Translations under genes and position numbers: made by a program
Assembly (NCBI RefSeq): GCF_026586665.1
Contig: NZ_JAODIY010000009.1
Span: 1 to 64,000 of the forward strand
Direction: 5' to 3'
Source: Halovenus rubra
GTDB lineage: Archaea; Halobacteriota; Halobacteria; Halobacteriales; Haloarculaceae
DNA: 64,000 nt
Part shown: positions 1-64,000 of the stretch, piece after piece
Layout: each line of letters begins with the position of its first letter
Numbering within the stretch: position 1 is the first letter of the stretch
Notes under the pieces: generated by a model
Databases searched by the model: none
Seen by the model: only the letters and a program-made list of their open reading frames with translations
Told to the model about the DNA's origin: nothing

Positions 1-96
1 GGACGCAATCCTTACGAAGAATTCAAGCGAATCGCTCGAAACAACGAGATGATCTCACGAGCTCAGGCTGTACCCGCTGTTGCGTCATCGGGGTAA
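1..96 (+). CDS. 3' end of an unidentified gene
   Basis: The frame open from the first base encodes 31 residues ending AVPAVASSG before TAA at 94-96. The composition (charged, then Ala/Val rich) is protein-like, but the piece is too short to identify. It could also be a chance open frame. It is followed by about 130 bases with no gene before the end of the convergent halocyanin gene. Confidence 0.35.
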   Translation, partial: GRNPYEEFKRIARNNEMISRAQAVPAVASSG

Positions 97-226
97 ACAC
101 GTACCTCTCCTGAAAACGAAAGTCCCAACGAAAAGCATACAAACCAGAGTACCGGCGACTTGCCTCTGTGCGTGGATAGCCAGCATTCCCACCGGAGGAA
201 CCCTCCCCTTCAGGGCGGAGAGGAAG

Positions 227-1606
227 TCACTCTCCCTCGTTTTGGCCGGCTTCGTCGTTATTCTGTCGTCGGTACGCCAGATAGCCCCCACCACCGAGCA
301 GCCCAGCCAATCCGACGCCCAGACTAGCCGATTCACCCGAGTCAGTAAACTGCTTCAGCACCGGAATCCCACTCTCACCGTCTTCTGAGTTGGACTGTGA
401 CTCGAACTGCTCGTTCTCACCCTCTTGTCTGTCGACGGATTCTTCGTTTGCGTCAGCACCGTCTGTGCTGTCGTCGCCTCCGTCGACACCAGAGTCACTG
501 CCACCAGTACTGTCGTTGCTGTCCGATCCGTCTGTACTACCTGCGCTGTCTCCATCAGCACCGTCTGTGTTAGCGTCGTCTCCGCCGGAGTCACTATCGC
601 TGCCACCGTCAGCGGAACCAGACTCTCCCTCGACGATGATTGCGCCGAGTTGGCCAAGGGCTGCGTGGGTGCCACACTCGTAGAGGATGACGCCAGGTTC
701 GTCGAAGGTCTGACTCCAGGTGAAGCCCTCGCTCTCGATACCTGAATCGAAGTAAGCACCCTCGTTGGCCGTCACCGAGTGGCCGTTACTGACCCACTCC
801 CAGGTCACTTCAGTTCCTACATCGATACGGACTGCGGCGTGACCGAACGCGTAATGGGGGTGGTTTACCCCGTTCTTGATGCTAATCGCGTCTTTACCAG
901 TTCTGTCTGCGATAGAGCCATCGTAGCCGTTGGCCTCGGCAAGGTAGTCGTCGACCTGCGTTTTGACGTCGCTGCCTCCATCGGGGTTACTCCCACCAGT
1001 ACTGCCGTCGCTGTCCGAGCCATCTGTGCTGTCGTCAGTCCCAGAGCTATCACCACCTCCAATCGCGTACACGTTGTTGTCGTTACTCCCGACGTAGACG
1101 GTACCATTTACCACCGCTGGTGACGAGCGCGTCACATAATCCCCAGTCTCGAAGGCCCACTGTTCACTGCCATCCTCGGCGTCCAGCGCGTACACGTTGT
1201 GGTCGCCACTCCCGACGTAGACGGTGCCATCCACCACCGCTGGTGACGAGGACACACCATCCCCAGTCTCGAAGGTCCATTGTTCACTGCCATCCTCGGC
1301 GTCCAGCGCGTACACGTTGTTGTCGTGACTCCCGACGTAGACGGTGCCATCCACCACCGCTGGTGACGACCACCCAAAATTCCCAGTCTCGAAGGCCCAC
1401 TGTTTTTTGACATCGCTAGTGGGCCCGGTGTTCTCGGGGGCATAGCGGGTGTTCGCTAAATCGTGACCAAACTGGCGCCACTCTTCGTCGCTCGTTTCCT
1501 GTGCTGAAACTGGCTGGCTTGCTGTACTCAAAAGTGCTGCTCCAATGCTGACTCCGCCAACTGCTTGCAGGTACCGTCGTCGTGTCGTGTTCGTGTCCTC
1601 AGTCAT
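227..1606 (-). CDS. Tat-exported PQQ-repeat and halocyanin (blue copper) protein
   Basis: About 459 residues. The N-terminus has a twin-arginine signal (RRRYLQAVGG, then a hydrophobic stretch ending at AxA), so export folded by Tat is expected. Next come three near-identical beta-propeller blades of PQQ type (about residues 55-180, motif SSPAVVDGTVYVGS), far fewer than the 7-8 of a full propeller. A DGS-rich linker leads to a cupredoxin domain with the copper ligands His (NGHSV), Cys and His (YECGTHAALG). An acidic low-complexity stretch and a C-terminal membrane anchor (GLAGLLGGGGYLAYRR) follow, suiting a surface-tethered electron carrier. The usual axial Met of halocyanins is Gln here (see findings). 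Another in-frame ATG lies 12 bases upstream (1618); I chose 1606 because MTEDTNTTRRRY gives a normal Tat n-region. Confidence 0.88.
   Translation of the reverse strand: MTEDTNTTRRRYLQAVGGVSIGAALLSTASQPVSAQETSDEEWRQFGHDLANTRYAPENTGPTSDVKKQWAFETGNFGWSSPAVVDGTVYVGSHDNNVYALDAEDGSEQWTFETGDGVSSSPAVVDGTVYVGSGDHNVYALDAEDGSEQWAFETGDYVTRSSPAVVNGTVYVGSNDNNVYAIGGGDSSGTDDSTDGSDSDGSTGGSNPDGGSDVKTQVDDYLAEANGYDGSIADRTGKDAISIKNGVNHPHYAFGHAAVRIDVGTEVTWEWVSNGHSVTANEGAYFDSGIESEGFTWSQTFDEPGVILYECGTHAALGQLGAIIVEGESGSADGGSDSDSGGDDANTDGADGDSAGSTDGSDSNDSTGGSDSGVDGGDDSTDGADANEESVDRQEGENEQFESQSNSEDGESGIPVLKQFTDSGESASLGVGLAGLLGGGGYLAYRRQNNDEAGQNEGE
1071..1432 (-). repeat. Tandem direct repeats of about 120 bp inside the PQQ-repeat gene
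   Basis: Three consecutive copies, beginning near 1071, 1194 and 1314, are almost identical at DNA level; the first has one extra codon (spacing 123 then 120). Each encodes one 40-41 residue propeller blade. Such nucleotide identity points to recent duplication or gene conversion within the gene. Confidence 0.85.
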
Positions 1607-1700
1607 GTCATGAAACAACCACTGTGGGCTGCATTACTGGATATTCCACGGTCAATCATCGGTATTATTACCATTATATTTATAAATGTTATGGGATAGG

Positions 1701-1875
1701 ATGGTGCTGGAGACGACCCGTACCTACGCCGCCAAAATCACGAACCACCAACAGGTTCGTGACGACCTCGATACGTGCGGGTTTGCAACATCAAAACTGT
1801 GGAATGTCGGTCGTTACTACATCCAAAATGGTGGGACGAAGACGGTGAGATCCCCGACGATCCCATGCACATGAG
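1701..1875 (+). pseudogene. N-terminal remnant of an IS200/IS605-type TnpB
   Basis: Translation gives LETTRTYAAKITNHQQV and then SKLWNVGRYYIQ, the start of haloarchaeal TnpB (OrfB, IS1341-type) proteins as I know them. After YYIQ the match continues in another frame (WWDEDGEIPDD), so there is a frameshift, and nothing of the remaining 350 or so residues follows. No tnpA is visible. It is a dead scar of a TnpB element. Confidence 0.72.
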
Positions 1876-1979
1876 CGGAGGCATTCGCAGGTACACCATG
1901 CCAATTCTATATATCAACATATAATTTATACGTCTAACACAGAACACTGTGACACGGAGTCTTTCATAGAAGTCAACAG

Positions 1980-3005
1980 TTAGATGAGTGAATAAATGTT
2001 TTTTTCGTACTCTTCTCGAACGCGATTACCCCAGTCATGGGTGTATGTATCAATCACATCTTTAGCAACGTCTCCACGGAGGTACTTGACCACGCCGCGG
2101 TCACCAGTTCTATCACGCAGGTGCGTTGTGAAAAAGTGCCGAAAGTAGTGCGGTGTGACATTCTCTTCTGGGCCACCACCGGCACGATACCATCCGAAAT
2201 CGCGAGCATGGGTTTCGACGAGATGGTGCACGATTGCGGGTGAGATTCGTCGTCCCCACTCGTCGCTTACACTCACAAAAAGCGGGCTTGCATCCGAGAT
2301 GGGATCTGGACGGATTGCGAGCCACTCTCTCAACACATCAGCCAGTTCGCCATCAACTGGTATTGTCGTCGCTCGCTTTCTTTTGTTTGAGGCAGCGCGC
2401 TTCTCGCCGTTGTACGTCACCCCCTGTGCAGGTGCGCTATCTACGTACATCGAATCGCGCCGTCCATCGAGTCGAGGACGATGACTGCCCTCTATTGGTG
2501 ACGATGAAAGCGAGATGTCTCGAATATCGAGGTTGCATAACTCCCCTGCCCTGATTCCCGTTTTCAACAGCGTGAGAATCACTGCTCTGTCTAGCGGGTG
2601 AGACAGAGTCTCCACGAACGAGTGCATCGCCTCGATAGAGATATCACGGCGAGTGGGATCTGTATTGATTGACTCATCGAGTTCCTCGACGACGATTGCC
2701 ATTGGATTATCCTCAAACGCATCAACACGAGTCATGTAATCATAGAAGCGGTGTAGATATGATGCGTACGTTGCCACGGTGCTGGATGCGACATCGCCAC
2801 GTAACTGATGAATATACGCCATACAATCCCGATGATTTGCCGACTCAAGCGTGAGACTGCGTGATGCAAGGTACTCTTTGAAATCACTGAGAACGCGTTC
2901 ATAGGCTGCCTGTGTCCGTTCTGACTTCCCTTGATAACGGATATCATCAAGGAAATAAGAGATATGAGTTTGCTCTGTTGACTCTCCGCGTTTCTGTCCG
3001 CTCAT
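1980..3005 (-). CDS. Tyrosine recombinase / XerC-D-like integrase
   Basis: 341 residues. Residues 10-110 form a SAM-like core-binding domain (ERTQAAYERVLSDFKEYL). The C-terminal catalytic domain shows the family signature: first Arg in LKTGIRAGELCNLD, the box HYFRHFFTTH (H-x-x-R), and the Tyr nucleophile near the C-terminus in DVIDTYTHDW. This is the usual architecture of haloarchaeal phage-integrase proteins that cut and rejoin DNA through a 3'-phosphotyrosine. It starts one base inside the stop of the DUF5805 gene (TAATG), so the two are probably co-translated. Its target site is not evident; no tRNA gene lies nearby. It may mark one edge of an integrated element or act as a chromosomal recombinase. 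Confidence 0.9.
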   Translation of the reverse strand: MSGQKRGESTEQTHISYFLDDIRYQGKSERTQAAYERVLSDFKEYLASRSLTLESANHRDCMAYIHQLRGDVASSTVATYASYLHRFYDYMTRVDAFEDNPMAIVVEELDESINTDPTRRDISIEAMHSFVETLSHPLDRAVILTLLKTGIRAGELCNLDIRDISLSSSPIEGSHRPRLDGRRDSMYVDSAPAQGVTYNGEKRAASNKRKRATTIPVDGELADVLREWLAIRPDPISDASPLFVSVSDEWGRRISPAIVHHLVETHARDFGWYRAGGGPEENVTPHYFRHFFTTHLRDRTGDRGVVKYLRGDVAKDVIDTYTHDWGNRVREEYEKNIYSLI

Positions 3006-3418
3006 TATTTGCTCTCCGATTCAAGCACGTAGCCTCCTTCACGACCACTGTACCGGATCTGACCGCTGTCCTGTAATTCCTTGAGGGTTGTCTCAAGTCT
3101 GCTCTCTACGTCGCCGGTGACTTCCGCGAGCAAGTCATCCCAAGAAAGACAGTACCCTTCCTCAAGGCTAGCTAAAATACGGCTTCGCAGATCCTCACTC
3201 TGGTTCGACCCGTTCTCGGACTCATTTTGCGTGGCTTTTAGATCACTGGCGGGTTCTCCACCAAACCCTTGTCGACCAGCTTGGACCATTGCTTTGACAA
3301 ATTCGCTTCGACTCATATCAAGTTCATCAGCATGCTCGTCCCACAGGTCACGTTGATACGCGGGAACATACACCTGCACCACGGTCCGCGAGGTATCTAC
3401 ATCGGATTCTGTACCCAT
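3005..3418 (-). CDS. DUF5805-like protein with ribbon-helix-helix-like N-terminus
   Basis: 137 residues from ATG at 3418, which sits just before the conserved MGTESDVDTSRTVVQVYVPA. The N-terminal 50 residues (VQVYVPAYQRDLWDEHADEL then MSRSEFVKAMVQAG) have the strand-helix-helix pattern of haloarchaeal DUF5805/RHH-like DNA binders. The C-terminal 60 residues resemble a winged helix (SWDDLLAEVTGDVESRLETTLKELQDSG). It overlaps the downstream integrase by one base in a TAATG arrangement. By position it is likely a regulator or accessory factor for the recombinase. That role is inferred; the family has no defined function known to me. Confidence 0.75.
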   Translation of the reverse strand: MGTESDVDTSRTVVQVYVPAYQRDLWDEHADELDMSRSEFVKAMVQAGRQGFGGEPASDLKATQNESENGSNQSEDLRSRILASLEEGYCLSWDDLLAEVTGDVESRLETTLKELQDSGQIRYSGREGGYVLESESK

Positions 3419-3783
3419 ATACAAGAACAAATTAGCCACCCCTATCAACTTAATTCATACTCCTATCTAATCACCACTGTTCTACCAGTAGATATATGGA
3501 GTGTTTCCTTCTCAGACCAAGCCAACTACCGTCGTTTCATCTGACAGTCGCGGGGTCATTGTTTAATGTAACAGCAAGACCGGCAAGTAATGGAATCCAG
3601 ACAGATATACTGTCGTAGTTAGTATCATTTTTGGCTCAAAGGTTAGTTCAACTCAGAGCTACTGAGGTTGAGTGACAGAGGAACAAATACGGAACTTGTC
3701 ATCACACACAGCCAGAAACCTTCCAAGAAAATGTCTTCCAGCAACAATAGCCATAACGGTAGTCATCACTCAAAGCGGACCGG
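3419..3783. other. Intergenic region, no gene seen
   Basis: AT-rich spacer between the start of the DUF5805 gene and the end of the lipoprotein gene. Both flanking genes are on the minus strand. It should hold the DUF5805-integrase promoter (AT-rich run near 3420-3460). I see no RNA gene or clear repeat. Confidence 0.5.
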
Positions 3784-5718
3784 CTACTTTTCTAGAATAT
3801 TGATAATCGTCTCACCAGAAGGCTGGTTGTCTGGCGTTTCATCTAGATTCAACAATACATCTTGCTGATTAAGCGAATCTGAGTTGAGATTAAATGCAGC
3901 GTCTTCCATCATCTCGAACTCCTCTGGAACGATTTCTTTCCTATCAGCTGATTTGTATCTGTAATAAGTTGTCCAGCTTTTCTCCCCATTCTCCGATTTA
4001 GGGTAAAATGTCCGGCGATAAGGCACGTCTAGACGGTCCTGGACGAGGTTATCTACTGTTTCAGCCATTATTGACCATTTGATAGCTCTTTGCTTGGTAA
4101 AATTAGAGTCGCCAGTTAGCTTGTACGGATTAGTGTGTACTGCGGTAACTCTACTGGTGTTCAGACCCCATGGCGTGTCTTCATGATTCGTATCCTCATA
4201 CTCATCAAAGAACACATAGTGTGCTGGGAGTCCTGTGATAATCGCATCTCTCTCAGATTTTATATCCCGCATCTTCTCACGTAAGGTTTCCCGCTTGGCT
4301 TCTCCCAGTGACTCTGATTGCTGTGTATCTTTGAGCCAGACCGTCTGAATTCCTGCGTGACCATACTCTCTCTTTGCAAGTTCTATTGCAGGTGTTACGA
4401 GGTCGTCGTCCGCAGCATCACTTATCGAATACACGAAGACGACAACCGCGTCATCTGGATTCTTTCCAAAGCCATCGAGTACTAGGCCGCTGCCGTACGG
4501 GTCTTCGGTTGCTGAGAATTGTTCGGGCTCTGGGTCCCTCGCTGAGATAAGGCCATTGTCCGTGAAGTCGCTGATAGCGTAGAGGAAGTTATCCTCTACA
4601 TTTCCGCTTTCGATTACTTGTTCGAATAAGCCGTTGTTCTTGGCCTGTTCTATGCGCGGGTTGATTCCATTTATTTTCTCTGTCTCGTATTTTCTGATTG
4701 TTCTGAGGTAGTCTGCTTCATTTTGGTTGTACCCCTCAGTAATGAGTAGATCTCGTATTTTCTCTATCTCGCCTTTATGCTCAAGCTGCGATACATCTTC
4801 GATTCCAAATATGAGGTCCTTTTCTAGCTTCGTCAGTGTAATCGCGGCATCTCCATCTGTCTGTGTAAGAAAATCTGCTGGCAGTTCTTCCTGAAGAGAG
4901 GCGTTGTTGGAACTTCCGGGTACGTTAGGATTATTGACTACTGTTTTGAGGACTCCAATATCGTACTGATTCAGGTCGCCCTCTTTTGTTATGATTGCTT
5001 TTGCAAGCGCTACCCGTATCTCGTCATCAAGGCCCGACGACTGGAGTAGCTTTCCTGCCTGTTCCCCTATTTGCGTAAATTCACCTTCGCTCGTTACTTT
5101 CTCGTAGAACTCTCCGGTGGAGTCAAGATCTGACATCACCGTCTCCCATATGTCAGTCCCAGTGATGCCTGGGCTAAGCCAGTCAATTTTGACAGTCTGG
5201 TCAATTTCTCTGTTTCCACCAGTGGTCTCAAACTTAGCCGTAACAGTATACTCACCAGCAGTATCAAAAATTGATGGGTCGTTCAATACTTGCTCCGGAT
5301 TGTCGTCGAATTCGAGTTCTTCGCCTGCTGGTGTTTCAACCGTAATAACGTAGTTGTTAACGGCATCTTTGTTGCCGATTTTGAGCTCTCCCTCCAGTGG
5401 CTGAAAGGTATTCCCCTCTGAAGCAAGATTGAATTCAACCGCTACGTTATCTTCTTGTTTTGGGGTTTTGGTACCCGCTCCTGACTCAGACGGTGTTGAG
5501 TCGTCTGCCCCATCTCCGTTACTTTGACAACCCGCCAGTCCAGCGGGAGCCGTAGCAGCAGCCGTTACAGCCACTCGCTGCATGAATCTCCGCTTTGATA
5601 TCTGTGATTGTTCGTTTCCCGAGCCTGTGTTTGGTACCCCCGATATAGACTCGCTTGCAGAGTCCGTAGACTGTTTCCTGTCTCCCATTTGCTGGTCTAC
5701 TCTCGTGTCGCTCGTCAA
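3784..5718 (-). CDS. Large Tat lipoprotein of unknown function
   Basis: 644 residues. A twin-arginine export signal (SKRRFMQRVAVTAAATAPAGLAGC) places a lipobox Cys near residue 63, so the protein is expected to be lipid-anchored on the outer face. A Thr/Ser-rich spacer follows, then a region (about 95-185) resembling an Ig-like or DUF-type beta domain. The rest is mixed alpha/beta and unrecognised; one segment (VVVFVYSISDAADDDLVTPAIELA) could be a Rossmann-like strand-helix unit. The start is uncertain: an in-frame ATG at 5688 would shorten an unusually long n-region. It is last in a possible minus-strand operon with the zinc-ribbon protein upstream. Its base composition is more AT-rich than the core genes, suggesting transfer. 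Confidence 0.75.
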   Translation of the reverse strand: MTSDTRVDQQMGDRKQSTDSASESISGVPNTGSGNEQSQISKRRFMQRVAVTAAATAPAGLAGCQSNGDGADDSTPSESGAGTKTPKQEDNVAVEFNLASEGNTFQPLEGELKIGNKDAVNNYVITVETPAGEELEFDDNPEQVLNDPSIFDTAGEYTVTAKFETTGGNREIDQTVKIDWLSPGITGTDIWETVMSDLDSTGEFYEKVTSEGEFTQIGEQAGKLLQSSGLDDEIRVALAKAIITKEGDLNQYDIGVLKTVVNNPNVPGSSNNASLQEELPADFLTQTDGDAAITLTKLEKDLIFGIEDVSQLEHKGEIEKIRDLLITEGYNQNEADYLRTIRKYETEKINGINPRIEQAKNNGLFEQVIESGNVEDNFLYAISDFTDNGLISARDPEPEQFSATEDPYGSGLVLDGFGKNPDDAVVVFVYSISDAADDDLVTPAIELAKREYGHAGIQTVWLKDTQQSESLGEAKRETLREKMRDIKSERDAIITGLPAHYVFFDEYEDTNHEDTPWGLNTSRVTAVHTNPYKLTGDSNFTKQRAIKWSIMAETVDNLVQDRLDVPYRRTFYPKSENGEKSWTTYYRYKSADRKEIVPEEFEMMEDAAFNLNSDSLNQQDVLLNLDETPDNQPSGETIINILEK

Positions 5719-5750
5719 TCAGAAAAAGATTATGTTTTAAACCTCGTCAA

Positions 5751-6054
5751 TTAACTATTGGCTAGGCTGTTGACCCATAATATTATCGACCAATGAAACC
5801 GTCTGTTTGAGGCGTTGCCAGACTCTGAACTCTTTCCTTGGGTGCTGAAATAGAGTTCGATTATCATCTCCGCGTTGTCGACAACCCAATTTCTGCATTC
5901 GCTGGGGCCAGTAAATGAGCCAGTTGCATGGACCACTTGACAGTTTTGGCACACATGCAGATGTGATTCGAACGCCATACTGTTGAAACATAATGACCAC
6001 CCCATCCGCATACGGGGTTTCTTCAAGCTCGAATATTCCAGACTCGCCACTCAT
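5751..6054 (-). pseudogene. Small Cys-containing protein gene, probably frameshifted
   Basis: Two 99-residue open frames overlap almost completely. The first, starting at 6054, begins like a real protein (MSGESGIFELEETPYADG, VVIMFQQYGV). The second looks real in its later part, with a possible zinc site (HLHVCQNCQVVHATG, then GPSECRNW). The simplest reading is one gene with a shift near 5965 joining QQYGV to ESHLHVC. It overlaps the end of the zinc-ribbon/TM gene by 32 bases and precedes the large lipoprotein gene by about 30. I do not recognise the family. Confidence 0.4.
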
Positions 6055-6631
6055 CGTTGTCTTTTCGCATAACTAATCGAATATCACCCTCAGTCTCATC
6101 TATTCCAGCGTCTATATTCACGGTAACTGCTACAACTGCTCTTTTCTCGCCCTCTTCGATAAGGTTAGAGTCGACGAAACTAATTTTGCGTACTTCATAC
6201 ATAACATCGGCACCAGTCGATTCAGACAGTACATCCCATGCGGTCCCAGCCCCGCCAATCGTTGCCTCTGAGTGAACTAACTCATTTGCCTCGCTGAAAT
6301 CCCTTTCTCCGAGTGCTTCGATGAAGTCCTCGGCTGGCTTTCCGGGACGATCAGACCCTTCTGGTAGAGCAAACCACCCAACGACACCAGAACCCAGAAT
6401 GAAAGTGGTTCCGAATCCTGCCAAGAATTCTCTCCGACTCGAATCTTGTTTTTGACTCTCTCTTTGAGGAGGATTTCGTTCAGCCCTCTGCCACCTTCCT
6501 TGATTATACTGTCTCTCCTCAGCAGATCTCACAGCCTCTCTAACGTCGTATTTCTCCAGTCCGACCCTACACTCCGGACAGTATTTTTCGGAGGGATCAA
6601 TTTCTGCTCGGCAATTCGGACACTCTCTCAT
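6023..6631 (-). CDS. Zinc-ribbon membrane-anchored protein with NTF2-like domain
   Basis: 202 residues. It opens with a double-CxxC zinc ribbon (CPNCRAEIDPSEKYCPEC, residues 4-21), then a charged linker, a single membrane helix (about 75-95, EFLAGFGTTFILGSGVVGWFA) and an outside domain of about 100 residues. KPAEDFIEALGERDFSEANEL is typical of DUF4878/NTF2-like lumazine-fold proteins. This cytosolic-ribbon, one-TM, NTF2-like layout recurs in haloarchaea, but I know no function for it. It is the first gene of the three-gene minus-strand group with the putative frameshifted gene and the large lipoprotein. Confidence 0.75.
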   Translation of the reverse strand: MRECPNCRAEIDPSEKYCPECRVGLEKYDVREAVRSAEERQYNQGRWQRAERNPPQRESQKQDSSRREFLAGFGTTFILGSGVVGWFALPEGSDRPGKPAEDFIEALGERDFSEANELVHSEATIGGAGTAWDVLSESTGADVMYEVRKISFVDSNLIEEGEKRAVVAVTVNIDAGIDETEGDIRLVMRKDNDEWRVWNIRA

Positions 6632-6950
6632 ACCTCATTAATACAGTAGATGATACTTATTTTTTTATTCGATGCTTGTATCTCGTCATCCTAAAGGCGA
6701 AACTCCGAAGGACCCCGGTTAGACTCGTTCCGTGCCGCCCCTGGTCGGCAGTATGGCTTCGATAGACGACCACCCGATTGCCGAGAAGCACACAACACAA
6801 ACGGTCAGGACATTCCTCCAGCTACGCCAGCGCGAAGATGGGCCTTGGGTCGCATCATAGATGGACGTCGACATTGATGTGAGACTCCCACTAGCATGCG
6901 GGGTAGGGTCGTCGTGGTGTTGTCGACGATTAGTTACAGTCGTCGCCCGC
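6632..6950. other. Intergenic region with a CRISPR-leader-like stretch
   Basis: No gene is supported here. An AT-rich promoter-like stretch at 6640-6665 precedes the zinc-ribbon gene. The stretch at 6701-6770 resembles the leader side of the CRISPR array and is listed separately. Confidence 0.5.
6701..6770 (+). repeat. Diverged copy of part of the CRISPR leader region
   Basis: The 14-mer CCCCGGTTAGACTC at 6713-6726 recurs at 10470-10483, immediately upstream of the CRISPR array. The flanks also align (CCGAAGGA versus CCGGAAGCA before it; GCCGCCCC and TCGGCAG-TAT versus GCCGCTTC and TCGGTGG-TAT after it). No CRISPR repeat follows here. It could be an array relic, or both copies could be ends of a mobile element. 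Confidence 0.5.
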
Positions 6951-7115
6951 TCAACGAGCGCGGTGGTCCACGCCAGCGCCACAGTTCGGACACTCCAGTG
7001 TCTCGGTTCGGTCAGAGCGTGGGCGAAACTCGGCGTCTTTCGGGTCCGTGCCTTTCGTGCGGTAGTCACAGTGTGGACAACGATACGTCGTGAGTATGTC
7101 GAGTGACTCGACCAT
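6951..7115 (-). CDS. Small double-CxxC zinc-finger protein
   Basis: 54 residues from ATG at 7115 to TGA at 6951-6953. The sequence has two zinc knuckles, YRCPHC (about residue 13) and LECPNC (about residue 42), separated by a polar stretch rich in Asp, Arg and Lys. Two CxxC pairs of this spacing would hold one zinc. Small zinc-finger proteins of this sort are common in haloarchaea and can affect motility, biofilm or regulation; which, if any, applies here cannot be read from the sequence. Confidence 0.72.
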   Translation of the reverse strand: MVESLDILTTYRCPHCDYRTKGTDPKDAEFRPRSDRTETLECPNCGAGVDHRAR

Positions 7116-7372
7116 GCTGTCTGGTGGCTCGGTATCTTATATAAACCAACGTATCAGAGAACTGTTCTCACTCGGAACGTCGACGTGTCGAGTGAATGGC
7201 GAGCAACCAACCAGATTGGAATGCTATTCGTACTGGAATGCAAGATACAGCGCGCGTACCTTGCAGAACCGTACAATAGAGGTTACTCCGCTTGTAGCAA
7301 GTGATAGACAAAATAAGCAGGACTCGAGACATTCTGTGATATGCGTGTGACTGCTCCAGTGGTAGCTATATT

Positions 7373-9112
7373 TCACTGAGATATCGTATCAGTATACCAA
7401 CTGTTGTCGGTGGTGTTTTCTAATTCTGGTAATCTAATAGCAACCTTTGTCCCGTCCGCATCTGTTTCGATATCCATCTCGCCGCCGAGGGTTTCAACGC
7501 CCCACTGAACTAGCCACAGACCCAAGCCGCTCCCGTGCTCTAAGGCTGTCTCTCGTTCGTCTTTCAGGGGGCTGAGTTCGTGGCCAGGAATGCCAGGACC
7601 GTCATCGCTGACAATGATTCGAACGCCATCATTCGTCGCGCTCCCCTGAAGCATAATTTCCACTCGATTATTGATGTCGGCTTGGTTTCGATCAATAGAG
7701 CCAGATACTCCGTGTTCAACCGCGTTCTCGACAAGGTTCCTAACGATGAGTTTCAGTATCTGCTCGTCGGTGCTGATGGTGAGCATGTCTTCAGTATCCA
7801 CAGTGATTCTCGCGTCAGATTCAAATTGTTGCTGCACAGCCCCGAGCAGTTCATTTACTGCGACCGGACTTGGAATCAGATCTTCGAATGCCGCCGTTGC
7901 TTTTCTTGCCTTCTCTGAAATCGATTGTAGGTCTTCAATCTGATCGATGACGATATCTATGTCGTCGTCAACAACCTCGTTCGCCTGTTCGCCAATGATT
8001 TCGACCCGCCCCCGAACGACCTGCATATCGTTTCGTAGATTGTGTCGGAGAAATCGATTCACTACTTCAAGTTGCTGTCGGCGGTGTCGTTCGTCTGTAA
8101 TGTCGGTGAACCCGATGGTATACCCGATGAGTTGTCCGGTCGAGTCATTCACCGTTGAGATTGCTACCTCGAAGTCACGCCGCCGATTTCCAACCGACTG
8201 TGTGACCAGCTGTCGGCTTGGCGACAATTCAATGTCTTCGTCAGTCAGTGTTGCTAGCTGTGTTGTCAGTGCTTGGTCTGTTGTGATCCCGAACAACTGT
8301 TCCCCAGCACCGTTCAGTGAAAGCAACCGCCCTTCAATGTCGACTACAGCAACCGGCGACCCGAGGTCGTCGATAGCTGCCTGTTCGCCGAACCGACGCA
8401 CAGCCGGTGAGAGATCAAACATCTCTTCGACGAAGAATGCGTACATCCCTGCTACCGCTGTTAATGAAAATGCGACTGGTGTGAGGTTAAATTGCGGTAC
8501 GGGACCCAAATTGAATAGCCATACGATATTCGCTATCGATGGGAGAGAGACGCCGACCAAGACAGCGACTGCCTGTTTCCGAAATACCGATCCGTAGTTC
8601 ACAATAGCGTCAAGCAACAGGATACTTGCCAGAGTCAATGTAAGGTAGGCCAGTGCGTGAGCAACCTGTAGACCGATCCGTGGCGAGAATGCGACGGTCG
8701 CGGCACCAAACACAGGACTGAGACGGTAGTCAGTCCACATAAGATGGTGATGTGGATTGGTGGCATACAATAGACCAATTCCAACCCAGACTATCCCAAG
8801 CGCATACATCCACGGTGAGCGGACGAGATCACCGCGACCAGTGTACTCTAAAGCGAATGCTAACAGCAATGGGATTGAAGCGGTGGCACCAAGCCAAAGG
8901 GGTATTTCGAACAGCTGACGCAACGATGGATCAAATATGAGAAGCCCTAAGCCGTAGGACAGCACCCAGATGCCGATTGCTGCCACTGTTCCGATCCAGA
9001 GCCGGGCAGCACGTCTGTCTCGGTATGACCAAGCAATCTTAAGTACTCCAGCGGTGATACCGGCGGTAACAAGACAGAGGGCCGCCGGCCAAGACCACAC
9101 GAGTTTTGACAT
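7373..9112 (-). CDS. 7TM sensor histidine kinase with PAS domain
   Basis: 579 residues starting at MSKLVWSWPAALCL. Residues 1-220 contain seven hydrophobic helices, matching the histidine-kinase N-terminal 7TM region. A PAS domain follows (about 235-345: SPVAVVDIEGRLLSLNGAG to the closing GFTDITDERHRR). The phosphoacceptor His is in NRFLRHNLRNDMQ (about residue 355). The ATP-binding domain shows the N box (LVRNLVENAVEHG), G1 (VSDDGPGIP) and G2 (HGSGLGLWLVQWG). It is therefore a complete membrane sensor kinase. No response regulator is adjacent, which is normal for haloarchaeal orphan kinases. An upstream in-frame ATG at 9226 would add 38 non-conserved residues; I rejected it. Confidence 0.93.
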   Translation of the reverse strand: MSKLVWSWPAALCLVTAGITAGVLKIAWSYRDRRAARLWIGTVAAIGIWVLSYGLGLLIFDPSLRQLFEIPLWLGATASIPLLLAFALEYTGRGDLVRSPWMYALGIVWVGIGLLYATNPHHHLMWTDYRLSPVFGAATVAFSPRIGLQVAHALAYLTLTLASILLLDAIVNYGSVFRKQAVAVLVGVSLPSIANIVWLFNLGPVPQFNLTPVAFSLTAVAGMYAFFVEEMFDLSPAVRRFGEQAAIDDLGSPVAVVDIEGRLLSLNGAGEQLFGITTDQALTTQLATLTDEDIELSPSRQLVTQSVGNRRRDFEVAISTVNDSTGQLIGYTIGFTDITDERHRRQQLEVVNRFLRHNLRNDMQVVRGRVEIIGEQANEVVDDDIDIVIDQIEDLQSISEKARKATAAFEDLIPSPVAVNELLGAVQQQFESDARITVDTEDMLTISTDEQILKLIVRNLVENAVEHGVSGSIDRNQADINNRVEIMLQGSATNDGVRIIVSDDGPGIPGHELSPLKDERETALEHGSGLGLWLVQWGVETLGGEMDIETDADGTKVAIRLPELENTTDNSWYTDTISQ

Positions 9113-9305
9113 CGAATAAACTATATTGTTCTCATTGAAAGTAATTTCCGGGTATATCTGTCTACATATAAATCCATAAATGATAAAATGTGAATACATT
9201 TGGATTGGACTCACCAAACAGGTCATCGAAGTTCACCGATTGGATATTCATCTCACACGGGGCTCTGAGAGAGATATGTGGTCTAAACTTACGTTCATTT
9301 ATTAG

Positions 9306-9392
9306 AGGTGCTGAATAGGTTCTCTGAATGTTGCACCGGGTTTCTGACTGACTGGATAGAGGTTTCTACTCGTCACGGTACGTTCAGCACCT
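9306..9392. mobile_element. Candidate MITE or IS-end relic with 10-bp terminal inverted repeats
   Basis: AGGTGCTGAA at 9306-9315 is mirrored exactly by TTCAGCACCT at 9383-9392. The 87-bp segment has no coding capacity. I see no clear target-site duplication, so this may be a decayed non-autonomous element or a chance hairpin. The rest of the gap from 9113 to 9573 is non-coding apart from the tail-peptide repeat. Confidence 0.4.
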
Positions 9393-9441
9393 GTACTGAC
9401 CGCTATCTGAGTCCACGAGAACTATGCTATGACAGACTCTG

Positions 9442-9530
9442 ATAAGAGACATCTATAAATCAGACGCGCAGCGCCGCGAGCGTGTGAAAGTTGCGTGGCT
9501 CTAACCCCCACCCGCGTGCGGGATGGATGC
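9442..9530 (+). repeat. Tail-peptide repeat, copy A, with degenerate GC palindrome
   Basis: Bases 9442-9504 could encode IRDIYKSDAQ...KVAWL and stop, the same 20-residue C-terminal tail found after both CRISPR arrays. The stop is followed by a CCCCCACCCG/CGTGCGGG stem, imperfect here. Nothing upstream keeps the frame open, so this is the end of a gene whose body is missing. Confidence 0.7.
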
Positions 9531-9573
9531 CAAACTGTAGTTTTCTTGATGGAAACACTCAACAGCAAATAAT

Positions 9574-9942
9574 ATGAACTCCCGAACACGCCGCCAGGCG
9601 TTGGCAGGGTTAGCATCGGCTTCAATAGTTTCGCTTGCAGGTTGCTCAGACGCTCTCAGCGAAGTTTCTGGCGGACCTGACCCTCGTGTTACTGATACCG
9701 AGTCCGGGCAAAGCATTGGTGACGCCTTGACTGGAAGTGCCGAAATCCGAGTCCTAGTCGTCAATGACGGTGATTCCGGTGATGTGGAAGTGACCGTGAA
9801 AACTTCCGACAGCAATGGGAACACGCTTGACAAATTTACGCAGACGGTGACGATCCAAGAGGGGGAAAGTCGCCGTGTTGACTTCAACGTCTCTCCGTCG
9901 GACGGCGCCCAGCGATATGAGGCAACAGCGGAGGCGGCCTAA
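9574..9942 (+). CDS. Small Tat lipoprotein with FxLYD/Ig-like domain
   Basis: 122 residues. The twin-arginine and lipobox signal (RTRRQALAGLASAS, then LAGCSD) gives lipid attachment near Cys 23. The mature part is a single beta-sandwich-like domain (EIRVLVVNDGDSGDVEVTVK then VTIQEGESRRVDFNV), of the kind used in secreted haloarchaeal proteins for cell-surface interactions. No catalytic residues are evident. A second, dead lipoprotein gene starts two bases downstream, suggesting an original two-gene unit. Confidence 0.75.
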   Translation: MNSRTRRQALAGLASASIVSLAGCSDALSEVSGGPDPRVTDTESGQSIGDALTGSAEIRVLVVNDGDSGDVEVTVKTSDSNGNTLDKFTQTVTIQEGESRRVDFNVSPSDGAQRYEATAEAA

Positions 9943-9944
9943 CT

Positions 9945-10451
9945 ATAGATCGCCGGAGATTTGTTGCTACATGTGTATCTGCCACATCAGCCTCTCTTGC
10001 CGGTTGTCTGGATGGCCTGATTGGAGAGAGTGAGGAAGAAAAAGAATTTCTCAACAAGTACGAAAGTGCCTAGGATGATAACAAAGACGGGTTAAAACTC
10101 TTTGCGGACGGCTTTGACGGCTATCGTGACGACGATCTGGAGTGGGCCAAGGTTCGATTCGAGGATGCGTCCAGTGCCTTTGACGACGCGGACGAAAGCT
10201 TTCCAGATGATCCAGAACTAGTCAGCCCTTTCTACAGTGATGAGCTTCCAGCAGTATATCAAGATGCACAGTCGGCAATTATCAAAGGCAACATCACAGC
10301 GGGATACTTGATCAACGACATCGAAACGCTCCAACCTGGTGGTACTGGGAGTATTGTCGATCCAGATGACAGAATCGAGAGCAATCAAAGTGATTTCCAG
10401 AGAGGTGTGTTTGAGATGCCTAGTGTTGCTGAATTCGAAGAATCGGTGTAA
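9945..10451 (+). pseudogene. Inactivated Tat lipoprotein gene (lost start, internal TAG)
   Basis: A continuous frame reads IDRRRFVATCVSATSASLAGC, a Tat/lipobox signal whose first codon is ATA where ATG is expected. After KYESA comes an in-frame TAG, then 122 more codons of protein-like sequence (DDNKDGLKLFADGFDGYRDDD and on) to TAA at 10449-10451. Two independent lesions make it a pseudogene. The mature part resembles helical DUF-type haloarchaeal lipoproteins; I do not know a function. Confidence 0.75.
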
Positions 10452-10616
10452 CCCAGAAACCCGGAAGCACCCCGGTTAGACTCTTTTCGGGGCCGCTTCT
10501 CATCGGTGGTATAGATTTTCCGTCGACCCCCAGGGGAACGAGGATGATTACGGGTCGACGGAAACGTTTTATTCCAACCGGTCGTTAGCATGTCTGTGTC
10601 CCGTCTCTCGGGCATG
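10452..10616 (+). promoter_or_regulatory. CRISPR leader
   Basis: About 165 non-coding bases directly precede the first repeat. Orientation is inferred from the opposite end, where the last repeat loses its final base and a nearby relic repeat is degenerate, as expected for the trailer side. The leader holds the CCCCGGTTAGACTC core (10470-10483), an inverted pair GTCGACC (10531-10537) / GGTCGACGG (10553-10561), and an AT-rich patch (AACGTTTTATTCC) that may be the pre-crRNA promoter. Confidence 0.7.
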
Positions 10617-13600
10617 GTTTCAGACGAACCCTTGTGGGGTTGAAGCCGCGTCGGGATACCGCTGGCGGATTTCGGCAGCGTTTCAGACGAACCCTTGTGG
10701 GGTTGAAGCCCACTCTGTAGCTGCTGAGTGGCCTCCTGGATGGTGGTTTCAGACGAACCCTTGTGGGGTTGAAGCTCAGGTGTGCTGTAGGCACCACTGC
10801 CAGCCACAGGTTTCAGACGAACCCTTGTGGGGTTGAAGCCGTGATTACGTGGAGGAGTATGGCAGCATCCAGGAGGGTTTCAGACGAACCCTTGTGGGGT
10901 TGAAGCCACCTTTACTGAGAGCACCCATGCCCCTTTGGGCACGGTTTCAGACGAACCCTTGTGGGGTTGAAGCCCTCAGGCCCGTACCTCGATGTTAATA
11001 ACTGGGCAGGTTTCAGACGAACCCTTGTGGGGTTGAAGCACGTGAGACTATCCGCAAATACGTAAACCAGGCTGATGGTTTCAGACGAACCCTTGTGGGG
11101 TTGAAGCTCCAGGGCATCCACACCAAAGCCCCAGGTGAGTGTTTCAGACGAACCCTTGTGGGGTTGAAGCTGACTGGACTAGTAAGGTAGACTCCAGCCT
11201 GAGCTAGTTTCAGACGAACCCTTGTGGGGTTGAAGCCCACGTTTGTAGACCTAATCTGGAGCCAGGGATATGGTTTCAGACGAACCCTTGTGGGGTTGAA
11301 GCCGCGACTGGGAGCACCCGGACGATAGCGTCAACGGCGTTTCAGACGAACCCTTGTGGGGTTGAAGCTCCGGTAGCGACCGGCCGGCCGACGAGGGGGC
11401 CTACGGTTTCAGACGAACCCTTGTGGGGTTGAAGCCTCGCCCTCGTCGTACTGCCGGGCAAGTTCGGCCGCGTTTCAGACGAACCCTTGTGGGGTTGAAG
11501 CGGTTGCTGTCTCCGTCTGGAATGAGTTGCCGTTAGCGTGTTTCAGACGAACCCTTGTGGGGTTGAAGCCTCGTCCTCGAAATCGAAGTGGACGGCCAAA
11601 TCGAGTTTCAGACGAACCCTTGTGGGGTTGAAGCGATGATCTGCTGTTGTCCTGGTTCGACGGGTCCGCGTTTCAGACGAACCCTTGTGGGGTTGAAGCC
11701 ACATCTTGCGTCCGTTTGTACTGCTTTGATTGTCGGTTTCAGACGAACCCTTGTGGGGTTGAAGCACGGACGCCATCGAGATGGTCAAAGACGGCGAGAG
11801 TTTCAGACGAACCCTTGTGGGGTTGAAGCCGGCGAGTTGACCGGGGTTGGTCATCATGTTGGCAGTTTCAGACGAACCCTTGTGGGGTTGAAGCAACGCG
11901 ACCTCATGCTCGACGAGCGCGAGATCGTCAGTTTCAGACGAACCCTTGTGGGGTTGAAGCGGAGACAGTGTGGTCGGTGACTGGGGCGGCGTCGAGTTTC
12001 AGACGAACCCTTGTGGGGTTGAAGCCGGCGTGCCTCTCCGAGACGGTCGTCGAGACTCGACGGGTTTCAGACGAACCCTTGTGGGGTTGAAGCGGGCAGG
12101 GCGCGGCTGCAACGGATAAACTCATCCGGGTTTCAGACGAACCCTTGTGGGGTTGAAGCGGTCCATCGCCTCTAACTCCGAACGGCTGTATGAGTGTTTC
12201 AGACGAACCCTTGTGGGGTTGAAGCGGAAGTCAGGCCAGTGCGACGCCAACATCTGGCATGTTTCAGACGAACCCTTGTGGGGTTGAAGCTCCGACGATA
12301 AACTTCCCGTCGTCGATGTGTGTCTCGTTTCAGACGAACCCTTGTGGGGTTGAAGCCGAATCTTGGCGTCGGCCCATGTGGAGAGGAGTTGGTTTCAGAC
12401 GAACCCTTGTGGGGTTGAAGCAATGCTGAACCATCTGAGAAACTGTACATCAAACGGTTTCAGACGAACCCTTGTGGGGTTGAAGCAACACAGCCTATCA
12501 GGTTCGGGCCGGTACCTGAATCGTTTCAGACGAACCCTTGTGGGGTTGAAGCAACTCGTGAGCGGTGACCGTGATCGACAGCATCGAGTTTCAGACGAAC
12601 CCTTGTGGGGTTGAAGCTCCTCGCATACGAGCGTCATGTGGTGGATGTCCACGTTTCAGACGAACCCTTGTGGGGTTGAAGCGCCGAGTTGGCTACCAGG
12701 ACCGACGAGATAGCGGTCGTTTCAGACGAACCCTTGTGGGGTTGAAGCAGCGGAATCTGCGGGGTGATCCGGGTGGGGATGGTTTCAGACGAACCCTTGT
12801 GGGGTTGAAGCGAGGCTCCCCTGTCCGTCCAATGCCTCTGCTACGTTTCAGACGAACCCTTGTGGGGTTGAAGCGTCGGCTATCGCTCGCTTGTCGTCAC
12901 ACCGGAGAATGGTTTCAGACGAACCCTTGTGGGGTTGAAGCATCCCCTTCGGACCTGTGCATCATACCCCTCTCAAGTTTCAGACGAACCCTTGTGGGGT
13001 TGAAGCACCCTCCTCTTCGTCGACGAACCCAGTGTGTAGGTTGGTTTCAGACGAACCCTTGTGGGGTTGAAGCCGTCCACCACTGGCAGAGCCAGGACTT
13101 GCCCCAGCGTTTCAGACGAACCCTTGTGGGGTTGAAGCGCCACCATTTGCCGCGTAGGCGCGATTATGGCACCGTTTCAGACGAACCCTTGTGGGGTTGA
13201 AGCGTGCCCATATCCCCAGATATCTCTTGCTCCCAAAGTTTCAGACGAACCCTTGTGGGGTTGAAGCATTTTTGCCTGTCCAAGTTTCAATACGACGACA
13301 GGGTTTCAGACGAACCCTTGTGGGGTTGAAGCGAACACAGCGTCCGGTTCGAGTCCTATATGACGAGGTTTCAGACGAACCCTTGTGGGGTTGAAGCCCC
13401 CGAGGTTGCCGTCCAGATGTACCTGGACGAACGTTTCAGACGAACCCTTGTGGGGTTGAAGCGGCCAGAAGGCAATTCCAGCAGACCGCGCTATCAAACG
13501 GGTTTCAGACGAACCCTTGTGGGGTTGAAGCCCACATCAGACATCACCACCAATGTCCTTTACCTCGTTTCAGACGAACCCTTGTGGGGTTGAAGCGTTT

Positions 13601-14121
13601 TGGTTTTTCAGTCATGGTTACAAGTGGTTTGGTTTCAGACGAACCCTTGTGGGGTTGAAGCAAGCTTGCATGTCCATAAATAATTACACTATGTCGGGTT
13701 TCAGACGAACCCTTGTGGGGTTGAAGCTCAATGAGCGTCTCCAGCTCACCCCAAGCGATATCAGTTTCAGACGAACCCTTGTGGGGTTGAAGCCTCTTGC
13801 AACAACGGGTGGCGGTGAGTATGCGCCGGTTTCAGACGAACCCTTGTGGGGTTGAAGCAAACGGACCCGGACCACGACCCGACAGATACCGCAGTTTCAG
13901 ACGAACCCTTGTGGGGTTGAAGCAATGTCAGATTGATTATAGGATGCGTAGTAGCTATAGTTTCAGACGAACCCTTGTGGGGTTGAAGCCAAGCCACTCC
14001 ACTCATCGATAAATCGCGGGTTGAGTTTCAGACGAACCCTTGTGGGGTTGAAGCTCCTCTGCCTCCTCTGGTTTGACACCTAGCTGTTCTTGTTTCAGAC
14101 GAACCCTTGTGGGGTTGAAGA
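10617..14121 (+). CRISPR. Type I-B-like CRISPR array, 54 repeats and 53 spacers
   Basis: A 30-base repeat starting GTTTCAGACGAACCC and ending GTGGGGTTGAAGC recurs with a 63-68 base period (spacers about 33-38 bases). I counted 54 starts, the first at 10617 and the last at 14092. All copies appear identical except the last, whose final C is A. The sequence is of the haloarchaeal I-B repeat family, which is processed by Cas6. No cas gene lies in the window, so the machinery must be encoded elsewhere. Open frames across the array repeat FQTNPCGVEA or FNPTRVRLK and are artefacts. Confidence 0.98.
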
Positions 14122-14129
14122 CCACGTTC

Positions 14130-14214
14130 ATAAGAGATATCTATAAATCAGACGCGCAGCGCCGTGAGCGTGCGAAAGTCGAGTCGCGATATACCCCACC
14201 CGAATGCGATATGG
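14130..14214 (+). repeat. Tail-peptide repeat, copy B, directly after the array
   Basis: The array's last repeat runs straight into ACCACGTTCATAAGAGA and the IRDIYKSDAQ tail sequence. Here the C-terminal stop is lost and the GC palindrome is decayed (CCCCACCCGAATGCG). The junction is shared with copy C, so the array end and this flank were duplicated together. Confidence 0.75.
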
Positions 14215-14313
14215 TTATTCATGAGTATATCGAGCAAGGAGACCGATAACGTTCTCAGTTCACCCGGACATTCCGCTTGCTTTTATCAGAACACCATCCC
14301 ATATTCAGCCCGA

Positions 14314-14904
14314 ATGTTGCAACGTGAAGAGGTGTTTCAGCAGGACTGGGCTCCAAACCAGTTGCTGCACCGCGACCGCGAACAGGAGACGCTGTTGCAG
14401 GTCCTCGGCAAGCGCTCTAACCACGTCTTGCTACACGGCCCCAGCGGCGTCGGGAAGACAGTTCTCGTTGAGCGCGTTCGCGAGCGGCTGGCTGCCGAGC
14501 AGGGCATCGAAACAGCCTATGTCGAGAGTATGGACGCCCCGACGGCGACTGTCCTCCGGTCGGTACTGCGTGATCTGTCCGGTTCCACACCGCCAGCGAA
14601 CACGCCACAAGAGGATCTGAGTCTGCAACTGTACGAGCGCGTCAACGGGCCGGTGGCTGTCTTTCTCGACGAGGCTGATGATCTCCACGAGACGACCGCG
14701 CTGGAGCGACTCTTCGACGTTGAGGGGTTGGCTGTTGTGACTGTCGTCCACGACGCCGATGAGTTTCTGGCCGCCGCTGCTGACCGCACGCGCGAGCAGT
14801 TCCACACCGGCGTTATGCACGTCCCGAAATTTGGCTCCGAGGAACTTGCGGAGTACGCTATCGAGTGTCGTGGCTGGGGATGGCTGGGTCGAGATTCCCG
14901 ATAA
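14314..14904 (+). pseudogene. Truncated Orc1/Cdc6 replication initiator (N-terminal half)
   Basis: From ATG at 14314 the frame reads MLQREEVFQQDWAPNQLLHR, the typical start of haloarchaeal Orc1/Cdc6 AAA+ proteins. Walker A GPSGVGKTVL lies near residue 45 and Walker B VAVFLDEADD near residue 120, followed by sensor-1-like sequence (VVTVVHDADEFL). Similarity stops at about SEELAEYAIE, and the frame ends 13 residues later after entering unrelated sequence. A full protein has about 400 residues, with the rest of the lid and the winged helix; both are missing. It probably cannot initiate replication, though a bare ATPase domain could still be expressed. Confidence 0.8.
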
Positions 14905-14950
14905 CCGGGAAGGAATTCCCACAGGAGAGACAGTCGAGGTCCAACAGTAG
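14861..14950 (+). pseudogene. C-terminal scrap of a MoeA-like molybdenum cofactor gene
   Basis: In the second frame, starting where Orc1 similarity ends, the sequence reads VVAGDGWVEIPDNREGIPTG and then ETVEVQQ stop. This matches the C-terminal domain IV ending of MoeA-type molybdopterin molybdotransferases as I know them (GWV-IPxxxEGIPxGETV). Only about 30 residues remain. The abrupt junction with the Orc1 fragment marks a recombination breakpoint near 14855-14870. Confidence 0.6.
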
Positions 14951-15014
14951 GACTGGACGCGGGGAGTCTGAGTTATCCGAATTATTTTATTCTGAGGACA
15001 CTTTACTGGTCGAT

Positions 15015-15299
15015 ATGGATACACTCACACGGCCAGTGTTCCGTCAGCCGGATGGACGACGGAAGGGTCTTATTTATCTGTCATTTTCGTTGTTTTGCTT
15101 TCTCGCATGGGTGTATAGTGGTGTAGCCGCTGGGTTTCACCTCTTTCTCTTTTTTGCCATCGGCAATGGATTGACCGGGGCTGCCGAATTGCTGCCTCCG
15201 GACCGACGACGTGCAGCAGGCGTCTTTCGACTATGTTCCTTTGGTGTCCTCGCTATCTATCTCCACCTCCTCGTACTGGTTCCAGACCTAGTACTCTAA
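15015..15299 (+). CDS. Small multi-pass membrane protein, unknown
   Basis: 94 residues from ATG at 15015. After a short charged start (MDTLTRPVFRQPDGRRKGL) there are three or four hydrophobic segments (LIYLSFSLFCFLAWVYSGV; FHLFLFFAIGNGLTGAAEL; FRLCSFGVLAIYLHLLVLV). The composition is convincing for a real membrane protein. I recognise no family. It stands alone between the Orc1/MoeA scraps and the mini CRISPR array. Confidence 0.65.
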   Translation: MDTLTRPVFRQPDGRRKGLIYLSFSLFCFLAWVYSGVAAGFHLFLFFAIGNGLTGAAELLPPDRRRAAGVFRLCSFGVLAIYLHLLVLVPDLVL

Positions 15300-15413
15300 G
15301 AACGAGTCAGAGAACCCGTCTTGCAGGACTCAAACAGAGGTAAGTAGAGGGAGTCGACATACTGCGAGAGTGGCGACTTATATGAAATTCAGCAGAAGAC
15401 CGGTGAAACATGC

Positions 15414-15508
15414 GTTTCAGACGAACCCTTGTGGGGTTGAAGTGTACCAACTACCGATGATTGAGGATTAATCCATGAGTTTCAGGCGAACTCTTGTGGG
15501 ATTGAAGA
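15414..15508 (+). CRISPR. Two-repeat CRISPR remnant sharing the main array's flank
   Basis: The first repeat (15414-15443) matches the main array except for its last base (T). One spacer of about 35 bases follows. The second repeat (15479-15508) differs from consensus at four positions (A8G, C14T, G23A, C30A). It then continues into the same ACCACGTT(T)ATAAGAGA flank as the main array, so it is probably the older terminal end. The four changes suggest it is no longer maintained. Confidence 0.9.
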
Positions 15509-15516
15509 CCACGTTT

Positions 15517-15601
15517 ATAAGAGACATCTATAAATCAGACGCGCAGCACCGCGAGCGTGCGAAAGTCGAGTGGCTCTAACCCCCACCCGCGTGCGGGGGG
15601 C
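15517..15601 (+). repeat. Tail-peptide repeat, copy C, with intact GC palindrome
   Basis: Bases 15517-15579 encode IRDIYKSDAQ...KVEWL and a stop, and 15580-15601 form a CCCCCACCCGC/GTGCGGGGGG stem. This is the best-preserved of the three copies and shows the original order: C-terminal tail, stop, palindrome. Confidence 0.75.
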
Positions 15602-15696
15602 GATTGCGAGGGCTTCGTATCTTGGATAAACGAAGTGTGTGATCCTTTCTATGACACGCTCAGGTGAGCTTAGAACGATGATCGACGATACCCGGT

Positions 15697-16628
15697 GACC
15701 AAGCTATCCGGTTTCTGATCCAACGTCAACTTCGACCTCGAACGACACGCCACGAGAAGAGAGAGTCTCTGCGATCTCCCGGCGCTGCTGCCGAACTTCT
15801 CACTACAGAGTACACTGATCGACTCAACGATGCTCATCCCCAGTTCTCGATATTGGCAGACGCTGCTGCTGCAACAATCGATGTCGGCTCTGAATGCGAA
15901 TCGGGAGTCGAGATGATTCTTCGAGAAAATCCATTTAAGCGCACTTCTACAGAGAACACTGCTACCGTCGTTGCGCTCTGTCAGGATCGTCCGTCCGAGC
16001 CACCGTGGGTCTCACAGATCATCCAGCAAATAGCACACAAGAGGGGCGTCCGGCATCAAAAGTAGCCCGTGAGTGGTTCCGGCAGTATCTGAGAACCGTG
16101 ATCAACCCGGTTGTGTGGTCGTACTTTGAGTTCGGTGTCGGACTGGAAGCCCATCAGCAGAACACTGTTGCTCAACTGGATGAGGTCGGCTGGCCGAAAG
16201 AAGGATTCTATCGAGACAACGGCGGGTACTGCTTCCCCGAATCCCGGTACGATCTCGTCGATAGCTGGATTCCTGGCTTGGAAAAGCGGGTAGAAACTGC
16301 TTGCTCCGACGGGATTATTGACCGCTGTCTGAGAGACTATCTATTCGTCAATAACGCAGTCGGCGTGATTAACGCACTGAGTGTCGGCCGGACTGCTGAC
16401 GAAACTACGCTGTTAAAAGTTTTCCGTGAAGAGATAGCGTCTCTTGTGGAGATCGAGCCCGCAACTTCCAGTCTTCTCTCAGTATTACTCGACAGCGATC
16501 AAATACCGTGCAAGGGGAATCTGTTTACGAGATTTGAGGGATATGACGAACTGGATTCGACCCTGGATGACGAATCTGTCTATGTTGAGATCGAGAATCC
16601 ACTCGCCACATTATTTAGGCCTGCCTAA
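15697..16628 (+). pseudogene. Broken IucA/IucC-family siderophore synthetase
   Basis: Two frames together give the C-terminal half of an NRPS-independent siderophore (NIS) synthetase. The first contains PQFSILADAAAATIDVG, ENPFKR and CQDRPSEPPWVSQII. After a frameshift near 16020-16060, the second gives REWFRQYLRTVINPVVWSYF, the family motif GVGLEAHQQNTV, and GFYRDNGGYCF. The N-terminal ATP-binding half is missing or unrecognisable, although GWINEVCDPFYDTLR just upstream (15635-15665) may be a further scrap. The enzyme would have condensed citrate or dicarboxylates with amines. With both a truncation and a frameshift it is dead. An iron box overlaps its 3' end, tying the locus to iron supply. 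Confidence 0.8.
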
Positions 16629-16632
16629 ATAA
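16611..16632. promoter_or_regulatory. Iron-box-like palindrome, distal copy before the binding protein gene
   Basis: TTATTTAGGC at 16611-16620 is mirrored by GCCTAAATAA at 16623-16632 around a CT centre: a 22-base operator with 10-base arms. It has the DtxR/IdeR core TTAGGC-N2-GCCTAA and lies 35 bases before the start codon at 16667. The right arm overlaps AAATAATAAG, the likely TATA element. Confidence 0.85.
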
Positions 16633-16648
16633 TAAGAATTAACTAAGA

Positions 16649-16662
16649 TTAGGCGAGCCTAA
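16649..16662. promoter_or_regulatory. Iron-box-like palindrome, proximal copy
   Basis: TTAGGC-GA-GCCTAA, a perfect six-base dyad ending five bases before ATG at 16667. With the TATA-like AAATAATAAG about 35 bases upstream of the ATG, transcription would start at or next to the ATG (leaderless). A bound repressor would then cover the initiation site. Confidence 0.87.
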
Positions 16663-16666
16663 AAAC

Positions 16667-17836
16667 ATGGGCGGAAATAACGACTCCCAGAAAGCACCGA
16701 CGCGGCGAGATGTCCTCAAGTACGGCGGAGTTGCAACAGGTAGCGGCTTGCTATCAGGTTGTGCCGGCTTAATTGAATCTGACACTGGGTCCACACCAAC
16801 GGACACCTCTACTCCCGAATCAACCAGCTATTCGGTAACGATGGAACCGATGGGGGAGGTAGAGTTCGAGTCGGTTCCCGAAACGTGGGTCCCGTATAGT
16901 GGTGATTACGCCGATATGGCCGTCGCGCTCGGCAAGGCTGATGGGATCACAGGGATCGGGGGCGCGGACCGTTACTACACTTATTTCTACGACGAACTCG
17001 ACGGTGTGAGCATCGACCAGGATACCATCGAATCCAGCCCTGAAGTCCGGACCAAGGAGCAGTTCCACGAACTGGACAGTGACGTTCACCTCTACGACCC
17101 GCAGATGCTGATCAACTGGTTCGACTGGGACCAATCCGACGTAGAAGAAATCACCGAGAACGTGGCCCCGTTCTTTGCGAATCTAATCTTTCGGCAGGAG
17201 GACGGCTGGCACGACCATCGCTACTACACGCTCTACGGCGCGTTCGAGAAGGTTGCGGAGATGTTCCAGGAGCAGGAGCGCTACCGCGCCTTCGCGGAAC
17301 TTCACGACGAGTTCATCAGCAACATCCAGAAGCAGCTCCCACCGGCCGGCGAACGGCCGAGCGTAATGCTACTGTACAAGCAGACAGCGGAAGCCGATAC
17401 GTTCTCTCCGTACCGGCTCAATGACATGGGCACGAGCAAGAAGCAGTGGCGCGACCTCGGTGTCCCCGACGCGCTGGCACGGACCGGCATCGATGGAATC
17501 AGCACCACCGACCGGGGAGAACTCGACTACGAGACGCTGCTCGAAATCGACCCCGAGGCGCTTCTAATCCGTGGCTATGGGCAGATATCCGTCTCCGAGT
17601 TCCGGGACACCGTACTTCAGAAATTCCGTGATCACCCAGTCGGGAGCGAACTGACTGCGGTCCAGAATGGTCGCGTCTACCGCGGTGGGTTCCTCTATCA
17701 GGGCCCGATCCACAATCTCTTCCTGACCGAGCGGGCAGCCCAACAAATGTACCCCGACGTGTTCGGCGACGTGACCAGTGACGAAGAACTGTTCGACCGG
17801 CAGCGAGTTGCGGATATCGTTAACGGGGAGTTCTAG
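16667..17836 (+). CDS. Ferric-siderophore ABC transporter substrate-binding lipoprotein
   Basis: 389 residues. A Tat signal with lipobox (PTRRDVLKYGGVATGSGLLSGC) anchors it by Cys 32 or so. A Ser/Thr/Pro linker leads to a periplasmic-binding-protein fold of the FepB/FhuD class (PF01497): VTMEPMGEVEFESVPETWV at the start of the N-lobe, a long backbone helix near residues 180-225, and a C-lobe with LLEIDPEALLIRGYGQ and VGSELTAVQNGRVYRGG. It ends FDRQRVADIVNGEF, a tail shared by all three paralogues here. Two iron boxes control it. No permease or ATPase gene follows, so it must work with transporters encoded elsewhere. It follows the dead siderophore synthetase and converges with the flavoprotein gene. 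Confidence 0.88.
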   Translation: MGGNNDSQKAPTRRDVLKYGGVATGSGLLSGCAGLIESDTGSTPTDTSTPESTSYSVTMEPMGEVEFESVPETWVPYSGDYADMAVALGKADGITGIGGADRYYTYFYDELDGVSIDQDTIESSPEVRTKEQFHELDSDVHLYDPQMLINWFDWDQSDVEEITENVAPFFANLIFRQEDGWHDHRYYTLYGAFEKVAEMFQEQERYRAFAELHDEFISNIQKQLPPAGERPSVMLLYKQTAEADTFSPYRLNDMGTSKKQWRDLGVPDALARTGIDGISTTDRGELDYETLLEIDPEALLIRGYGQISVSEFRDTVLQKFRDHPVGSELTAVQNGRVYRGGFLYQGPIHNLFLTERAAQQMYPDVFGDVTSDEELFDRQRVADIVNGEF

Positions 17837-17851
17837 CGTTTCTGACGGCCG

Positions 17852-18736
17852 TTATTTATCCAGTTCAGCCTCGATTTCCGCGGCGCGGTCGAGCACTATG
17901 TCGTCGTCGAGGTGTGCAACAAGGCTACGGTGACTGCGCCGGCGGCGTTTCCGCTGTTCAGCTGGCGAGATTGCTTGCTCCACCTTCTGCCTGACGTACT
18001 GTGACTGTAGCTCATCGAAGCGTGCTTCGGAGAGGTCGGCGTCTTCGGCCCGGTCTGTGAACTCCTTCCGGACGTACTCCTCCCAGTCACCGTCGATGAC
18101 TGACCCTTCAACGAACACCCAGTCAGTGTAGTGAGTCGCGAGATCCTCGGGCAAGCCCTCATCGCATCGTACATTATGTATCAGCCCGAGTGCAGTCTCG
18201 CCCGCCTGTCCGGCGGCAACCACAACTTGGTCTTCAGCCGTCCCAAGTCGGCCGGCAAAATAGAGCCCATCTACCGATGTTCGACCGTAGCGTTTGCGTT
18301 CCTCCCAATTGATATCAACTTCCCCGTCGTCTCCCAGAAACTCTCCCACGTCAAGTGTTTCGAGCCACTCTCGTCCGTACTTCGCCGCCGCGACGAGCGA
18401 TTCAGTCGCGTACTCATCTCCTGTTTCAGTTTCAACACGAAAGCCGTCTGCCGTCTGGGTTGCTGCTACAGCCTTCTCATGCGTTATTTTACAACCGGCT
18501 CGCTCGGCCTGTGTGTGCAAAAATTTCTGGAACGTTGGCGTATCGATTCCAGCAGGGAAGCCGGGAAAATTCTCCAGATGTGCGATCCGCCCCATCGATG
18601 ACCGACCACGATCCAGAATTAGTGTGGAGAGCCCATATCGGCTCGTAAAGACACCAACTGTAATCCCTCCAACGCCACCGCCAACGATAACAACGTCATA
18701 TTCCCCAGTTACTGTCTTTTGAGACTCATTTGACAT
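17852..18736 (-). CDS. Thioredoxin-reductase-like FAD protein lacking the NADPH domain
   Basis: 294 residues. The FAD dinucleotide site is YDVVIVGGGVGGITVGVFTS (residues 12-31), and the closing FAD motif GLYFAGRLGTAEDQVVVAAG lies near residue 170. Between them, where thioredoxin reductases carry an NADPH-binding domain of about 120 residues with a CxxC, there is only a short linker. There is no GxGxxA/G repeat and no redox Cys pair. A charged C-terminal extension of about 90 residues (helical, RKRRRRSHRS) is added. A perfect iron box lies 8 bases before the start. A role in reductive iron release or siderophore chemistry is plausible but inferred. Sequestration or another FAD chemistry is also possible. 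Confidence 0.78.
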   Translation of the reverse strand: MSNESQKTVTGEYDVVIVGGGVGGITVGVFTSRYGLSTLILDRGRSSMGRIAHLENFPGFPAGIDTPTFQKFLHTQAERAGCKITHEKAVAATQTADGFRVETETGDEYATESLVAAAKYGREWLETLDVGEFLGDDGEVDINWEERKRYGRTSVDGLYFAGRLGTAEDQVVVAAGQAGETALGLIHNVRCDEGLPEDLATHYTDWVFVEGSVIDGDWEEYVRKEFTDRAEDADLSEARFDELQSQYVRQKVEQAISPAEQRKRRRRSHRSLVAHLDDDIVLDRAAEIEAELDK

Positions 18737-18744
18737 GATCTGGA

Positions 18745-18758
18745 TTAGGCCGGCCTAA
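18745..18758. promoter_or_regulatory. Iron-box-like palindrome before the flavoprotein gene
   Basis: TTAGGC-CG-GCCTAA is a perfect 14-base dyad, 8 bases before the minus-strand ATG (18736). Its position matches that of the boxes before the binding-protein genes. It also lies 15 bases before the plus-strand GTG at 18773, so it could affect the divergent gene train. Confidence 0.87.
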
Positions 18759-18772
18759 ATGATAAAACGTAC

Positions 18773-19075
18773 GTGTTTGACCCCAGAAGGATCTCGGTAG
18801 TCTCTCGTAGGGGCCACTCAACTGGTGGCGTAGATCAATGCAGCGGGCAAACGAATGTGTCCTTGAGGGATGGTCTCCAGTTTGGAGACCACCCCGTCCT
18901 GCCTGCTCATGACTTCTTCCGACCCTACCAAAGGGACCACGGCCTCGCCGAGTTGCTTGTTGACGACGACCGTTCACAGGGCCGTATTTACGGTCTGACC
19001 GATGACGGCGAGATTGTCGCCGCGCAAGTTCCCGGGGCCGACCCCCACCCGGATGCGGGGGGTGGTGAGGCATGA
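18773..19075 (+). CDS. Small protein, first gene of an overlapping plasmid/provirus train
   Basis: Up to 100 residues if GTG at 18773 is used; no internal ATG exists in frame. The last 60 residues look most protein-like (LAELLVDDDRSQGRIYGL, TDDGEIVAAQVPG). The final residues (DPHPDAGGGEA) are encoded by a GC palindrome inserted near the gene's end. It ends in GCATGA, overlapping the next start. I recognise no function. The start and the N-terminal 40 residues are doubtful. Confidence 0.5.
   Translation: MFDPRRISVVSRRGHSTGGVDQCSGQTNVSLRDGLQFGDHPVLPAHDFFRPYQRDHGLAELLVDDDRSQGRIYGLTDDGEIVAAQVPGADPHPDAGGGEA
19042..19065. repeat. 24-base GC palindrome within a coding sequence
   Basis: CCCCCACCCG GATG CGGGGGGTGG. 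It is nearly identical to the element at 19688-19711 and to the stems after the tail-peptide repeats. It lies in frame at the 3' end of the first gene of the train and encodes HPDAGGG. Confidence 0.8.
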
Positions 19076-19140
19076 GCCGACGATATAGCGACATGCAATG
19101 TATGGCTTGTGTTTGTGCGCGAGGTAAGACCGATGCGTAA
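19072..19140 (+). CDS. 22-residue Cys-rich microprotein
   Basis: MSRRYSDMQCMACVCARG... starts at the ATGA overlap with the previous gene, and its TAA lies within the start of the next gene (ATGCGTAA). The end-to-start overlaps on both sides suggest it is translated. The CMACVC cluster might bind a metal. Its size makes this tentative. Confidence 0.45.
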   Translation: MSRRYSDMQCMACVCARGKTDA

Positions 19141-19456
19141 AGACCCTGAGCGCCTGCCGAGAGACGCGAAGCCAGTTGTTGTTTCTCTGGAAACTGGCGA
19201 GGAAACGTTTGCTGCAACCCACGAGACGCTTGAGTCGGGCTGGTTGTGGGTTGAACTGTGGGACGGAACTCGTCGAAAATTGCCCCCACAGCGTATCATG
19301 CGTGTCGATACTGTCGAGACGACCGCACACCGGAAGGACGGGACGTGTTGGCACGAGGTGTCCGACCCTGAGCTGGTCGAGCAAGCGAAGCAGGCCGCCG
19401 GTCTTGACGACAGGCAACGGCGCGCGGTCGCAGACGGTGGTGAGAGAGATGGGTGA
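19133..19456 (+). CDS. Small hypothetical protein of the train
   Basis: 107 residues from ATG at 19133 (MRKDPERLPRDAKPVVV). A compact beta-rich segment (VSLETGEETFAATHETLES, then LWVELWDGTRRKLPPQRIM) resembles an SH3-like or small barrel fold. A polar C-terminus follows (ELVEQAKQAAGL). It overlaps the genes on both sides by 8 bases, as expected for coupled translation. I know no family name for it; similar small proteins are frequent in haloarchaeal plasmids and proviruses. Confidence 0.65.
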   Translation: MRKDPERLPRDAKPVVVSLETGEETFAATHETLESGWLWVELWDGTRRKLPPQRIMRVDTVETTAHRKDGTCWHEVSDPELVEQAKQAAGLDDRQRRAVADGGERDG

Positions 19457-19721
19457 GTACTACGAGTATCGTGTCTGTGCTCTCTTCGATTACAACCACC
19501 CGCAGACTGTCTCAGACGAGCAACTCATGGAGGTAACGACCCAGTGGACGATGGATCGAGACAGGGCTATCGCGGAAGCGGAGTCTCTACGTGAGAAAGG
19601 TTCGGGGAATGTGACGGTTGAAACCCGTCTGCGGGGCGATTATGGCGATTTTGAGGAGTTGCCTGAGTCTCTAGGAGAGCATTCAGACCCCCACCCGCAT
19701 GCGGGGGGTGGTTCTCGGTGA
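19449..19721 (+). CDS. Small hypothetical protein of the train, palindrome-encoded tail
   Basis: 90 residues from ATG at 19449 (MGEYYEYRVCALFDYNHPQ). The body is a plausible small alpha/beta protein with QWTMDRDRAIAEAESLREKG as a helix. The last residues, DPHPHAGGGSR, are encoded by a GC palindrome, almost the same tail as the first gene of the train. It overlaps the next gene by GTGA. Function unknown. Confidence 0.62.
   Translation: MGEYYEYRVCALFDYNHPQTVSDEQLMEVTTQWTMDRDRAIAEAESLREKGSGNVTVETRLRGDYGDFEELPESLGEHSDPHPHAGGGSR
19688..19711. repeat. 24-base GC palindrome, second coding copy
   Basis: CCCCCACCCGC / ATGCGGGGGGTGG. It has an exact CCCGCATGCGGG core dyad and lies in frame at the 3' end of the preceding small gene. 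It differs from the copy at 19042 only at the centre. Confidence 0.82.
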
Positions 19722-20023
19722 CTGAAGAGACAGCGACAGACGACGAGCGAGAACCGATATTTGAACCTCGTGAGCGGGCGCTTATCACCGCGTCGGCTAG
19801 TATCGCACTCGTCGTTGGCCTGTGGTTAGGTCACTGGTTGGTTCCTTCTGAGGCGTTCGCCGAGCATATCACACACAATGCGACATACACCGAGGGTGTA
19901 GATGCCTACTATCAGCCGACAAATAGGCTCTTACCGCTGTTCTCGGTGTTCATTCTGGCGCTGGGAGGCTACTGGTCGTATCGTGGCTTCGTCGAGGCTG
20001 ATGAGGAGGTGGCCGAGTCGTGA
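19718..20023 (+). CDS. Two-TM membrane protein of the train
   Basis: 101 residues from GTG at 19718, overlapping the previous stop (GTGA). Two clear membrane helices: LITASASIALVVGLWLGHWL (about 25-45) and LLPLFSVFILALGGYWSYRG (about 72-92), with a polar loop between and an acidic C-terminus. This is a typical small holin-like or structural membrane protein of archaeal mobile elements; no specific function can be assigned. Confidence 0.68.
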   Translation: MTEETATDDEREPIFEPRERALITASASIALVVGLWLGHWLVPSEAFAEHITHNATYTEGVDAYYQPTNRLLPLFSVFILALGGYWSYRGFVEADEEVAES

Positions 20024-20208
20024 GGGACGCTCTCGATGGGCTGCTCGACGCGCTCCGGTCGTGGTGGTCTCCGACCTGTAAGGCTCCGGGGTGTGACTCC
20101 GAGGATACAGACTTGATGTTGGTTGCTGGTCGGCTCGTTCTGCTTTGTCCCGAGCATTCGGTCGAGATGGCGCTGGCGGCTGTCGAGACCGACGAGGTGA
20201 GCCGATGA
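20020..20208 (+). CDS. Small Cys/His-containing protein of the train
   Basis: 62 residues from GTG at 20020, overlapping the previous stop by 4 bases. It contains PTCKAPGCDSED (CxxxxC) and LLCPEHS, a possible single zinc site (two Cys, then Cys-x-x-His). The small zinc-binding fold is common in the auxiliary genes of haloarchaeal viruses and plasmids. Function unknown. Confidence 0.6.
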   Translation: MRDALDGLLDALRSWWSPTCKAPGCDSEDTDLMLVAGRLVLLCPEHSVEMALAAVETDEVSR

Positions 20209-20315
20209 GTGACTCGACTGCCGACGGCTGCTTGGACTGTGGAAACCAGCCTGTCGTTGCTGGTGGGCTGTGTAGCGCGTGCCACGAGTACTACGAGGAG
20301 GTGACTGTACTGTGA
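20205..20315 (+). CDS. 36-residue zinc-finger microprotein
   Basis: MSDSTADGCLDCGNQPVVAG and then GLCSACHEYYEE: two CxxC knuckles 15 or so residues apart, a complete zinc-binding set. It starts inside the previous stop (ATGA) and ends TGTGA, overlapping the GTG of the next gene. Very short but well supported by motif and position. Confidence 0.65.
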   Translation: MSDSTADGCLDCGNQPVVAGGLCSACHEYYEEVTVL

Positions 20316-20551
20316 GTTCTGAGGATAAATACCGAACTGAGCCACCCGATGACTTGCCGTCGGGAATCGAGAACTGGCCGTATGAACAGCGCATCGAGTG
20401 GGCGAAATCAATGTACCTGCGAGAAGGGTTAATCATGCAACTACTCACCAGAGGAAATCATCCAAATCCGAGCCTCAGAGGAAAAGACATGCACCTGACA
20501 AAAGAAGAACTAGCAGCGATATATCTAGCTGTCCGGGGTGTTGCCGAATGA
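20312..20551 (+). CDS. Conserved small protein closing the train
   Basis: 79 residues from GTG at 20312. The sequence (PPDDLPSGIENWPYEQRIEW, AKSMYLREGLIMQLLTRGNH, LTKEELAAIYLAVRG) is of a type often seen in haloarchaeal plasmids and pleolipovirus-like elements. Its second half may be a short helix-turn-helix (HLTKEELAAIYLAV). No confirmed function. It ends the overlapping gene series; the long empty stretch follows. Confidence 0.65.
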   Translation: MSSEDKYRTEPPDDLPSGIENWPYEQRIEWAKSMYLREGLIMQLLTRGNHPNPSLRGKDMHLTKEELAAIYLAVRGVAE

Positions 20552-22156
20552 CCCGGTTGACTAGGCGGCTGATATCACACTCCCAGCTAAAGACCCTTAT
20601 TTGTGAATGTAATATCCTATTTCTCCCGATACATCCATCCGTGTCGATTAATGACTTCATGTACACATCTAAAAGTCTTCTCTCTAATATGGCTAGCCAG
20701 AGACTGCTTGTTGATTTTCTTTTCTGGATATATTCAAAAGGGCTCTCGAATTATTCATACCGCTGTGAGCCAATAGCCTTTCTGCGTTTGAACCCACGAC
20801 TCAAGAGACCATGTCTGCTCTGATAGTGGTTTTTATATGGGGAAAGGTATGAACAAAAATCATCTTTGCCTATTAAGCTAACTTCCCGACAACATACGCC
20901 AAAAGTAATTTGTAGCCAGAAGACTGCCGCCGCGTTTGATTCTGTACGACGTTGCCACTAAGCCAACTCGCTCTTTATAGATACGTTCTCCCCATGTTAT
21001 TCATAGAGTACAGCTGAGAAGTGACATACTTCTCGGACCTGAATAGCTTAATTAATGAGTTGCAATAGATCTCGTGCAGACTGCGATTGTCCGCCTGTTT
21101 GCTACGCCGAGTCAGCGCTACAAGCAGTGCAGTACCTACATCACACAAACGGTACAACACAGTTTGGCTTCTTGCGTGAGATGTATCTCAAAAGTTGCCA
21201 CGATAACAAGTTTTCGCAGTCTTCCCGCCTCTCTTGTCCGATTAGAAAATCGCCACACTCGATTCGTTGAATTTGGTGTTTTGGTTCTTTTAGCATGTTA
21301 TCTCGGACAAGAAGCTATCTCGCGCAGGTGTCAGCCGGCAATAGTGCCAGTGTCGTCTTAATCAGTCCTGTCGTAACTCACGACGACTAACGTCTCTGCC
21401 AAGCGTTTCCGTTGCGGAAATCCGTGATGCTCTCTATTGGTGTTCTCGTACAACCAGTAGTGTGTTATTATTGACATATTTCGTCTGCCTGACTGGATAT
21501 GATGTCACACCACATCAGGAGACGATACCGTACCAATAGCTCTAAGTTCTTTAGATAAACGTAGCTTGTCTCTCTTACTCGAAAATCTATATGGGTATTG
21601 GCTCTCGTCGTCTAACTACGACTCGAATTGTACTCCCTGACTGCAACACACTGGCTGCCCTATCTTTGTATTCTCACGTCCAGAGACATTGAGGAATGCT
21701 AACGGCATATTGGAGTATTTACTATCGCCTTTGATCTCTCCTCAACTGGGGTAAAACATGGTGGCACTTTCCAGCATCCCTACATTTAACCGTAGAATCC
21801 TGATTAAGTGGTGTTCGGTTTCTAGCACTGACCTGCTTTTGTTGCATCTGAATACGACAACTTTCGTGTCTCGTCTTGGTTCTTGACTCAACTAGAAACT
21901 AATTTACTATTTTGACTTTCTCGGAACTTGTAAATGATATAGTGCTATATTATACTATCTCTGTCTGATGTTCGGAATGTAGGTGGATAATGCACAGGTT
22001 ACAACATTTCCGGAGTGAAATAAAAAACGGCGGGACGGATCGAGAAGCACGTAGAGTCGTTTTCTAGCGTTTCTGATAGGTCAAAAGAATTAAACGCCAA
22101 TATTCTGGATCGTTGTCACTGGTGAGTTTGCGAATTGGACGGAGAAGAGCAGCGTG
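20552..22156. other. 1.6-kb stretch with no supportable gene
   Basis: AT-richer than its surroundings. The open frames are short and lack protein-like composition, Shine-Dalgarno context or recognisable motifs. I find no tRNA, no CRISPR unit and no long inverted repeat by eye. It is likely decayed mobile-element DNA, with possible replication-origin-like AT-rich runs (21540-21600, 21900-21960), but no origin boxes can be claimed. Confidence 0.5.
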
Positions 22157-22618
22157 TTAGTTGGGTGGATCAAGGCCGTAGTAATTTTTGGCGATGGTGA
22201 GGAATATATTTGCCGTGATCTCTGGGGAGTAGGTCGGATCGTCCTTAATAGACAGTTGGACTAGCAAATCCACGATTCGCCAGCAATTGTACAACACGCA
22301 GGCGAACGCGAAGTTGAAGTACCGGTACTGGTGGTCCTTCGACGTAGTCCGGCAGAGGAACTTCTTGAGTTTCTTGAATCCGTTCTCAATGCCCCAACGA
22401 CGTTTGTACCGGGACATCATGCGACCGATCTGGTGGGCCATCTCACGCTCTTCACCAACGTCGGTGTCGATGAGTGGATGATTCGTCTCGAATGGGATAA
22501 TCGGTGCATCAAAAGGCTCTCGTTCTGGGATATCCTCTTCTTCCTCAATGGTAGACAGCAGCGATTCGAAGGTTAGGCCACCAAGTAGCAGCCAGAGGCC
22601 ACCGAGCAACAGCGCCAT
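22157..22618 (-). pseudogene. C-terminal fragment of a DDE (IS4-like, ISH-type) transposase fused to a membrane segment
   Basis: Residues 60-150 read MMSRYKRRWGIENGFKKLKK and then RYFNFAFACVLYNCWRIVDL, the C-terminal part of haloarchaeal IS4-type transposases, including the E of the DDE triad (RWGIENGF). The first 40 residues (MALLLGGLWLLLGGLTFES) are a hydrophobic helix foreign to transposases, so the frame is a chimera at about 22500. The D residues of the active site are absent, making it inactive for transposition. The frame continues upstream without a stop to 22684, just after the next gene. Confidence 0.72.
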
Positions 22619-22684
22619 CAGGGCGGCGTTGATCGGGACGCTGTGAGTCCAGCCAAGACGATCCCGGCGACCGGCGGCGATGGT

Positions 22685-23188
22685 TTAGACACACGACACC
22701 GACGCCGACCTGTCAGCAATGTCGACGTGGAACTCGGCACCGTCGTCGTTGCAGTACTCGGCCGTCGTCAAGACTGCTCTATTGTCAGTCGTCTCGACGA
22801 TGACGGCATACGTTCCGCTACCTTCGAAAGACTCGAGAGTCAGGGAGACACTGCCATCGGTGGGAACGGTCGCGTCTGTCGACCGGTCAGCGTCAAGGAC
22901 GGAGAGATTTCGGAACCGAGTACTGGTTGCGACCTCCCCGAGTCCTGTGTATCGCGTCCGGTTGTCCATGTCGTACCGGAACGTGAGATCGGAGAGGCTG
23001 TCTACCGATGTCCGGTAGAGAGTCACTTGATAGGTGGTGTTGTTCTCGTTCTGTACGTCCACTGTGGCCGGTTCGTCGACGAACGGCGTCATTTCTTCAG
23101 TACTAACGACGTACCCACCCGAGAGAACGCAAACAGCGAGGGCAACGGCAATTGTTCGCCGATTGAGAAACTGGCGGGGACTGACCAT
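22685..23188 (-). CDS. Exported or membrane-anchored small protein, unknown
   Basis: 167 residues from ATG at 23188 (MVSPRQFLNRRTIAVALAVC). One N-terminal hydrophobic helix (about 12-30) could be a signal or anchor, followed by a beta-rich domain (ATVDVQNENNTTYQVTLYRT, VSLTLESFEGSGTYAVIVET) like immunoglobulin-type domains of haloarchaeal surface proteins. Two Cys near the C-terminus (YCNDD, SVSCV) may pair. Its 3' end abuts the transposase chimera, so its original operon partner may be lost. Confidence 0.6.
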   Translation of the reverse strand: MVSPRQFLNRRTIAVALAVCVLSGGYVVSTEEMTPFVDEPATVDVQNENNTTYQVTLYRTSVDSLSDLTFRYDMDNRTRYTGLGEVATSTRFRNLSVLDADRSTDATVPTDGSVSLTLESFEGSGTYAVIVETTDNRAVLTTAEYCNDDGAEFHVDIADRSASVSCV

Positions 23189-23450
23189 CAACCCACGGTA
23201 CGGTATGATGAATCTTATATTTTTCTCTTTTGATAGGTGGAAAATTATCGGGCGGCAGAACGCCAATATCATGCGGACGCCCGACTCACACGGAGATATG
23301 TCGAGTTTTGAGTCGCTGAGAGGTATCCAGTTTCAGATATTATATGTGACATAGTTTCCGTTAACCAGTGTGTCTACTCGGTCTGGAGATCCGTCAAAAT
23401 CAAATTATCGGTGCGTTCGACCTATGCATTATAACCTATCTTCCGAAGTA

Positions 23451-23762
23451 ATGATCTCTGGTGTACCTGCGAATGCCTTCGCTCATGTGCATGGGATCGT
23501 CGAAATTCGTTCCGTTTTCGCAAACGATCTTGGAACGTCGGGGAAAATCACGGCTGAGGTGATTTGGAAAGCGATTCCAGAAGCGAAGACAAAAATACAG
23601 CAGCAAACCACGGACAAACGCATAGAACACCAGCAGGTCGTCTATGACATCATCGCCTCAAGTGAGAAGATTATACGGATGAGTTGTACAGAAAGTACTG
23701 GAGCTAGGCGAGCCGAAGACCCGGCAGACGGTGCGGACATACGTCTCGAAACTTGAACAGTA
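23451..23762 (+). pseudogene. C-terminal remnant of an Orc1/Cdc6 gene
   Basis: Translation gives ITAEVIWKAIPEAKTKIQQQ and RIEHQQVVYDIIASSEKI, the end of the AAA+ lid and the start of the winged-helix domain of Orc1/Cdc6 proteins. After SEKI the frame breaks: DELYRKYW and then DPKTRQTVRTYVSKLEQ can be followed only by shifting frames. No ATPase domain precedes it. It covers roughly the part missing from the Orc1 fragment at 14314, but 8.6 kb separates them and base composition differs, so common origin is unproven. Confidence 0.65.
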
Positions 23763-23875
23763 AGACGACTGCTTCTCAAGTCCATAATTGAACTCTCTTC
23801 TGCTGGAACCGGCTTTACGGTCACTACGCTATACCTCCCCCAAGCTTTAGGTAAAATCTTCCCAAACAATGTTGT

Positions 23876-24190
23876 ATGAGAACACTCGACTCATTCGAGA
23901 TTCGTTCTGATAACATTGATAAACTAGTGACCGATGTAGACGAAATTGAAAGACCACTACTCTATGACCGCGAAGATTGTGTCTATTCGACAAGAGTAAG
24001 AGTTGCGTTAGAAAACAATAGTGTCGATTATGACGAGATATGGGCACCCGAAGATACCGATGATAGAGACATTGTGGAAGAAATCACTGGTCAGAGGACC
24101 GTCCCGGTCATGCTTGACCCAGCAGCCGACAGAGACTATTTCACCGATACTGAAACAATGTTGGCCCATATCGAAGAGACATATAGCTGA
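23876..24190 (+). CDS. Glutaredoxin/GST-N-like thioredoxin-fold protein
   Basis: 104 residues. Residues 28-100 form a thioredoxin-like fold: RPLLYDREDCVYSTRVRVAL with the first Cys of the active site, then VDYDEIWAPED, then the cis-Pro motif RTVPVMLD and the FTDTETMLAHIEETY ending of glutathione S-transferase N-domains and glutaredoxins. The active site is C-V-Y-S, not CPYC. The monothiol form would favour Fe-S cluster handling or disulfide isomerisation over dithiol reduction. It lies alone, next to an iron-uptake gene on the other strand. Confidence 0.78.
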   Translation: MRTLDSFEIRSDNIDKLVTDVDEIERPLLYDREDCVYSTRVRVALENNSVDYDEIWAPEDTDDRDIVEEITGQRTVPVMLDPAADRDYFTDTETMLAHIEETYS

Positions 24191-24413
24191 GTAAATTCTA
24201 ACGTAGGCTGTAAGCAAAAAGGTGAATCGGACATTCACGTCAGATGTAAGCCACTAGCCGTCGAAACACTCCAAGAAATGGTCGTCCGGATGAGAGTCGA
24301 CAAAACGTTCGCCAGTCATGTCGAGTGTATCTATCTAGTGGCGGTCAGTACACGACTGTTGGGTGTTCGACGAGATAACCGACGACAATGACGGCATTTG
24401 GAACCGAAATACC

Positions 24414-25700
24414 TCAGAAAGTCCCGTTGATGATATCTGAAAGACGTTGCCGATCGAACAACTGTTCGCTCTCTGAAATTTCCCCATAGCCGGGATACGA
24501 CCCGAACTCGTCCGGATAGAGCTGTTTGGCCGCCATCTCTGTCTGGAACATGTTGATAATTGGTCCCTGATACGGAGTGCCCCCCACGTAGAGTTCGTCG
24601 TTTTTGACTGCGGTCACCTCTTTCCCGACGGGATGGTTCTGAAGAAGTTCCTGTTGCTTTTGAATTAAATTCGTCCCTTGGAAGTCACGATATGTAATAC
24701 CAAAGTTAAAGATGATAACGTCCGGGTTGTACTCCAACATCCCCTCGAAATCCACCTTAATAGAGGACTGGCCGCTGTATGCCCCTTCGAAAGCGTCGAC
24801 CACGTTCAAGTCGCGATACTGTTTTTTTCCCCACGTCTTTTCGATCTCTGATTTCGGGTTGTAGACAACCCATCCGTCACGGTTCTCAGGGTTGTATCGC
24901 CCATTCACCAACGCCATGGACCGACGCTCGCTCTCTGGTGGCACACGCGATCGAATATCTTCGATAAACGGTTCATAAAGATCAAGCAACGCTTGGCCAC
25001 GTTTCTCTTCGCCAAATAGGGCGGCGTACTTCGGGATGTACTCGGGTAGCGACAAGTATGGATACGGTTCGCCGTCCGGCCACTGTGTCCACCCGCCAAA
25101 GCGTTTTCGACGACTCCCGTTCCCAAACCAGGGTGCGACGTTCTCTCGAATCTCCTTTGCTTTTTGCTTATCGAGACCGAAAATCGAGATGATCGGATTC
25201 GGGTCGACGGCAATCAAATCTGGGTCAAGGTCGTACAACACCTCAAGGTCGATATTACGATCTGCTGTCGTGAACTTGGTCAACTCCTCTTTGGCAGGTG
25301 CCGTCACGCCGTCAAGGAAGTCGTAGAATCCCTGATACCAGAATTGAGGATTAGCCATACCGACAGCACTGTCGGCCTGACCGAGTGCAGTCAGCACATC
25401 CGCGGTGAACCCGTAACTTCCCACCCACGAGGACGGTGGCTCATCGAGCGTGAGTTCACCAACCGGTGGCATCGTTGCTGTGTAGGACGTCTCTTCTGTG
25501 GGCGTGCTTGTGGACTCCGGCGTTGGTTCGGCCTCGGTTTCTGTCCCACTTGAAGACTCCGTGCCCGTTGGCTCCGGTGTCGATTCAGAATCAGATTGCC
25601 CGATACACCCTGCAATCAACCCGGTTCCGACGACTGCTCCGCCGTATCTCAGATACTTTCGACGCGTTGGTGCTTCCTGTTGGCAGGAATCGTCTCCCAT
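24414..25700 (-). CDS. Ferric-siderophore substrate-binding lipoprotein, second paralogue
   Basis: 428 residues from ATG at 25700 (MGDDSCQQEAPTRRKYLRYG). Tat signal plus lipobox (LIAGCIGQ). A long Ser/Thr/Glu linker (about 30-75) precedes the PF01497-like two-lobe fold (PPVGELTLDEPPSSWVGSYG; LYDLDPDLIAVDPNPIISIF; LEYNPDVIIFNFGITY). It shares the tail LFDRQRLSDIINGTF with the other two binding proteins but is more diverged. The start at 25700 lies four bases from the iron box; an alternative ATG at 25724 would lie inside the box and I reject it. No transporter genes are adjacent. Confidence 0.87.
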   Translation of the reverse strand: MGDDSCQQEAPTRRKYLRYGGAVVGTGLIAGCIGQSDSESTPEPTGTESSSGTETEAEPTPESTSTPTEETSYTATMPPVGELTLDEPPSSWVGSYGFTADVLTALGQADSAVGMANPQFWYQGFYDFLDGVTAPAKEELTKFTTADRNIDLEVLYDLDPDLIAVDPNPIISIFGLDKQKAKEIRENVAPWFGNGSRRKRFGGWTQWPDGEPYPYLSLPEYIPKYAALFGEEKRGQALLDLYEPFIEDIRSRVPPESERRSMALVNGRYNPENRDGWVVYNPKSEIEKTWGKKQYRDLNVVDAFEGAYSGQSSIKVDFEGMLEYNPDVIIFNFGITYRDFQGTNLIQKQQELLQNHPVGKEVTAVKNDELYVGGTPYQGPIINMFQTEMAAKQLYPDEFGSYPGYGEISESEQLFDRQRLSDIINGTF

Positions 25701-25703
25701 ATT

Positions 25704-25719
25704 TTTAGGGCTACCTAAA
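25704..25719. promoter_or_regulatory. Iron-box-like palindrome, proximal
   Basis: TTTAGG-GCTA-CCTAAA, perfect six-base arms with a four-base centre, ending four bases before the minus-strand ATG at 25700. Compared with the other boxes, the inner C and G of the dyad are changed, so affinity may be lower. Confidence 0.8.
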
Positions 25720-25738
25720 TACACAAAACAATTCCGGT

Positions 25739-25753
25739 TTTGGCAAGCCTAAA
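25739..25753. promoter_or_regulatory. Iron-box-like palindrome, distal and imperfect
   Basis: TTTGGC-AA-GCCTAAA. It keeps the GGC-N2-GCC core with one arm mismatch. It lies about 35 bases upstream of the proximal box, the same spacing as the two boxes at 16611 and 16649. Confidence 0.65.
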
Positions 25754-25974
25754 TCGCGCAATTAATTCTGGTTGTCAAGAAAATAGGGCACTTCGTGTTC
25801 AGATTAGATATTCTATGAGGTATTTCGACAGAGGGGGCTCTTGACACACCTTCCAGCGCACAGTCATAGTATATTATTGACATTATTCAGCAGTTTGCTG
25901 ATTGCCTAACTGAATACTGTCTCGAGGGTACGACTAATGATTTAAGATTGTTCCGGCCCTCGTTTTTTATATCG

Positions 25975-27639
25975 ATGCCTGATGTATTTGCTGCCAGTAC
26001 TTACCCAGCTGTGTTAGAACCGGTAAGTGTCCTGTTGCTGATGGTAGCAGTGGCTGGCTCGTTACTCCTTGTGTCTCGGTTTGACGAACACAAGTCCCCG
26101 TTTGCGTTGGCTCGTAAGCGCCTAGTGCTGGGGATTCCGTGGGGGACCGTCCTTGTTGCTGTGAGTCTGTACCTGTTCTATCACGGAATACAGGGTCCAG
26201 ACAATCCCGGTGGCACGAACGTTATTGCGTTTCGCTCGTGGTCGCTATGGTACCCACAAAGCCTGCTTTTCTCGTGGGCGTCCCACGCAAGTGAGTCACA
26301 CCTCACGAACAATCTGCTCGCAACTGTGCTGTTTGGCTCTATCGCTGAGTACGCGTGGAGTCACTACCCCACAGCAACTGGGAGCCAGTCGTTCGCCTCA
26401 TGGCGGGAGAATCCATTCGTCCGAATTCTGCTGTTCATTTTTGGTACTACGGTTGTTGGTCTGGCTGGCGCAATCTCAGTCCCCGGCGCAATCATTGGGT
26501 TCTCTGGTGTTGTCTTTGCCTATGCGGGGTTCGGAATTGTCGCACGGCCACTGCTCATGGCTGGTGGGATACTGGCGTCTGAAGTACTTGATTTGCTCTA
26601 TGGCGGATTCACATCTCCAATTAGCCTCAGCAAAGCCGAGTCTCAATTTGTGACACCGTGGTGGTCGGATACTGCCCTGCAAGGTCATCTGTTTGGGTTA
26701 GTTGTTGGCGTGTTGCTTGCTGTGTTTCTGTACAGATACCGAAACCAATCGCTGAAGCTCCGTTACGTCTGGTTCGTTGCGCTCGTATTCGCAGTGAGTC
26801 GGTCGATGTGGACAATATTTTGGTTCCTGAGTGAGACTGAGTTCCTGCTTTTTCGCGGAGTTGGGGCTGCATCGGTTATCGTTCTTGCTTCACTCATCGC
26901 AATAGCTGGGAGTCCAAGTGACCGTCCACTCTGGCCGGGACGGATATCTATCTCCCTGAGAGCGATCGGGGTGACAGCACTGGTGGTCATTGTTGTAACG
27001 GTCGCAATCGCTGGTATTTCCTACAACGTCGTCAACGTCACTCCGGGTGATGAAGTTGAGAACGGAATCGAAGTCAACGGCTACACTGTGACATACGCAG
27101 AAAACGTCGAAGACCAGTATACATCGCTTGACTTGCCAGTTGTGAATGACTTACTCACTGTCAAAACAAGTGGTGTTATCGTGACAAGCGACAAACGTAA
27201 TATCTGGTCACTGGAAGAATCTGCAGATGGGCTAGCCTTCGATGGTTACTCCGTCGTTGTCGTCGGCGACAGTACATGGAGAGAAGTTGTTGTGTTGAAC
27301 CATACACAGTGGCAGGTTGCTGGTGGCAATACAACCTACAAGGTCTACGGAAAACACTGGCAGGAAATGGAAGAACAACGACTTCTCTTTGACTCCCCGC
27401 CTGCCCAGGCAGCGCCAATAATCAACGGGAGTCGTTTTCGTATCACGCCGTCCCAGGAGTTCTATCAAATTGCACTCGTTGACGGTAACGAGACGGTCCG
27501 AAAAAAACGAATTCCGCCCCATAACGAAAGTGTCGAGCTCGGTGGCGTAAGGTTTGAGCGTGACCACTCAGAACTCATCGCAGTTCACAGAAACACCGAG
27601 CTATCATTCGCTACGTACCGCACTGAACGCGAAGAGTAA
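25975..27639 (+). CDS. Rhomboid-family intramembrane serine protease with extracellular C-terminal domain
   Basis: 554 residues from ATG at 25975. Residues 10-350 hold about eight membrane helices with the rhomboid hallmarks: SHLTNNLLATVLFGSIAEY (H-x-x-x-N in the second helix), the catalytic Ser motif IIGFSGVVFAYAGFG (GxSG), and the catalytic His in LQGHLFGLVVGV. After the last helix comes an outside beta-rich domain of about 200 residues (NGIEVNGYTVTYAENVEDQY and on). It should cleave transmembrane substrates at the membrane. It marks the start of the core-like region; no operon partner is evident. Confidence 0.85.
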   Translation: MPDVFAASTYPAVLEPVSVLLLMVAVAGSLLLVSRFDEHKSPFALARKRLVLGIPWGTVLVAVSLYLFYHGIQGPDNPGGTNVIAFRSWSLWYPQSLLFSWASHASESHLTNNLLATVLFGSIAEYAWSHYPTATGSQSFASWRENPFVRILLFIFGTTVVGLAGAISVPGAIIGFSGVVFAYAGFGIVARPLLMAGGILASEVLDLLYGGFTSPISLSKAESQFVTPWWSDTALQGHLFGLVVGVLLAVFLYRYRNQSLKLRYVWFVALVFAVSRSMWTIFWFLSETEFLLFRGVGAASVIVLASLIAIAGSPSDRPLWPGRISISLRAIGVTALVVIVVTVAIAGISYNVVNVTPGDEVENGIEVNGYTVTYAENVEDQYTSLDLPVVNDLLTVKTSGVIVTSDKRNIWSLEESADGLAFDGYSVVVVGDSTWREVVVLNHTQWQVAGGNTTYKVYGKHWQEMEEQRLLFDSPPAQAAPIINGSRFRITPSQEFYQIALVDGNETVRKKRIPPHNESVELGGVRFERDHSELIAVHRNTELSFATYRTEREE

Positions 27640-27880
27640 ACTCCCCGTCCAACACATGTCTCGCAGATAAGTAACTCTCTGAGTGACCCGTCAACAGTTC
27701 CATCGAGTCTGTTTGATTTCACTGTTCTCTAGCTGTCGTGTCTGCGTTCGTTTGGCTGTATTGTCCGCATATCTCCGTGGTGCCGGTGAGATAAAACCAC
27801 TCTGAGAACTCCTGAGGAGGACTACATCCGCTGAGTGAGAAAGCGTCGCCGTTTTAACGCCACAGAAATAATCCTGCGTA

Positions 27881-28936
27881 ATGAGCCAGCAACGCGAAGA
27901 GCAGCCTGAAGGAGACCTACGAAATACGGGAATGTCGCTCAAGCACGACAGGGAGTGGGATTATGAACTCGACCGGATTGTTGAAGAGGTACAGGAAAGA
28001 GAGGCAAAGACCGTTGGATTACAGTTTCCGGAAGGGCTGAAGCGACGAGGCCCTGGTGTGGCTGATGACCTCCGGAAAACGCTCCCAGATGACGTTTCGG
28101 TCATGATTTCGGGACAGCCGTGTTACGGGGCCTGTGACCTAGATACGTATATGATGAAACGGACGGACGTGTTCGTTCACTTCGGTCACTCACCGATGAA
28201 AGACTCGGACAAAATCATCTATGTGCCGCTGTTTTCGAATGTCGACGTCTTCCCCATTATGGACCAGGCAATCGACGAGCAACTAAGTAAGCCTGAGGAG
28301 GACCCTGACGTTGGGCTGGTCACCACTGCACAGCACATGAACAAGTTCGAAGAGATGTGTGACTATCTCGAAGATGAAGGGTACACTGTCCACACGGCAC
28401 GGGGCGATGAGCGACTAACCCATGAGGGACAGGTACTTGGCTGTAACTACGCTTCAGCCGATATCGACGCTGACCAAGTTCTCTATGTCGGAGGCGGCAA
28501 GTTCCATCCGCTGGGTCTGGCAATGGAACATCGTGAGAAACACGTCGTTATCGCTGACCCGGTCAACAATGCTGTTACGGTTGCAGATGCTGAGCAGTTC
28601 TTGAAAGAACGGTACGCTTCAGTTCACAAAGCGATGGACGCTGAACGGTGGGGCGTTATCTTCTGTACCAAGATTGGACAGGGTCGCTGGGAGAAAGCAC
28701 AGGAAATCGTCGATAACAACGAAAACGCATACATGTTGACGATGGACGAAATTACGCCGGACAGACTCCTGAACTTCGGCATGGATGCCTACGTAAATAC
28801 TGGCTGTCCGCGTATCACCACCGACGACGGACCGCAGTTCCACGCGCCAATGCTTACTCCCGGCGAGTACGAGATTGCTATCGGCGAAAAACCGCTTGAC
28901 GAGCTTGAATTCGACACCTTCCACGGGACCTGGTAG
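27881..28936 (+). CDS. dph2: Diphthamide biosynthesis enzyme Dph2
   Basis: 351 residues. Archaeal Dph2 uses a [4Fe-4S] cluster and SAM to transfer a 3-amino-3-carboxypropyl group to a His of elongation factor 2, the first step of diphthamide synthesis. The three cluster Cys, one per domain, are visible: GQPCYGACD (about residue 82), VLGCNYASA (about 187) and NTGCPRITTD (about 308). Length and three-fold repeated domain layout are as expected for the homodimeric archaeal enzyme. The methyltransferase gene starts 8 bases downstream, suggesting co-transcription in a translation-modification unit. Confidence 0.94.
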   Translation: MSQQREEQPEGDLRNTGMSLKHDREWDYELDRIVEEVQEREAKTVGLQFPEGLKRRGPGVADDLRKTLPDDVSVMISGQPCYGACDLDTYMMKRTDVFVHFGHSPMKDSDKIIYVPLFSNVDVFPIMDQAIDEQLSKPEEDPDVGLVTTAQHMNKFEEMCDYLEDEGYTVHTARGDERLTHEGQVLGCNYASADIDADQVLYVGGGKFHPLGLAMEHREKHVVIADPVNNAVTVADAEQFLKERYASVHKAMDAERWGVIFCTKIGQGRWEKAQEIVDNNENAYMLTMDEITPDRLLNFGMDAYVNTGCPRITTDDGPQFHAPMLTPGEYEIAIGEKPLDELEFDTFHGTW

Positions 28937-28944
28937 GCCGGGGA

Positions 28945-29568
28945 ATGGCTAGTAAACGCGAACTCGCCAAACAGCTGGGTCGAGTAACTGGGTTTGAACA
29001 GCCCAGCCCGGAGCTTGAGCAGTACAGAACACCACCCGAGATTGCGGCGACGGTCGTACAGACCGCTGCTTTGCAGGGTGATATTTCCGGACAGATTGTT
29101 GTCGATATTGGCTGTGGGACTGGTATGTTGGCACTGGCAAGTGCTTTTTGTGGCCCCGAGGCAGTGATTGGTGCCGACATAGACGGGACAGTGCTTGAAA
29201 CGGCAAAAGAAAACGAGCGACAGTTTGAGCTAGATACGCCGACTGGATGGGTTCGTGCTGATGTCACTGACACACCGTTTTGTCCTCCTGCTGACAACGT
29301 GACAGTCGTAATGAATCCGCCGTTTGGCGCACAGGACAGTAACGAACACGCGGACCGCCCGTTTCTGAACGTCGCTGCAGAGATTGCCGATGTTTCGTAC
29401 TCGATTCACAACCAGGGCAGTCTTTCCTTTGTCGAGTCGTTTGCTGGCGACCGCGATGGCAGCGTGACCCACGCGTTCGAGGCAAAGTTCGACTTGCCGC
29501 CTGTGTTTGAATTCCACACCGAGAAATCAAAACTCATCGACGTCGAAGTGTTCCGCATCGAGTGGTAA
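28945..29568 (+). CDS. METTL5-family N6-adenine methyltransferase
   Basis: 207 residues. The class I SAM-binding site is VVDIGCGTGMLALASAF (about 50-66), with the acidic loop VIGADIDGTVLETA and the catalytic NPPF motif in VVMNPPFGAQDSNE (about 127). This order and spacing match METTL5-like enzymes that methylate adenine N6 in rRNA. It lies 8 bases after dph2. Its 3' end converges with mutL with an 11-base gap. Substrate is inferred from the family. Confidence 0.88.
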   Translation: MASKRELAKQLGRVTGFEQPSPELEQYRTPPEIAATVVQTAALQGDISGQIVVDIGCGTGMLALASAFCGPEAVIGADIDGTVLETAKENERQFELDTPTGWVRADVTDTPFCPPADNVTVVMNPPFGAQDSNEHADRPFLNVAAEIADVSYSIHNQGSLSFVESFAGDRDGSVTHAFEAKFDLPPVFEFHTEKSKLIDVEVFRIEW

Positions 29569-29578
29569 ATAGCGCGAG

Positions 29579-31552
29579 CTAGCTGTGTCCTGGGTAGTCC
29601 CGTTCGAACCGTGCCTCGATTTCGTCCGTGTCAAACTCGACAATGACGGGCCGCCCATGGGGGCAGGCGTATGGGTTATCACAGGAATCAAGCGTCGAGA
29701 GAAGAGAGACAACAGAGCCATCCATCAGAGAAGTGTTCCCGGTAATTGATGGATAACACGCCAGGTCAGCAAGGAGTTCGTCGACAGCGGCCTCAACAGT
29801 TTCAGCTGCATCCGTCTCACTGCTGATGAATTCCGACAGCACATCACGAATTAACGCTGGCCCTGCACTCTCAGCGACGAGTGTCGGGACCGTTCGAACC
29901 TCGACTGTCTTTTCATCAACGAGACTGGCTTGGAAGCCAAGTCGCGACAATGCATCCGAGTGTGCTTCGAACAAAGACTGCTCTTGTGCAGTCAGCTCAA
30001 GTCGTACAGGCTCAGCAAGCGCCTGTGTCGTCGTTTTACCGGTAAAGGAATTTTGTAGCCGCTCGTAGTTAATGCGTTCGTCGGCGGCGTGTTGGTCAAC
30101 CAATACAAGCCCATCGCTAGTCTCCGCAACGATATATGTCTCGTCTAGCTGTCCGAGTATCTGCATCCGAGGGAGCTGTTCGAAACGCCGCTTTTCTTCG
30201 GTGTCAGCGAGTCGCTGTTGAGTTCCAGACGAGCTGAACTTCCGTTGTGTCGTGTCAGACTCGTCGCTCGTTTGCTCTGTAAAGCGTTCATCAGACTGGG
30301 TGCTATTAGTCGAATAATCTTCGTCTGTGGAGTTCGAGACGTTTGCTGACCCTGTGTCTTCGGTCGATGTTGCTGGCCCAGAAGAAGTATCTACTCTGTT
30401 ACTCTCTGTTTCGGCCCGCTCGGACCCCGTCGTCGTTGACGTGGTCGATTGCTTGTCCTCGCTTGGCTGTCCCTCCTCGCCCCCAGGACGAATCTCTGTT
30501 TGCTCCGGTGCTGATTGGCCTCGTGGCGCACTGCTGCGAACCAGACCTTCTTCGAGCAGGGCAGCTTCGACGGCTGTCTCGACTTGGTCTTGTACCGTCG
30601 ACTCATCGGCAAACCGTACCTCAAGCTTTCGGGGATGGACGTTAACATCGACTGTCCCAGGGTCGACTTCGAGAAAGAGTACTGCAAATGGATAGCGGTC
30701 CGGTGCAAGTTGTGTGTCGTATGCGTCGAGGACTGCCTCTCGAACTGCACCGGCAGTAACGTACCGCCCGTTGACAAACGTTGAGAGATACTCACGAGAC
30801 GACCGGTTTGTCTCTGGGTGACTCACCAACCCGGAGACAGTATCGAGCGGGCCTTCCGGCACATCGTCTTCGGGCACGTCACACATTGCTTCGGCTACTT
30901 CCCGGCCGTACACTGCCAGCACCGTTTCGCGAAGGTTGCCGGTTCCTGTTGTCGCGAAGGTTTCACGGCCATCATGTTCAAGCGTGACAGCAACGTCTGG
31001 ATTGGCGAGCCCGTAGCTCGTGGTCACCGTGTTGACGTGAGCGAACTCTGTGGTCTCTTGTTTGAGATACTTCCGGCGAGCCGGAACATTATAAAAAAGA
31101 TCCGAAACGTCGACTGTGGTGCCCGGCGGGCACCCGGCCGGTGAAATATCTGTCACAGAACCGCCTTCGACGGTTATCGCGGTCCCTTGGCCGCCTCGTG
31201 GCTTACTGGTGATAGTCAACCGCGAGACTGCACCGATTGCGTGGAGGGCTTCGCCACGGAATCCAAGCGTTGCGACGCCAGATTCCAAGTCGTCAATATT
31301 TCGAATCTTGCTGGTGGTGTGTTTTTCGACCGCATGCTTGAGTTCGTCCCGAGACATCCCAGTACCGTCATCGGTCACGCGAATACCGTCTGTCCCGTCG
31401 CGGTCAATTGACACGGTCACGCGCGAGGCACCGGCATCGATACTGTTTTCAACGAGTTCCTTGACGACCGACGCCGGGCGCTCGACCACTTCGCCTGCGG
31501 CAATTCGCTCTACCGTCTGCGGGTCGAGTTCCCGTATCTCCGAAGTTGTCAT
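29579..31552 (-). CDS. mutL: DNA mismatch repair protein MutL
   Basis: 657 residues from ATG at 31552 (MTTSEIRELDPQTVERIAAG). The GHKL ATPase domain has ELVENSIDAGA (motif I), VTDDGTGM (II) and TLGFRGEAL (III). A polar, low-complexity linker (about 365-460) follows. The C-terminal domain keeps the endonuclease motif DQHA-x2-E-x4-E (LVDQHAADERINYERLQ) and CPHGRP, so this MutL should nick DNA, as in species without MutH. MutS is not adjacent in this window. It converges with the METTL5 gene and is divergent from the FKBP gene. Confidence 0.96.
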   Translation of the reverse strand: MTTSEIRELDPQTVERIAAGEVVERPASVVKELVENSIDAGASRVTVSIDRDGTDGIRVTDDGTGMSRDELKHAVEKHTTSKIRNIDDLESGVATLGFRGEALHAIGAVSRLTITSKPRGGQGTAITVEGGSVTDISPAGCPPGTTVDVSDLFYNVPARRKYLKQETTEFAHVNTVTTSYGLANPDVAVTLEHDGRETFATTGTGNLRETVLAVYGREVAEAMCDVPEDDVPEGPLDTVSGLVSHPETNRSSREYLSTFVNGRYVTAGAVREAVLDAYDTQLAPDRYPFAVLFLEVDPGTVDVNVHPRKLEVRFADESTVQDQVETAVEAALLEEGLVRSSAPRGQSAPEQTEIRPGGEEGQPSEDKQSTTSTTTGSERAETESNRVDTSSGPATSTEDTGSANVSNSTDEDYSTNSTQSDERFTEQTSDESDTTQRKFSSSGTQQRLADTEEKRRFEQLPRMQILGQLDETYIVAETSDGLVLVDQHAADERINYERLQNSFTGKTTTQALAEPVRLELTAQEQSLFEAHSDALSRLGFQASLVDEKTVEVRTVPTLVAESAGPALIRDVLSEFISSETDAAETVEAAVDELLADLACYPSITGNTSLMDGSVVSLLSTLDSCDNPYACPHGRPVIVEFDTDEIEARFERDYPGHS

Positions 31553-31657
31553 CGTCGTATGTGGTGTTCCGGAGGCAGTGACTTGAGGGTGATGCCTTGC
31601 CGTTGGGACAGATATACGGACCAACACTCTAAGGGGCCTCGAAGCCGACCTGACAGT

Positions 31658-32128
31658 ATGGCAATTACAGACGAAGACTCAGTCACAATTTCGTATACCG
31701 GTCGACTTGATGATGGAACAGTCTTTGATACCTCGGATGAAGACCTTGCGCGTGAAGTCGGTCTTGACCAAGAGAATCCAGAACGGGATTTCAAACCCCT
31801 CGAAGTCAAGCTTGGTAGCGGTCGTATCATTGAGGGACTCTCTGAAGAACTAATCGGGATGACTGTTGGCGACGAAAAGACGCTCACGATTCCCCCAGAG
31901 AAAGCATACGGTGAATACACAGACGAACGGATTGCTGACTACGACCGCGGCGACTTTGAGGAGATGATTGGTGACCGTGAACTCGCAGAAGGATTCAACG
32001 TCGAAACAGAAGACGGACTCCCTGGTGAAGTCAAGGAGATTACGCCTGATGAGGTTGTCGTAGACTTCAATCACGAACTCGCTGGCGAGACGCTCACATT
32101 CGAGATAGAAGTTCTCGACGTCGAATAA
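31658..32128 (+). CDS. FKBP-type peptidyl-prolyl isomerase (SlyD-like)
   Basis: 156 residues from ATG at 31658. The FKBP core is split by an insert-in-flap domain as in archaeal short FKBPs and SlyD: DSVTISYTGRLDDGTVFDTS, then GRIIEGLSEELIGMTVGDEK, then IPPEKAYGEY, the flap domain (about 95-140) and the closing strand VDFNHELAGETLTFEIEVLDV. Expected role: cis-trans proline isomerase and folding helper in the cytoplasm. It is divergent from mutL, with 105 bases between starts. Confidence 0.93.
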   Translation: MAITDEDSVTISYTGRLDDGTVFDTSDEDLAREVGLDQENPERDFKPLEVKLGSGRIIEGLSEELIGMTVGDEKTLTIPPEKAYGEYTDERIADYDRGDFEEMIGDRELAEGFNVETEDGLPGEVKEITPDEVVVDFNHELAGETLTFEIEVLDVE

Positions 32129-32202
32129 AATCTAGTTGTAGCGCGGGACCGTCCGAAGATGGCGTTGGAGTCGACTTCCAACATTCTCGATGGCGGCCCG
32201 TC

Positions 32203-32943
32203 TCAGTCAGCGTCGTCTTCCTGTTCAACGTCTAATCCGACTTCCTCACGCTTTTTGCGTGCTGAACGAATCTCACGGAAATAGTAGAGTGAGATACCGA
32301 GAAGTAGTATCATTCCGAGACCAGCCATTCCGCCGAAAAGATAGAGATCTCGCACAAGATAGTATCTGACCGAGATACTTCCGTCGTCGAGTTGTGACCA
32401 AAAGAGTGTCACCCGGTCATCCTTGACTGTCGAGCGGTCGGGGTCTGGCCCAGTCTGTGACAGAAACGGAATGCCGACGCGGGCTGAGCCTGGTAGATGT
32501 ACCTTGTGAGAACCGTTGGCCAGTACTGACGCTGTCCACTGTTTTCCGCTCCGTTGGGACGTCCAGGCAACAGTTCCGTTTGTGGCAGGAACTGTTATTT
32601 TGGTTTTATCTGACCCTCGTGATGCAGTCAGATTCGAGTAGGTTGCGTTGACGATAGTCCCATTCTTGAACTGGAATTTAAGATTCCCGATACCAACGGA
32701 TTCTTCGCCTCTGATGAGGTCAGACTCTGATAGTGAGAGTTCCGTCCGGTTTCCGAGGTCCAGAACCGTCGCATACGAATCAGAAGAATATGTTAGATTG
32801 TACGTGGCTGTCGCGTTTGACTCCCAGTCATAGGTTTTGTCACCGAGAAGGTCGTCCTCGTCTAAGTCGTTCCCAAAGAGAGTACAGCCTGAGAGGAAGA
32901 CGAGCGCCGCCAGCGCGAGAAGAGCGAGGACACGACGATTCAT
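32203..32943 (-). CDS. DUF5803-like lipoprotein with C-terminal membrane helix
   Basis: 246 residues from ATG at 32943. A Sec-type lipobox signal, MNRRVLALLALAALVFLSGC, gives lipidation at Cys 20. The outside domain is beta-rich (ATATYNLTYSSDSYATVLDL). One membrane helix near the C-terminus (LFGGMAGLGMILLLGISLYY) is followed by a positive then acidic tail. This layout matches the haloarchaeal DUF5803 family, of unknown function. Its start overlaps the end of the DUF2110 gene by four bases (ATGA-type), so the two are one transcription unit with tfe upstream. Confidence 0.82.
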   Translation of the reverse strand: MNRRVLALLALAALVFLSGCTLFGNDLDEDDLLGDKTYDWESNATATYNLTYSSDSYATVLDLGNRTELSLSESDLIRGEESVGIGNLKFQFKNGTIVNATYSNLTASRGSDKTKITVPATNGTVAWTSQRSGKQWTASVLANGSHKVHLPGSARVGIPFLSQTGPDPDRSTVKDDRVTLFWSQLDDGSISVRYYLVRDLYLFGGMAGLGMILLLGISLYYFREIRSARKKREEVGLDVEQEDDAD

Positions 32944-33605
32944 GGGACAACACAGAGCAGTTCGGCGGGAACATACTCGCCGATGCTGGCAAGTAAACCC
33001 GGCGGGTCCGTGTTCTCTCGACAGACGATGCTCTGTTCGAGCAACCCGAGCCGTTCGACCGTGACAATATCCTGTGCGTGGCCGGCTCTGTTGACGGTTG
33101 CCCGCACTTCTGCGCGAGTCGCGCTGTTGACGTTGACGCGACCCGTTCCGCGCGTCCATTCGTACAGTTGGTCCTGTGTCTCACTCGCCAGTTGTGGCGT
33201 GTCGCCGTATACGAAGGTAAGTGGAATGTGCTGGACGAGCCCGAACCGTGTACGAAGCTGTTCTGGGCTTCCGGGACCAAGGTCCAATTCGTCGGCTGAA
33301 ACCCTGATTTCGGTACCGGCATCGAGGACAAGCCCGTCATCGTCCCAGGAGAGAAGCGTCCCGACATATGTCTCATCGGGTTCGAAATGAGGCGTGATTT
33401 CGCCCCACCGCTCGCGCAGGAGATTTCGAGCGGCTGTCTCGTCTGGCCCCTCAAGCGTGACTGTCGGAAAGCCGTCGTCGCGGACCCCGACATCCGTCTC
33501 GACATCGAGTTCACCAACATCGTCCCGTACCATCGACTCTAGGGAGTCAAGTGACCGCTTCTGTGCATCACCGTCGACGTAACACTTTGTCGCAAGAACT
33601 ACCAT
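32940..33605 (-). CDS. DUF2110 family protein
   Basis: 221 residues. It starts VVLATKCYVDGDAQKRSLDS, and the middle (VGTLLSWDDDGLVLDAGTEI) has the look of a small RNA-binding barrel. It matches archaeal DUF2110 in length and order and in its conserved place between TFE and a lipoprotein in haloarchaeal genomes, as far as I know. The function is not established; the link with TFE hints at transcription or RNA metabolism. It overlaps the downstream gene by 4 bases and lies 28 bases after tfe. Confidence 0.82.
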   Translation of the reverse strand: MVVLATKCYVDGDAQKRSLDSLESMVRDDVGELDVETDVGVRDDGFPTVTLEGPDETAARNLLRERWGEITPHFEPDETYVGTLLSWDDDGLVLDAGTEIRVSADELDLGPGSPEQLRTRFGLVQHIPLTFVYGDTPQLASETQDQLYEWTRGTGRVNVNSATRAEVRATVNRAGHAQDIVTVERLGLLEQSIVCRENTDPPGLLASIGEYVPAELLCVVP

Positions 33606-33633
33606 ACTCTAATATCCTCTACTGTCTCAGCCA

Positions 33634-34167
33634 TCAGACTTCAACTTCCGCTGATTCGACGTTTAGTTCGTCACGTAGCTCGTCAATTCGGGTTTCCATT
33701 GATTCGACCAGCCGCGTGTTCTCCATCGCATCGACCGAGTCGCCACATTCCGGACACTCGAATCCAAACTCCATCGCTTCGTCGAACTCGAACCGGATAC
33801 CGCACTGTTCACACAGATAAAACTCGTTTTCTCCTTCATACTCGTAACGCGCTTCAAGTGCAGCCAGCAAACGCTGCATTTCCATTTCTAGCTTTTCGGG
33901 GATTTTGCCGTACTCAAACGTCCAGAGGTACGTCAGCCACCCCGAATCCTCGTCGCGTAGTCGTCGATAGCTTGCCAGATCGTTCTCATAGAGAATGAAA
34001 AGCGCTCGGCGAACATCATTCAACTCCAGACCCAATTCTTCGGCGAGTTCTTCATCTGTCACTTCGCCGTCCGGTGGTGCAGCAGCGACGGGCATCCCCT
34101 TCGGCCCGACCAGTTCGTGGAGGTACTTCTGTATCACCGGATCTTCGAGTAACTCCTCAAAAGCCAT
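33634..34167 (-). CDS. tfe: Transcription initiation factor TFE (TFIIE alpha homologue)
   Basis: 177 residues. An N-terminal winged helix (VTDEELAEELGLELNDVRRA, about 35-55) is followed by an extended helix and a C-terminal zinc ribbon with CEQCGIRF and FECPECGD (about residues 118-141). This is the full archaeal TFE, which helps TBP/TFB and RNA polymerase open promoter DNA. It is the first gene of the tfe-DUF2110-DUF5803 unit. Confidence 0.95.
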   Translation of the reverse strand: MAFEELLEDPVIQKYLHELVGPKGMPVAAAPPDGEVTDEELAEELGLELNDVRRALFILYENDLASYRRLRDEDSGWLTYLWTFEYGKIPEKLEMEMQRLLAALEARYEYEGENEFYLCEQCGIRFEFDEAMEFGFECPECGDSVDAMENTRLVESMETRIDELRDELNVESAEVEV

Positions 34168-34266
34168 TACGAGAATGTGGGAGAGTCAAGTGGTTAAATC
34201 CATCGGATAGGTTGGAATCCGAGTCATATTTATTCGTTGGTGCTAAGCGATTCGGTTCTTTTCAGC

Positions 34267-35952
34267 CTACACAAGATTACTTGATTCAAGATGGTCGTAT
34301 AGCGAAGGATGAACGAACCCATTTGAACCAAGCAGTGACTTCCGCTCGTCGCTATCAAACTCGACAGTGTACTCCTCGTTGAATCGATTACTAACAGTTG
34401 CCCCGGCTGCTCGGGCGATAACCACACCAGCAGCGACATCCCACGGATACGTATCGTACTCCCAGACCGCATCTGCACTGCCGTTAGCCAGATAACAGAG
34501 GTTCAAAGCAGCCGAGCCAAGCGAGCGAACTCCCTGAGTCTGGTTGTAAAAATGAGTAAGGAAGCCACCGTCCGGGTCATACCCCGAGAGTAACATACTC
34601 TCTTCGAGTAACTCACGCTCGGTTGTCACAATCTGTGTCTCGCCTTTATACGCATCGCCGCCCTCAATAGCGTGAAAAACCTCGTCAGTTTCTGGCACAT
34701 ATACGACGCCAAGTACGGGCTGTCCCGCCTCAAGCAAGGCAATCGAGACTGAGTACTGGGGGTTCCCGTGAGCGAAGTTGCCGGTCCCGTCGACGGGGTC
34801 GATAACCCACTTGTAGGCGCTCTCTCCCTTGACGAACTCGCTTTCTTCTGAAAAGATACTGTGGTCTGGGAACTCATTTTCGATGACTGTCGTGATAATA
34901 CGGTTTGCCTGATGGTCGGCCTCAGTGACGATATCTGATTTGTCGCTTTTGTATGTTATATCTTCGACGCGGCCGTGTAGCTCCCGTAGTGGCTCCCCGA
35001 CGCTTTTTGCGGCCTCGATAGCAATATCTCTCGCGTGTTCGAGGAATGTCGGCTCTCTGGGCGGGATATCTGTCTCAAGCAGGTCTTGGGGACCGTTGTC
35101 GGCTCCACGGAGCCCCCAGCCGAGTTTCTCCGTTATCGCCGTCATAAACTGGTCATCGTAGCTTGTTCGCACAACGTGTGCACTCTCGTCTGCACCCGTT
35201 ATCCTCACTACGCTTTCCTCACTGAGGATTTTATGTGCTCGCCCCCCATCGACGAGGAGGCTCGCCTGCCCCCGTGTGATAATCTTGATGTCTGTGTTGG
35301 CTGCCATGACAAGCGGTCGTGTCCCTATACGGTGGGTGTGTAACGGCACAATCTGTAACGAGTGATTATCGCCGGGCATGTGGATTGGCCCACCAGCAGA
35401 CAGCGAGAGGCCAGTTGAGCCAGTGGGTGTCGACACTGCAACACCGTTTCCCTCGTACTGTCCGACGTATTCGTCGTCAGCGAATACTTCGAGCCGTGTA
35501 ACCTTTCGGTCAAACGGATTCTCTGGCGGGACGTGTTCGACGGTTACCTCGTTGATACCCGTTGTATCGAGGCCGCTGGATTCGACTTTAAGTTTCTGTC
35601 GGCTGTCAACAGTTGCTCGACCCCGAATTACCTCATCAAGTGCGTCTTCGATATCGTCTTGCTCAACTCGCGCGAGAAAAGAAAGAGTTCCAGCGTTAAC
35701 CCCTAGTTGCGGGATGCCATTGGGGGTAAACTGCTTGATACCTTCGAGGAAAGTGCCGTCGCCCCCCAGTGTAATACCGAGTGTTGGAATATCTGGCTGG
35801 GACACATCCCCGATGTCGTCACCAATATCGACAACTTCGACATCGATATCGTGGTCGTCGGCCCACTCTCGTATACGAGAGAGTCCCGCATCGCTGTCAG
35901 GACTGGCGAGAACGATGAGCCGGTCGGTCGTCGCTAACCTCCGCCCATGCAT
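34267..35952 (-). CDS. Fused NAD kinase and inositol-monophosphatase-type (NADP) phosphatase
   Basis: 561 residues in two enzymes. Residues 1-285 are NAD kinase: GGDGTFLEG (about 63), GVNAGTLSFL, GNGVAVSTPTGSTGLSLSAG. Residues 300-555 are an IMPase/FBPase-family phosphatase: SDIVTEADHQAN, the metal site HSIFSEESEF, WVIDPVDGTGNF, and the closing YPWDVAAGVVIARAAGA. Together they could make and remove NADP, as in the bifunctional Methanocaldococcus enzyme; here the kinase comes first. The phosphatase half might also act on inositol or fructose bisphosphates. It stands alone, with starts of other minus-strand genes about 50-100 bases away. Confidence 0.92.
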   Translation of the reverse strand: MHGRRLATTDRLIVLASPDSDAGLSRIREWADDHDIDVEVVDIGDDIGDVSQPDIPTLGITLGGDGTFLEGIKQFTPNGIPQLGVNAGTLSFLARVEQDDIEDALDEVIRGRATVDSRQKLKVESSGLDTTGINEVTVEHVPPENPFDRKVTRLEVFADDEYVGQYEGNGVAVSTPTGSTGLSLSAGGPIHMPGDNHSLQIVPLHTHRIGTRPLVMAANTDIKIITRGQASLLVDGGRAHKILSEESVVRITGADESAHVVRTSYDDQFMTAITEKLGWGLRGADNGPQDLLETDIPPREPTFLEHARDIAIEAAKSVGEPLRELHGRVEDITYKSDKSDIVTEADHQANRIITTVIENEFPDHSIFSEESEFVKGESAYKWVIDPVDGTGNFAHGNPQYSVSIALLEAGQPVLGVVYVPETDEVFHAIEGGDAYKGETQIVTTERELLEESMLLSGYDPDGGFLTHFYNQTQGVRSLGSAALNLCYLANGSADAVWEYDTYPWDVAAGVVIARAAGATVSNRFNEEYTVEFDSDERKSLLGSNGFVHPSLYDHLESSNLV

Positions 35953-36003
35953 TAGGTAAATGGTGGGATGGTTCGCGTTTAACGGTTATCCCTCGTGTCT
36001 TTC

Positions 36004-36711
36004 TTACTCCACTGGCTGGCTTGCACCGAGTGGCTGGGCTGCCCGCACTGCGTCAGTGAAGTTCTCGAACAGCTGCTTTGCCTCGGCTGCGTCTCGGTAT
36101 GTTTCCTCGTCGATACCGTCAAGAACGGCGCTAATTCGTTCGTCCGAGAGAGTGTCTTTCCCTTTTGTCACCTCGCGCGCGGTTTGTATATCGTACTCCG
36201 GATGGAACTGGACAGAATACACAGTATCTGTCTCGAATCCCTGAATCCCGTACTCGTTTTCGAGTGTCTTTGTTGCATTATCGGGCAGTGAACGAACTCT
36301 ATCCGAGTGTGTCTCGAAAATCACAAACTCTGATGGAAGCCCCGCAAGAAGCTCCGAGTCGGCTGTTTGCTGTACGGTCGTGTACCCGAGCTCGTACTCA
36401 CCCATGTCTTCGACCTCGCCACCAAGAACATGTGCGAGGAACTGGTGGCCAAAGCAGACACCAAGCGCCGGGATACCACGCTCGATAGCCTTGGATACCC
36501 ACGGCTCAAGCTCTGCAATCCACTGTTCATCCCAGTAGACGGAGGCGCGTGAGCCGGTGACAACGAACCCATCGACGTCGAACTGTGTTGGGATATCGCC
36601 GTCGGTTACGTTGTATTCGACGAGTTCTGCATCGAGTTCTCGCCTGAAGTTTCGTCTGGTGTTGTACGCGTCGTAAGACGCATTCAGGATAGCGAGCCGC
36701 GGTCGGGTCAT
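36004..36711 (-). CDS. Class I glutamine amidotransferase (GMP synthase-like)
   Basis: 235 residues from ATG at 36711 (MTRPRLAILNASYDAYNTRR). The nucleophile is in ALGVCFGHQFLAHVLGG (Cys about 88), and the His-Glu pair in VQFHPEYDI (about 175). No synthetase domain is present. Stand-alone class I GATase-like proteins of this type hydrolyse glutamine or glutamyl bonds; the substrate is unknown. A second in-frame ATG at 36759 gives a Cys-rich extension with no support. Confidence 0.85.
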   Translation of the reverse strand: MTRPRLAILNASYDAYNTRRNFRRELDAELVEYNVTDGDIPTQFDVDGFVVTGSRASVYWDEQWIAELEPWVSKAIERGIPALGVCFGHQFLAHVLGGEVEDMGEYELGYTTVQQTADSELLAGLPSEFVIFETHSDRVRSLPDNATKTLENEYGIQGFETDTVYSVQFHPEYDIQTAREVTKGKDTLSDERISAVLDGIDEETYRDAAEAKQLFENFTDAVRAAQPLGASQPVE

Positions 36712-36777
36712 TACCACCGGTAGCTGCCCGACGGGTAAAAATGTACAGCTACAACACAAGTTCTGCGGGAGTCGTGT

Positions 36778-37824
36778 TCATCCAAGCCAGTCGAGGACCG
36801 TTGCAGACCACGTGTATCCGGTGCCGGCTGCGAGAAAGAGGACAGTGTCGCCAGCCTCGACACGACCTGCTTGTCTTGCCTTTTCGAGGGCGACGTACTG
36901 GTCGACACTCTGTATATGGCCAAATTCGTCCAGATAATATCCGCTCTCGTCTGGGTCAACGCCGAGTTTATCGAGCAGTATCTCGTGGAACGAGCGTTTC
37001 ATGTGGGTTACAGCAACGAAGTCGATATCGTCTACCTCGTATCCAGATTGACCGACAGCAGACTCTGCCACCGAGACGTAGTTTTCAAGACTTACTTCGC
37101 CAAGTCGCTCTTTCATATCAGCGGGATTGGGAACGTTTAGTGTATGCTTCCCGGCATCGACAGTTTCGTCGCTTGGTGGCGCAACTGACCCGCCGGCAGG
37201 CATGAGTACATCTTCGGAAAATCAGCCGTCAGTTTTGGCGTCGCTTTCACGGACGAACGCCCGTGTCCGGCTGTCGTCAGGGTCCCGTTCGAGAACTGCG
37301 CTAGCAGCACCGCTTCCGAAGTTGAACATGAACGACGAGTCCTGATTGTTGTAATTGATGAGGTCTTCCTCGCGGCTGGCTGTGACTAGCAGTGCATTTT
37401 CGATATCTCCTGTGAGGAGTTGAGCGCGAACCTGCCGAAGTGCGATTGGTGCGCCAGCACACAGCGTGTAACTTTCTGTCGCGTATGCGTTATCTGCGCC
37501 CAACTGCTCGGCGATGCTTGCCGCCGCCGACCAGACGACATACTCCTTGAACTCGCTCCCATGATAGAGCACGAGGTCAATATCTGCCGGAGCAAGGCCC
37601 GCATCGTCGAGTGCTCCACGGGCCGCTTTCGTACACATTTCTGTGGCGTGGTCCTCGTTCGGTGGACAGACGTGCTTCTCGACGAGGCCCATCTTTTCGG
37701 TAACGACATCCACAGGGAGATCGCTCTGTTCAGCAATCTCCTCGCCAGTCACCACATTATCCGGGACATAATAATCGTACCCAGTCAGTCCCACGCTCAA
37801 TTGAGTCCCGGTGCGAGTAGTCAT
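36778..37824 (-). pseudogene. KAS III-like 3-oxoacyl-ACP synthase interrupted by one in-frame TGA
   Basis: From ATG at 37824 (MTTRTGTQLSVGLTGYDYYV) the frame encodes the N-terminal thiolase-fold half with the catalytic Cys region SYTLCAGAPIALRQV. It stops at TGA (37222-37224) after KTDG. The same frame resumes at once (FSEDVLMPAGGSV) and runs 149 codons to 36778 with the expected second half: VAVTHMKRSFHEIL (His) and VLFLAAGTGYTWSATVLDW. Joined, the 348 codons are a full FabH/HMG-CoA-synthase-like enzyme. A single nonsense change, such as from TGG, explains it. Recent inactivation, a sequencing error or readthrough cannot be told apart here. Confidence 0.85.
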
Positions 37825-37898
37825 CGTGTCTCCACTTCTGTACAGAGTATAAATGTGCTTTGTGTCTCCACGAGGCAATATACCGGGGAGACAGGGTA

Positions 37899-38168
37899 TC
37901 AGGGCCACAGCCAACGACCTGTCCGGGCAAATATGGCTGCTGTTCCGCGGGTGATGGGGAACACGTCCCCACCTCTTACAACACAGATTAACGCTGCAAT
38001 CCACGCCCCTACAAACGACAGCCCGGCAATCCCGACCACGTAAACCAGCAACTCCTCGTACGTTCTGGGTGGCAAAACGAGGAGGCAACCGGCAAATACG
38101 AACACTGGCGCGAGGAGAGCGTCGACGAGACTTAGCAACAAGTAGCCAAGAAGCTTGCCAACGTTCAC
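37899..38168 (-). CDS. Small membrane protein, unknown
   Basis: 89 residues with two or three membrane helices: LLGYLLLSLVDALLAPVFVF, CLLVLPP, and YVVGIAGLSFVGAWIAALIC. The C-terminus is short and basic. The composition is convincing, but no family is recognised. It lies between the hydrolase gene and the KAS III gene on the same strand and may be co-transcribed with either. Confidence 0.65.
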   Translation of the reverse strand: MNVGKLLGYLLLSLVDALLAPVFVFAGCLLVLPPRTYEELLVYVVGIAGLSFVGAWIAALICVVRGGDVFPITRGTAAIFARTGRWLWP

Positions 38169-38219
38169 AGTGGCAGTGTCTTCTACCGATTGTAAAACAG
38201 TATCGAACCTGCCAACACC

Positions 38220-39008
38220 TCACTCGGTTGTATCGTCGAAAAACGTACACAGCCTATCAGTCACTGCACGGGAGTGTTCGATGAAACAGAGATGGCGCCC
38301 TTCAACAGGTTCGAACGTGCCTCGCGGGAGGTCTTGAGCCAGTGCCTCGCCGTCCTCGACGGAGACAACCGGGTCATCAACGGCGTGACAGACGAGAGCT
38401 GGGAGCGTCAGTTCGTACAGCGGGCCGGCGTTGAACCCCTCTATGGCCGACAGTTGTGCTTCAAAGCCGTCGCTGTCTGCATCTCCCTCACGCCGCCACG
38501 AACCGATTCTTTCAATCAGGTCTGAGTTCCCCTCACGAAAGGGAGCCGACAGCCAACCCACGAGAGCTGATTCCTGTGTCTCGCTTCTGGTTTTTGGCTC
38601 ATACAGCTCACGAAGTGCAGCACAATCAATCTCGGTTCCACTTCTGGCAGAATTGAACAGCGTCAGTGTCTGTGCCCGGGTAAACTCTCTTGCATACTGC
38701 AGTGCAACCATCCCGCCAAGCCCGACACCGACGAGGTGGGCGTTCCGAACCGCTACATCCGCCAAGACACGTTCGAGGTCCTGAGCGAGTCTCTCAACTG
38801 TGTAGGGGCCAGCTGGCATCTCCGAGCGGCCGGTACCTCGGAGGTCCCAGACAAGCGAGCGGTAGGGCCCGGCGACTCCCCCGTGTTGCCAGCCCCACTG
38901 CCACCCACCGAGGCCGGCCTCGCCGATGAATGCAACCGTCTCCCCGGAGCCGGCTGTCTCGTAGTACAGTTCTATCCCATCATCAGTTGTCGTCGTCGGC
39001 ACAGCCAC
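38220..39008 (-). CDS. Alpha/beta-hydrolase-fold protein lacking the nucleophilic Ser
   Basis: 262 residues from GTG at 39008. Alpha/beta hydrolase features: GIELYYETAGSGETVAFIGE, GPYRSLVWDLRGTGRSE (oxyanion region), the acid strand LVCHAVDDPVVSVEDGEALA and the final His in VEGRHLCFIEHS. At the nucleophile elbow the sequence is HLVGVGLGGM, so the usual GxSxG reads GxGxG and no Ser is present. Either it is a non-catalytic family member or it uses another chemistry. The GTG start is chosen because it lies just before the conserved strand; the upstream extension overlaps nothing conserved. Confidence 0.82.
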   Translation of the reverse strand: MAVPTTTTDDGIELYYETAGSGETVAFIGEAGLGGWQWGWQHGGVAGPYRSLVWDLRGTGRSEMPAGPYTVERLAQDLERVLADVAVRNAHLVGVGLGGMVALQYAREFTRAQTLTLFNSARSGTEIDCAALRELYEPKTRSETQESALVGWLSAPFREGNSDLIERIGSWRREGDADSDGFEAQLSAIEGFNAGPLYELTLPALVCHAVDDPVVSVEDGEALAQDLPRGTFEPVEGRHLCFIEHSRAVTDRLCTFFDDTTE

Positions 39009-39060
39009 ACTTAGAGGGGCGCGAGTAAACCAGTTCCTTTCGGGAAGAACCTCGTCCAAC

Positions 39061-41841
39061 TCAGGCGTCGAGAGCCTGCCGCAGAATATCTGGTGCCGCG
39101 TCAAGCGCATCTTCGAGTTTGTCTGTTTCGGGACCACCACCCTGTGCAAAATCGGCTGGGCCGCCGCCACCACCGCCGACACGCTGTGCAAGCTCACCGA
39201 CGACGTGACCTGCATCTACCTGACTTGTTTCGGGGACCGCAACCACAAACTGTGCACCATCCTCTCCGGAACCGATAACCGCGATAGAGCCGTCATCGAC
39301 GAGAGCGTTCGCGGTTGCGCGGAGTTCATCCATGTCTCCATCAAGGCGCTGGATAATTGCGGTTGTGTCCGCAATGTCGACCTCTTTGCCATCTCCACCA
39401 CCACTCGCACGAACGGTTGCGAGTTCTTCTTTAAGCTCTTCAATACGCTTGCCACGGTCTTTCCACTCGGTGAAAAATCGCTCTGCTGTTTCCGGTACTG
39501 CCTCGTGGCTCACGTCGAAGAGATCAGCAGTCTTTGAGAGCAAGGCTTCCGTTTGCTGTGTGGCCTCGATAGCTGCCTCACCAGCCGCGAAAGTAAGTCT
39601 CACAACACCGTCTTGGATTCGCTCGGTCGCCAAGAGTTTGATAGCACCGACCTCACCGGTTCGCGAGACGTGTGTGCCGCCACAGGCCTGAATATCGCCG
39701 CTAGCGTGGATGAGGCGTATCTGTTCACCTTCTGGGATACCACCCTGATAGATATCGAAGCCAAACTCGGATTCCGCTTCGTTGCGGTCAAGCCACTCTT
39801 GATCGACAGCGGCGTTTTTCATTACGATATCGTTTGCACGCCGCTCGATTTCAGCGATTTCCTCTTCGGTAACCGATTCGTAATGTGAAACATCGAGACG
39901 TGCGCTGTCAGTGCTTTTTTGTGCGCCAGCCTGTCTGATATGCTCGCCCAATACCGTCCGTGCAGCGTGACCGACAATGTGGGTTGCCGTGTGGTGGCGC
40001 ATATGCTGCCGGCGACGGTTTCCATCCACTTGGCCACGGGCGAACTCTCCTTTCCCGGGGTTACTGTCGGTCCGATGGACGATTACATCACCAAACCGCT
40101 GTACATCAACCACTTCGGCGGTTGCCTCGTCCGTCGAGATAGTTCCGTGGTCTGCCGGCTGGCCACCGCCTTCAGGATAAAACATTGTCTGGTCGAGAAC
40201 AACGTTGTACCCATCTTCCTGCTCGAAGACATCCAGAACCATCGCCTCAAACTTGAGACGGCTCTGATCTTCGTAGTAGAGGCGATCCGTCGCTGGCAGT
40301 TCCGCGTACGCTTCGCTCTCTTGTTCGGTTGCTGTTTCGTCGGCGCTCTCGGTCCCCTCATCGTGACGCTGGGCGACCAGCGAGTAGAAGTCGTCGGGAA
40401 TATCCACGGTTGCTCCGTGTTGCCCGGCAATTTCTTCGACCATGTCTGGCTGAATGCCGTGTGAATCGTACAGCTCAACGAGTTCGTCTTCAGGTATCGG
40501 TTCTCCCTCGCTTGCGTACTCCTCGGCGAGCTGTTCGACGCGGCGGGACCCTCGTTCGAGGGTGTCTTTATACCGCGTGACCTCGGTCCGGACAACGTCT
40601 CGTACCGTCTCTCGGTTCTCGTAGCCAAGGCGCTCAGCCTGCATGTCAACGAGTTCGTCCAGCGGCGCGTCAACGCCGACAGTATCCACGAGCCGTTTGG
40701 TCCGACGGAGTACCATCCGTGCGAGATAGCCTGTTCCGACGTTCGAGGGGACGATTTCATCGCCCAACATGTACGCCAGCGTGCGGCAGTGGTCCGCGAT
40801 TGCGTAGATATCTTCCAGTGGTTCAAGCAGTGTCCGCAGTCGTTCCACGTCGACACCGAGCTCGTCCGCAATGTCGCCACGGGCAGCTTCAACGTCGTCG
40901 ACGTCGTCGATATCGAGATTGCCTGATAGCCGTGCTGCGTTGTGGATAATTCCTTCTTCCTCGTCAGTGTACTCGATGCCGGCGTTGTCACGGAGGAACG
41001 AAATCATCTCGGGGTAGATTGCCTCATAGACAGTTGGCGTCCCCTGGCTCATCCAGGTCCAGCGTTCGAGTCCGTAGCCCGTGTCGACGATGTACGTATC
41101 CATCTTCGAGTACCTGTTGCCGTCTTTCAGGAGATACTCACCATCAGCGTCTTGCTCCATCGACATGAACACGAGCGTCGCAAGTTCTAGTCCACGGTAG
41201 ATAACTTCGATTGCCGGTCCGGCGTTCCCACCACCGACCCAAGGGTCTTCGATATAGGTTACGTCCTCAATATCTGCACCCATCTCCTCAAGCAGTGTAT
41301 CGCAGTGTTCGACAGTCTGATTTTTCCAGTACACCTCTCCCTCGTAGGCGTACTCGTCATCAGTCTCTTCTCGCGTGTTGAACGCGTGGTGGGCCATCAT
41401 CTCGAAAGCCATCGTGTGACGGCCTGTCTTGCCGACATTATCAATGTCTTGCATCCGAATAGATGGCTGGCTGATTGTTAGTGGGTTGGCAGGCGGTGGC
41501 GTCTTCCCCGACGTGACCAGTGGCTGGAAGTCATAAATTGACGCCTGTGTCAACAACACGTCGTCCCGCCAGCGGTTGGCAGCGACCGGATATGGGTCAA
41601 TACGCTCATGATCGTGTTCCTCAAAAAACGAGAGGAACGCCTCACGCATCTCCTCAACGGTATACTCTTCGTCAAACCCGGGGTCGTCGATGAACCCGTA
41701 GGTGTCACAGGGTGGCTCCCCGCACGTAGTTCGACTCGCATCACGCGTCCAAAAGGCAGCCTCACACTTCGAACACTCCTTTCTGGAGAACCCATTCTCG
41801 TCGAAATAATCGAGTTGGTACTCCTCCTCCAAGTCGCTCAT
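39061..41841 (-). CDS. alaS: Alanyl-tRNA synthetase (archaeal type)
   Basis: 926 residues. It starts with the archaeal N-terminal extension, with possible zinc Cys ([18 protein letters not shown]). The class II catalytic core follows ([20 protein letters not shown], near residue 125), then the tRNA-recognition region, the editing domain with HHTATH (about 600) and CGGTH (about 715), and a C-terminal C-Ala/coiled-coil with [14 protein letters not shown]. Length and order are as for archaeal AlaRS, which charges tRNA-Ala and clears Ser-tRNA-Ala. It is a single-copy housekeeping gene upstream of the hydrolase on the same strand. Confidence 0.97.
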
Positions 41842-41981
41842 CTGTTGCTGTAAGGTGGCCTATCTGTCCGTAAAATAGTTCCGAGTTTGGATTTCGTGTC
41901 CGCCCGGCAATTGTCGAAAGTGCACCCGGTGTCTATGGGTATTGCACGGTCGCTAGATGCCCTACTGGCTAATTGTCTGGG

Positions 41982-42956
41982 TTATTCCTCAAGTGCGACC
42001 GACGCGAGCAGTGCTTCGAGTTGAATCCGCTCGTTTGCCCCTGCGGTAATTCGGTAATCGGCCTCACCGATTCTGTCGAGCAGCTTCACAGCAGCCTCAT
42101 CATTGAGGTCAAAATCCCAGACTGAACGGTGAAGCTGGTCGATGATGTCGCCTCCTGCGATTCCTTCTTCGGTTAGTAGCCGGTCGAGTTGTGTGCGCGA
42201 CGCAGTGAAATCCCCTGCCAGTGCAAGCGTCACCATCTCCTCGATATCTTCAGGGCGTGCAGTGCTCGTAATCTCAAAAACGGCCTCTTCATCAACAGCA
42301 GACCCTGTGACTGCGGCGGCCTGTAAACCGTTGATTGCCGCGCGCATGTCGCCGCCGGCGACGTAGACGAGTGCCTCAATACCGTCATCAGTTATCTCGA
42401 TTCCTTCACGGTCAGCAATCGTTCGTGTTTGGGCTTTGATTGCTTTGTCAGGGAGCGGACCAAAACGAAAGACTGCACACCGCGACTGGATTGGGTCAAT
42501 TATCTGTGAGGAGTAGTTGCACGAAAGAATAAAACGGACATTGTTCGAGAACTGCTCCATTGTCCGGCGAAGTGCGGACTGTGCGTCAGAGGTCAAGGCG
42601 TCAGCCTCATCGAGGAAAATAATGCGGTAGTTGTGCCCGCCAAAAGAGGTGCGTGCAAAGCTCTTTACGCGGTCACGAACAACGTCGATACCGCGCTTGT
42701 CAGAGGCATTGAGTTCGAGAAAGTTCTCTTCCCAGTCGTCTCCGTACAGTTCCCGCGCGATAGCAATGGCACTGGTGGTCTTCCCGACTCCGGCAGGGCC
42801 TGCAAAGAGCATATGGCTGAGGTCGTCACGGTCAACGTAACTTTGGAGGCGTTCGACAATCGTCTCTTGGCCTACAACGTCGGTCAGCGTCTGTGGACGG
42901 TACTTTTCGAGCCAGATTTCTTCGCGCCCGGCTTGGGACTGGTCGGCCTCGCTCAT
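41982..42956 (-). CDS. rfcS: Replication factor C small subunit
   Basis: 324 residues from ATG at 42956 ([20 protein letters not shown]). The AAA+ clamp-loader motifs are clear: Walker [12 protein letters not shown] (about 50-60), the RFC box region [14 protein letters not shown], Walker [11 protein letters not shown], and the Arg finger SRC motif in [14 protein letters not shown] helical lid and collar follow. It loads the PCNA sliding clamp with RfcL. No intein is present, unlike in some haloarchaeal rfcS genes. It is divergent from the DUF5789 gene. Confidence 0.96.
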
Positions 42957-43063
42957 GCCTGCTCGAACGCGTGGGCGACAGATAAACCCCCCGAGAGCGG
43001 GTTTGGTCCCTGCCTCGAAGTCGGCATGTTTTTTCGGGCTGGAATTCGATGTGACCCATAACA

Positions 43064-43393
43064 ATGGCTGCGCGTCCACCACAAAACGACATCACCGACG
43101 AATCGGATGCAGGTGAGTTCGGTATCGTCGCAGTTGATGGCGCAATGGACACATGGGATATTTCGTTCCCAACGTCGACGGATGAATTGGCCCGACAGTA
43201 TGGTGACGAATCTATCCCTGTTGACCCTGCCGGACACGAGATTGCATTTGAGACAGCTCTCACCGACTGTCAAAAAGACCGTTTCGAGCACAAACAGGAA
43301 CTCCTTAACGCGCTTCATCCTATCTTCGAAGAGAAACGCGAACGGCTCTCAAACTCGCTTTTCGGGCGGCTTAAGACACTGGTTCCGTTCTAG
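43064..43393 (+). CDS. DUF5789-like small haloarchaeal protein
   Basis: 109 residues. Acidic, with [20 protein letters not shown] early, a segment [20 protein letters not shown], and a helical C-terminus ([20 protein letters not shown]). This fits the haloarchaeal DUF5789 family in size and position next to rfcS; the function is unknown. Its start is 108 bases from the rfcS start on the other strand. Confidence 0.7.
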
Positions 43394-43418
43394 CAAGGGT
43401 CTCCGTCTTTTCTAGTTC

Positions 43419-44474
43419 CTATTCTGTCCCATCTGAACGTTCCTGTGTGGGGGCTGTGGGGTTTTCGACTGTGTTGTCATCATTGCCTTCTGGCGGTTTT
43501 GTGCCCGGTTGAGACGGCTCTGTCGACTGTGGCGTAGACTGGTTCTCAAGTGTCTCTAACTCTTCGAGGAGATACTCGATACGTTGGCTTTGCTCTCTAT
43601 TTGAGGTCAAAATGAGGTCTGAGAGCACGCCAAACATGACAAGTTGCACGCCGAAAAGAAGAAACACGCCCGAAGCAAGCGCAAAGACTTCGTGAGAAAT
43701 GCCGACCGCAAGATAGCGATACAGAACAAATATCGCCACAACTGCCGATGTAAGGATACTCAGACCGCCCACACTTCCGAAATAAAAGAGTGGGTTGTTC
43801 TTTTTTGCGAGGCGGTACAGTGTAAGGATGATGTTTCCGCCGTCCCTAATTGGTCGCAGGTTCGTCTCGGAGTCTTCGGGCCGAGATTCGTACGTTATTG
43901 GAACCACTTTCGTGCTAACATTGTTTCGGACGCACTCAACTGACATCTCTGTCTCGATGCCAAACCCTTCTGCAGACAGCGACAGCTGCCTGAATGATTC
44001 ACGGGTGAATGCTCGGTACCCACTGAGAATATCTACCATATTACGGCCATGAACTAGCCGAAACACCGAGTTGATGACGCTGTTGCCAAACTGGTTTAGC
44101 CGGGTCATCGCCCCATCTTCCATGTCTGCAAAGCGGTTTCCAAGAACGTGCTCGGCTTCCCCGGTAAACAGTGGTGCAAGCAACCGGTCAGATTCTTCGG
44201 GGCGATATGTCGAGTCACCATCGACCAGTAAGACATACGACTTTGAGATATAATCTATTGCCTCTCTGACTGCCTGTCCTTTACCATCTCCCGTCTGAAT
44301 GTGGACTCTTGCACCCGCATCTTCGGCGATATCGCGGGTCCCATCCTCCGAGCCGCCGTCAATGACGAGAATCTGCTCGAAGCCGACGCCACGAAATCGC
44401 TCGATAACATCGGCGATAGTCTCGGCCTCGTTGTAAGTTGGAATAAGGACACAGACCTCGTCATGACGAATCAT
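43419..44474 (-). CDS. aglJ: AglJ-like dolichyl-phosphate glycosyltransferase
   Basis: 351 residues. The GT2 (GT-A fold) domain has VCVLIPTYNEAETIADVIER, ILVIDGGSEDGTRDIAEDAG and the metal-binding SYVLLVDGDSTYRPEE (about 80-95), then GNRFADMEDGAMTRLNQFGN. Two C-terminal membrane helices (about 235-290) are followed by a short coiled region and a Pro/Thr-rich acidic tail. This is the layout of haloarchaeal AglJ, which puts the first hexose on dolichol phosphate for S-layer N-glycosylation. The symbol rests on overall similarity; another dolichyl-phosphate hexosyltransferase remains possible. No agl cluster is adjacent. Confidence 0.78.
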   Translation of the reverse strand: MIRHDEVCVLIPTYNEAETIADVIERFRGVGFEQILVIDGGSEDGTRDIAEDAGARVHIQTGDGKGQAVREAIDYISKSYVLLVDGDSTYRPEESDRLLAPLFTGEAEHVLGNRFADMEDGAMTRLNQFGNSVINSVFRLVHGRNMVDILSGYRAFTRESFRQLSLSAEGFGIETEMSVECVRNNVSTKVVPITYESRPEDSETNLRPIRDGGNIILTLYRLAKKNNPLFYFGSVGGLSILTSAVVAIFVLYRYLAVGISHEVFALASGVFLLFGVQLVMFGVLSDLILTSNREQSQRIEYLLEELETLENQSTPQSTEPSQPGTKPPEGNDDNTVENPTAPTQERSDGTE

Positions 44475-44656
44475 TGCAATATGGTCTACCCGTTACTACG
44501 CTGGTCAGGCTTTAAAAACGTGGGTGTTTTGTCACCCAAGCGCACTGAAAACCACCCCACGTAAGATGGAACACGCCGAGACAGACCACTCAAACGACGA
44601 CACGAGCATCGAACAGGACACAAATCGTTTCCCTTCGCATTCCAAACGCCTCAGTA

Positions 44657-46585
44657 GTGACAAACGACGAACCCGACCCCGAAGAACCGCTCGGCGACTC
44701 CGATTCGGGTACATCTTCGGCAGATGACGCCAACCCGGGACCGGATAATGGGAAGGAAAACCGAGAAGAGCTACTCTACGATACGCTCGAAGAATTGGGC
44801 CGACCTGTTGTGACTGCTGTCCGGTATGCCCAAGAAAACGAGACGAATCAGAGCGATGCGACAGCAGCACTCGATGCGCTCGTTGAAGACGGGATCGCTG
44901 AGCGTTTGGACGTATCGGCAGACCCCGTCGTCTGGTATCCAAGCGATTGGGCCCGGATGACTGACCGAGAGCGTGTCGTTGTGTTCCCTGAGCGGCGCGA
45001 GCTCGTTGTCGATCAGCCAACCCAGCTCACCCGTGCCCAACTTTCGCAGTTCGCTCATCTAGTTGATACGACTGGCTCGGGCGCATACAAGTACGAGATT
45101 CGGCAGGAAGATATCTGGCAGGCCCCCTACGAGACGTTCGGAGACCTACAAGATACAGTTCACGACGTGTTGCCCGAACGGTATCCACATCTTGAGGAGT
45201 GGCTAGAAAGTCAGTATCGGCGTGCGAACCGATTCACGTTACGAACTCACGAGGACGGGTACGTCGTTCTAGAGGCAGCGACAGACGACCTTATGGGGAA
45301 CGTTGCCCGTCAAAAGCTAGAAGAGGGACAGCTCCGGGCGACGATTTCGGAGACTGAAAGTTGGGTTGCCGAAGAACATGTCGCCGCAGTCAAGCGGACG
45401 CTCTACGATGCAGGGTATCCCGTTCGTGACGAACGGGACCTCGACAGCGGCAACGAACTCCCAGTCGAACTCAACCTCGAATTGCGTGCGTATCAGGAAG
45501 ACTGGCGCTCGAATTTCATGGAAAACCGGTCAGGGGTGCTCGTCGGGCCGCCAGGCAGTGGGAAAACCGTAACTGCGCTTGGCATTTTGGCCGCTGTCGA
45601 GGGCGAGACGCTGGTTCTTGTCCCGGGCCGAGAGCTTGCTGGACAGTGGCGTGAGGAAATACTCGCACACACGTCGCTCACCGACGAGGAGGTTGGCGAA
45701 TACCACGGGGGCGAGAAAAATGTTCGGCCCGTAACAATCGCTACATACCGGACCGCAGGGATGGACCGTCACCGCCAACTCTTTGACACTCGGGAGTGGG
45801 GGCTCATAATTTATGACGAGGTCCACCACATCAGCGCCCCAATCTACCGACAAAGTACGGATTTACAGACACAACACCGTCTTGGCCTTTCGTCAAGTCC
45901 TGTTCGGGAAGATGACCGTGAGAAAGATATCTACACGCTTATTGGCCCACCAATCGGCACGGACTGGGATTCGCTGTTCGATGCCGGATATGTCGCTGAG
46001 CCAGAGGTCGAAATCCGATACGTTCCTTGGGACTCACCGGAAGTCCAAAACGAGTACGTCAGTTCTCACGGACACGACCGACGCCAGCGGGCAGCGAGTA
46101 ATCCCGCGAAGATTCAGGAAATCAAACAGCTACTCTCACGAAACCCAGAGGAGCAGGCACTTGTTTTCGTCGAGTACCTCGACCAAGGCAGGGCATACGC
46201 CGACGCTCTCGACGTGCCGTTCATCAGTGGCGAGATGCCCCACGCGCGGCGCGAGAAATTCTTCGAGCAGTTCCGAACTGGTATAGTCTCCACGTTGGTT
46301 GTCTCACGTGTCGGTGACGAAGGGATTGACTTGCCAAGCGCCCAACTTGCAATTGTTGCCTCTGGTCTCGGGGGTTCTCGTCGGCAAGGAACACAGCGTG
46401 CGGGCCGGACAATGCGTCCGACCGGTCGCGCACGCATGTATGTTCTTGCAACTCGTGGTACGCGCGAAGAGGAGTTCGCTCGCCAGCAGATGCGTCATCT
46501 CTCTAGCAAGGGTGTCCGAGTCACGGAACGTAGCGGCGAGGCGTTCGATATGTCTGAAACTCCCCGAGAAGAGCACCAATCTTAG
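44657..46585 (+). CDS. XPB-like superfamily 2 DNA helicase
   Basis: 642 residues from GTG at 44657. An N-terminal winged-helix-like region (about 30-90) and middle damage-recognition-like part precede the helicase: ELRAYQEDWRSNFMENRSGV (Q-like), Walker A GPPGSGKTVTAL (about 297), motif Ia VLVPGRELAGQW, DEVH (LIIYDEVHHISAP), motif III LGLSSSP, and in the second RecA domain STLVVSRVGDEGIDLP and RRQGTQRAGRTMRP (VI). These fit archaeal XPB/Rad25 helicases. The role in repair or transcription is inferred. Its 3' end overlaps the convergent DUF373 gene by 4 bases. Confidence 0.9.
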   Translation: MTNDEPDPEEPLGDSDSGTSSADDANPGPDNGKENREELLYDTLEELGRPVVTAVRYAQENETNQSDATAALDALVEDGIAERLDVSADPVVWYPSDWARMTDRERVVVFPERRELVVDQPTQLTRAQLSQFAHLVDTTGSGAYKYEIRQEDIWQAPYETFGDLQDTVHDVLPERYPHLEEWLESQYRRANRFTLRTHEDGYVVLEAATDDLMGNVARQKLEEGQLRATISETESWVAEEHVAAVKRTLYDAGYPVRDERDLDSGNELPVELNLELRAYQEDWRSNFMENRSGVLVGPPGSGKTVTALGILAAVEGETLVLVPGRELAGQWREEILAHTSLTDEEVGEYHGGEKNVRPVTIATYRTAGMDRHRQLFDTREWGLIIYDEVHHISAPIYRQSTDLQTQHRLGLSSSPVREDDREKDIYTLIGPPIGTDWDSLFDAGYVAEPEVEIRYVPWDSPEVQNEYVSSHGHDRRQRAASNPAKIQEIKQLLSRNPEEQALVFVEYLDQGRAYADALDVPFISGEMPHARREKFFEQFRTGIVSTLVVSRVGDEGIDLPSAQLAIVASGLGGSRRQGTQRAGRTMRPTGRARMYVLATRGTREEEFARQQMRHLSSKGVRVTERSGEAFDMSETPREEHQS

Positions 46586-47706
46586 CTGCTCTGCTCGATA
46601 TTGTTGTACCCAACACTGCTAACGTACGCAGCAACCCGGACACCGACGATACTTACTACAATACTCCCAAGGATGAACACAGCAAGGAGCGTCCCCGGTG
46701 CGAGCGAGAACTGTTCGACCTCGATTGGGCCATAATTCATCGCGGGCACCACGAAGGGGTCGGACACATCTGACCGCTGGATTACGTATGCAGCAAATCC
46801 ACGCAGCGCCAGTCCGACAGCGACCGCGACGAATGGGAGGTTGATATAGGCTGCACCGATGTTGTCGTCCCGGATAATCTCATCAAGCAGACGGCCACTG
46901 CTGGCGATAAGCGCCGCGCCCGTAATCCACGGGATACTATCGTAGAGAAACTGCATGACGATGATGAGTTCTCCGTCGGCAGCACGGTCTAGCGATGTTG
47001 CGCCAAGGGCTCCGACAAAGACCCCAACCATAGCAAGTCCGCCCGCGACAACGTACGTAACCAGAGAGACTTTTCCGGCGTACAACGCGTCTCTGATGCT
47101 CGCCGAAAGCGTGGCAAGGAGGCCATCAATATTGAGGCCCTTGTACAGTAGAAATACGCCGAGTACGGCAGCAATAGCACCAACAGAGACCGTGATACTT
47201 TCGAAAACAGCAAGTAGTGCAGGGAAAGCTAGCAATATCAGCCCGAGTGGAACGAGTACTGTTGTTCGCAACTGTTCGTCTGCAAGAAACTGTTTTAGCA
47301 GGTAGTACGTCGACTCAATGTCGCGTGCTTGGCGCACTACAACTTGGTCAATAGCATCGACCGGTACGCGGCTCTCGATAATCGGGACTAGGCGTTCGTC
47401 TTCGGCGCTGTCGACGACGGCAACAGCGGACTCTGGCGAGTATTCCGAGACGAGTTCGTCGACCTGTGAGGCAATCGAACGGTTGAACGTGACTGTATCG
47501 CCGTCCCCAGAGAGAACTGCAAGTACCGTCTCATCATCTAAATCACGCGAAACACGAAGTCCCTCAAGTAGACAGTTTACTCTGCTGTCTTCTGGGTCGT
47601 CGATACCCACTGTCGTCACGAGTCCCTCAATAGCGTCGGCACCCACAACTGGTGGGTCAGTATCGAGTTTGGCACCCCGATAGATACAGACGACGAGGGT
47701 TGTCAC
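46582..47706 (-). CDS. DUF373 family membrane protein
   Basis: 374 residues. A cytosolic N-terminal domain of about 145 residues (TLVVCIYRGAKLDTDPPVVG, VLAVLSGDGDTVTFNRSIAS) is followed by about seven membrane helices (TVLVPLGLILLAFPALLAVF to the last near residue 355). This is the standard architecture of DUF373, widespread in Euryarchaeota and of unknown function. It overlaps the helicase gene tail to tail by 4 bases. Confidence 0.88.
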   Translation of the reverse strand: MTTLVVCIYRGAKLDTDPPVVGADAIEGLVTTVGIDDPEDSRVNCLLEGLRVSRDLDDETVLAVLSGDGDTVTFNRSIASQVDELVSEYSPESAVAVVDSAEDERLVPIIESRVPVDAIDQVVVRQARDIESTYYLLKQFLADEQLRTTVLVPLGLILLAFPALLAVFESITVSVGAIAAVLGVFLLYKGLNIDGLLATLSASIRDALYAGKVSLVTYVVAGGLAMVGVFVGALGATSLDRAADGELIIVMQFLYDSIPWITGAALIASSGRLLDEIIRDDNIGAAYINLPFVAVAVGLALRGFAAYVIQRSDVSDPFVVPAMNYGPIEVEQFSLAPGTLLAVFILGSIVVSIVGVRVAAYVSSVGYNNIEQSS

Positions 47707-47878
47707 AGAAGTATCAAAACGGTCCCGGAATAAAAATCCCTACAATCTGTTCGGACTCTTCTCTGTCCTGTTGCCCGTCGGGCCACCCTACATCTGCAGT
47801 TGTCCTATCGCCCTGTCGAAAGTAGCGCCACAGAAAATCAGTTGTCTTCCCCAATAAAAGCCATTGCCCGGGAAACGC

Positions 47879-48745
47879 TCATTCACCAAGAGATTCGGGC
47901 ATAATCACACCCTCATCAGTGACAACGTTTTCGAGCAACCCGACTGGTGTGGCGTCATAGGCGGGGTTTTCGATTTTGAATCCTTCCGGTGGTTCTCGCA
48001 TTACTTCGCTTGTCACTCGCTGTTCATTCTCGAACCTGAACCCGCCCTCGATAATCTTTGCAGCTGAACCAACGCTTGTCACCGGGACAGCCACATCGGC
48101 TGCTGTGGCCGCGATTGGATAGGTTCCGACACGGTTGTACAGCGTCTTGTCGACAATACACGTCATTCCAATGAACACGTGGTCAACGTCATCAAGATAC
48201 GACCCAGCAGCGCTGTCGACTATGAGTCTGGTGTCGACCCCATCGTACTCACCCAGTCGGCGTGCAGTTTTTCGCCCCAGATACCGGGGACGCGACTCAG
48301 TGACATAGACGGTTAACTCAGTGCCGTCTTCGACAGCGGCCTCAATACCCGACAAGACGGTTGTCGAATAGTCGTGGGTCAATAGCGTTTGGGTCGACTC
48401 AATCATCGATGCAACCCGGTCCGCAGCCGCCTGTTTGCTCTCTTCGATGCGTTCGATAATGGCATCAATTGTGTCGAGTGTCAGGTTCTTTGCCGCTGTG
48501 ACTGTCTCGACGTTACTCGTAGCAACGGTCTCGACGATTTCACACTGTGTGTTGTGTAGCGATGCGTGAGAAGGGTTGGCCCGCTGGAGAGCGCTGCTAT
48601 TTCTGTCGAGTGCTCGGTGGTATTCGTCGACTGTTGGAAACTCACGTTCGGTCACTGAACGAAGGGCTCGTGCAGCTTTGACAGCTACTTCCGAGGAACT
48701 GTGGGTCTGCATATCGGCAATCTCCGCGGCCGTTTCGTCTATCAT
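47879..48745 (-). CDS. eIF2B alpha/beta/delta-like protein
   Basis: 288 residues from ATG at 48745 (MIDETAAEIADMQTHSSSEV). An N-terminal helical domain is followed by the Rossmann-like domain typical of PF01008: TVYVTESRPRYLGRKTARRL, DTRLIVDSAAGSYLDDVDHV, TAADVAVPVTSVGSAAKIIE and the closing NPAYDATPVGLLENVVTDEG. Family members are eIF2B subunits, methylthioribose-1-phosphate isomerases and ribose-1,5-bisphosphate isomerases. The C-terminal pattern resembles the eIF2B-like archaeal group, but an isomerase role cannot be excluded. Confidence 0.85.
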   Translation of the reverse strand: MIDETAAEIADMQTHSSSEVAVKAARALRSVTEREFPTVDEYHRALDRNSSALQRANPSHASLHNTQCEIVETVATSNVETVTAAKNLTLDTIDAIIERIEESKQAAADRVASMIESTQTLLTHDYSTTVLSGIEAAVEDGTELTVYVTESRPRYLGRKTARRLGEYDGVDTRLIVDSAAGSYLDDVDHVFIGMTCIVDKTLYNRVGTYPIAATAADVAVPVTSVGSAAKIIEGGFRFENEQRVTSEVMREPPEGFKIENPAYDATPVGLLENVVTDEGVIMPESLGE

Positions 48746-48833
48746 ACACCCACAATCAACCCCCACGACAAAGGACTTTCTGGGTCGAATCGAAACCCAA
48801 TCATATTAGACGGTCGGTGCCCCTCATTAGCCT

Positions 48834-49364
48834 ATGCTGGACTGGCTGGCTGGATTTGCACTCGCCATCGGCCTTCTCTGGGCTGTAGCGGTTTTTCACC
48901 AACTGGGTCACTACGTCACCGGCAGGCAAATTGTCGGGATTCCAAGAGCAGATATGCGGATTGTCTCGCATCTTTTCCCCCGATATCTCGCACTGAGTGG
49001 GGACTCTGGGTGGGTTTCGCCGTACGAGTTCGATCGCTACCGTGAGTGTTATGAACAGTACGATTCCGGGTACAAACACCTAGAACGATTTGTCGCAGGT
49101 GGGGAATTGATACAGGCACTCGTCATTGTCCCGCTTTCAATCGTGCTGGCGCTTGCTGGATTCGAGGCCGTTAGCGCAATCCTCCTAGTCGATTCAATTA
49201 TCGTAACCCTCAGCTATCTCTTGGTCGATGCTTACCTCACTAATCGGAGTGGCTCACTCTCTGGCGACTTTTCGGCACTATGGCACGTCTCAAAGCGAGT
49301 TGCATTCTTTTTATTACTCGCGTTCCTGTTCATTCATTTCGGAGCGTTCTACTTCGTGGTCTGA
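48834..49364 (+). CDS. Membrane protein with HQxGH motif, M50-metalloprotease-like
   Basis: 176 residues. The first helix holds LWAVAVFHQLGHYVTGRQIV, which resembles the HExxH site of site-2 proteases except that Glu is Gln. Helices follow at about 90-120 (LIQALVIVPLSIVLALAGFE), 120-140 and 150-175. The region between (DMRIVSHLFPRYLALSGDSG) is soluble. If related to M50, the catalytic Glu is missing, so it may be a non-proteolytic relative. Function unknown. It lies 35 bases before the phosphoesterase gene on the same strand. Confidence 0.7.
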   Translation: MLDWLAGFALAIGLLWAVAVFHQLGHYVTGRQIVGIPRADMRIVSHLFPRYLALSGDSGWVSPYEFDRYRECYEQYDSGYKHLERFVAGGELIQALVIVPLSIVLALAGFEAVSAILLVDSIIVTLSYLLVDAYLTNRSGSLSGDFSALWHVSKRVAFFLLLAFLFIHFGAFYFVV

Positions 49365-49398
49365 CTGCCGTCATTGATTTAATGCTCGACACCGCAAG

Positions 49399-50106
49399 AT
49401 GGCTTGTATGGAGGGACTCTCGGGAGTGACTGTCCGTGAGAGAGCTATCGTGCTCGACAACGTCCTCGTGGTTGCGGACCTCCACGTCGGACGTGGCTCG
49501 GCATCGAACGTCGAGCTACCGGTTGGCGATGGGAGCGATATGATTCAACGGCTGTCGGAGCTCTGCCAGGAATTCAATCCCGGTACTGTCATCGTTGCTG
49601 GGGACTTGCTACACTCGTTTAATACGATTCCCAGACAAGTTGAGCGGACAGTTGATGGCTTGCAAAGCGTCGTCAGTGACCTCGGCGCTGAGCTGGTTGT
49701 CACCCCTGGAAACCACGATACGATGCTCGATACAGTCTGGTCGGGACCGACGACTCAGGAGTACAAAATTAGCGGTACTGGCACTGTCGTCTGTCATGGA
49801 CACGTCGAGCCCGAGATGGACGCTCAGCGATATATTATCGGACATGATCATCCGACAATCAGTATCGAAGGACAACGGCTCCCGTGTCATTTAGCCAGTC
49901 AAGAGGCATATCAGGGGGCAGCTCTGCTGATGCTCCCGTCATTTAACCGGCTTGTTCGGGGTGTCGAAGTAAACGATATGAGTAGCTCTGATTTCATGTC
50001 ACCCCTTGTTTGCGATGCGGGCTCGCTCGCACCTGCCTTGCGCGATACTGACGCCCGAGAAACACTGACATTTCCAACACTCGAAGAGTTTCGACACCGT
50101 TTGTAA
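49399..50106 (+). CDS. Metallophosphoesterase (calcineurin-like)
   Basis: 235 residues. The dinuclear metal motifs run in order: VVADLHVGRG (D-x-H), VIVAGDLLHS (GDxxH-like), TPGNHDTML (GNHD), VCHGH (HGH) and IIGHDHPTIS. It resembles archaeal stand-alone phosphoesterases related to the DNA-ligase-associated (Lhr-linked) group. The substrate is not evident. The aminopeptidase gene follows after 50 bases. Confidence 0.88.
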   Translation: MACMEGLSGVTVRERAIVLDNVLVVADLHVGRGSASNVELPVGDGSDMIQRLSELCQEFNPGTVIVAGDLLHSFNTIPRQVERTVDGLQSVVSDLGAELVVTPGNHDTMLDTVWSGPTTQEYKISGTGTVVCHGHVEPEMDAQRYIIGHDHPTISIEGQRLPCHLASQEAYQGAALLMLPSFNRLVRGVEVNDMSSSDFMSPLVCDAGSLAPALRDTDARETLTFPTLEEFRHRL

Positions 50107-50155
50107 CCGAGTGAATGCAAAAACACCTTTGAGTCCACCGCACAATCGATTTGAT

Positions 50156-51115
50156 ATGAGCAACCAGTCGCTTCGCACGCCTGCGAAGACTGCAGTCGAA
50201 CAGTGTATGGACCTCAGCCCGGGAGAGTCATTCGTCGTCGTCACCGACAAGAAACGACAGGCAATCGGCGAAGCACTGTACAGGGTTGCTGAAGAAATCA
50301 CTGACGAGGCAGCGATTGTTCGATACCCAGTCGGGGCACAACACGGTGAGGAACCGCCTGAGCCTGTTGGGGAAGCGATGTCCGGTGCAGATGTCGTTCT
50401 CGCTCCGACCACAAAGAGTCTGAGTCATACTACCGCTCGAATGGAAGCGACCGACAGCGGCACACGAGCTGCGACACTTCCGGGTATCACCGACGGCGTG
50501 TTCCTGATGGGGCTAAACGCTGATTACGAAACCATTCGTGAGGAGTGTGCGTCGGTCCTCGAACAGGTCGAACAGGCTGACGAGATTCGGGTTACGTCTC
50601 CACAGGGAACCGATATCACCATGACCGTTAGCGAGCGAGAGTGGCGTGAAGACACTGGTATCGTGCATCAGCCTGGCGATTTCTCAAACCTTCCGGCAGG
50701 CGAAGTATTTGTCAGCCCGGAGTCCGGAACTGGCACAGTTGTCGTTGACGGAACGATGATGCCACACGGAGAGCTCACTGGTGAGCAGACAGTCCGGTTC
50801 GAAGTAGAAGAGGGCTTCATAACACAAATCGACGACGATGAGATCCGAGCCCAGATTGAAACTGCGGCTGAGGATGTTGGTGACGCTGCATACAATCTTG
50901 CGGAACTCGGTATCGGAACGAATATTGCAGTCTCGGAACTGGTTGGGTCTGTCCTACTTGACGAGAAAGCGGGTGGGACTGTCCACCTGGCGATTGGTGA
51001 TAACCACGCAATTGGTGGCGAAGTTGAGGCACCACTTCACCTCGACGGTATTTTGCGCGAACCGACCGTGTTTGCGGATGGCAGTCAGATTGCCCTCCCT
51101 GATTCGGAGATCTGA
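50156..51115 (+). CDS. M29-like (AmpS-type) aminopeptidase-family protein
   Basis: 320 residues from ATG at 50156 (MSNQSLRTPAKTAVEQCMDL). The order of segments fits peptidase family M29: N-terminal RVAEEITDEAAIVRYPVGAQ and ADVVLAPTTKSLSHTTARME, then SGTGTVVVDGTMMPHGELTG, then the metal-binding end region NLAELGIGTN, SVLLDEKAGGTVHLAIGDNH and HLDGILREPTVFADG. The protein is slightly shorter than bacterial AmpS (about 410 residues). A cytosolic metal-dependent aminopeptidase is likely. The start at 50156 has a clear upstream spacer; a farther ATG at 50111 overlaps the previous stop by little and is less likely. Confidence 0.82.
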   Translation: MSNQSLRTPAKTAVEQCMDLSPGESFVVVTDKKRQAIGEALYRVAEEITDEAAIVRYPVGAQHGEEPPEPVGEAMSGADVVLAPTTKSLSHTTARMEATDSGTRAATLPGITDGVFLMGLNADYETIREECASVLEQVEQADEIRVTSPQGTDITMTVSEREWREDTGIVHQPGDFSNLPAGEVFVSPESGTGTVVVDGTMMPHGELTGEQTVRFEVEEGFITQIDDDEIRAQIETAAEDVGDAAYNLAELGIGTNIAVSELVGSVLLDEKAGGTVHLAIGDNHAIGGEVEAPLHLDGILREPTVFADGSQIALPDSEI

Positions 51116-51219
51116 ACATCGATTTCAGTCGGTATCCGAGCGTTCCAACTATCCGGTGGCAGTTCCAAATGTTGGATACGGCAACGACTGGAAAACAGCG
51201 GTTCAGAGCCAGCGGGCAG

Positions 51220-51495
51220 CTACGCACTGACGGTTGTACGTGGTTTTCTCACTCGAACGCCGCCAGTGCCAGATACAACGATATCGTATTCGTTTCTTCC
51301 AAACGAGAGTGTCCAACTGGACGAATCGTGTTTGGCTAACCGACAGACAACATCTAGCTCAATCTGGTTCTGTAACGCAAAATATAGCGCTTCCGGCTTA
51401 CTGCCTCCTTTTGCAATTGCCTCGATTATCTCGATTGGCACAGGATTGGTTATTATAGCTGAAATACATATGCCAGAGTAACGCGTTTCCTCCAT
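51220..51495 (-). CDS. HalOD1-like small output-domain protein
   Basis: 91 residues from ATG at 51495. VPIEIIEAIAKGGSKPEALY, followed by ALQNQIELDVVCRLA and the closing strands WTLSFGRNEYDIVVSGTGGV, follow the pattern of the haloarchaeal HalOD1 output domain (about 75 residues, helices and then a beta hairpin with W-x-F and V-x-V). HalOD1 proteins are presumed signalling outputs. The start is uncertain, since the frame is open 108 bases further upstream. It faces the aminopeptidase gene tail to tail. Confidence 0.55.
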   Translation of the reverse strand: MEETRYSGICISAIITNPVPIEIIEAIAKGGSKPEALYFALQNQIELDVVCRLAKHDSSSWTLSFGRNEYDIVVSGTGGVRVRKPRTTVSA

Positions 51496-51607
51496 ACCTC
51501 GAATTGTGAAACTGCTACGCTGTAATGGATGCTCACGGTTCGTTGAACCCAACAGTGGAGAACGTGACCAGAGAAACTCGTCTTTACTGTGCCACGCCGG
51601 CACTCAG

Positions 51608-52021
51608 TTACCCTTCAACAGACTGTTCGGTCTGTACTTGGTCGTCGTATTTGCTCTCAAACTCCTGAATGAGTTGTCCCATCTGCGCGTACCAGTCGTT
51701 TAGCATTCGTTGCATGTCATCGGCGATTTCGGACGGGTCAGTCGGTCTGTAGACGTGGTAGTACCCTCCTTGGTCGTAGTTGACCTGTTCTTTCTGAATG
51801 AACCCCGACTGAATCAGCCGTTGCACTGCTCGATACGCAGTTGACCGCTCTCTGTCGACTTGCTCTGCGATTTCGTCGACTGTCTGCGCGGCTTCGGCAG
51901 CGACCATTACCCGAAAGACTTCTCTATCTAGCTGTTTGAGACCGTGAAAGCATTCGAGAAGCCCCTCACATTCCATATCCTGCCGTAGTTGTTCAGACAT
52001 TGAGTCTGGCATTTTTATCAT
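51608..52021 (-). CDS. TrmB-like winged-helix transcriptional regulator
   Basis: 137 residues. A winged helix occupies about 25-85: REVFRVMVAAEAAQTVDEIA, EQVDRERSTAYRAVQRLIQS, GFIQKEQVNYDQGGYYHVYR. The pattern VDEIAEQVDRERSTAYRAVQ matches TrmB-family DNA-binding domains. A helical dimerisation tail follows (DDMQRMLNDWYAQMGQLIQE). A second ATG nine bases in (52012) is an equally good start. Targets unknown; the AI-2E transporter gene lies upstream on the same strand. Confidence 0.8.
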   Translation of the reverse strand: MIKMPDSMSEQLRQDMECEGLLECFHGLKQLDREVFRVMVAAEAAQTVDEIAEQVDRERSTAYRAVQRLIQSGFIQKEQVNYDQGGYYHVYRPTDPSEIADDMQRMLNDWYAQMGQLIQEFESKYDDQVQTEQSVEG

Positions 52022-52146
52022 CTGTGAGTAACTGCCGCACTGTTAAAAGACTTGTGTGCTAATGACACAATTCTCTACTTTCGGGTGCTACCACCGCAGT
52101 TTAGGCCCCCAACGAAATCGTGCTTACCCAGTCTGGAGCGATATCG

Positions 52147-53253
52147 CTACTGCTCGTTTACTGACTCTGGCACTTCCTGATCACGACTCTGGCTGTCCTT
52201 TGTTGGAGTTGAGTCTGGCATCTCATCGGGGGTCTCCTCTGTATCGATGGTCTCTTCGATATATTCACTGCGGTACACATCTATCAAAGCACGCAGTGAC
52301 CCAATTATTACGGGTCCAAAGAAAATCCCGATAAACCCAATCAAGTAAACACCTCCAAGAACGCCAAGAATAACGACACTCGGGTTGAGTCGCGTTTCGG
52401 TGTACCTATCGATAATTAACGGACGAAGGAAATCATCACTTAGGCTCACAACGATAGCTCCGTAAACAAAGAGAACTCCCCCGGCAACTGCTTGGTCGAC
52501 GCTGACGAGGTACACTGCGGCAGGTCCCCAGACGAGAAATGAACCGATAATAGGGAGTACGGCAAGGAAAATCATCACTGCTGTCCAGAAAATAGCATTG
52601 GGAACGCCAAGAACGATCAGGCCCAAGCCAGCGACTATCCCCTGTACAACTGCAATCAAGACGTGACTCGCGAGCACTGCCCACATCACGTCATCAAACT
52701 CCTGACGAATCTGACTTTGAATATGATCTGGTAGTGGGAGTGTTGCGTCCAACCAACGATAGAACCGATCACCGTCTTTGAGGAAGTAGTAGAGCAAAAA
52801 CATCGTAAGAGCGAGACCGATGGCAAGGTTCGAGAGTGTCTGAAAGAGTCCGACTGCACCATCCACGGTTCCAAGTCCCGACTCTTGGAACCCGTTTTGG
52901 ATGGCTTCCATTATATCTACTTCCTCACCCGTCACATTCTCTATCCATCGCTCTACTTCAGTAAACTCAACATCTCCACTCCTCACTTGTGTGAGTAGCC
53001 CGCGTCCTTCTCGGAAAACGATGCGAAGAAGCCACAGTGTCGGTAGCACAAGTGCAATGGTCGCCGAAACCACCAACCCACCGGCGGTCAGCTGTTTCCC
53101 GAACTTTGGCTCGAACCGCCTTTGTAGCGGTCGGAGTGGATAGGCAAGCAACAGCGCAAGGAGTATAAACTGCAAGAATGGTTTGACGAGCAAGAACGTG
53201 ACCACGAGCAATCCCGCGGTTAGCGACAGAATCAGTGCCCGTGTTGTATTCAT
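52147..53253 (-). CDS. AI-2E family (UPF0118) transporter
   Basis: 368 residues with about eight membrane helices. It begins with ALILSLTAGLLVVTFLLVKP and LQFILLALLLAYPLRPLQRR (the characteristic P-loop-like turn), then the soluble segment (about 70-140), then LAIGLALTMFLLYYFLKDGD, LTPVAAVYLVSVDQ-type helices and a closing IGIFFGPVIIGSLRALIDVY. The C-terminus is acidic. This family exports small molecules or acts in Na+/H+ exchange in haloalkaliphiles; the name AI-2E does not prove a quorum-signal substrate here. Confidence 0.9.
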   Translation of the reverse strand: MNTTRALILSLTAGLLVVTFLLVKPFLQFILLALLLAYPLRPLQRRFEPKFGKQLTAGGLVVSATIALVLPTLWLLRIVFREGRGLLTQVRSGDVEFTEVERWIENVTGEEVDIMEAIQNGFQESGLGTVDGAVGLFQTLSNLAIGLALTMFLLYYFLKDGDRFYRWLDATLPLPDHIQSQIRQEFDDVMWAVLASHVLIAVVQGIVAGLGLIVLGVPNAIFWTAVMIFLAVLPIIGSFLVWGPAAVYLVSVDQAVAGGVLFVYGAIVVSLSDDFLRPLIIDRYTETRLNPSVVILGVLGGVYLIGFIGIFFGPVIIGSLRALIDVYRSEYIEETIDTEETPDEMPDSTPTKDSQSRDQEVPESVNEQ

Positions 53254-53643
53254 ATACGCATTTGTCCACGTCTCACGTATAAAATAATAGGATCGTTACG
53301 GACTCTGAAACACTGCTTGGGTGAGATCGCTCATCGTGTATGAAATGTTACGATATAAATAGATATAGACTTGGTGTGGTTTTGCCAGCACTACCCAGTC
53401 AAGCGTGGCATGGTGTGTCCAATCTAGAAAGTTCTTTACGAAACTGATCCGTTCTATTATTTACTCGAACGTTTCTTAAACAAGATGCTTGAACCTCTCT
53501 TTACACTCGACGACGATTATCGTCATCGTCTCTGTGTGAGCGTCCCAAGCCTTCTCGATAGAGACGTCATTTCGGGTATACTCGGATCCGCAAATAATAG
53601 CTGACTCTCGCTAACAGGCAATGAAGATAGTAATATTTATATA
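53254..53643. other. Intergenic region with divergent promoters, no gene seen
   Basis: AT-rich, about 390 bases. It separates the divergent transporter gene and the third iron-box-controlled gene. Only short open frames are present. TATA-like runs occur near 53275-53290 (minus-strand gene) and 53630-53645 (plus-strand gene, ATATTTATATATTT). Confidence 0.5.
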
Positions 53644-53663
53644 TTTTTAGGCTGGCCTAAAAA
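53644..53663. promoter_or_regulatory. Iron-box-like palindrome before the third binding-protein gene
   Basis: TTTTTAGGC-TG-GCCTAAAAA: a perfect dyad with nine-base arms, the strongest box of the window. It ends one base before ATG at 53665, directly after a TATA-like ATATTTATATA. Leaderless transcription from the ATG would place the operator across the start site. Confidence 0.9.
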
Positions 53664-53664
53664 T

Positions 53665-54846
53665 ATGGTGAACGGTGATACCACGCACAAGATACCGACA
53701 CGGAGAGATATCGTAAAAAGCGGTGGCGCGATTGTTGGAGGGAGTCTCCTCGCCGGCTGTTCCGACGACAGATCAGGGTCTACTCCGGCGGAGAACTCAA
53801 CGTCGTCCGATACGCCGACACAAACCACCACAGACAGCCAACCGTACACGGTCACAATAGAACCCCTAGAGGAAGTGACGTTTGAGAGCGTACCTGAGTC
53901 GGTGACGGCATACAACCCTGACTACATCGATATGATGGTCGCACTGGGCCATGGGGATGCAGCCGAATCCGTCTGGTACAAGGACCGCTATGTGACGCGG
54001 CATTACGACAGGTTGGAGGGTGTCTCAATAGATCTCTCCAACCTGACGCAACTGTACAGCGACGGCATCTCAAAGGAGATATTCTACGACATTGATGGCG
54101 ATCTGCACTTGATGGACCCAAACCTCCTGCTCAACAAGTACGACAACATTGAGCGCTCGGACATCAAGGAGTTGAAGACCGAAATCGGACCGTTCCTCGG
54201 GAACGTGATTTTCCGCCGGACGGACGACTGGCATACCTATCGCTACTACACCCTCTACGAGGCCTTCGAGAAAGTCGCGACGGTGTTTCAGGAACGCGAG
54301 CGTTACGAGGCGATCCGATCTATCCACGACGATGTCGTCACCGATATCGAGGCCCGCGTGTTGGGACCCGACAAACGGCCGAATGCGGCGCTGCTGTGGC
54401 AGGGCAAAAATGAACCAGAAGCATTCTATCCGTACCGGCTCTCGGGAAAAGGTGCGAACAAGGAGCACTTCCATACGCTCGGAATCACCGACGCGTTCTC
54501 GGGAACAGGTATCGACGGCCTCTCAACCTCTGACCGAGGAACGATCGACTACGAAACGCTCCTCAATGTCGATCCAGATTCGATCCTTCTCCGTGGCCAC
54601 GGCGACAAATCCCGTGAGAAATTCCGTGACACTGTGCTCTCGTATATGCAGAACCACACCGTTGCTAACCAGCTGACTGCGGTGAAAAATGAAAAGGTGT
54701 TCCGAGGTGGCCCGATTTACGCGGGACCGCTCCACAATCTCTTCCTTCTCGAACGATTCGCAAAGTCGTTTTTCCCAGAGACGTTCACTGAGGAACAGTT
54801 CTTCGACCGCCAGCGCGTTGCGGACATCATCAACGGAGAGTTCTAA
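53665..54846 (+). CDS. Ferric-siderophore substrate-binding lipoprotein, third paralogue
   Basis: 393 residues. Tat/lipobox signal (IPTRRDIVKSGGAIVGGSLL, then AGCSDD). The mature part follows the paralogue at 16667 closely: VTIEPLEEVTFESVPESVTA, DRYVTRHYDRLEGVSID, DDWHTYRYYTLYEAFEKVA, LNVDPDSILLRGHGDKS, and the final FFDRQRVADIINGEF. These two are recent duplicates or transfers; the copy at 24414 is more distant. It has no permease or ATPase neighbour. An iron box controls it. Confidence 0.88.
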   Translation: MVNGDTTHKIPTRRDIVKSGGAIVGGSLLAGCSDDRSGSTPAENSTSSDTPTQTTTDSQPYTVTIEPLEEVTFESVPESVTAYNPDYIDMMVALGHGDAAESVWYKDRYVTRHYDRLEGVSIDLSNLTQLYSDGISKEIFYDIDGDLHLMDPNLLLNKYDNIERSDIKELKTEIGPFLGNVIFRRTDDWHTYRYYTLYEAFEKVATVFQERERYEAIRSIHDDVVTDIEARVLGPDKRPNAALLWQGKNEPEAFYPYRLSGKGANKEHFHTLGITDAFSGTGIDGLSTSDRGTIDYETLLNVDPDSILLRGHGDKSREKFRDTVLSYMQNHTVANQLTAVKNEKVFRGGPIYAGPLHNLFLLERFAKSFFPETFTEEQFFDRQRVADIINGEF

Positions 54847-55012
54847 TTAGCGACAGCAACACCACGATCCAACACGGAATCTTTGCCACGGAGTGAGAAT
54901 CTCAAAGGAGATAGCACGGCCGCAGTAAGCCAAAGCGGTGGATCTTTGATGAGCGTACTACCAGACCGCGAAGTCTGGGACAGCCTCGTTCGTCTCGACG
55001 GGAGACGGCGTC

Positions 55013-55417
55013 TCAGAGGCTGCTTTCGAGCACAGAGACGATGGACTCTGTCCGTTTGTCGACCTTGTTCATGTTAGTACACGGTTCTTTGTCAACTGTG
55101 AGGACGCCGTCTTCGTAGCTGATGTCACCGGTCATCCCTGCTTCGTTTTTGAACACGACCGATTCGAGATCCGCCTGAAGCGCTTCTTGTCCCAGTTCAT
55201 CGCTACAGATAGACTCGAAAGCGTCGATTGTCGGCTGGAAGTATACCTTTGTCCAGCCCTCGAACCAGAGTTCTTCGTCGACGCGCTCGTCGATGAGTGT
55301 GTCCCACTCGATATCGAGTTCGACCTCGAAACCGGCTGCGTCATCCAGCGATTCCTTTAGCGATGGCATCTCATCGTCTTCGAACTCTTTTACGGTTCGC
55401 TTATGTCCTAATTCCAT
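55013..55417 (-). CDS. Small acidic hypothetical protein
   Basis: 134 residues, strongly acidic, with the pattern of a compact alpha/beta fold (AAGFEVELDIEWDTLIDERV; ELWFEGWTKVYFQPTIDAFE; FKNEAGMTGDISYEDGVLTV). No signal or membrane segment is visible, so it is likely cytoplasmic. I do not recognise the family. The 166 bases before it hold no gene. Confidence 0.6.
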   Translation of the reverse strand: MELGHKRTVKEFEDDEMPSLKESLDDAAGFEVELDIEWDTLIDERVDEELWFEGWTKVYFQPTIDAFESICSDELGQEALQADLESVVFKNEAGMTGDISYEDGVLTVDKEPCTNMNKVDKRTESIVSVLESSL

Positions 55418-55655
55418 TAATTACACCTCAGATAAATATTCAGTCCAAGATTTTTAATACTACTCATTTGCTTTTGTTTTTTCGTCGCGAGACGCACGAC
55501 TTGCGGGTAGGTATAGGACAGCCATATCGAAACATCGAGGTCGAACGGTTGGTCACGTCAAATCGCTCCGACTCCTCCGTGCCCGGTAGTTGTTGTCAGC
55601 GGGGAGCCGGCCGATTTCGTCTTGTTTGCCGTGTCGGATTCGCGCTCGTCGGTCG

Positions 55656-56010
55656 TCAAACGTCGTTTCGGTGCATTCGCCTGAATTCCGTGACTGACTC
55701 ACAGTCGTATTCGTCCAGCCGCGTAACCCAGCCACCGAATTTGTACCGTCGCCAGCACTGCTGGCCGTCGATAAAGACAGGATTGTCCCCGACGTCGGCC
55801 ACCACGGCACTGTCGATGGGCTCGTCGGACTCACGCTGGAGATACTCTTTCCCCATCGCTGGCTCGTTTCCGGTTAGTCACTGCGCGTGCGTCACAGGCC
55901 TGACAGACGAGGTTTGTGTAGATACTAGTACGCTCAACGGAATAGGCCTTGAAAGGGGCATTACAGATCGCACAGACGGTCTGGGGCTCACCTGGCGGGA
56001 ACGAAACCAT
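55656..56010 (-). pseudogene. Haloarchaeal zinc-ribbon protein gene with one-base frameshift
   Basis: From ATG at 56010 (MVSFPPGEPQTVCAICNAPF) the first frame gives CAIC...LVCQACDARAVTNRKRAS, a complete double-CxxC ribbon. It then ends early (RVSPA stop). The second frame continues from the same place with GKEYLQRESDE and then GDNPVFIDGQQCWRRYKFGG, WVTRLDEYDC, the C-terminal half of the same haloarchaeal family (conserved GxNPVFIDGxxCWRRYKFGG). One extra G in the GGGG run (about 55852-55855) breaks the frame. Otherwise the gene looks intact, so either the damage is recent or it is a sequencing error. Confidence 0.78.
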
Positions 56011-56302
56011 CTGCAATACACTACTTGACTCCCGGTAATAAACACCTGCGTTATGAGGGTACACAGTCTCTGCGTCGGCTCTCGGAATCCTTCGTCTTCG
56101 CCAGTGGGTCGGTCGAATTGATCGAACCCCTGAGGAGCTGCTGTAATCCAAACCCGTTCCAGTGACGGCGCACCTCCGGTCCCACGTCCGAGGCCCTACA
56201 CAGATGGATATCGAACGACAAGATCGACTCCATCAAATCGCTGGGCGGCGCAGTGCGCTCGGTTGAAGTCCTTGTCGTTGCCCTCGACGGAACGGTGCGT
56301 CG

Positions 56303-59300
56303 TCAGATATGAGAGGACCCATCGAACCGGTCGTGTTCGGCGAAGGGAGCAAACTGGAGTGCACTGGTTAGTTGTGACTGTATCTCCTCGTCGTCGGGGT
56401 ACTCGTGGGCGAGCAGTTCGAGTCGTTCGAGAGCCGACTGACGGTCGTCGAGTGCCCCCACCTGATTTTCGATGGCATGAACCAGTGCCCAGGCGAGTCG
56501 CCGCTGGATCGTCTGGCTGTCGGGATTGTCCCCGGCGAGGGTCTGGAGGCTGTCGAGGTGAGTCTGGAAGGCCTCGTTTCGACCGGCAGCTGCCTCGCGT
56601 TCCATGAGTTTACAGATCGCAGCACCGAATTCTGACTGTAGTTCCTCGTTATCGAGATGGTCTTGGGCATGGGCTTGGAGCCGGTCGAGGTAGCCCGCCG
56701 CGTTTTCAAACTGCCAGGCACCACTCGTCGCGAAGACCGCGTTGAACAGAACCTGAGCGAAATCGGACTGAATCGCATCGGCGGAAGGATTGTTGGCAGC
56801 CAATGTTTCGAGACGGTCGACTGACTGCGCGAACGCATCGAACTGCTTGTCCTCGGCCTGGTATCGCGCGATAGTGAAGACTGCGGTTGAGAGGCGCTCC
56901 TGGACCGTCTCGATGTCCGGATACGCCGTCGCCAGCGTTTCGAGACGGTCAAGATGTGTGTCCACAGCATCGGTCCGTCCGGCGTCGGCCGCGTGGAACG
57001 TGGCGTTCCAGAGTGCCGTCGCGAACGCTGCCTGGACGTCGGCGACATCGGGATATGCCGCTGCGTGTGATTCGAGTCGGTCGAGCGAACCGCCGTTTGC
57101 GAGAACGTCCGCGAGGACGACCTGTATCTCCTCGTCGGTCGGATGGTCGCGTGCGAGCGCTTCGAGACGGTCGAAATACTCCCGTTCGTGCTCGAATCGA
57201 CCCGCTTCACGCTGGGTGAGGATTGCAGTCTGCAGGCCCGAAGCGAACGTGCGCTGAATCCGTTCGCTTTCGGGAGTCACCGCCGCGATGGTTTCGAGCT
57301 GGTCGAGTCGCGTTGGGAGGGCGTCGACCCGACCGGCGTCGGCCTCGTGAGAAATTGCCGTCTGCAGCGCTCTTGCGTAGTGGTACTGGATCTCGGAATC
57401 GTCCGGGTACCTTCTGGTGAGATGTTGGAGGCGGTCGAGATAGTCCTGTCCGTCCTCAAATTGGCCTGCCGACATCATATGATAGACTACCGCGCGGAGG
57501 GTGTCGGCGAACTGGCGTTGCACCGCCATGAAATCGGTCGAGGCTTCGGTGACGGATTCGAGACGCGACAGGACCGTCGTGAGGTCGTCCATCTGGTCGG
57601 CCTCGCCCAGGAACGTGACGGCGTTGTACAGCGAGGTCGCGAACGCGTCCCGGATCTCCGCATTGTCAGGGAAGTCGGCGACGAGTGCTTCAAGGCGGTC
57701 GAGATGGACGTGGAGACCGACGAGCAGCCCAGCATCACCTTGCTCCTTCGTCGCGTTCAGGCTCGCCTTCGCGAGTCTAACGTGGACCTCCTCGATGCCG
57801 GGGTGGTTCCCAGCGAGAGTTTCCAACCGGTCGAGAAGCTCTCGCTGGTGCTCGAGCCGACCCGCTTGCCCCGCGTCGGTCACGGCGTTGAACAGTGCGG
57901 CACTGAACCTCGACTGTATCTCCTCGTCGTTGAGGTTGTCGTCAGCCAGCGTGTCCAACTGGTCGAGGAAGTCGTCGAGTACCTCGAACTGTTCATGACT
58001 TCCTGCGTGCGTGGCACAACTGGCCAGCGTCTTGGCGAGATTGCGCTGGAGTGTATCGGTGTCCGGATTCTCGGCGGCGAGTTCCGTAAGCCGGTCAAGA
58101 TCCGCTCGCTGTTCGTCGAGCCGACCGGCTTCGCCTCTGAAGTAGCTGGTGTGATAGAGTGCTTCGCTCACTTGGGTTTGGATCTCCTCGTTGTCGGGAT
58201 AGGTGGAGACGACAGAATCGAGGTCGTCGAGACAGGACTGAGCCGCCTCGAACCGCCCAGCGGTCGAATAGTACGTCGCTGCGTTGTAGAGTCCCTTCGC
58301 GTAGCGGACGTGAATCGCTTCAGTTGGGGTGGCATCACACAGCTGTTCGAGTCGGTCGATGCGGGCGTCGAGCCGTTCGAATAGTTCAGCTTTGCCCTCC
58401 GCCCCTGCAGCGTTGTACAGTCCGTTGGCGAGTTGTAGTTGTATCTCCTCGGCGGTCGAGTACTTCGTCGCGAGGGTATCGAGGCGGTCGAGGTGTGTCT
58501 GCGTCACGTCGAGTCGGTCGGCGTCTACCGCGTGATACACGGCATTGAACAGGCCTGTTGCGAACTGAGACTGAACGCCCATGTGGCCCGGATACGCGCG
58601 AGCGTGGGCTTCCAGCCGGTCGAGAGCCCGCTGCACGTCGTCGAATCGCCCGTCTTCGCCCCAAGAATAGACGACACTGGCAAGCGCACTGGCGAGGTGG
58701 TGTTGTATCTCCTCGTCGTCGGGGTTCTGGTCGGCGACGTCAGCGAGAACATCGACATGACGCTGCTGGTCGACGCCCTCGATCCAGCTGTTCTCACCGT
58801 CAGCATCGGCGATGTGGTGGTGTGACTTCGCGAGTTCGGCCAAGACGTCTTCGTGTGGATGCTCGGCAGCCAGTGCCTCCAACCGCTCCAGATACTGCCG
58901 TCGGTCGTCGTCTCGGCCGGCAGTCACAGCAGCGCAAGCGGCCGTCCGGAGCGCAGTCGCCAGCTGGGACTGAATCTCGGTAGTGTCCGGATACTCGGTG
59001 GCGAGTGCAGTCAGACGGTCGAGCGACGACTCGAAATCCGTGACTGCAGCCTCACTGGTCTGGCCCTCGGACACCGCTACCGTGACGCCAGTTACGTGTC
59101 CCTCGGCGAGACGGCATTTGATTTCTTTCTCGTCGGGATAGTCGGCCGCGAGCGATTCCAGCCGCTCGATGTAGCGCCGAATCCGGTCGTATTCGAGCGG
59201 TGTCTCGCTGTGTTCGATATAGGCCGGCACGGCGAGAGACCGGACGACTCCGACGAGCGTGCCGGCGAGATGGGTCTGGACGCTGCTGTCCGGATGTTCC

Positions 59301-61570
59301 GCGGCCAGCGCCTCGAATCGGTCGAGCCGACTCTCGAAGTTGGCGAGCTGCGGCGTCTCCCGCTCGTATGGGGCGACGTTGACCAGAGCTTTCGAGAGTT
59401 CCGACTGGAACTCGTCGTCGGACGGTCGGGCAGCCGCCAGTGTCTCCAGGCGGTCGAGATGGGCCTGTAGGTTCTCGAACCGACCGGCTTCACAGTCGTG
59501 GAACGTGACGAGCGAGAGCGCGCTCGCGAGTGCGAGCTGAATATCGTCGGTCTCGGGGTAGTCGGCGGCAAGCGACTCCAGCCCCTGCTGGTAGGTCTGT
59601 CGGTCCCCAAGGCGGCCAGTCTCCGCCGCAGCAATCGTCCCGCTAGCCAGTGCGCTGGCCAGTTCGGACTGGAGACGCACGTCGTCAGTGTGGTCCGCTG
59701 CGAGGGTTTTCAGTCGCTCGAAGTGGCGTCTGAGGTCCGCCGCGTCGATCCACCCATCGTCCGTTCCGTCAGCCGCTGCTGCAACACTCGTGAGCGCCCT
59801 GGCGAATCTGCGCTGTATCTCCTTGTCGTCTGGGTGGTCGTCGGCGAGCGCGTCGAGTCGGTCGAGGTAGGTCCGAACCTGCTCGTACCGGCCGGCCCTC
59901 ACTTCGTCGGTCGCCGCCACAGCGTAGGCCTTCGCGAGTGAGTGCTGAACCCGTGTTGTCGGGATATCGTCGGCCAGAGTTTGAAGTCGTTCCACGGTGG
60001 CTTCGAGATCTGCGAACCGGGCCGTGTCGCCGTAGTCGATTATTGCGTTGGTGAGTGCCGTCCCGAATTCGTGAGTAATCCGCTCGGAATCGCGGTGCTC
60101 CGCAGCCAACCCTTCGAGTCGCGCGAGTCGTGTCTGGAGCGTCCCGAACCGACCGGCGTCGCCGTCATGAGACGCAGCGGTGCGGCTTGCCCGTGCCAGA
60201 ACCGTCTGCACCCCGGTGTCGTCGGGGTGGTCGTCGGCGAGTGATTCGAGTCGGTCGAGCGTGTCCTGTTGCACTTCAAGCGATTCTGCCGAACTGCTGG
60301 CCGCACATGCCACGTGAAGTGCGTGGGCGAATACGAGACGGAGCAAGGCGTTCTCGGGATGCGCCTTGGCCCGTGATTCGAGACAATCCAGGGAATGAAG
60401 CAACGTTTCGGCTTCGAGCTGCCCGGTGTCGACGGGTTCGAAGCTCCGTTCGACGACAGTCTCGGCGAGCTGTCCGAGACGTTCCTCGGGAGTGAGCCAG
60501 TCCCTGTCACCGTCGAGTGTTTCGAGCCTGTCGAGCCGCTCTGGGAACGACTCGGTGAGGGGGCGACCGGACAGTGTGGCCATCAGGTCGGCTCGTGTGG
60601 CCGTGAGCTGCACCCGAAAATCGTCCGGATTGTCGATAGCGAGCACTTCCAGACGGTCCAGCGACTGCTCGATCGTATCTGGGTCCGCACCCTGGTGCTC
60701 TGCCGTATGAAAATGCGCAGTCGCACAGCGACGCTGAACGGGCGTGGTGTGAGGGTACTCGTCGGCCAGCGTGTCGAGTCTGTCGAGACACGTCTGTTGC
60801 TCCTCGAACCGACCAGCCGCTCCGTAATGAAAGCTGGCAACGGAGTGCGCTTTTGTGAGTGGCAGGTGGAGTCGCGAGTAGGGATACTCGACAACGAACA
60901 GTTCGAGTTGACTGAGCCATGTCTCGAGACTGGCGAGCCGATCGGCGTTCCCCGCATCGATGATGGCGTTGACGAGTGTCTGGGCGAACTCCTGTCGAAT
61001 CCCCTCGGAGTGTGGCTGTTCCTCGGCGAGCGTATCGAGGCGGTCGATCCGCTCTTGGAGTACATCGAAGCGCCCCGCCTCTCCCTCGTGATAAGCAGCG
61101 GTCGAGAGTGCCCGTGAACGGAGATACTGCATCTTGTCGTCGTCGTACTCGCCAACCAGTGTCTCGATGCGGTCGAGATGAGACGCCACGGACTCAACCT
61201 GTCCCGATTCCCCGTCGTCCTCGATCACCCGAACCAGTGTCCGGGCCAGCAGCTGCCGAAGTGTGTCAACGCTCGGATTGTGCGCGACGATGGACTCGAA
61301 GCGGTCGAGGGGGACCGAACGCTGTTCGAACTGTCCGGTTTCGACCCCGTCGACGATGGCTCCAAAGAGAGTGTCGGCGATCCGTGACTGGCTCTTGTCG
61401 TCGGCGACGTCCGCCAGTCGCGGCAAGAGACGGTCGACGTGTGACTGTCGGTCCTCGTGCCGGGACGGCACGGCATCAGAATGGAGTGCGGCGAGAAGCG
61501 CCTCGACTATTTCAGTGTGTGACGGAGGCGATCCAGTGGCGGCTTCAGTGGGTGGCTCGTTGCCGTTCAT
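56303..61570 (-). CDS. Giant alpha-solenoid of about 39 TPR-like 44-residue repeats
   Basis: 1755 residues from ATG at 61570 (MNGNEPPTEAATGSPPSHTE). After some 30 residues the whole protein is a series of about 39 units of 42-52 residues. A typical unit is LDRLETLAxxYPDDEEIQ, then an Ala-rich helix ending AxNA, then GEAGRFE: helix-loop-helix with a fixed Pro-Asp turn, resembling tetratricopeptide-type repeats. No catalytic domain, signal or membrane helix is seen. The repeats are diverged at DNA level, so it is an old, maintained array. A superhelical scaffold or ligand sensor is likely. It is divergent from the P-loop protein gene, with 294 bases between the starts, suggesting joint regulation and function. 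The longer frame (to 61771) is not supported. Confidence 0.85.
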   Translation of the reverse strand: MNGNEPPTEAATGSPPSHTEIVEALLAALHSDAVPSRHEDRQSHVDRLLPRLADVADDKSQSRIADTLFGAIVDGVETGQFEQRSVPLDRFESIVAHNPSVDTLRQLLARTLVRVIEDDGESGQVESVASHLDRIETLVGEYDDDKMQYLRSRALSTAAYHEGEAGRFDVLQERIDRLDTLAEEQPHSEGIRQEFAQTLVNAIIDAGNADRLASLETWLSQLELFVVEYPYSRLHLPLTKAHSVASFHYGAAGRFEEQQTCLDRLDTLADEYPHTTPVQRRCATAHFHTAEHQGADPDTIEQSLDRLEVLAIDNPDDFRVQLTATRADLMATLSGRPLTESFPERLDRLETLDGDRDWLTPEERLGQLAETVVERSFEPVDTGQLEAETLLHSLDCLESRAKAHPENALLRLVFAHALHVACAASSSAESLEVQQDTLDRLESLADDHPDDTGVQTVLARASRTAASHDGDAGRFGTLQTRLARLEGLAAEHRDSERITHEFGTALTNAIIDYGDTARFADLEATVERLQTLADDIPTTRVQHSLAKAYAVAATDEVRAGRYEQVRTYLDRLDALADDHPDDKEIQRRFARALTSVAAAADGTDDGWIDAADLRRHFERLKTLAADHTDDVRLQSELASALASGTIAAAETGRLGDRQTYQQGLESLAADYPETDDIQLALASALSLVTFHDCEAGRFENLQAHLDRLETLAAARPSDDEFQSELSKALVNVAPYERETPQLANFESRLDRFEALAAEHPDSSVQTHLAGTLVGVVRSLAVPAYIEHSETPLEYDRIRRYIERLESLAADYPDEKEIKCRLAEGHVTGVTVAVSEGQTSEAAVTDFESSLDRLTALATEYPDTTEIQSQLATALRTAACAAVTAGRDDDRRQYLERLEALAAEHPHEDVLAELAKSHHHIADADGENSWIEGVDQQRHVDVLADVADQNPDDEEIQHHLASALASVVYSWGEDGRFDDVQRALDRLEAHARAYPGHMGVQSQFATGLFNAVYHAVDADRLDVTQTHLDRLDTLATKYSTAEEIQLQLANGLYNAAGAEGKAELFERLDARIDRLEQLCDATPTEAIHVRYAKGLYNAATYYSTAGRFEAAQSCLDDLDSVVSTYPDNEEIQTQVSEALYHTSYFRGEAGRLDEQRADLDRLTELAAENPDTDTLQRNLAKTLASCATHAGSHEQFEVLDDFLDQLDTLADDNLNDEEIQSRFSAALFNAVTDAGQAGRLEHQRELLDRLETLAGNHPGIEEVHVRLAKASLNATKEQGDAGLLVGLHVHLDRLEALVADFPDNAEIRDAFATSLYNAVTFLGEADQMDDLTTVLSRLESVTEASTDFMAVQRQFADTLRAVVYHMMSAGQFEDGQDYLDRLQHLTRRYPDDSEIQYHYARALQTAISHEADAGRVDALPTRLDQLETIAAVTPESERIQRTFASGLQTAILTQREAGRFEHEREYFDRLEALARDHPTDEEIQVVLADVLANGGSLDRLESHAAAYPDVADVQAAFATALWNATFHAADAGRTDAVDTHLDRLETLATAYPDIETVQERLSTAVFTIARYQAEDKQFDAFAQSVDRLETLAANNPSADAIQSDFAQVLFNAVFATSGAWQFENAAGYLDRLQAHAQDHLDNEELQSEFGAAICKLMEREAAAGRNEAFQTHLDSLQTLAGDNPDSQTIQRRLAWALVHAIENQVGALDDRQSALERLELLAHEYPDDEEIQSQLTSALQFAPFAEHDRFDGSSHI

Positions 61571-61864
61571 TACGCGACATCTGATCCGGCTGACAATAAA
61601 CAATGTGATGAGCCGGTTGCGAGTGAAATACACTCCCCCTCTCTGTCGGTTGGAGTAATGGAGCACCGCAAACACAGGTCTGGGTCCACCAGACGTGCGA
61701 ATCGACGCGGCCGCCAGATCAAGAGCTGTAGTTAGATCGGTGATCAGTGAATAACTACTGCCTGATAGCAACTGTTATATTATACCCCTGACGAACTGAA
61801 TATATCCACCTGCCGTTGTCGTTCTCTCAGACGAGTCGTCAACAGGGCCGGTCGCAGTACACTC
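61571..61864. promoter_or_regulatory. Shared divergent promoter region of the repeat protein and the NTPase
   Basis: Non-coding gap between ATG at 61570 (minus) and ATG at 61865 (plus). AT-rich, TATA-like stretches occur at about 61767-61778 (GTTATATTATAC) and 61798-61806 (GAATATATC) toward the plus gene, and about 61600-61615 (ACAATGTG) toward the minus gene. A divergent shared region of this size suggests co-regulation, though no operator repeat is visible. Confidence 0.45.
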
Positions 61865-64000
61865 ATGGATTCCACGATACACGAAGTCAGACCTGATGAA
61901 CTGGCAGACATCGTCGAGCTGGGCGAGGTGACCCTCGTTCTCGGCGCACCCGGTATCGGAACATTACAGCAGCTACGGTCACTGGGGCAGTCCGTTGAGC
62001 GACTGCCCGATACGGACGTTGCTGACGACGGGGAACTCGTAATCGTCGAGGATTTCGTCTCAGCAGTGTTCGCCCTCGACGACGAGCACTTCTCGACCTA
62101 CAGTTACGAATACGGGGAGAAATCGCTGTTTTCCAGATCGGGTGGCACAGTACTCCTCACCCACCCCTGGAGTTTCGACTGGCTCTGCCAGAGTGATCTG
62201 GGAGTGTCGGGGAGTTTCATCGAGACTGTCGATAGGGTGGTGGTGATTCGAACGCCGCCGACTGCTGCCGGGACAGCAATCGACGAGGTTCGACAGTGTC
62301 TCCCTGGTAGAACGAACGGGTTGGGTGACGACGAGCGAGCCGCCGTTCTGGAACGAGTCAGGTATCCACCCTACTACTTCACCACTCCAGAACTGCAAGA
62401 GCACTTGGGTTGGTACGACGGGACAGTCACGCCGGAAGCGTTTCTCCCTCTCTCGGAACACGACACGTCGGCAGTGCTCCTGCCTGGGGACGTCAGACAA
62501 GTGTTCGAGGGGTGTGAGATCACGAGCGGTCCCTTCGATAGCGAGTTCGCGGATGCCATCACACGACTCCTTCCGAGTGGGGGCCTCCCCAGCCGAATCC
62601 CGAACGAGCGGTCGCCAGCGGTTCTGGCTGCGGTCGCGCTCGTCGCGGTTGGAATCGCCGAGGACGGGGACTGGCTCGATTCCATCGCTCGAAATCGGAC
62701 ACTTGCACCGACTACTGAGGCAGTTGAACGTGCCCTGGATCTCCCGCCCGGAACAGTCGACCACCTCCAGGTCTTCGCCGGGGAGTCGATGCGAGCACGG
62801 ATTCGCGAGCGTCTCACGGCCGACGACGAGGAATCGGTCCTCGACGTGTCTCGTGAGGCACTCGACGACGCAGTGGCTGCGCTCCAGTCGGAGAGTCGGT
62901 CGCTCGAAACCGTCTCCACGGACCCTGAAGCGTATGACTCCTTGCCACTCGTCGGTGTTTGGCGCTGGGACGGGCCGGAGGCACTGCACGAGGCTGCTAC
63001 CAAGCGTGAGCTCCCGGGCACGATTCGGGATGCAGACGAGACCGACGAGGAGGGGCTGGACTGGCGGTCGTTCGTCGACGGAGAAGACGGCGACGATGGC
63101 GACGACCTCCTCGACGCGCTCGATGGCGGGCTGGTCGTCCTCAGTGGCCCGAAATCGACCGGAAAACGACAGGTCGCTGCTACACTCGCTTCGGAACTTG
63201 AGGACTGGGGAACGACCGTCAAACTCCCCGAACTGAGAAACCCCGACCAGAGTCGGACGGGGATCGAAGCGACACCGAACACGGTTGTCGTGGCGACGTA
63301 CGGGGCCGAACCAGCGAAGGTCATCAGCGACGACGGCGTCCGAGCACTCCCCGAGTGGGTCGGGGACGGAAGTTGTGCTGGCGCGCTGCTCATCTGTGAC
63401 GACACCAACCGCGAGCGCCTCGACGAGGTCGCTGAACAGGCTGGCTGTGACGAAATTCCAGCCTGGACCGACCGCGTCGAGTTCTCGGTCACGGATCCGA
63501 GCGTCGATACTGAGCGTGACCCGGCAGCCGTTGCGCAGGAGCTACTGGATGCGATCGGCTGGAACACGGTGGAGTTCCCATCTCGTCGGAATCTCGACGT
63601 CAAGTCGGTCACCGACCAGAGCACCCTCGCAGCCATCGCGGGTGTTCCGGACCACGCACTCGACGGGGAGTTCGTGGGGCGTGTTCTTGCCGAGGTTGTC
63701 GACATCGTCTCGACGACACACGGGCCGGACGCAGCACAGCAGTGGCTCTCGTTCGTCGACGACCTCGTTGCGGACGTGGGTCGGAATCGGAGCTCCAATA
63801 CGGAGGGGGCTCTCCGGTACCGGGGCGAAGTCTACGAGACCGCAATCACAGCCGTTGCGTTGGCTAATCCGAGAACGGACGAGTGGGTCCACGCGGTCGC
63901 GCTCGGTGTGTTAGAGGTCACGAACGAGGTCTCGAACCCCCACGAGGAGAGTATCGGCGGGAATTTAGAGCCGTTTGCCACCGCGTTCTCGGGTGCGCTG
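61865..64000 (+). CDS. Large P-loop NTPase-like protein, open at the window's end
   Basis: At least 712 residues from ATG at 61865, continuing past 64000. Residues 1-110 start with a strand and loop TLVLGAPGIGTLQQLRSLG, Walker-A-like but lacking the Lys-Thr, followed by ELVIVEDFVSAVFAL. A middle helical part with an internal acidic linker (EGLDWRSFVDGEDGDDGDD) precedes a proper Walker A at about residue 425 (VVLSGPKSTGKRQVAATLAS). A Walker-B-like segment lies near 510 (ALLICDDTNRE), and helical sequence follows (VGRVLAEVVDIVSTTHGPDA). The layout resembles STAND-type signalling NTPases. No family assignment is possible from this part. Confidence 0.7.
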   Translation, partial: MDSTIHEVRPDELADIVELGEVTLVLGAPGIGTLQQLRSLGQSVERLPDTDVADDGELVIVEDFVSAVFALDDEHFSTYSYEYGEKSLFSRSGGTVLLTHPWSFDWLCQSDLGVSGSFIETVDRVVVIRTPPTAAGTAIDEVRQCLPGRTNGLGDDERAAVLERVRYPPYYFTTPELQEHLGWYDGTVTPEAFLPLSEHDTSAVLLPGDVRQVFEGCEITSGPFDSEFADAITRLLPSGGLPSRIPNERSPAVLAAVALVAVGIAEDGDWLDSIARNRTLAPTTEAVERALDLPPGTVDHLQVFAGESMRARIRERLTADDEESVLDVSREALDDAVAALQSESRSLETVSTDPEAYDSLPLVGVWRWDGPEALHEAATKRELPGTIRDADETDEEGLDWRSFVDGEDGDDGDDLLDALDGGLVVLSGPKSTGKRQVAATLASELEDWGTTVKLPELRNPDQSRTGIEATPNTVVVATYGAEPAKVISDDGVRALPEWVGDGSCAGALLICDDTNRERLDEVAEQAGCDEIPAWTDRVEFSVTDPSVDTERDPAAVAQELLDAIGWNTVEFPSRRNLDVKSVTDQSTLAAIAGVPDHALDGEFVGRVLAEVVDIVSTTHGPDAAQQWLSFVDDLVADVGRNRSSNTEGALRYRGEVYETAITAVALANPRTDEWVHAVALGVLEVTNEVSNPHEESIGGNLEPFATAFSGAL

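Follow-up and report, generated by a model that had tools for sequence, protein, structure and literature searches.

The question raised by this locus is why a short GC palindrome should lie in frame at the coding ends of small genes and give them almost the same C-terminal tail. The DNA analysed, hereafter the window, is a 64,000-nt stretch of the Halovenus rubra contig NZ_JAODIY010000009.1, from a genome of 3.57 Mb; loci fetched from other genomes are denoted by L numbers, and genomes by G numbers. Both in-frame copies claimed by an earlier note on this DNA are present. With a leading GA they read GACCCCCACCCGGATGCGGGGGGTGGT (19040-19066) and GACCCCCACCCGCATGCGGGGGGTGGT (19686-19712), are identical at 26 of 27 positions, and end their ORFs in DPHPDAGGGEA* (copy 1) and DPHPHAGGGSR* (copy 2). 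The palindrome has arms of ~11 bp and a centre of 2 bp. The features concerned are the following:

9505..9525, + strand: decayed palindrome copy, directly 3′ of a TAA and ~50 nt 5′ of a lipoprotein-like ORF (9574-9942)
14194..14208, + strand: palindrome remnant CCCCACCCGAATGCG, a decayed half that has lost the stem, in the third repeat-unit copy
15580..15600, + strand: palindrome copy directly 3′ of a TAA, with a repeat unit next to a CRISPR repeat on its left flank and a gene start on its right flank
18932..19075, + strand: 3′ remnant of a winged-helix (HVO_A0261_N-type) gene, 5′ part lost, ending DPHPDAGGGEA*
19042..19066, + strand: copy 1 of the putative hairpin/Shine-Dalgarno element, CCCCCACCCGGATGCGGGGGGTGGT, with ATG after 5 nt
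19072..19140, + strand: 22-aa ORF that begins in the ATGA overlap downstream of copy 1
19133..19456, + strand: 107-aa ORF ending VADGGERDG*, homologue of a gene of the H. salina train
19449..19721, + strand: 90-aa ORF ending DPHPHAGGGSR*, the upstream gene of copy 2
19688..19712, + strand: copy 2 of the putative hairpin/Shine-Dalgarno element, CCCCCACCCGCATGCGGGGGGTGGT, with GTG after 5 nt
19718..20023, + strand: 101-aa ORF that looks membrane-type, its GTG overlapping the stop (GTGA) after copy 2
20312..20551, + strand: 79-aa ORF, 75% identical to a gene of the H. salina train, with a plain Shine-Dalgarno here and a hairpin Shine-Dalgarno in L059/L274

The genes at 18932-20551 are read as a degraded relative of a provirus-like gene train, that is, as a fragment, because the winged-helix gene lacks its 5′ part. 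The remnant starts at about 18932, and its type was assigned from the Pfam match of its H. salina homologue. Thus, of the earlier statement that the palindrome ends two small genes, the part on the second gene stands, whereas the first is what remains of a winged-helix gene and not a whole gene. Compared with the train of Halovenus salina, identity amounts to 58% for the winged-helix gene (over a 45-aa stretch), 58% for the 107-aa gene and 75% for the last gene. At E 0.001, the 90-aa ORF matched only itself among the 243 genomes of the order, and the start that follows the 107-aa ORF has a plain, weaker Shine-Dalgarno (SD), GGTGGTGAG, without the palindrome. When the train was searched by BLAST, four plasmid records covered 4-5% of it and no phage record was matched. 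The stretch at 18840-18933, which abuts the truncated winged-helix gene, resembles haloarchaeal plasmid DNA (four records, with an IS66 transposase annotated in one).

In the whole H. rubra genome, CCCCCACCCGCNTGCGGGGGG with up to three mismatches gave five matches at four distinct places (9505, 15580, 19042 and 19688), one palindrome being read on both strands; with the patterns used, all copies fall inside the window, within a 10-kb stretch. The copies that had been placed after stop codons at 9505 and 15580 are both real and lie directly after TAA. At 14194 a remnant is indeed present, but it is a decayed half and the stem is absent. Within the window alone, searching the 13-mer half with up to two mismatches gave three matches against 1.15 expected, which is not significant. 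The gene start on the right flank of the 15580 copy is also found in the clusters of G306 and G305, and in L059 the homologue of the lipoprotein-like gene at 9574-9942 is likewise preceded by a palindrome copy.

Mapping of the palindrome in related genomes, as the earlier note had proposed, showed recurrence without dispersal, the copies lying in provirus-like clusters. With up to three mismatches allowed, the 25-mer was matched 28 times, in 10 of the 146 genomes analysed from the same family, and never by the reversed-pattern control, so that chance recurrence can be ruled out. A 21-mer with up to one mismatch was found in 6 of the 243 genomes of the order (one reversed-control match), and the 16-mer CCCACCCGCATGCGGG in 2 of 146 genomes of the order, the H. 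rubra genome included (one control match). The core CCCACCCGCNNGCGGG had at least 19 matches in 5 of the 18 genomes of the genus (three control matches), where the copies form one cluster per genome of up to ~20 kb, the exception being a single copy on a second contig in G305. A scan of genome contigs returned 15 stretches, 5 haloarchaeal (in Halovenus salina, H. carboxidivorans and two Halobacteriales MAGs) and 10 bacterial; one of the latter (Cellulomonas, L019) matched the longer element, and all ten were put aside as GC-rich background. BLAST with the 30-nt element gave three phage records at E 8, all bacterial phages, and no plasmid at E 1. In IMG/VR, two long patterns and ACCCGCATGCGGGGGGTG gave 0 matches each and the shorter core CCCACCCGCNNGCGGG at least 120, so that this core alone is unspecific there.

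The regions in which the element clusters encode mostly betapleolipovirus-type genes. Proteins of the betapleolipovirus Halorubrum pleomorphic virus 9 (HRPV9) match the fetched cluster regions in eight of the nine genomes with start-associated copies, the matches including the integrase, a PhiH1-like repressor, ORF17, ORF19, VP14, a DUF7845 protein and others; G119, G195 and G338 have merely two or three such matches each, and the window itself has none. An integrase homologue is present in four fetched loci, and a homologue of the PhiH1-like repressor in five (L058, L062, L065, L067 and L069).

A total of 35 copies were scored for their position relative to genes; the list is neither exhaustive nor unbiased, and the copies are related to each other. 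Copies at L063:11892 and L061:18169 (minus strand) and weaker matches, e.g. in L060, L062 and L071, were seen and left unscored. The variants at L059 6166 and L069 2279 are in the alignment and outside the start copies defined below, the start copy L068:10153 is outside the alignment, and the copy in L070 (G324), which lies in a C-rich stretch, was counted as a non-start copy. In 21 of the 35 scored copies, from nine genomes, an ATG or GTG that begins an ORF of at least 20 codons stands 4-5 nt after the 25-mer. The same property is found at 4.2% of positions in the same trains; the resulting binomial P of about 2e-20 overstates the case, since the scored copies are neither independent of each other nor drawn without bias. 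The start overlaps the upstream stop as RTGA in 17 of the 21 start copies and by 8 nt in two; the overlap in L071 is 11 nt, with a doubtful upstream ORF of 37 aa, and at L068:10153 the stop of the frame that is homologous to relatives precedes the start. Hence the earlier note was right that one short palindrome recurs in coding ends with frames intact; the genes concerned are small and unrelated, and related genomes show the same.

The upstream gene reads the element in the PHPHAGGG frame in 19 of the 21 start copies, which could be taken as a sign of a conserved C-terminal peptide tag under protein-level selection, all the more as the same peptide is retained inside another protein in L057, L061 and L068. 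We consider such a tag extremely improbable. With the start at a fixed spacing from the element and the RTGA overlap in place, the frame in the upstream gene is fixed as well, and the tail therefore needs no protein-level cause; it is probably a by-product of spacing and overlap. At L072:816 the start spacing is kept while the upstream ORF of 158 aa has the element in a different frame (PPACGG), and L068:10153 is ambiguous, a 22-codon frame with no start codon before the element giving PTRMRG and a longer frame giving PHPHAG. In four pairwise comparisons between homologous upstream genes, three of them with members in common, codons for the same residue differed synonymously in 1 of 26 cases within the element, as against 38 of 80 cases in the gene body. 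Conservation thus acts on the nucleotides of the element. Winged-helix matches occur in 216 of the 243 genomes of the order, and a homologue with the same tail and without the palindrome, the case that the earlier note had singled out, was looked for among the best 30 loci from other genomes: none of the 29 readable ones has the tail, and four (L076, L088, L090 and L092) end over a strong plain SD-like sequence.

Other gene families show the same alternation. A hairpin SD precedes the integrase gene in L059 and L069, and the SD before it is plain in L062 and L067; for the 79-aa gene, the hairpin was seen in L274 (the same gene as in L059) and a plain SD in the window and in H. salina, and none of six more distant homologues has the element. 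The element therefore comes and goes independently of the protein family.

Base-pairing of the 3′ arm, GGGGGGTGGT / GGGGGGUGGU, with the 16S rRNA tail GGAUCACCUCCU is possible over ~10-11 positions, including two G-U pairs, and the 5′ arm, ACCCCCACCCG, can fold over the 3′ arm and so cover the SD. The 16S tail used ends in GGATCACCTCCT; a 39-nt sequence of it is matched at 99% or more in 18 plasmid records, all haloarchaeal among the ten matches listed. The 16S end of H. rubra itself was not located, the sole exact 12-mer in the assembly being without an Rfam match and looking protein-coding. A duplex with the anti-SD of -15 kcal/mol or below is predicted for 20 of the 21 start copies against 2 of the 14 others (means -17.4 and -11.0), and the folding energy of the hairpin is about -12 to -21 kcal/mol. 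In 18 start candidates representing 17 hairpins the SD is paired on average at 0.85, as compared to 0.57 in a further 60 SD start candidates from these trains, a value no higher than that of shuffled sequence (0.59). For the hairpin SDs, the C-rich upstream sequence gives a high value in shuffles as well (0.76), so that the excess is modest (mean z 0.8). The stem was unsupported by the covariation test, its one compensatory pair being equalled in 417 of 500 shuffles, and RNAalifold showed no covariation in the stem. The helix is too conserved for such signals, and a role at the DNA level would therefore look the same. Formation of the hairpin is nevertheless plausible.

The reading that we favour, and to which we give about an even chance, is that the element is a portable hairpin SD of pleolipovirus-type proviruses, serving translational coupling at overlapping stops and starts. 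It lies in the last codons of a small upstream gene, 4-5 nt before the next start, with RTGA as the usual overlap between the two genes. The 3′ arm of the element would act as an extended, partly wobble SD for the 16S tail, over which the 5′ arm would fold in the cell. On reaching the end of the upstream gene, a ribosome would open the hairpin, so that the SD would be freed while that ribosome terminates at the TGA; the freed SD may then hold the same small subunit for a restart at the overlapping start (termination-reinitiation). Starts without translation of the upstream gene would be disfavoured by the folded hairpin. The element itself may have spread through recombination among related elements.

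A stop-start overlap with an SD inside the upstream gene, the arrangement by which termination-reinitiation is recognized in haloarchaea, is present here. Published extracts on haloarchaea describe ample SD use at overlapping gene pairs for reinitiation and a steep drop in reinitiation as the stop-start distance grows (PMC6728339, PMC10666635), both of which fit the coupling reading. According to the same extracts, SD motifs in Haloferax volcanii do not drive de novo initiation at 5′-UTRs, the contribution of the SD to reinitiation is highly variable, and an upstream gene's last 15 nt can be enough for reinitiation (PMC6728339, PMC10666635). This weakens the need for a hidden SD. Furthermore, the 14 scored non-start copies are left unexplained by a pure translation role.

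Copies away from starts stand directly after a stop (9505, 15580, L059:17337 and L067:2387), close to a gene's 5′ end (L057:9019, L068:8988 and L066:7196), on the minus strand inside the homologue of HRPV9 ORF17 (L057 16248, L061 15121 and L068 15551), or elsewhere. The ORF17 homologue reads DDLHPHAGGG (L061 and L068) or EDLHPHAGGG (L057) at a site where HRPV9 has DDLKPQSMKR and HRDV1 has DDLKPESMKG. This site thus represents a replacement rather than an insertion, because it holds a different stretch of about equal length (by eye). In the window, a repeat unit of 80-90 nt encoding IRDIYKSDAQ(R/H)RERxKVxWL* occurs in three copies (9442-9522, 14121-14208 and 15508-15600), two of which directly follow a CRISPR repeat. 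Similarity between the units (95% for 9442-9522 and 88% for 14121-14208, relative to the 15580 copy) stops at or near the palindrome, and the third copy is diverged at its end. Neither the DNA of the unit nor its tail peptide matched any plasmid. By these comparisons, the 15580 site is a chimeric join at the palindrome between the repeat unit and the gene start common to G306 and G305. The non-start copies suggest a second role of the palindrome at the DNA level, perhaps as a recombination boundary or a protein-binding site.

As side observations, the CRISPR array at 10617-14121 is of haloarchaeal type (Rfam CRISPR-DR24) and is accompanied by a two-repeat remnant at 15414-15508; exact repeats number 54 at 10617-14092, plus one at 15414. 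Its spacers had no match of 24 nt or more in the fetched loci, including the IMG/VR core loci, beyond the loci holding the array itself. The palindrome was not assigned to an Rfam family, since a search of 8500-21000 yielded the CRISPR repeats and one sub-threshold miRNA match. In the QS_4_66_20 cluster (L059 15700-17361), a two-gene lipoprotein-like cassette has a palindrome on each side, one of the copies lying directly 3′ of the stop of a recombinase-like ORF (gene types by eye).

The leading rival or companion of the translation role is that the palindrome marks a boundary or recombination site for the exchange of provirus gene cassettes, the SD being carried along and keeping incoming genes translated. 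On its own we hold this to be rather unlikely, even though it would account for the join at 15580, for the two copies flanking the L059 cassette, for the differing genes downstream of a CxxC 51-aa gene and its element, namely a 55-aa gene in L058 and the integrase in L069, and for the slot after the 107/108-aa gene family, which is filled by differing genes that all end in the element (window, L058, L059 and L069). The genes in the slot mostly have an element on one side only, so that crossover from element to element cannot alone explain the swaps, and no clean empty site with both flanks homologous was noticed in an unsystematic look at the compared loci. Arms of ~11 bp with a 2-bp centre would also be short for a tyrosine recombinase site. 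Integron attC sites are hairpin sites at the 3′ ends of gene cassettes, the array being recombined by a tyrosine recombinase; the element here stands at the 3′ ends of genes and an integrase homologue is present in four loci, whereas most slot genes have no element on their left side. A combination of the two roles, in which one palindrome would serve as a portable gene-boundary module, both as the join for cassette exchange and as the hairpin SD coupling any incoming gene to the preceding one, is decidedly unlikely; the provirus integrase might then carry out the exchange on single-stranded DNA that folds in the course of rolling-circle replication. It is also unlikely, to a degree lying between these two, that the palindrome is a DNA-binding site for the virus repressor or another dimeric protein, comparable to the stoperators that mycobacteriophage L5 carries at gene joins. 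In the same clusters the core CCCGCATGCGGG is found at starts, after stops, inside genes and between genes, and five loci encode the PhiH1-like repressor homologue; for the ESAS repeats of mycobacteriophages, Pope et al. considered a protein site likelier than a hairpin (PMC3203893). In several start copies the core, with GGATGC, GGACGC or GCACGC at its centre, is an imperfect palindrome, which speaks against a binding site, as does the fact that the extension beyond the core varies with the presence of a start codon downstream.

A replication signal, i.e. a binding site for the betapleolipovirus Rep-Arvir or an origin hairpin, is highly improbable. The extracts on the betapleolipovirus origin, which shares with our element the hairpin and the virus group, describe SNJ2 as dependent on a hairpin, with an inverted repeat upstream of it, in the noncoding region that follows the Rep gene (PMC13107129). 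In contrast, L066 and L071, the only fetched stretches holding a DUF7845 (Rep-type) homologue, have no perfect core within several kb downstream of it, and the Rep origin hairpin was set aside as far as these two loci allow. The REP/MITE behaviour suggested by the earlier note was not supported. REP/BIME elements are short palindromes at or in genes, with many dispersed extragenic copies and a RAYT (Y1) transposase; MITEs are marked by terminal repeats, target-site duplication and empty sites; and Rickettsia palindromic elements insert in frame and lengthen the protein relative to its homologues. The likeness lies in a short palindrome repeated at or in genes, and a mobile palindrome of one of these kinds, inserted into genes in a tolerated frame, would explain why one 25-bp sequence lies in many unrelated genes, even inside the ORF17 homologue. 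Such an origin is improbable, in our view. The copies are not dispersed: the H. rubra genome has four places in 3.57 Mb, all in the window and two of them in coding ends, and in five genomes of the genus they are confined to one cluster each, bar the one in G305. No RAYT (Y1) transposase is nearby, the sole Y1-transposase (PF01797) match of the H. rubra genome being on contig C1 and the window on C48. The ORF17 site is a replacement of about equal length and not an insertion. The winged-helix tails vary in length among homologues, with no clean empty site seen. The unbroken frames, moreover, have a simpler cause than REP/MITE spread, namely the fixed distance to the RTGA overlap. A virus-borne, start-associated hairpin/SD element explains the finding better than REP/MITE behaviour. 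The suggestion of a terminator was not borne out for the two in-frame copies. An intrinsic terminator is a GC stem followed by a T-run, and no T-run follows the copies at 19042 and 19688; the one terminator-like match in the region, at 19932, corresponds to the rate in shuffled sequence. Two copies in L059 do adjoin T-runs.

Parallels to a virus-borne, structured coupling unit are the SAS/ESAS of mycobacteriophages and the TURBS of eukaryotic RNA viruses. The SAS of cluster K mycobacteriophages is described as a short virus-specific repeat, typically 3-7 bp before the starts of non-structural genes of different families, with an SD pairing with 16S rRNA and without exact copies in the host genome, to which ESAS adds inverted repeats (PMC3203893); other papers call its role still unclear (PMC11373665, PMC12699233). 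As in SAS/ESAS, the repeat here stands a few nt before starts (at +4/+5 in 21 of 35) and contains an SD with the potential for pairing to the 16S tail. It differs in that SD and inverted repeat form one unit, placed inside the upstream coding end at RTGA overlaps, in that virus and host are archaeal, and in its unrelated sequence. The cluster K consensus given there, GGGATAGGAGCCC, is not matched (by inspection), so that the element would work like SAS/ESAS without being a member of it. TURBS, in caliciviruses and influenza B, are described as rRNA-complementary sequences just upstream of an overlapping stop-start that are needed for termination-reinitiation, extend over about 45 nt, relate to helix 26 of the eukaryotic 18S rRNA, and may involve RNA structure (PMC3035654). 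The present element likewise has an rRNA-complementary stretch just 5′ of the overlapping stop-start; the function was demonstrated experimentally for TURBS, whereas here it is read from sequence. Short stop-start overlaps with an SD inside the upstream gene are also reported for Haloferax volcanii; those are ordinary host SD motifs, and the extracts consulted describe no repeated hairpin-SD unit (PMC6728339, PMC10666635). A description of the element was likewise not found in the accessible portions of open-licence literature on pleolipovirus palindromes, Halovenus proviruses and haloarchaeal hairpins combined with an SD. If the coupling reading is true, archaeal viruses would bring along a structured, repeated ribosome-binding unit of their own that couples starts to the preceding stops, and the tuning of reinitiation in haloarchaea could be tested directly on genes that occur naturally both with the hairpin and without it. 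For annotators, identical tails on small virus proteins can mark a nucleic-acid signal and not a common protein function.

Partly similar sequences were seen in three further cases. On the reverse strand of L064, at offset 9908, a half element, ATGCGGGGGGTGATGAGCGGTGA, keeps the 3′ arm, has a different 5′ arm and precedes another start. In G195 (L006, about 1376-1403) a second hairpin, GACCCGGCCGCCCAGGCCGGGGGTGGTC, has another stem and the same GGGGGTGGTC end. Finally, in L275-L279, which belong to another genus and hold five homologues of the gene at 20312-20551, another palindromic stretch beginning with ACCCCTGGGG has an SD-like right half and stands before the ATG.
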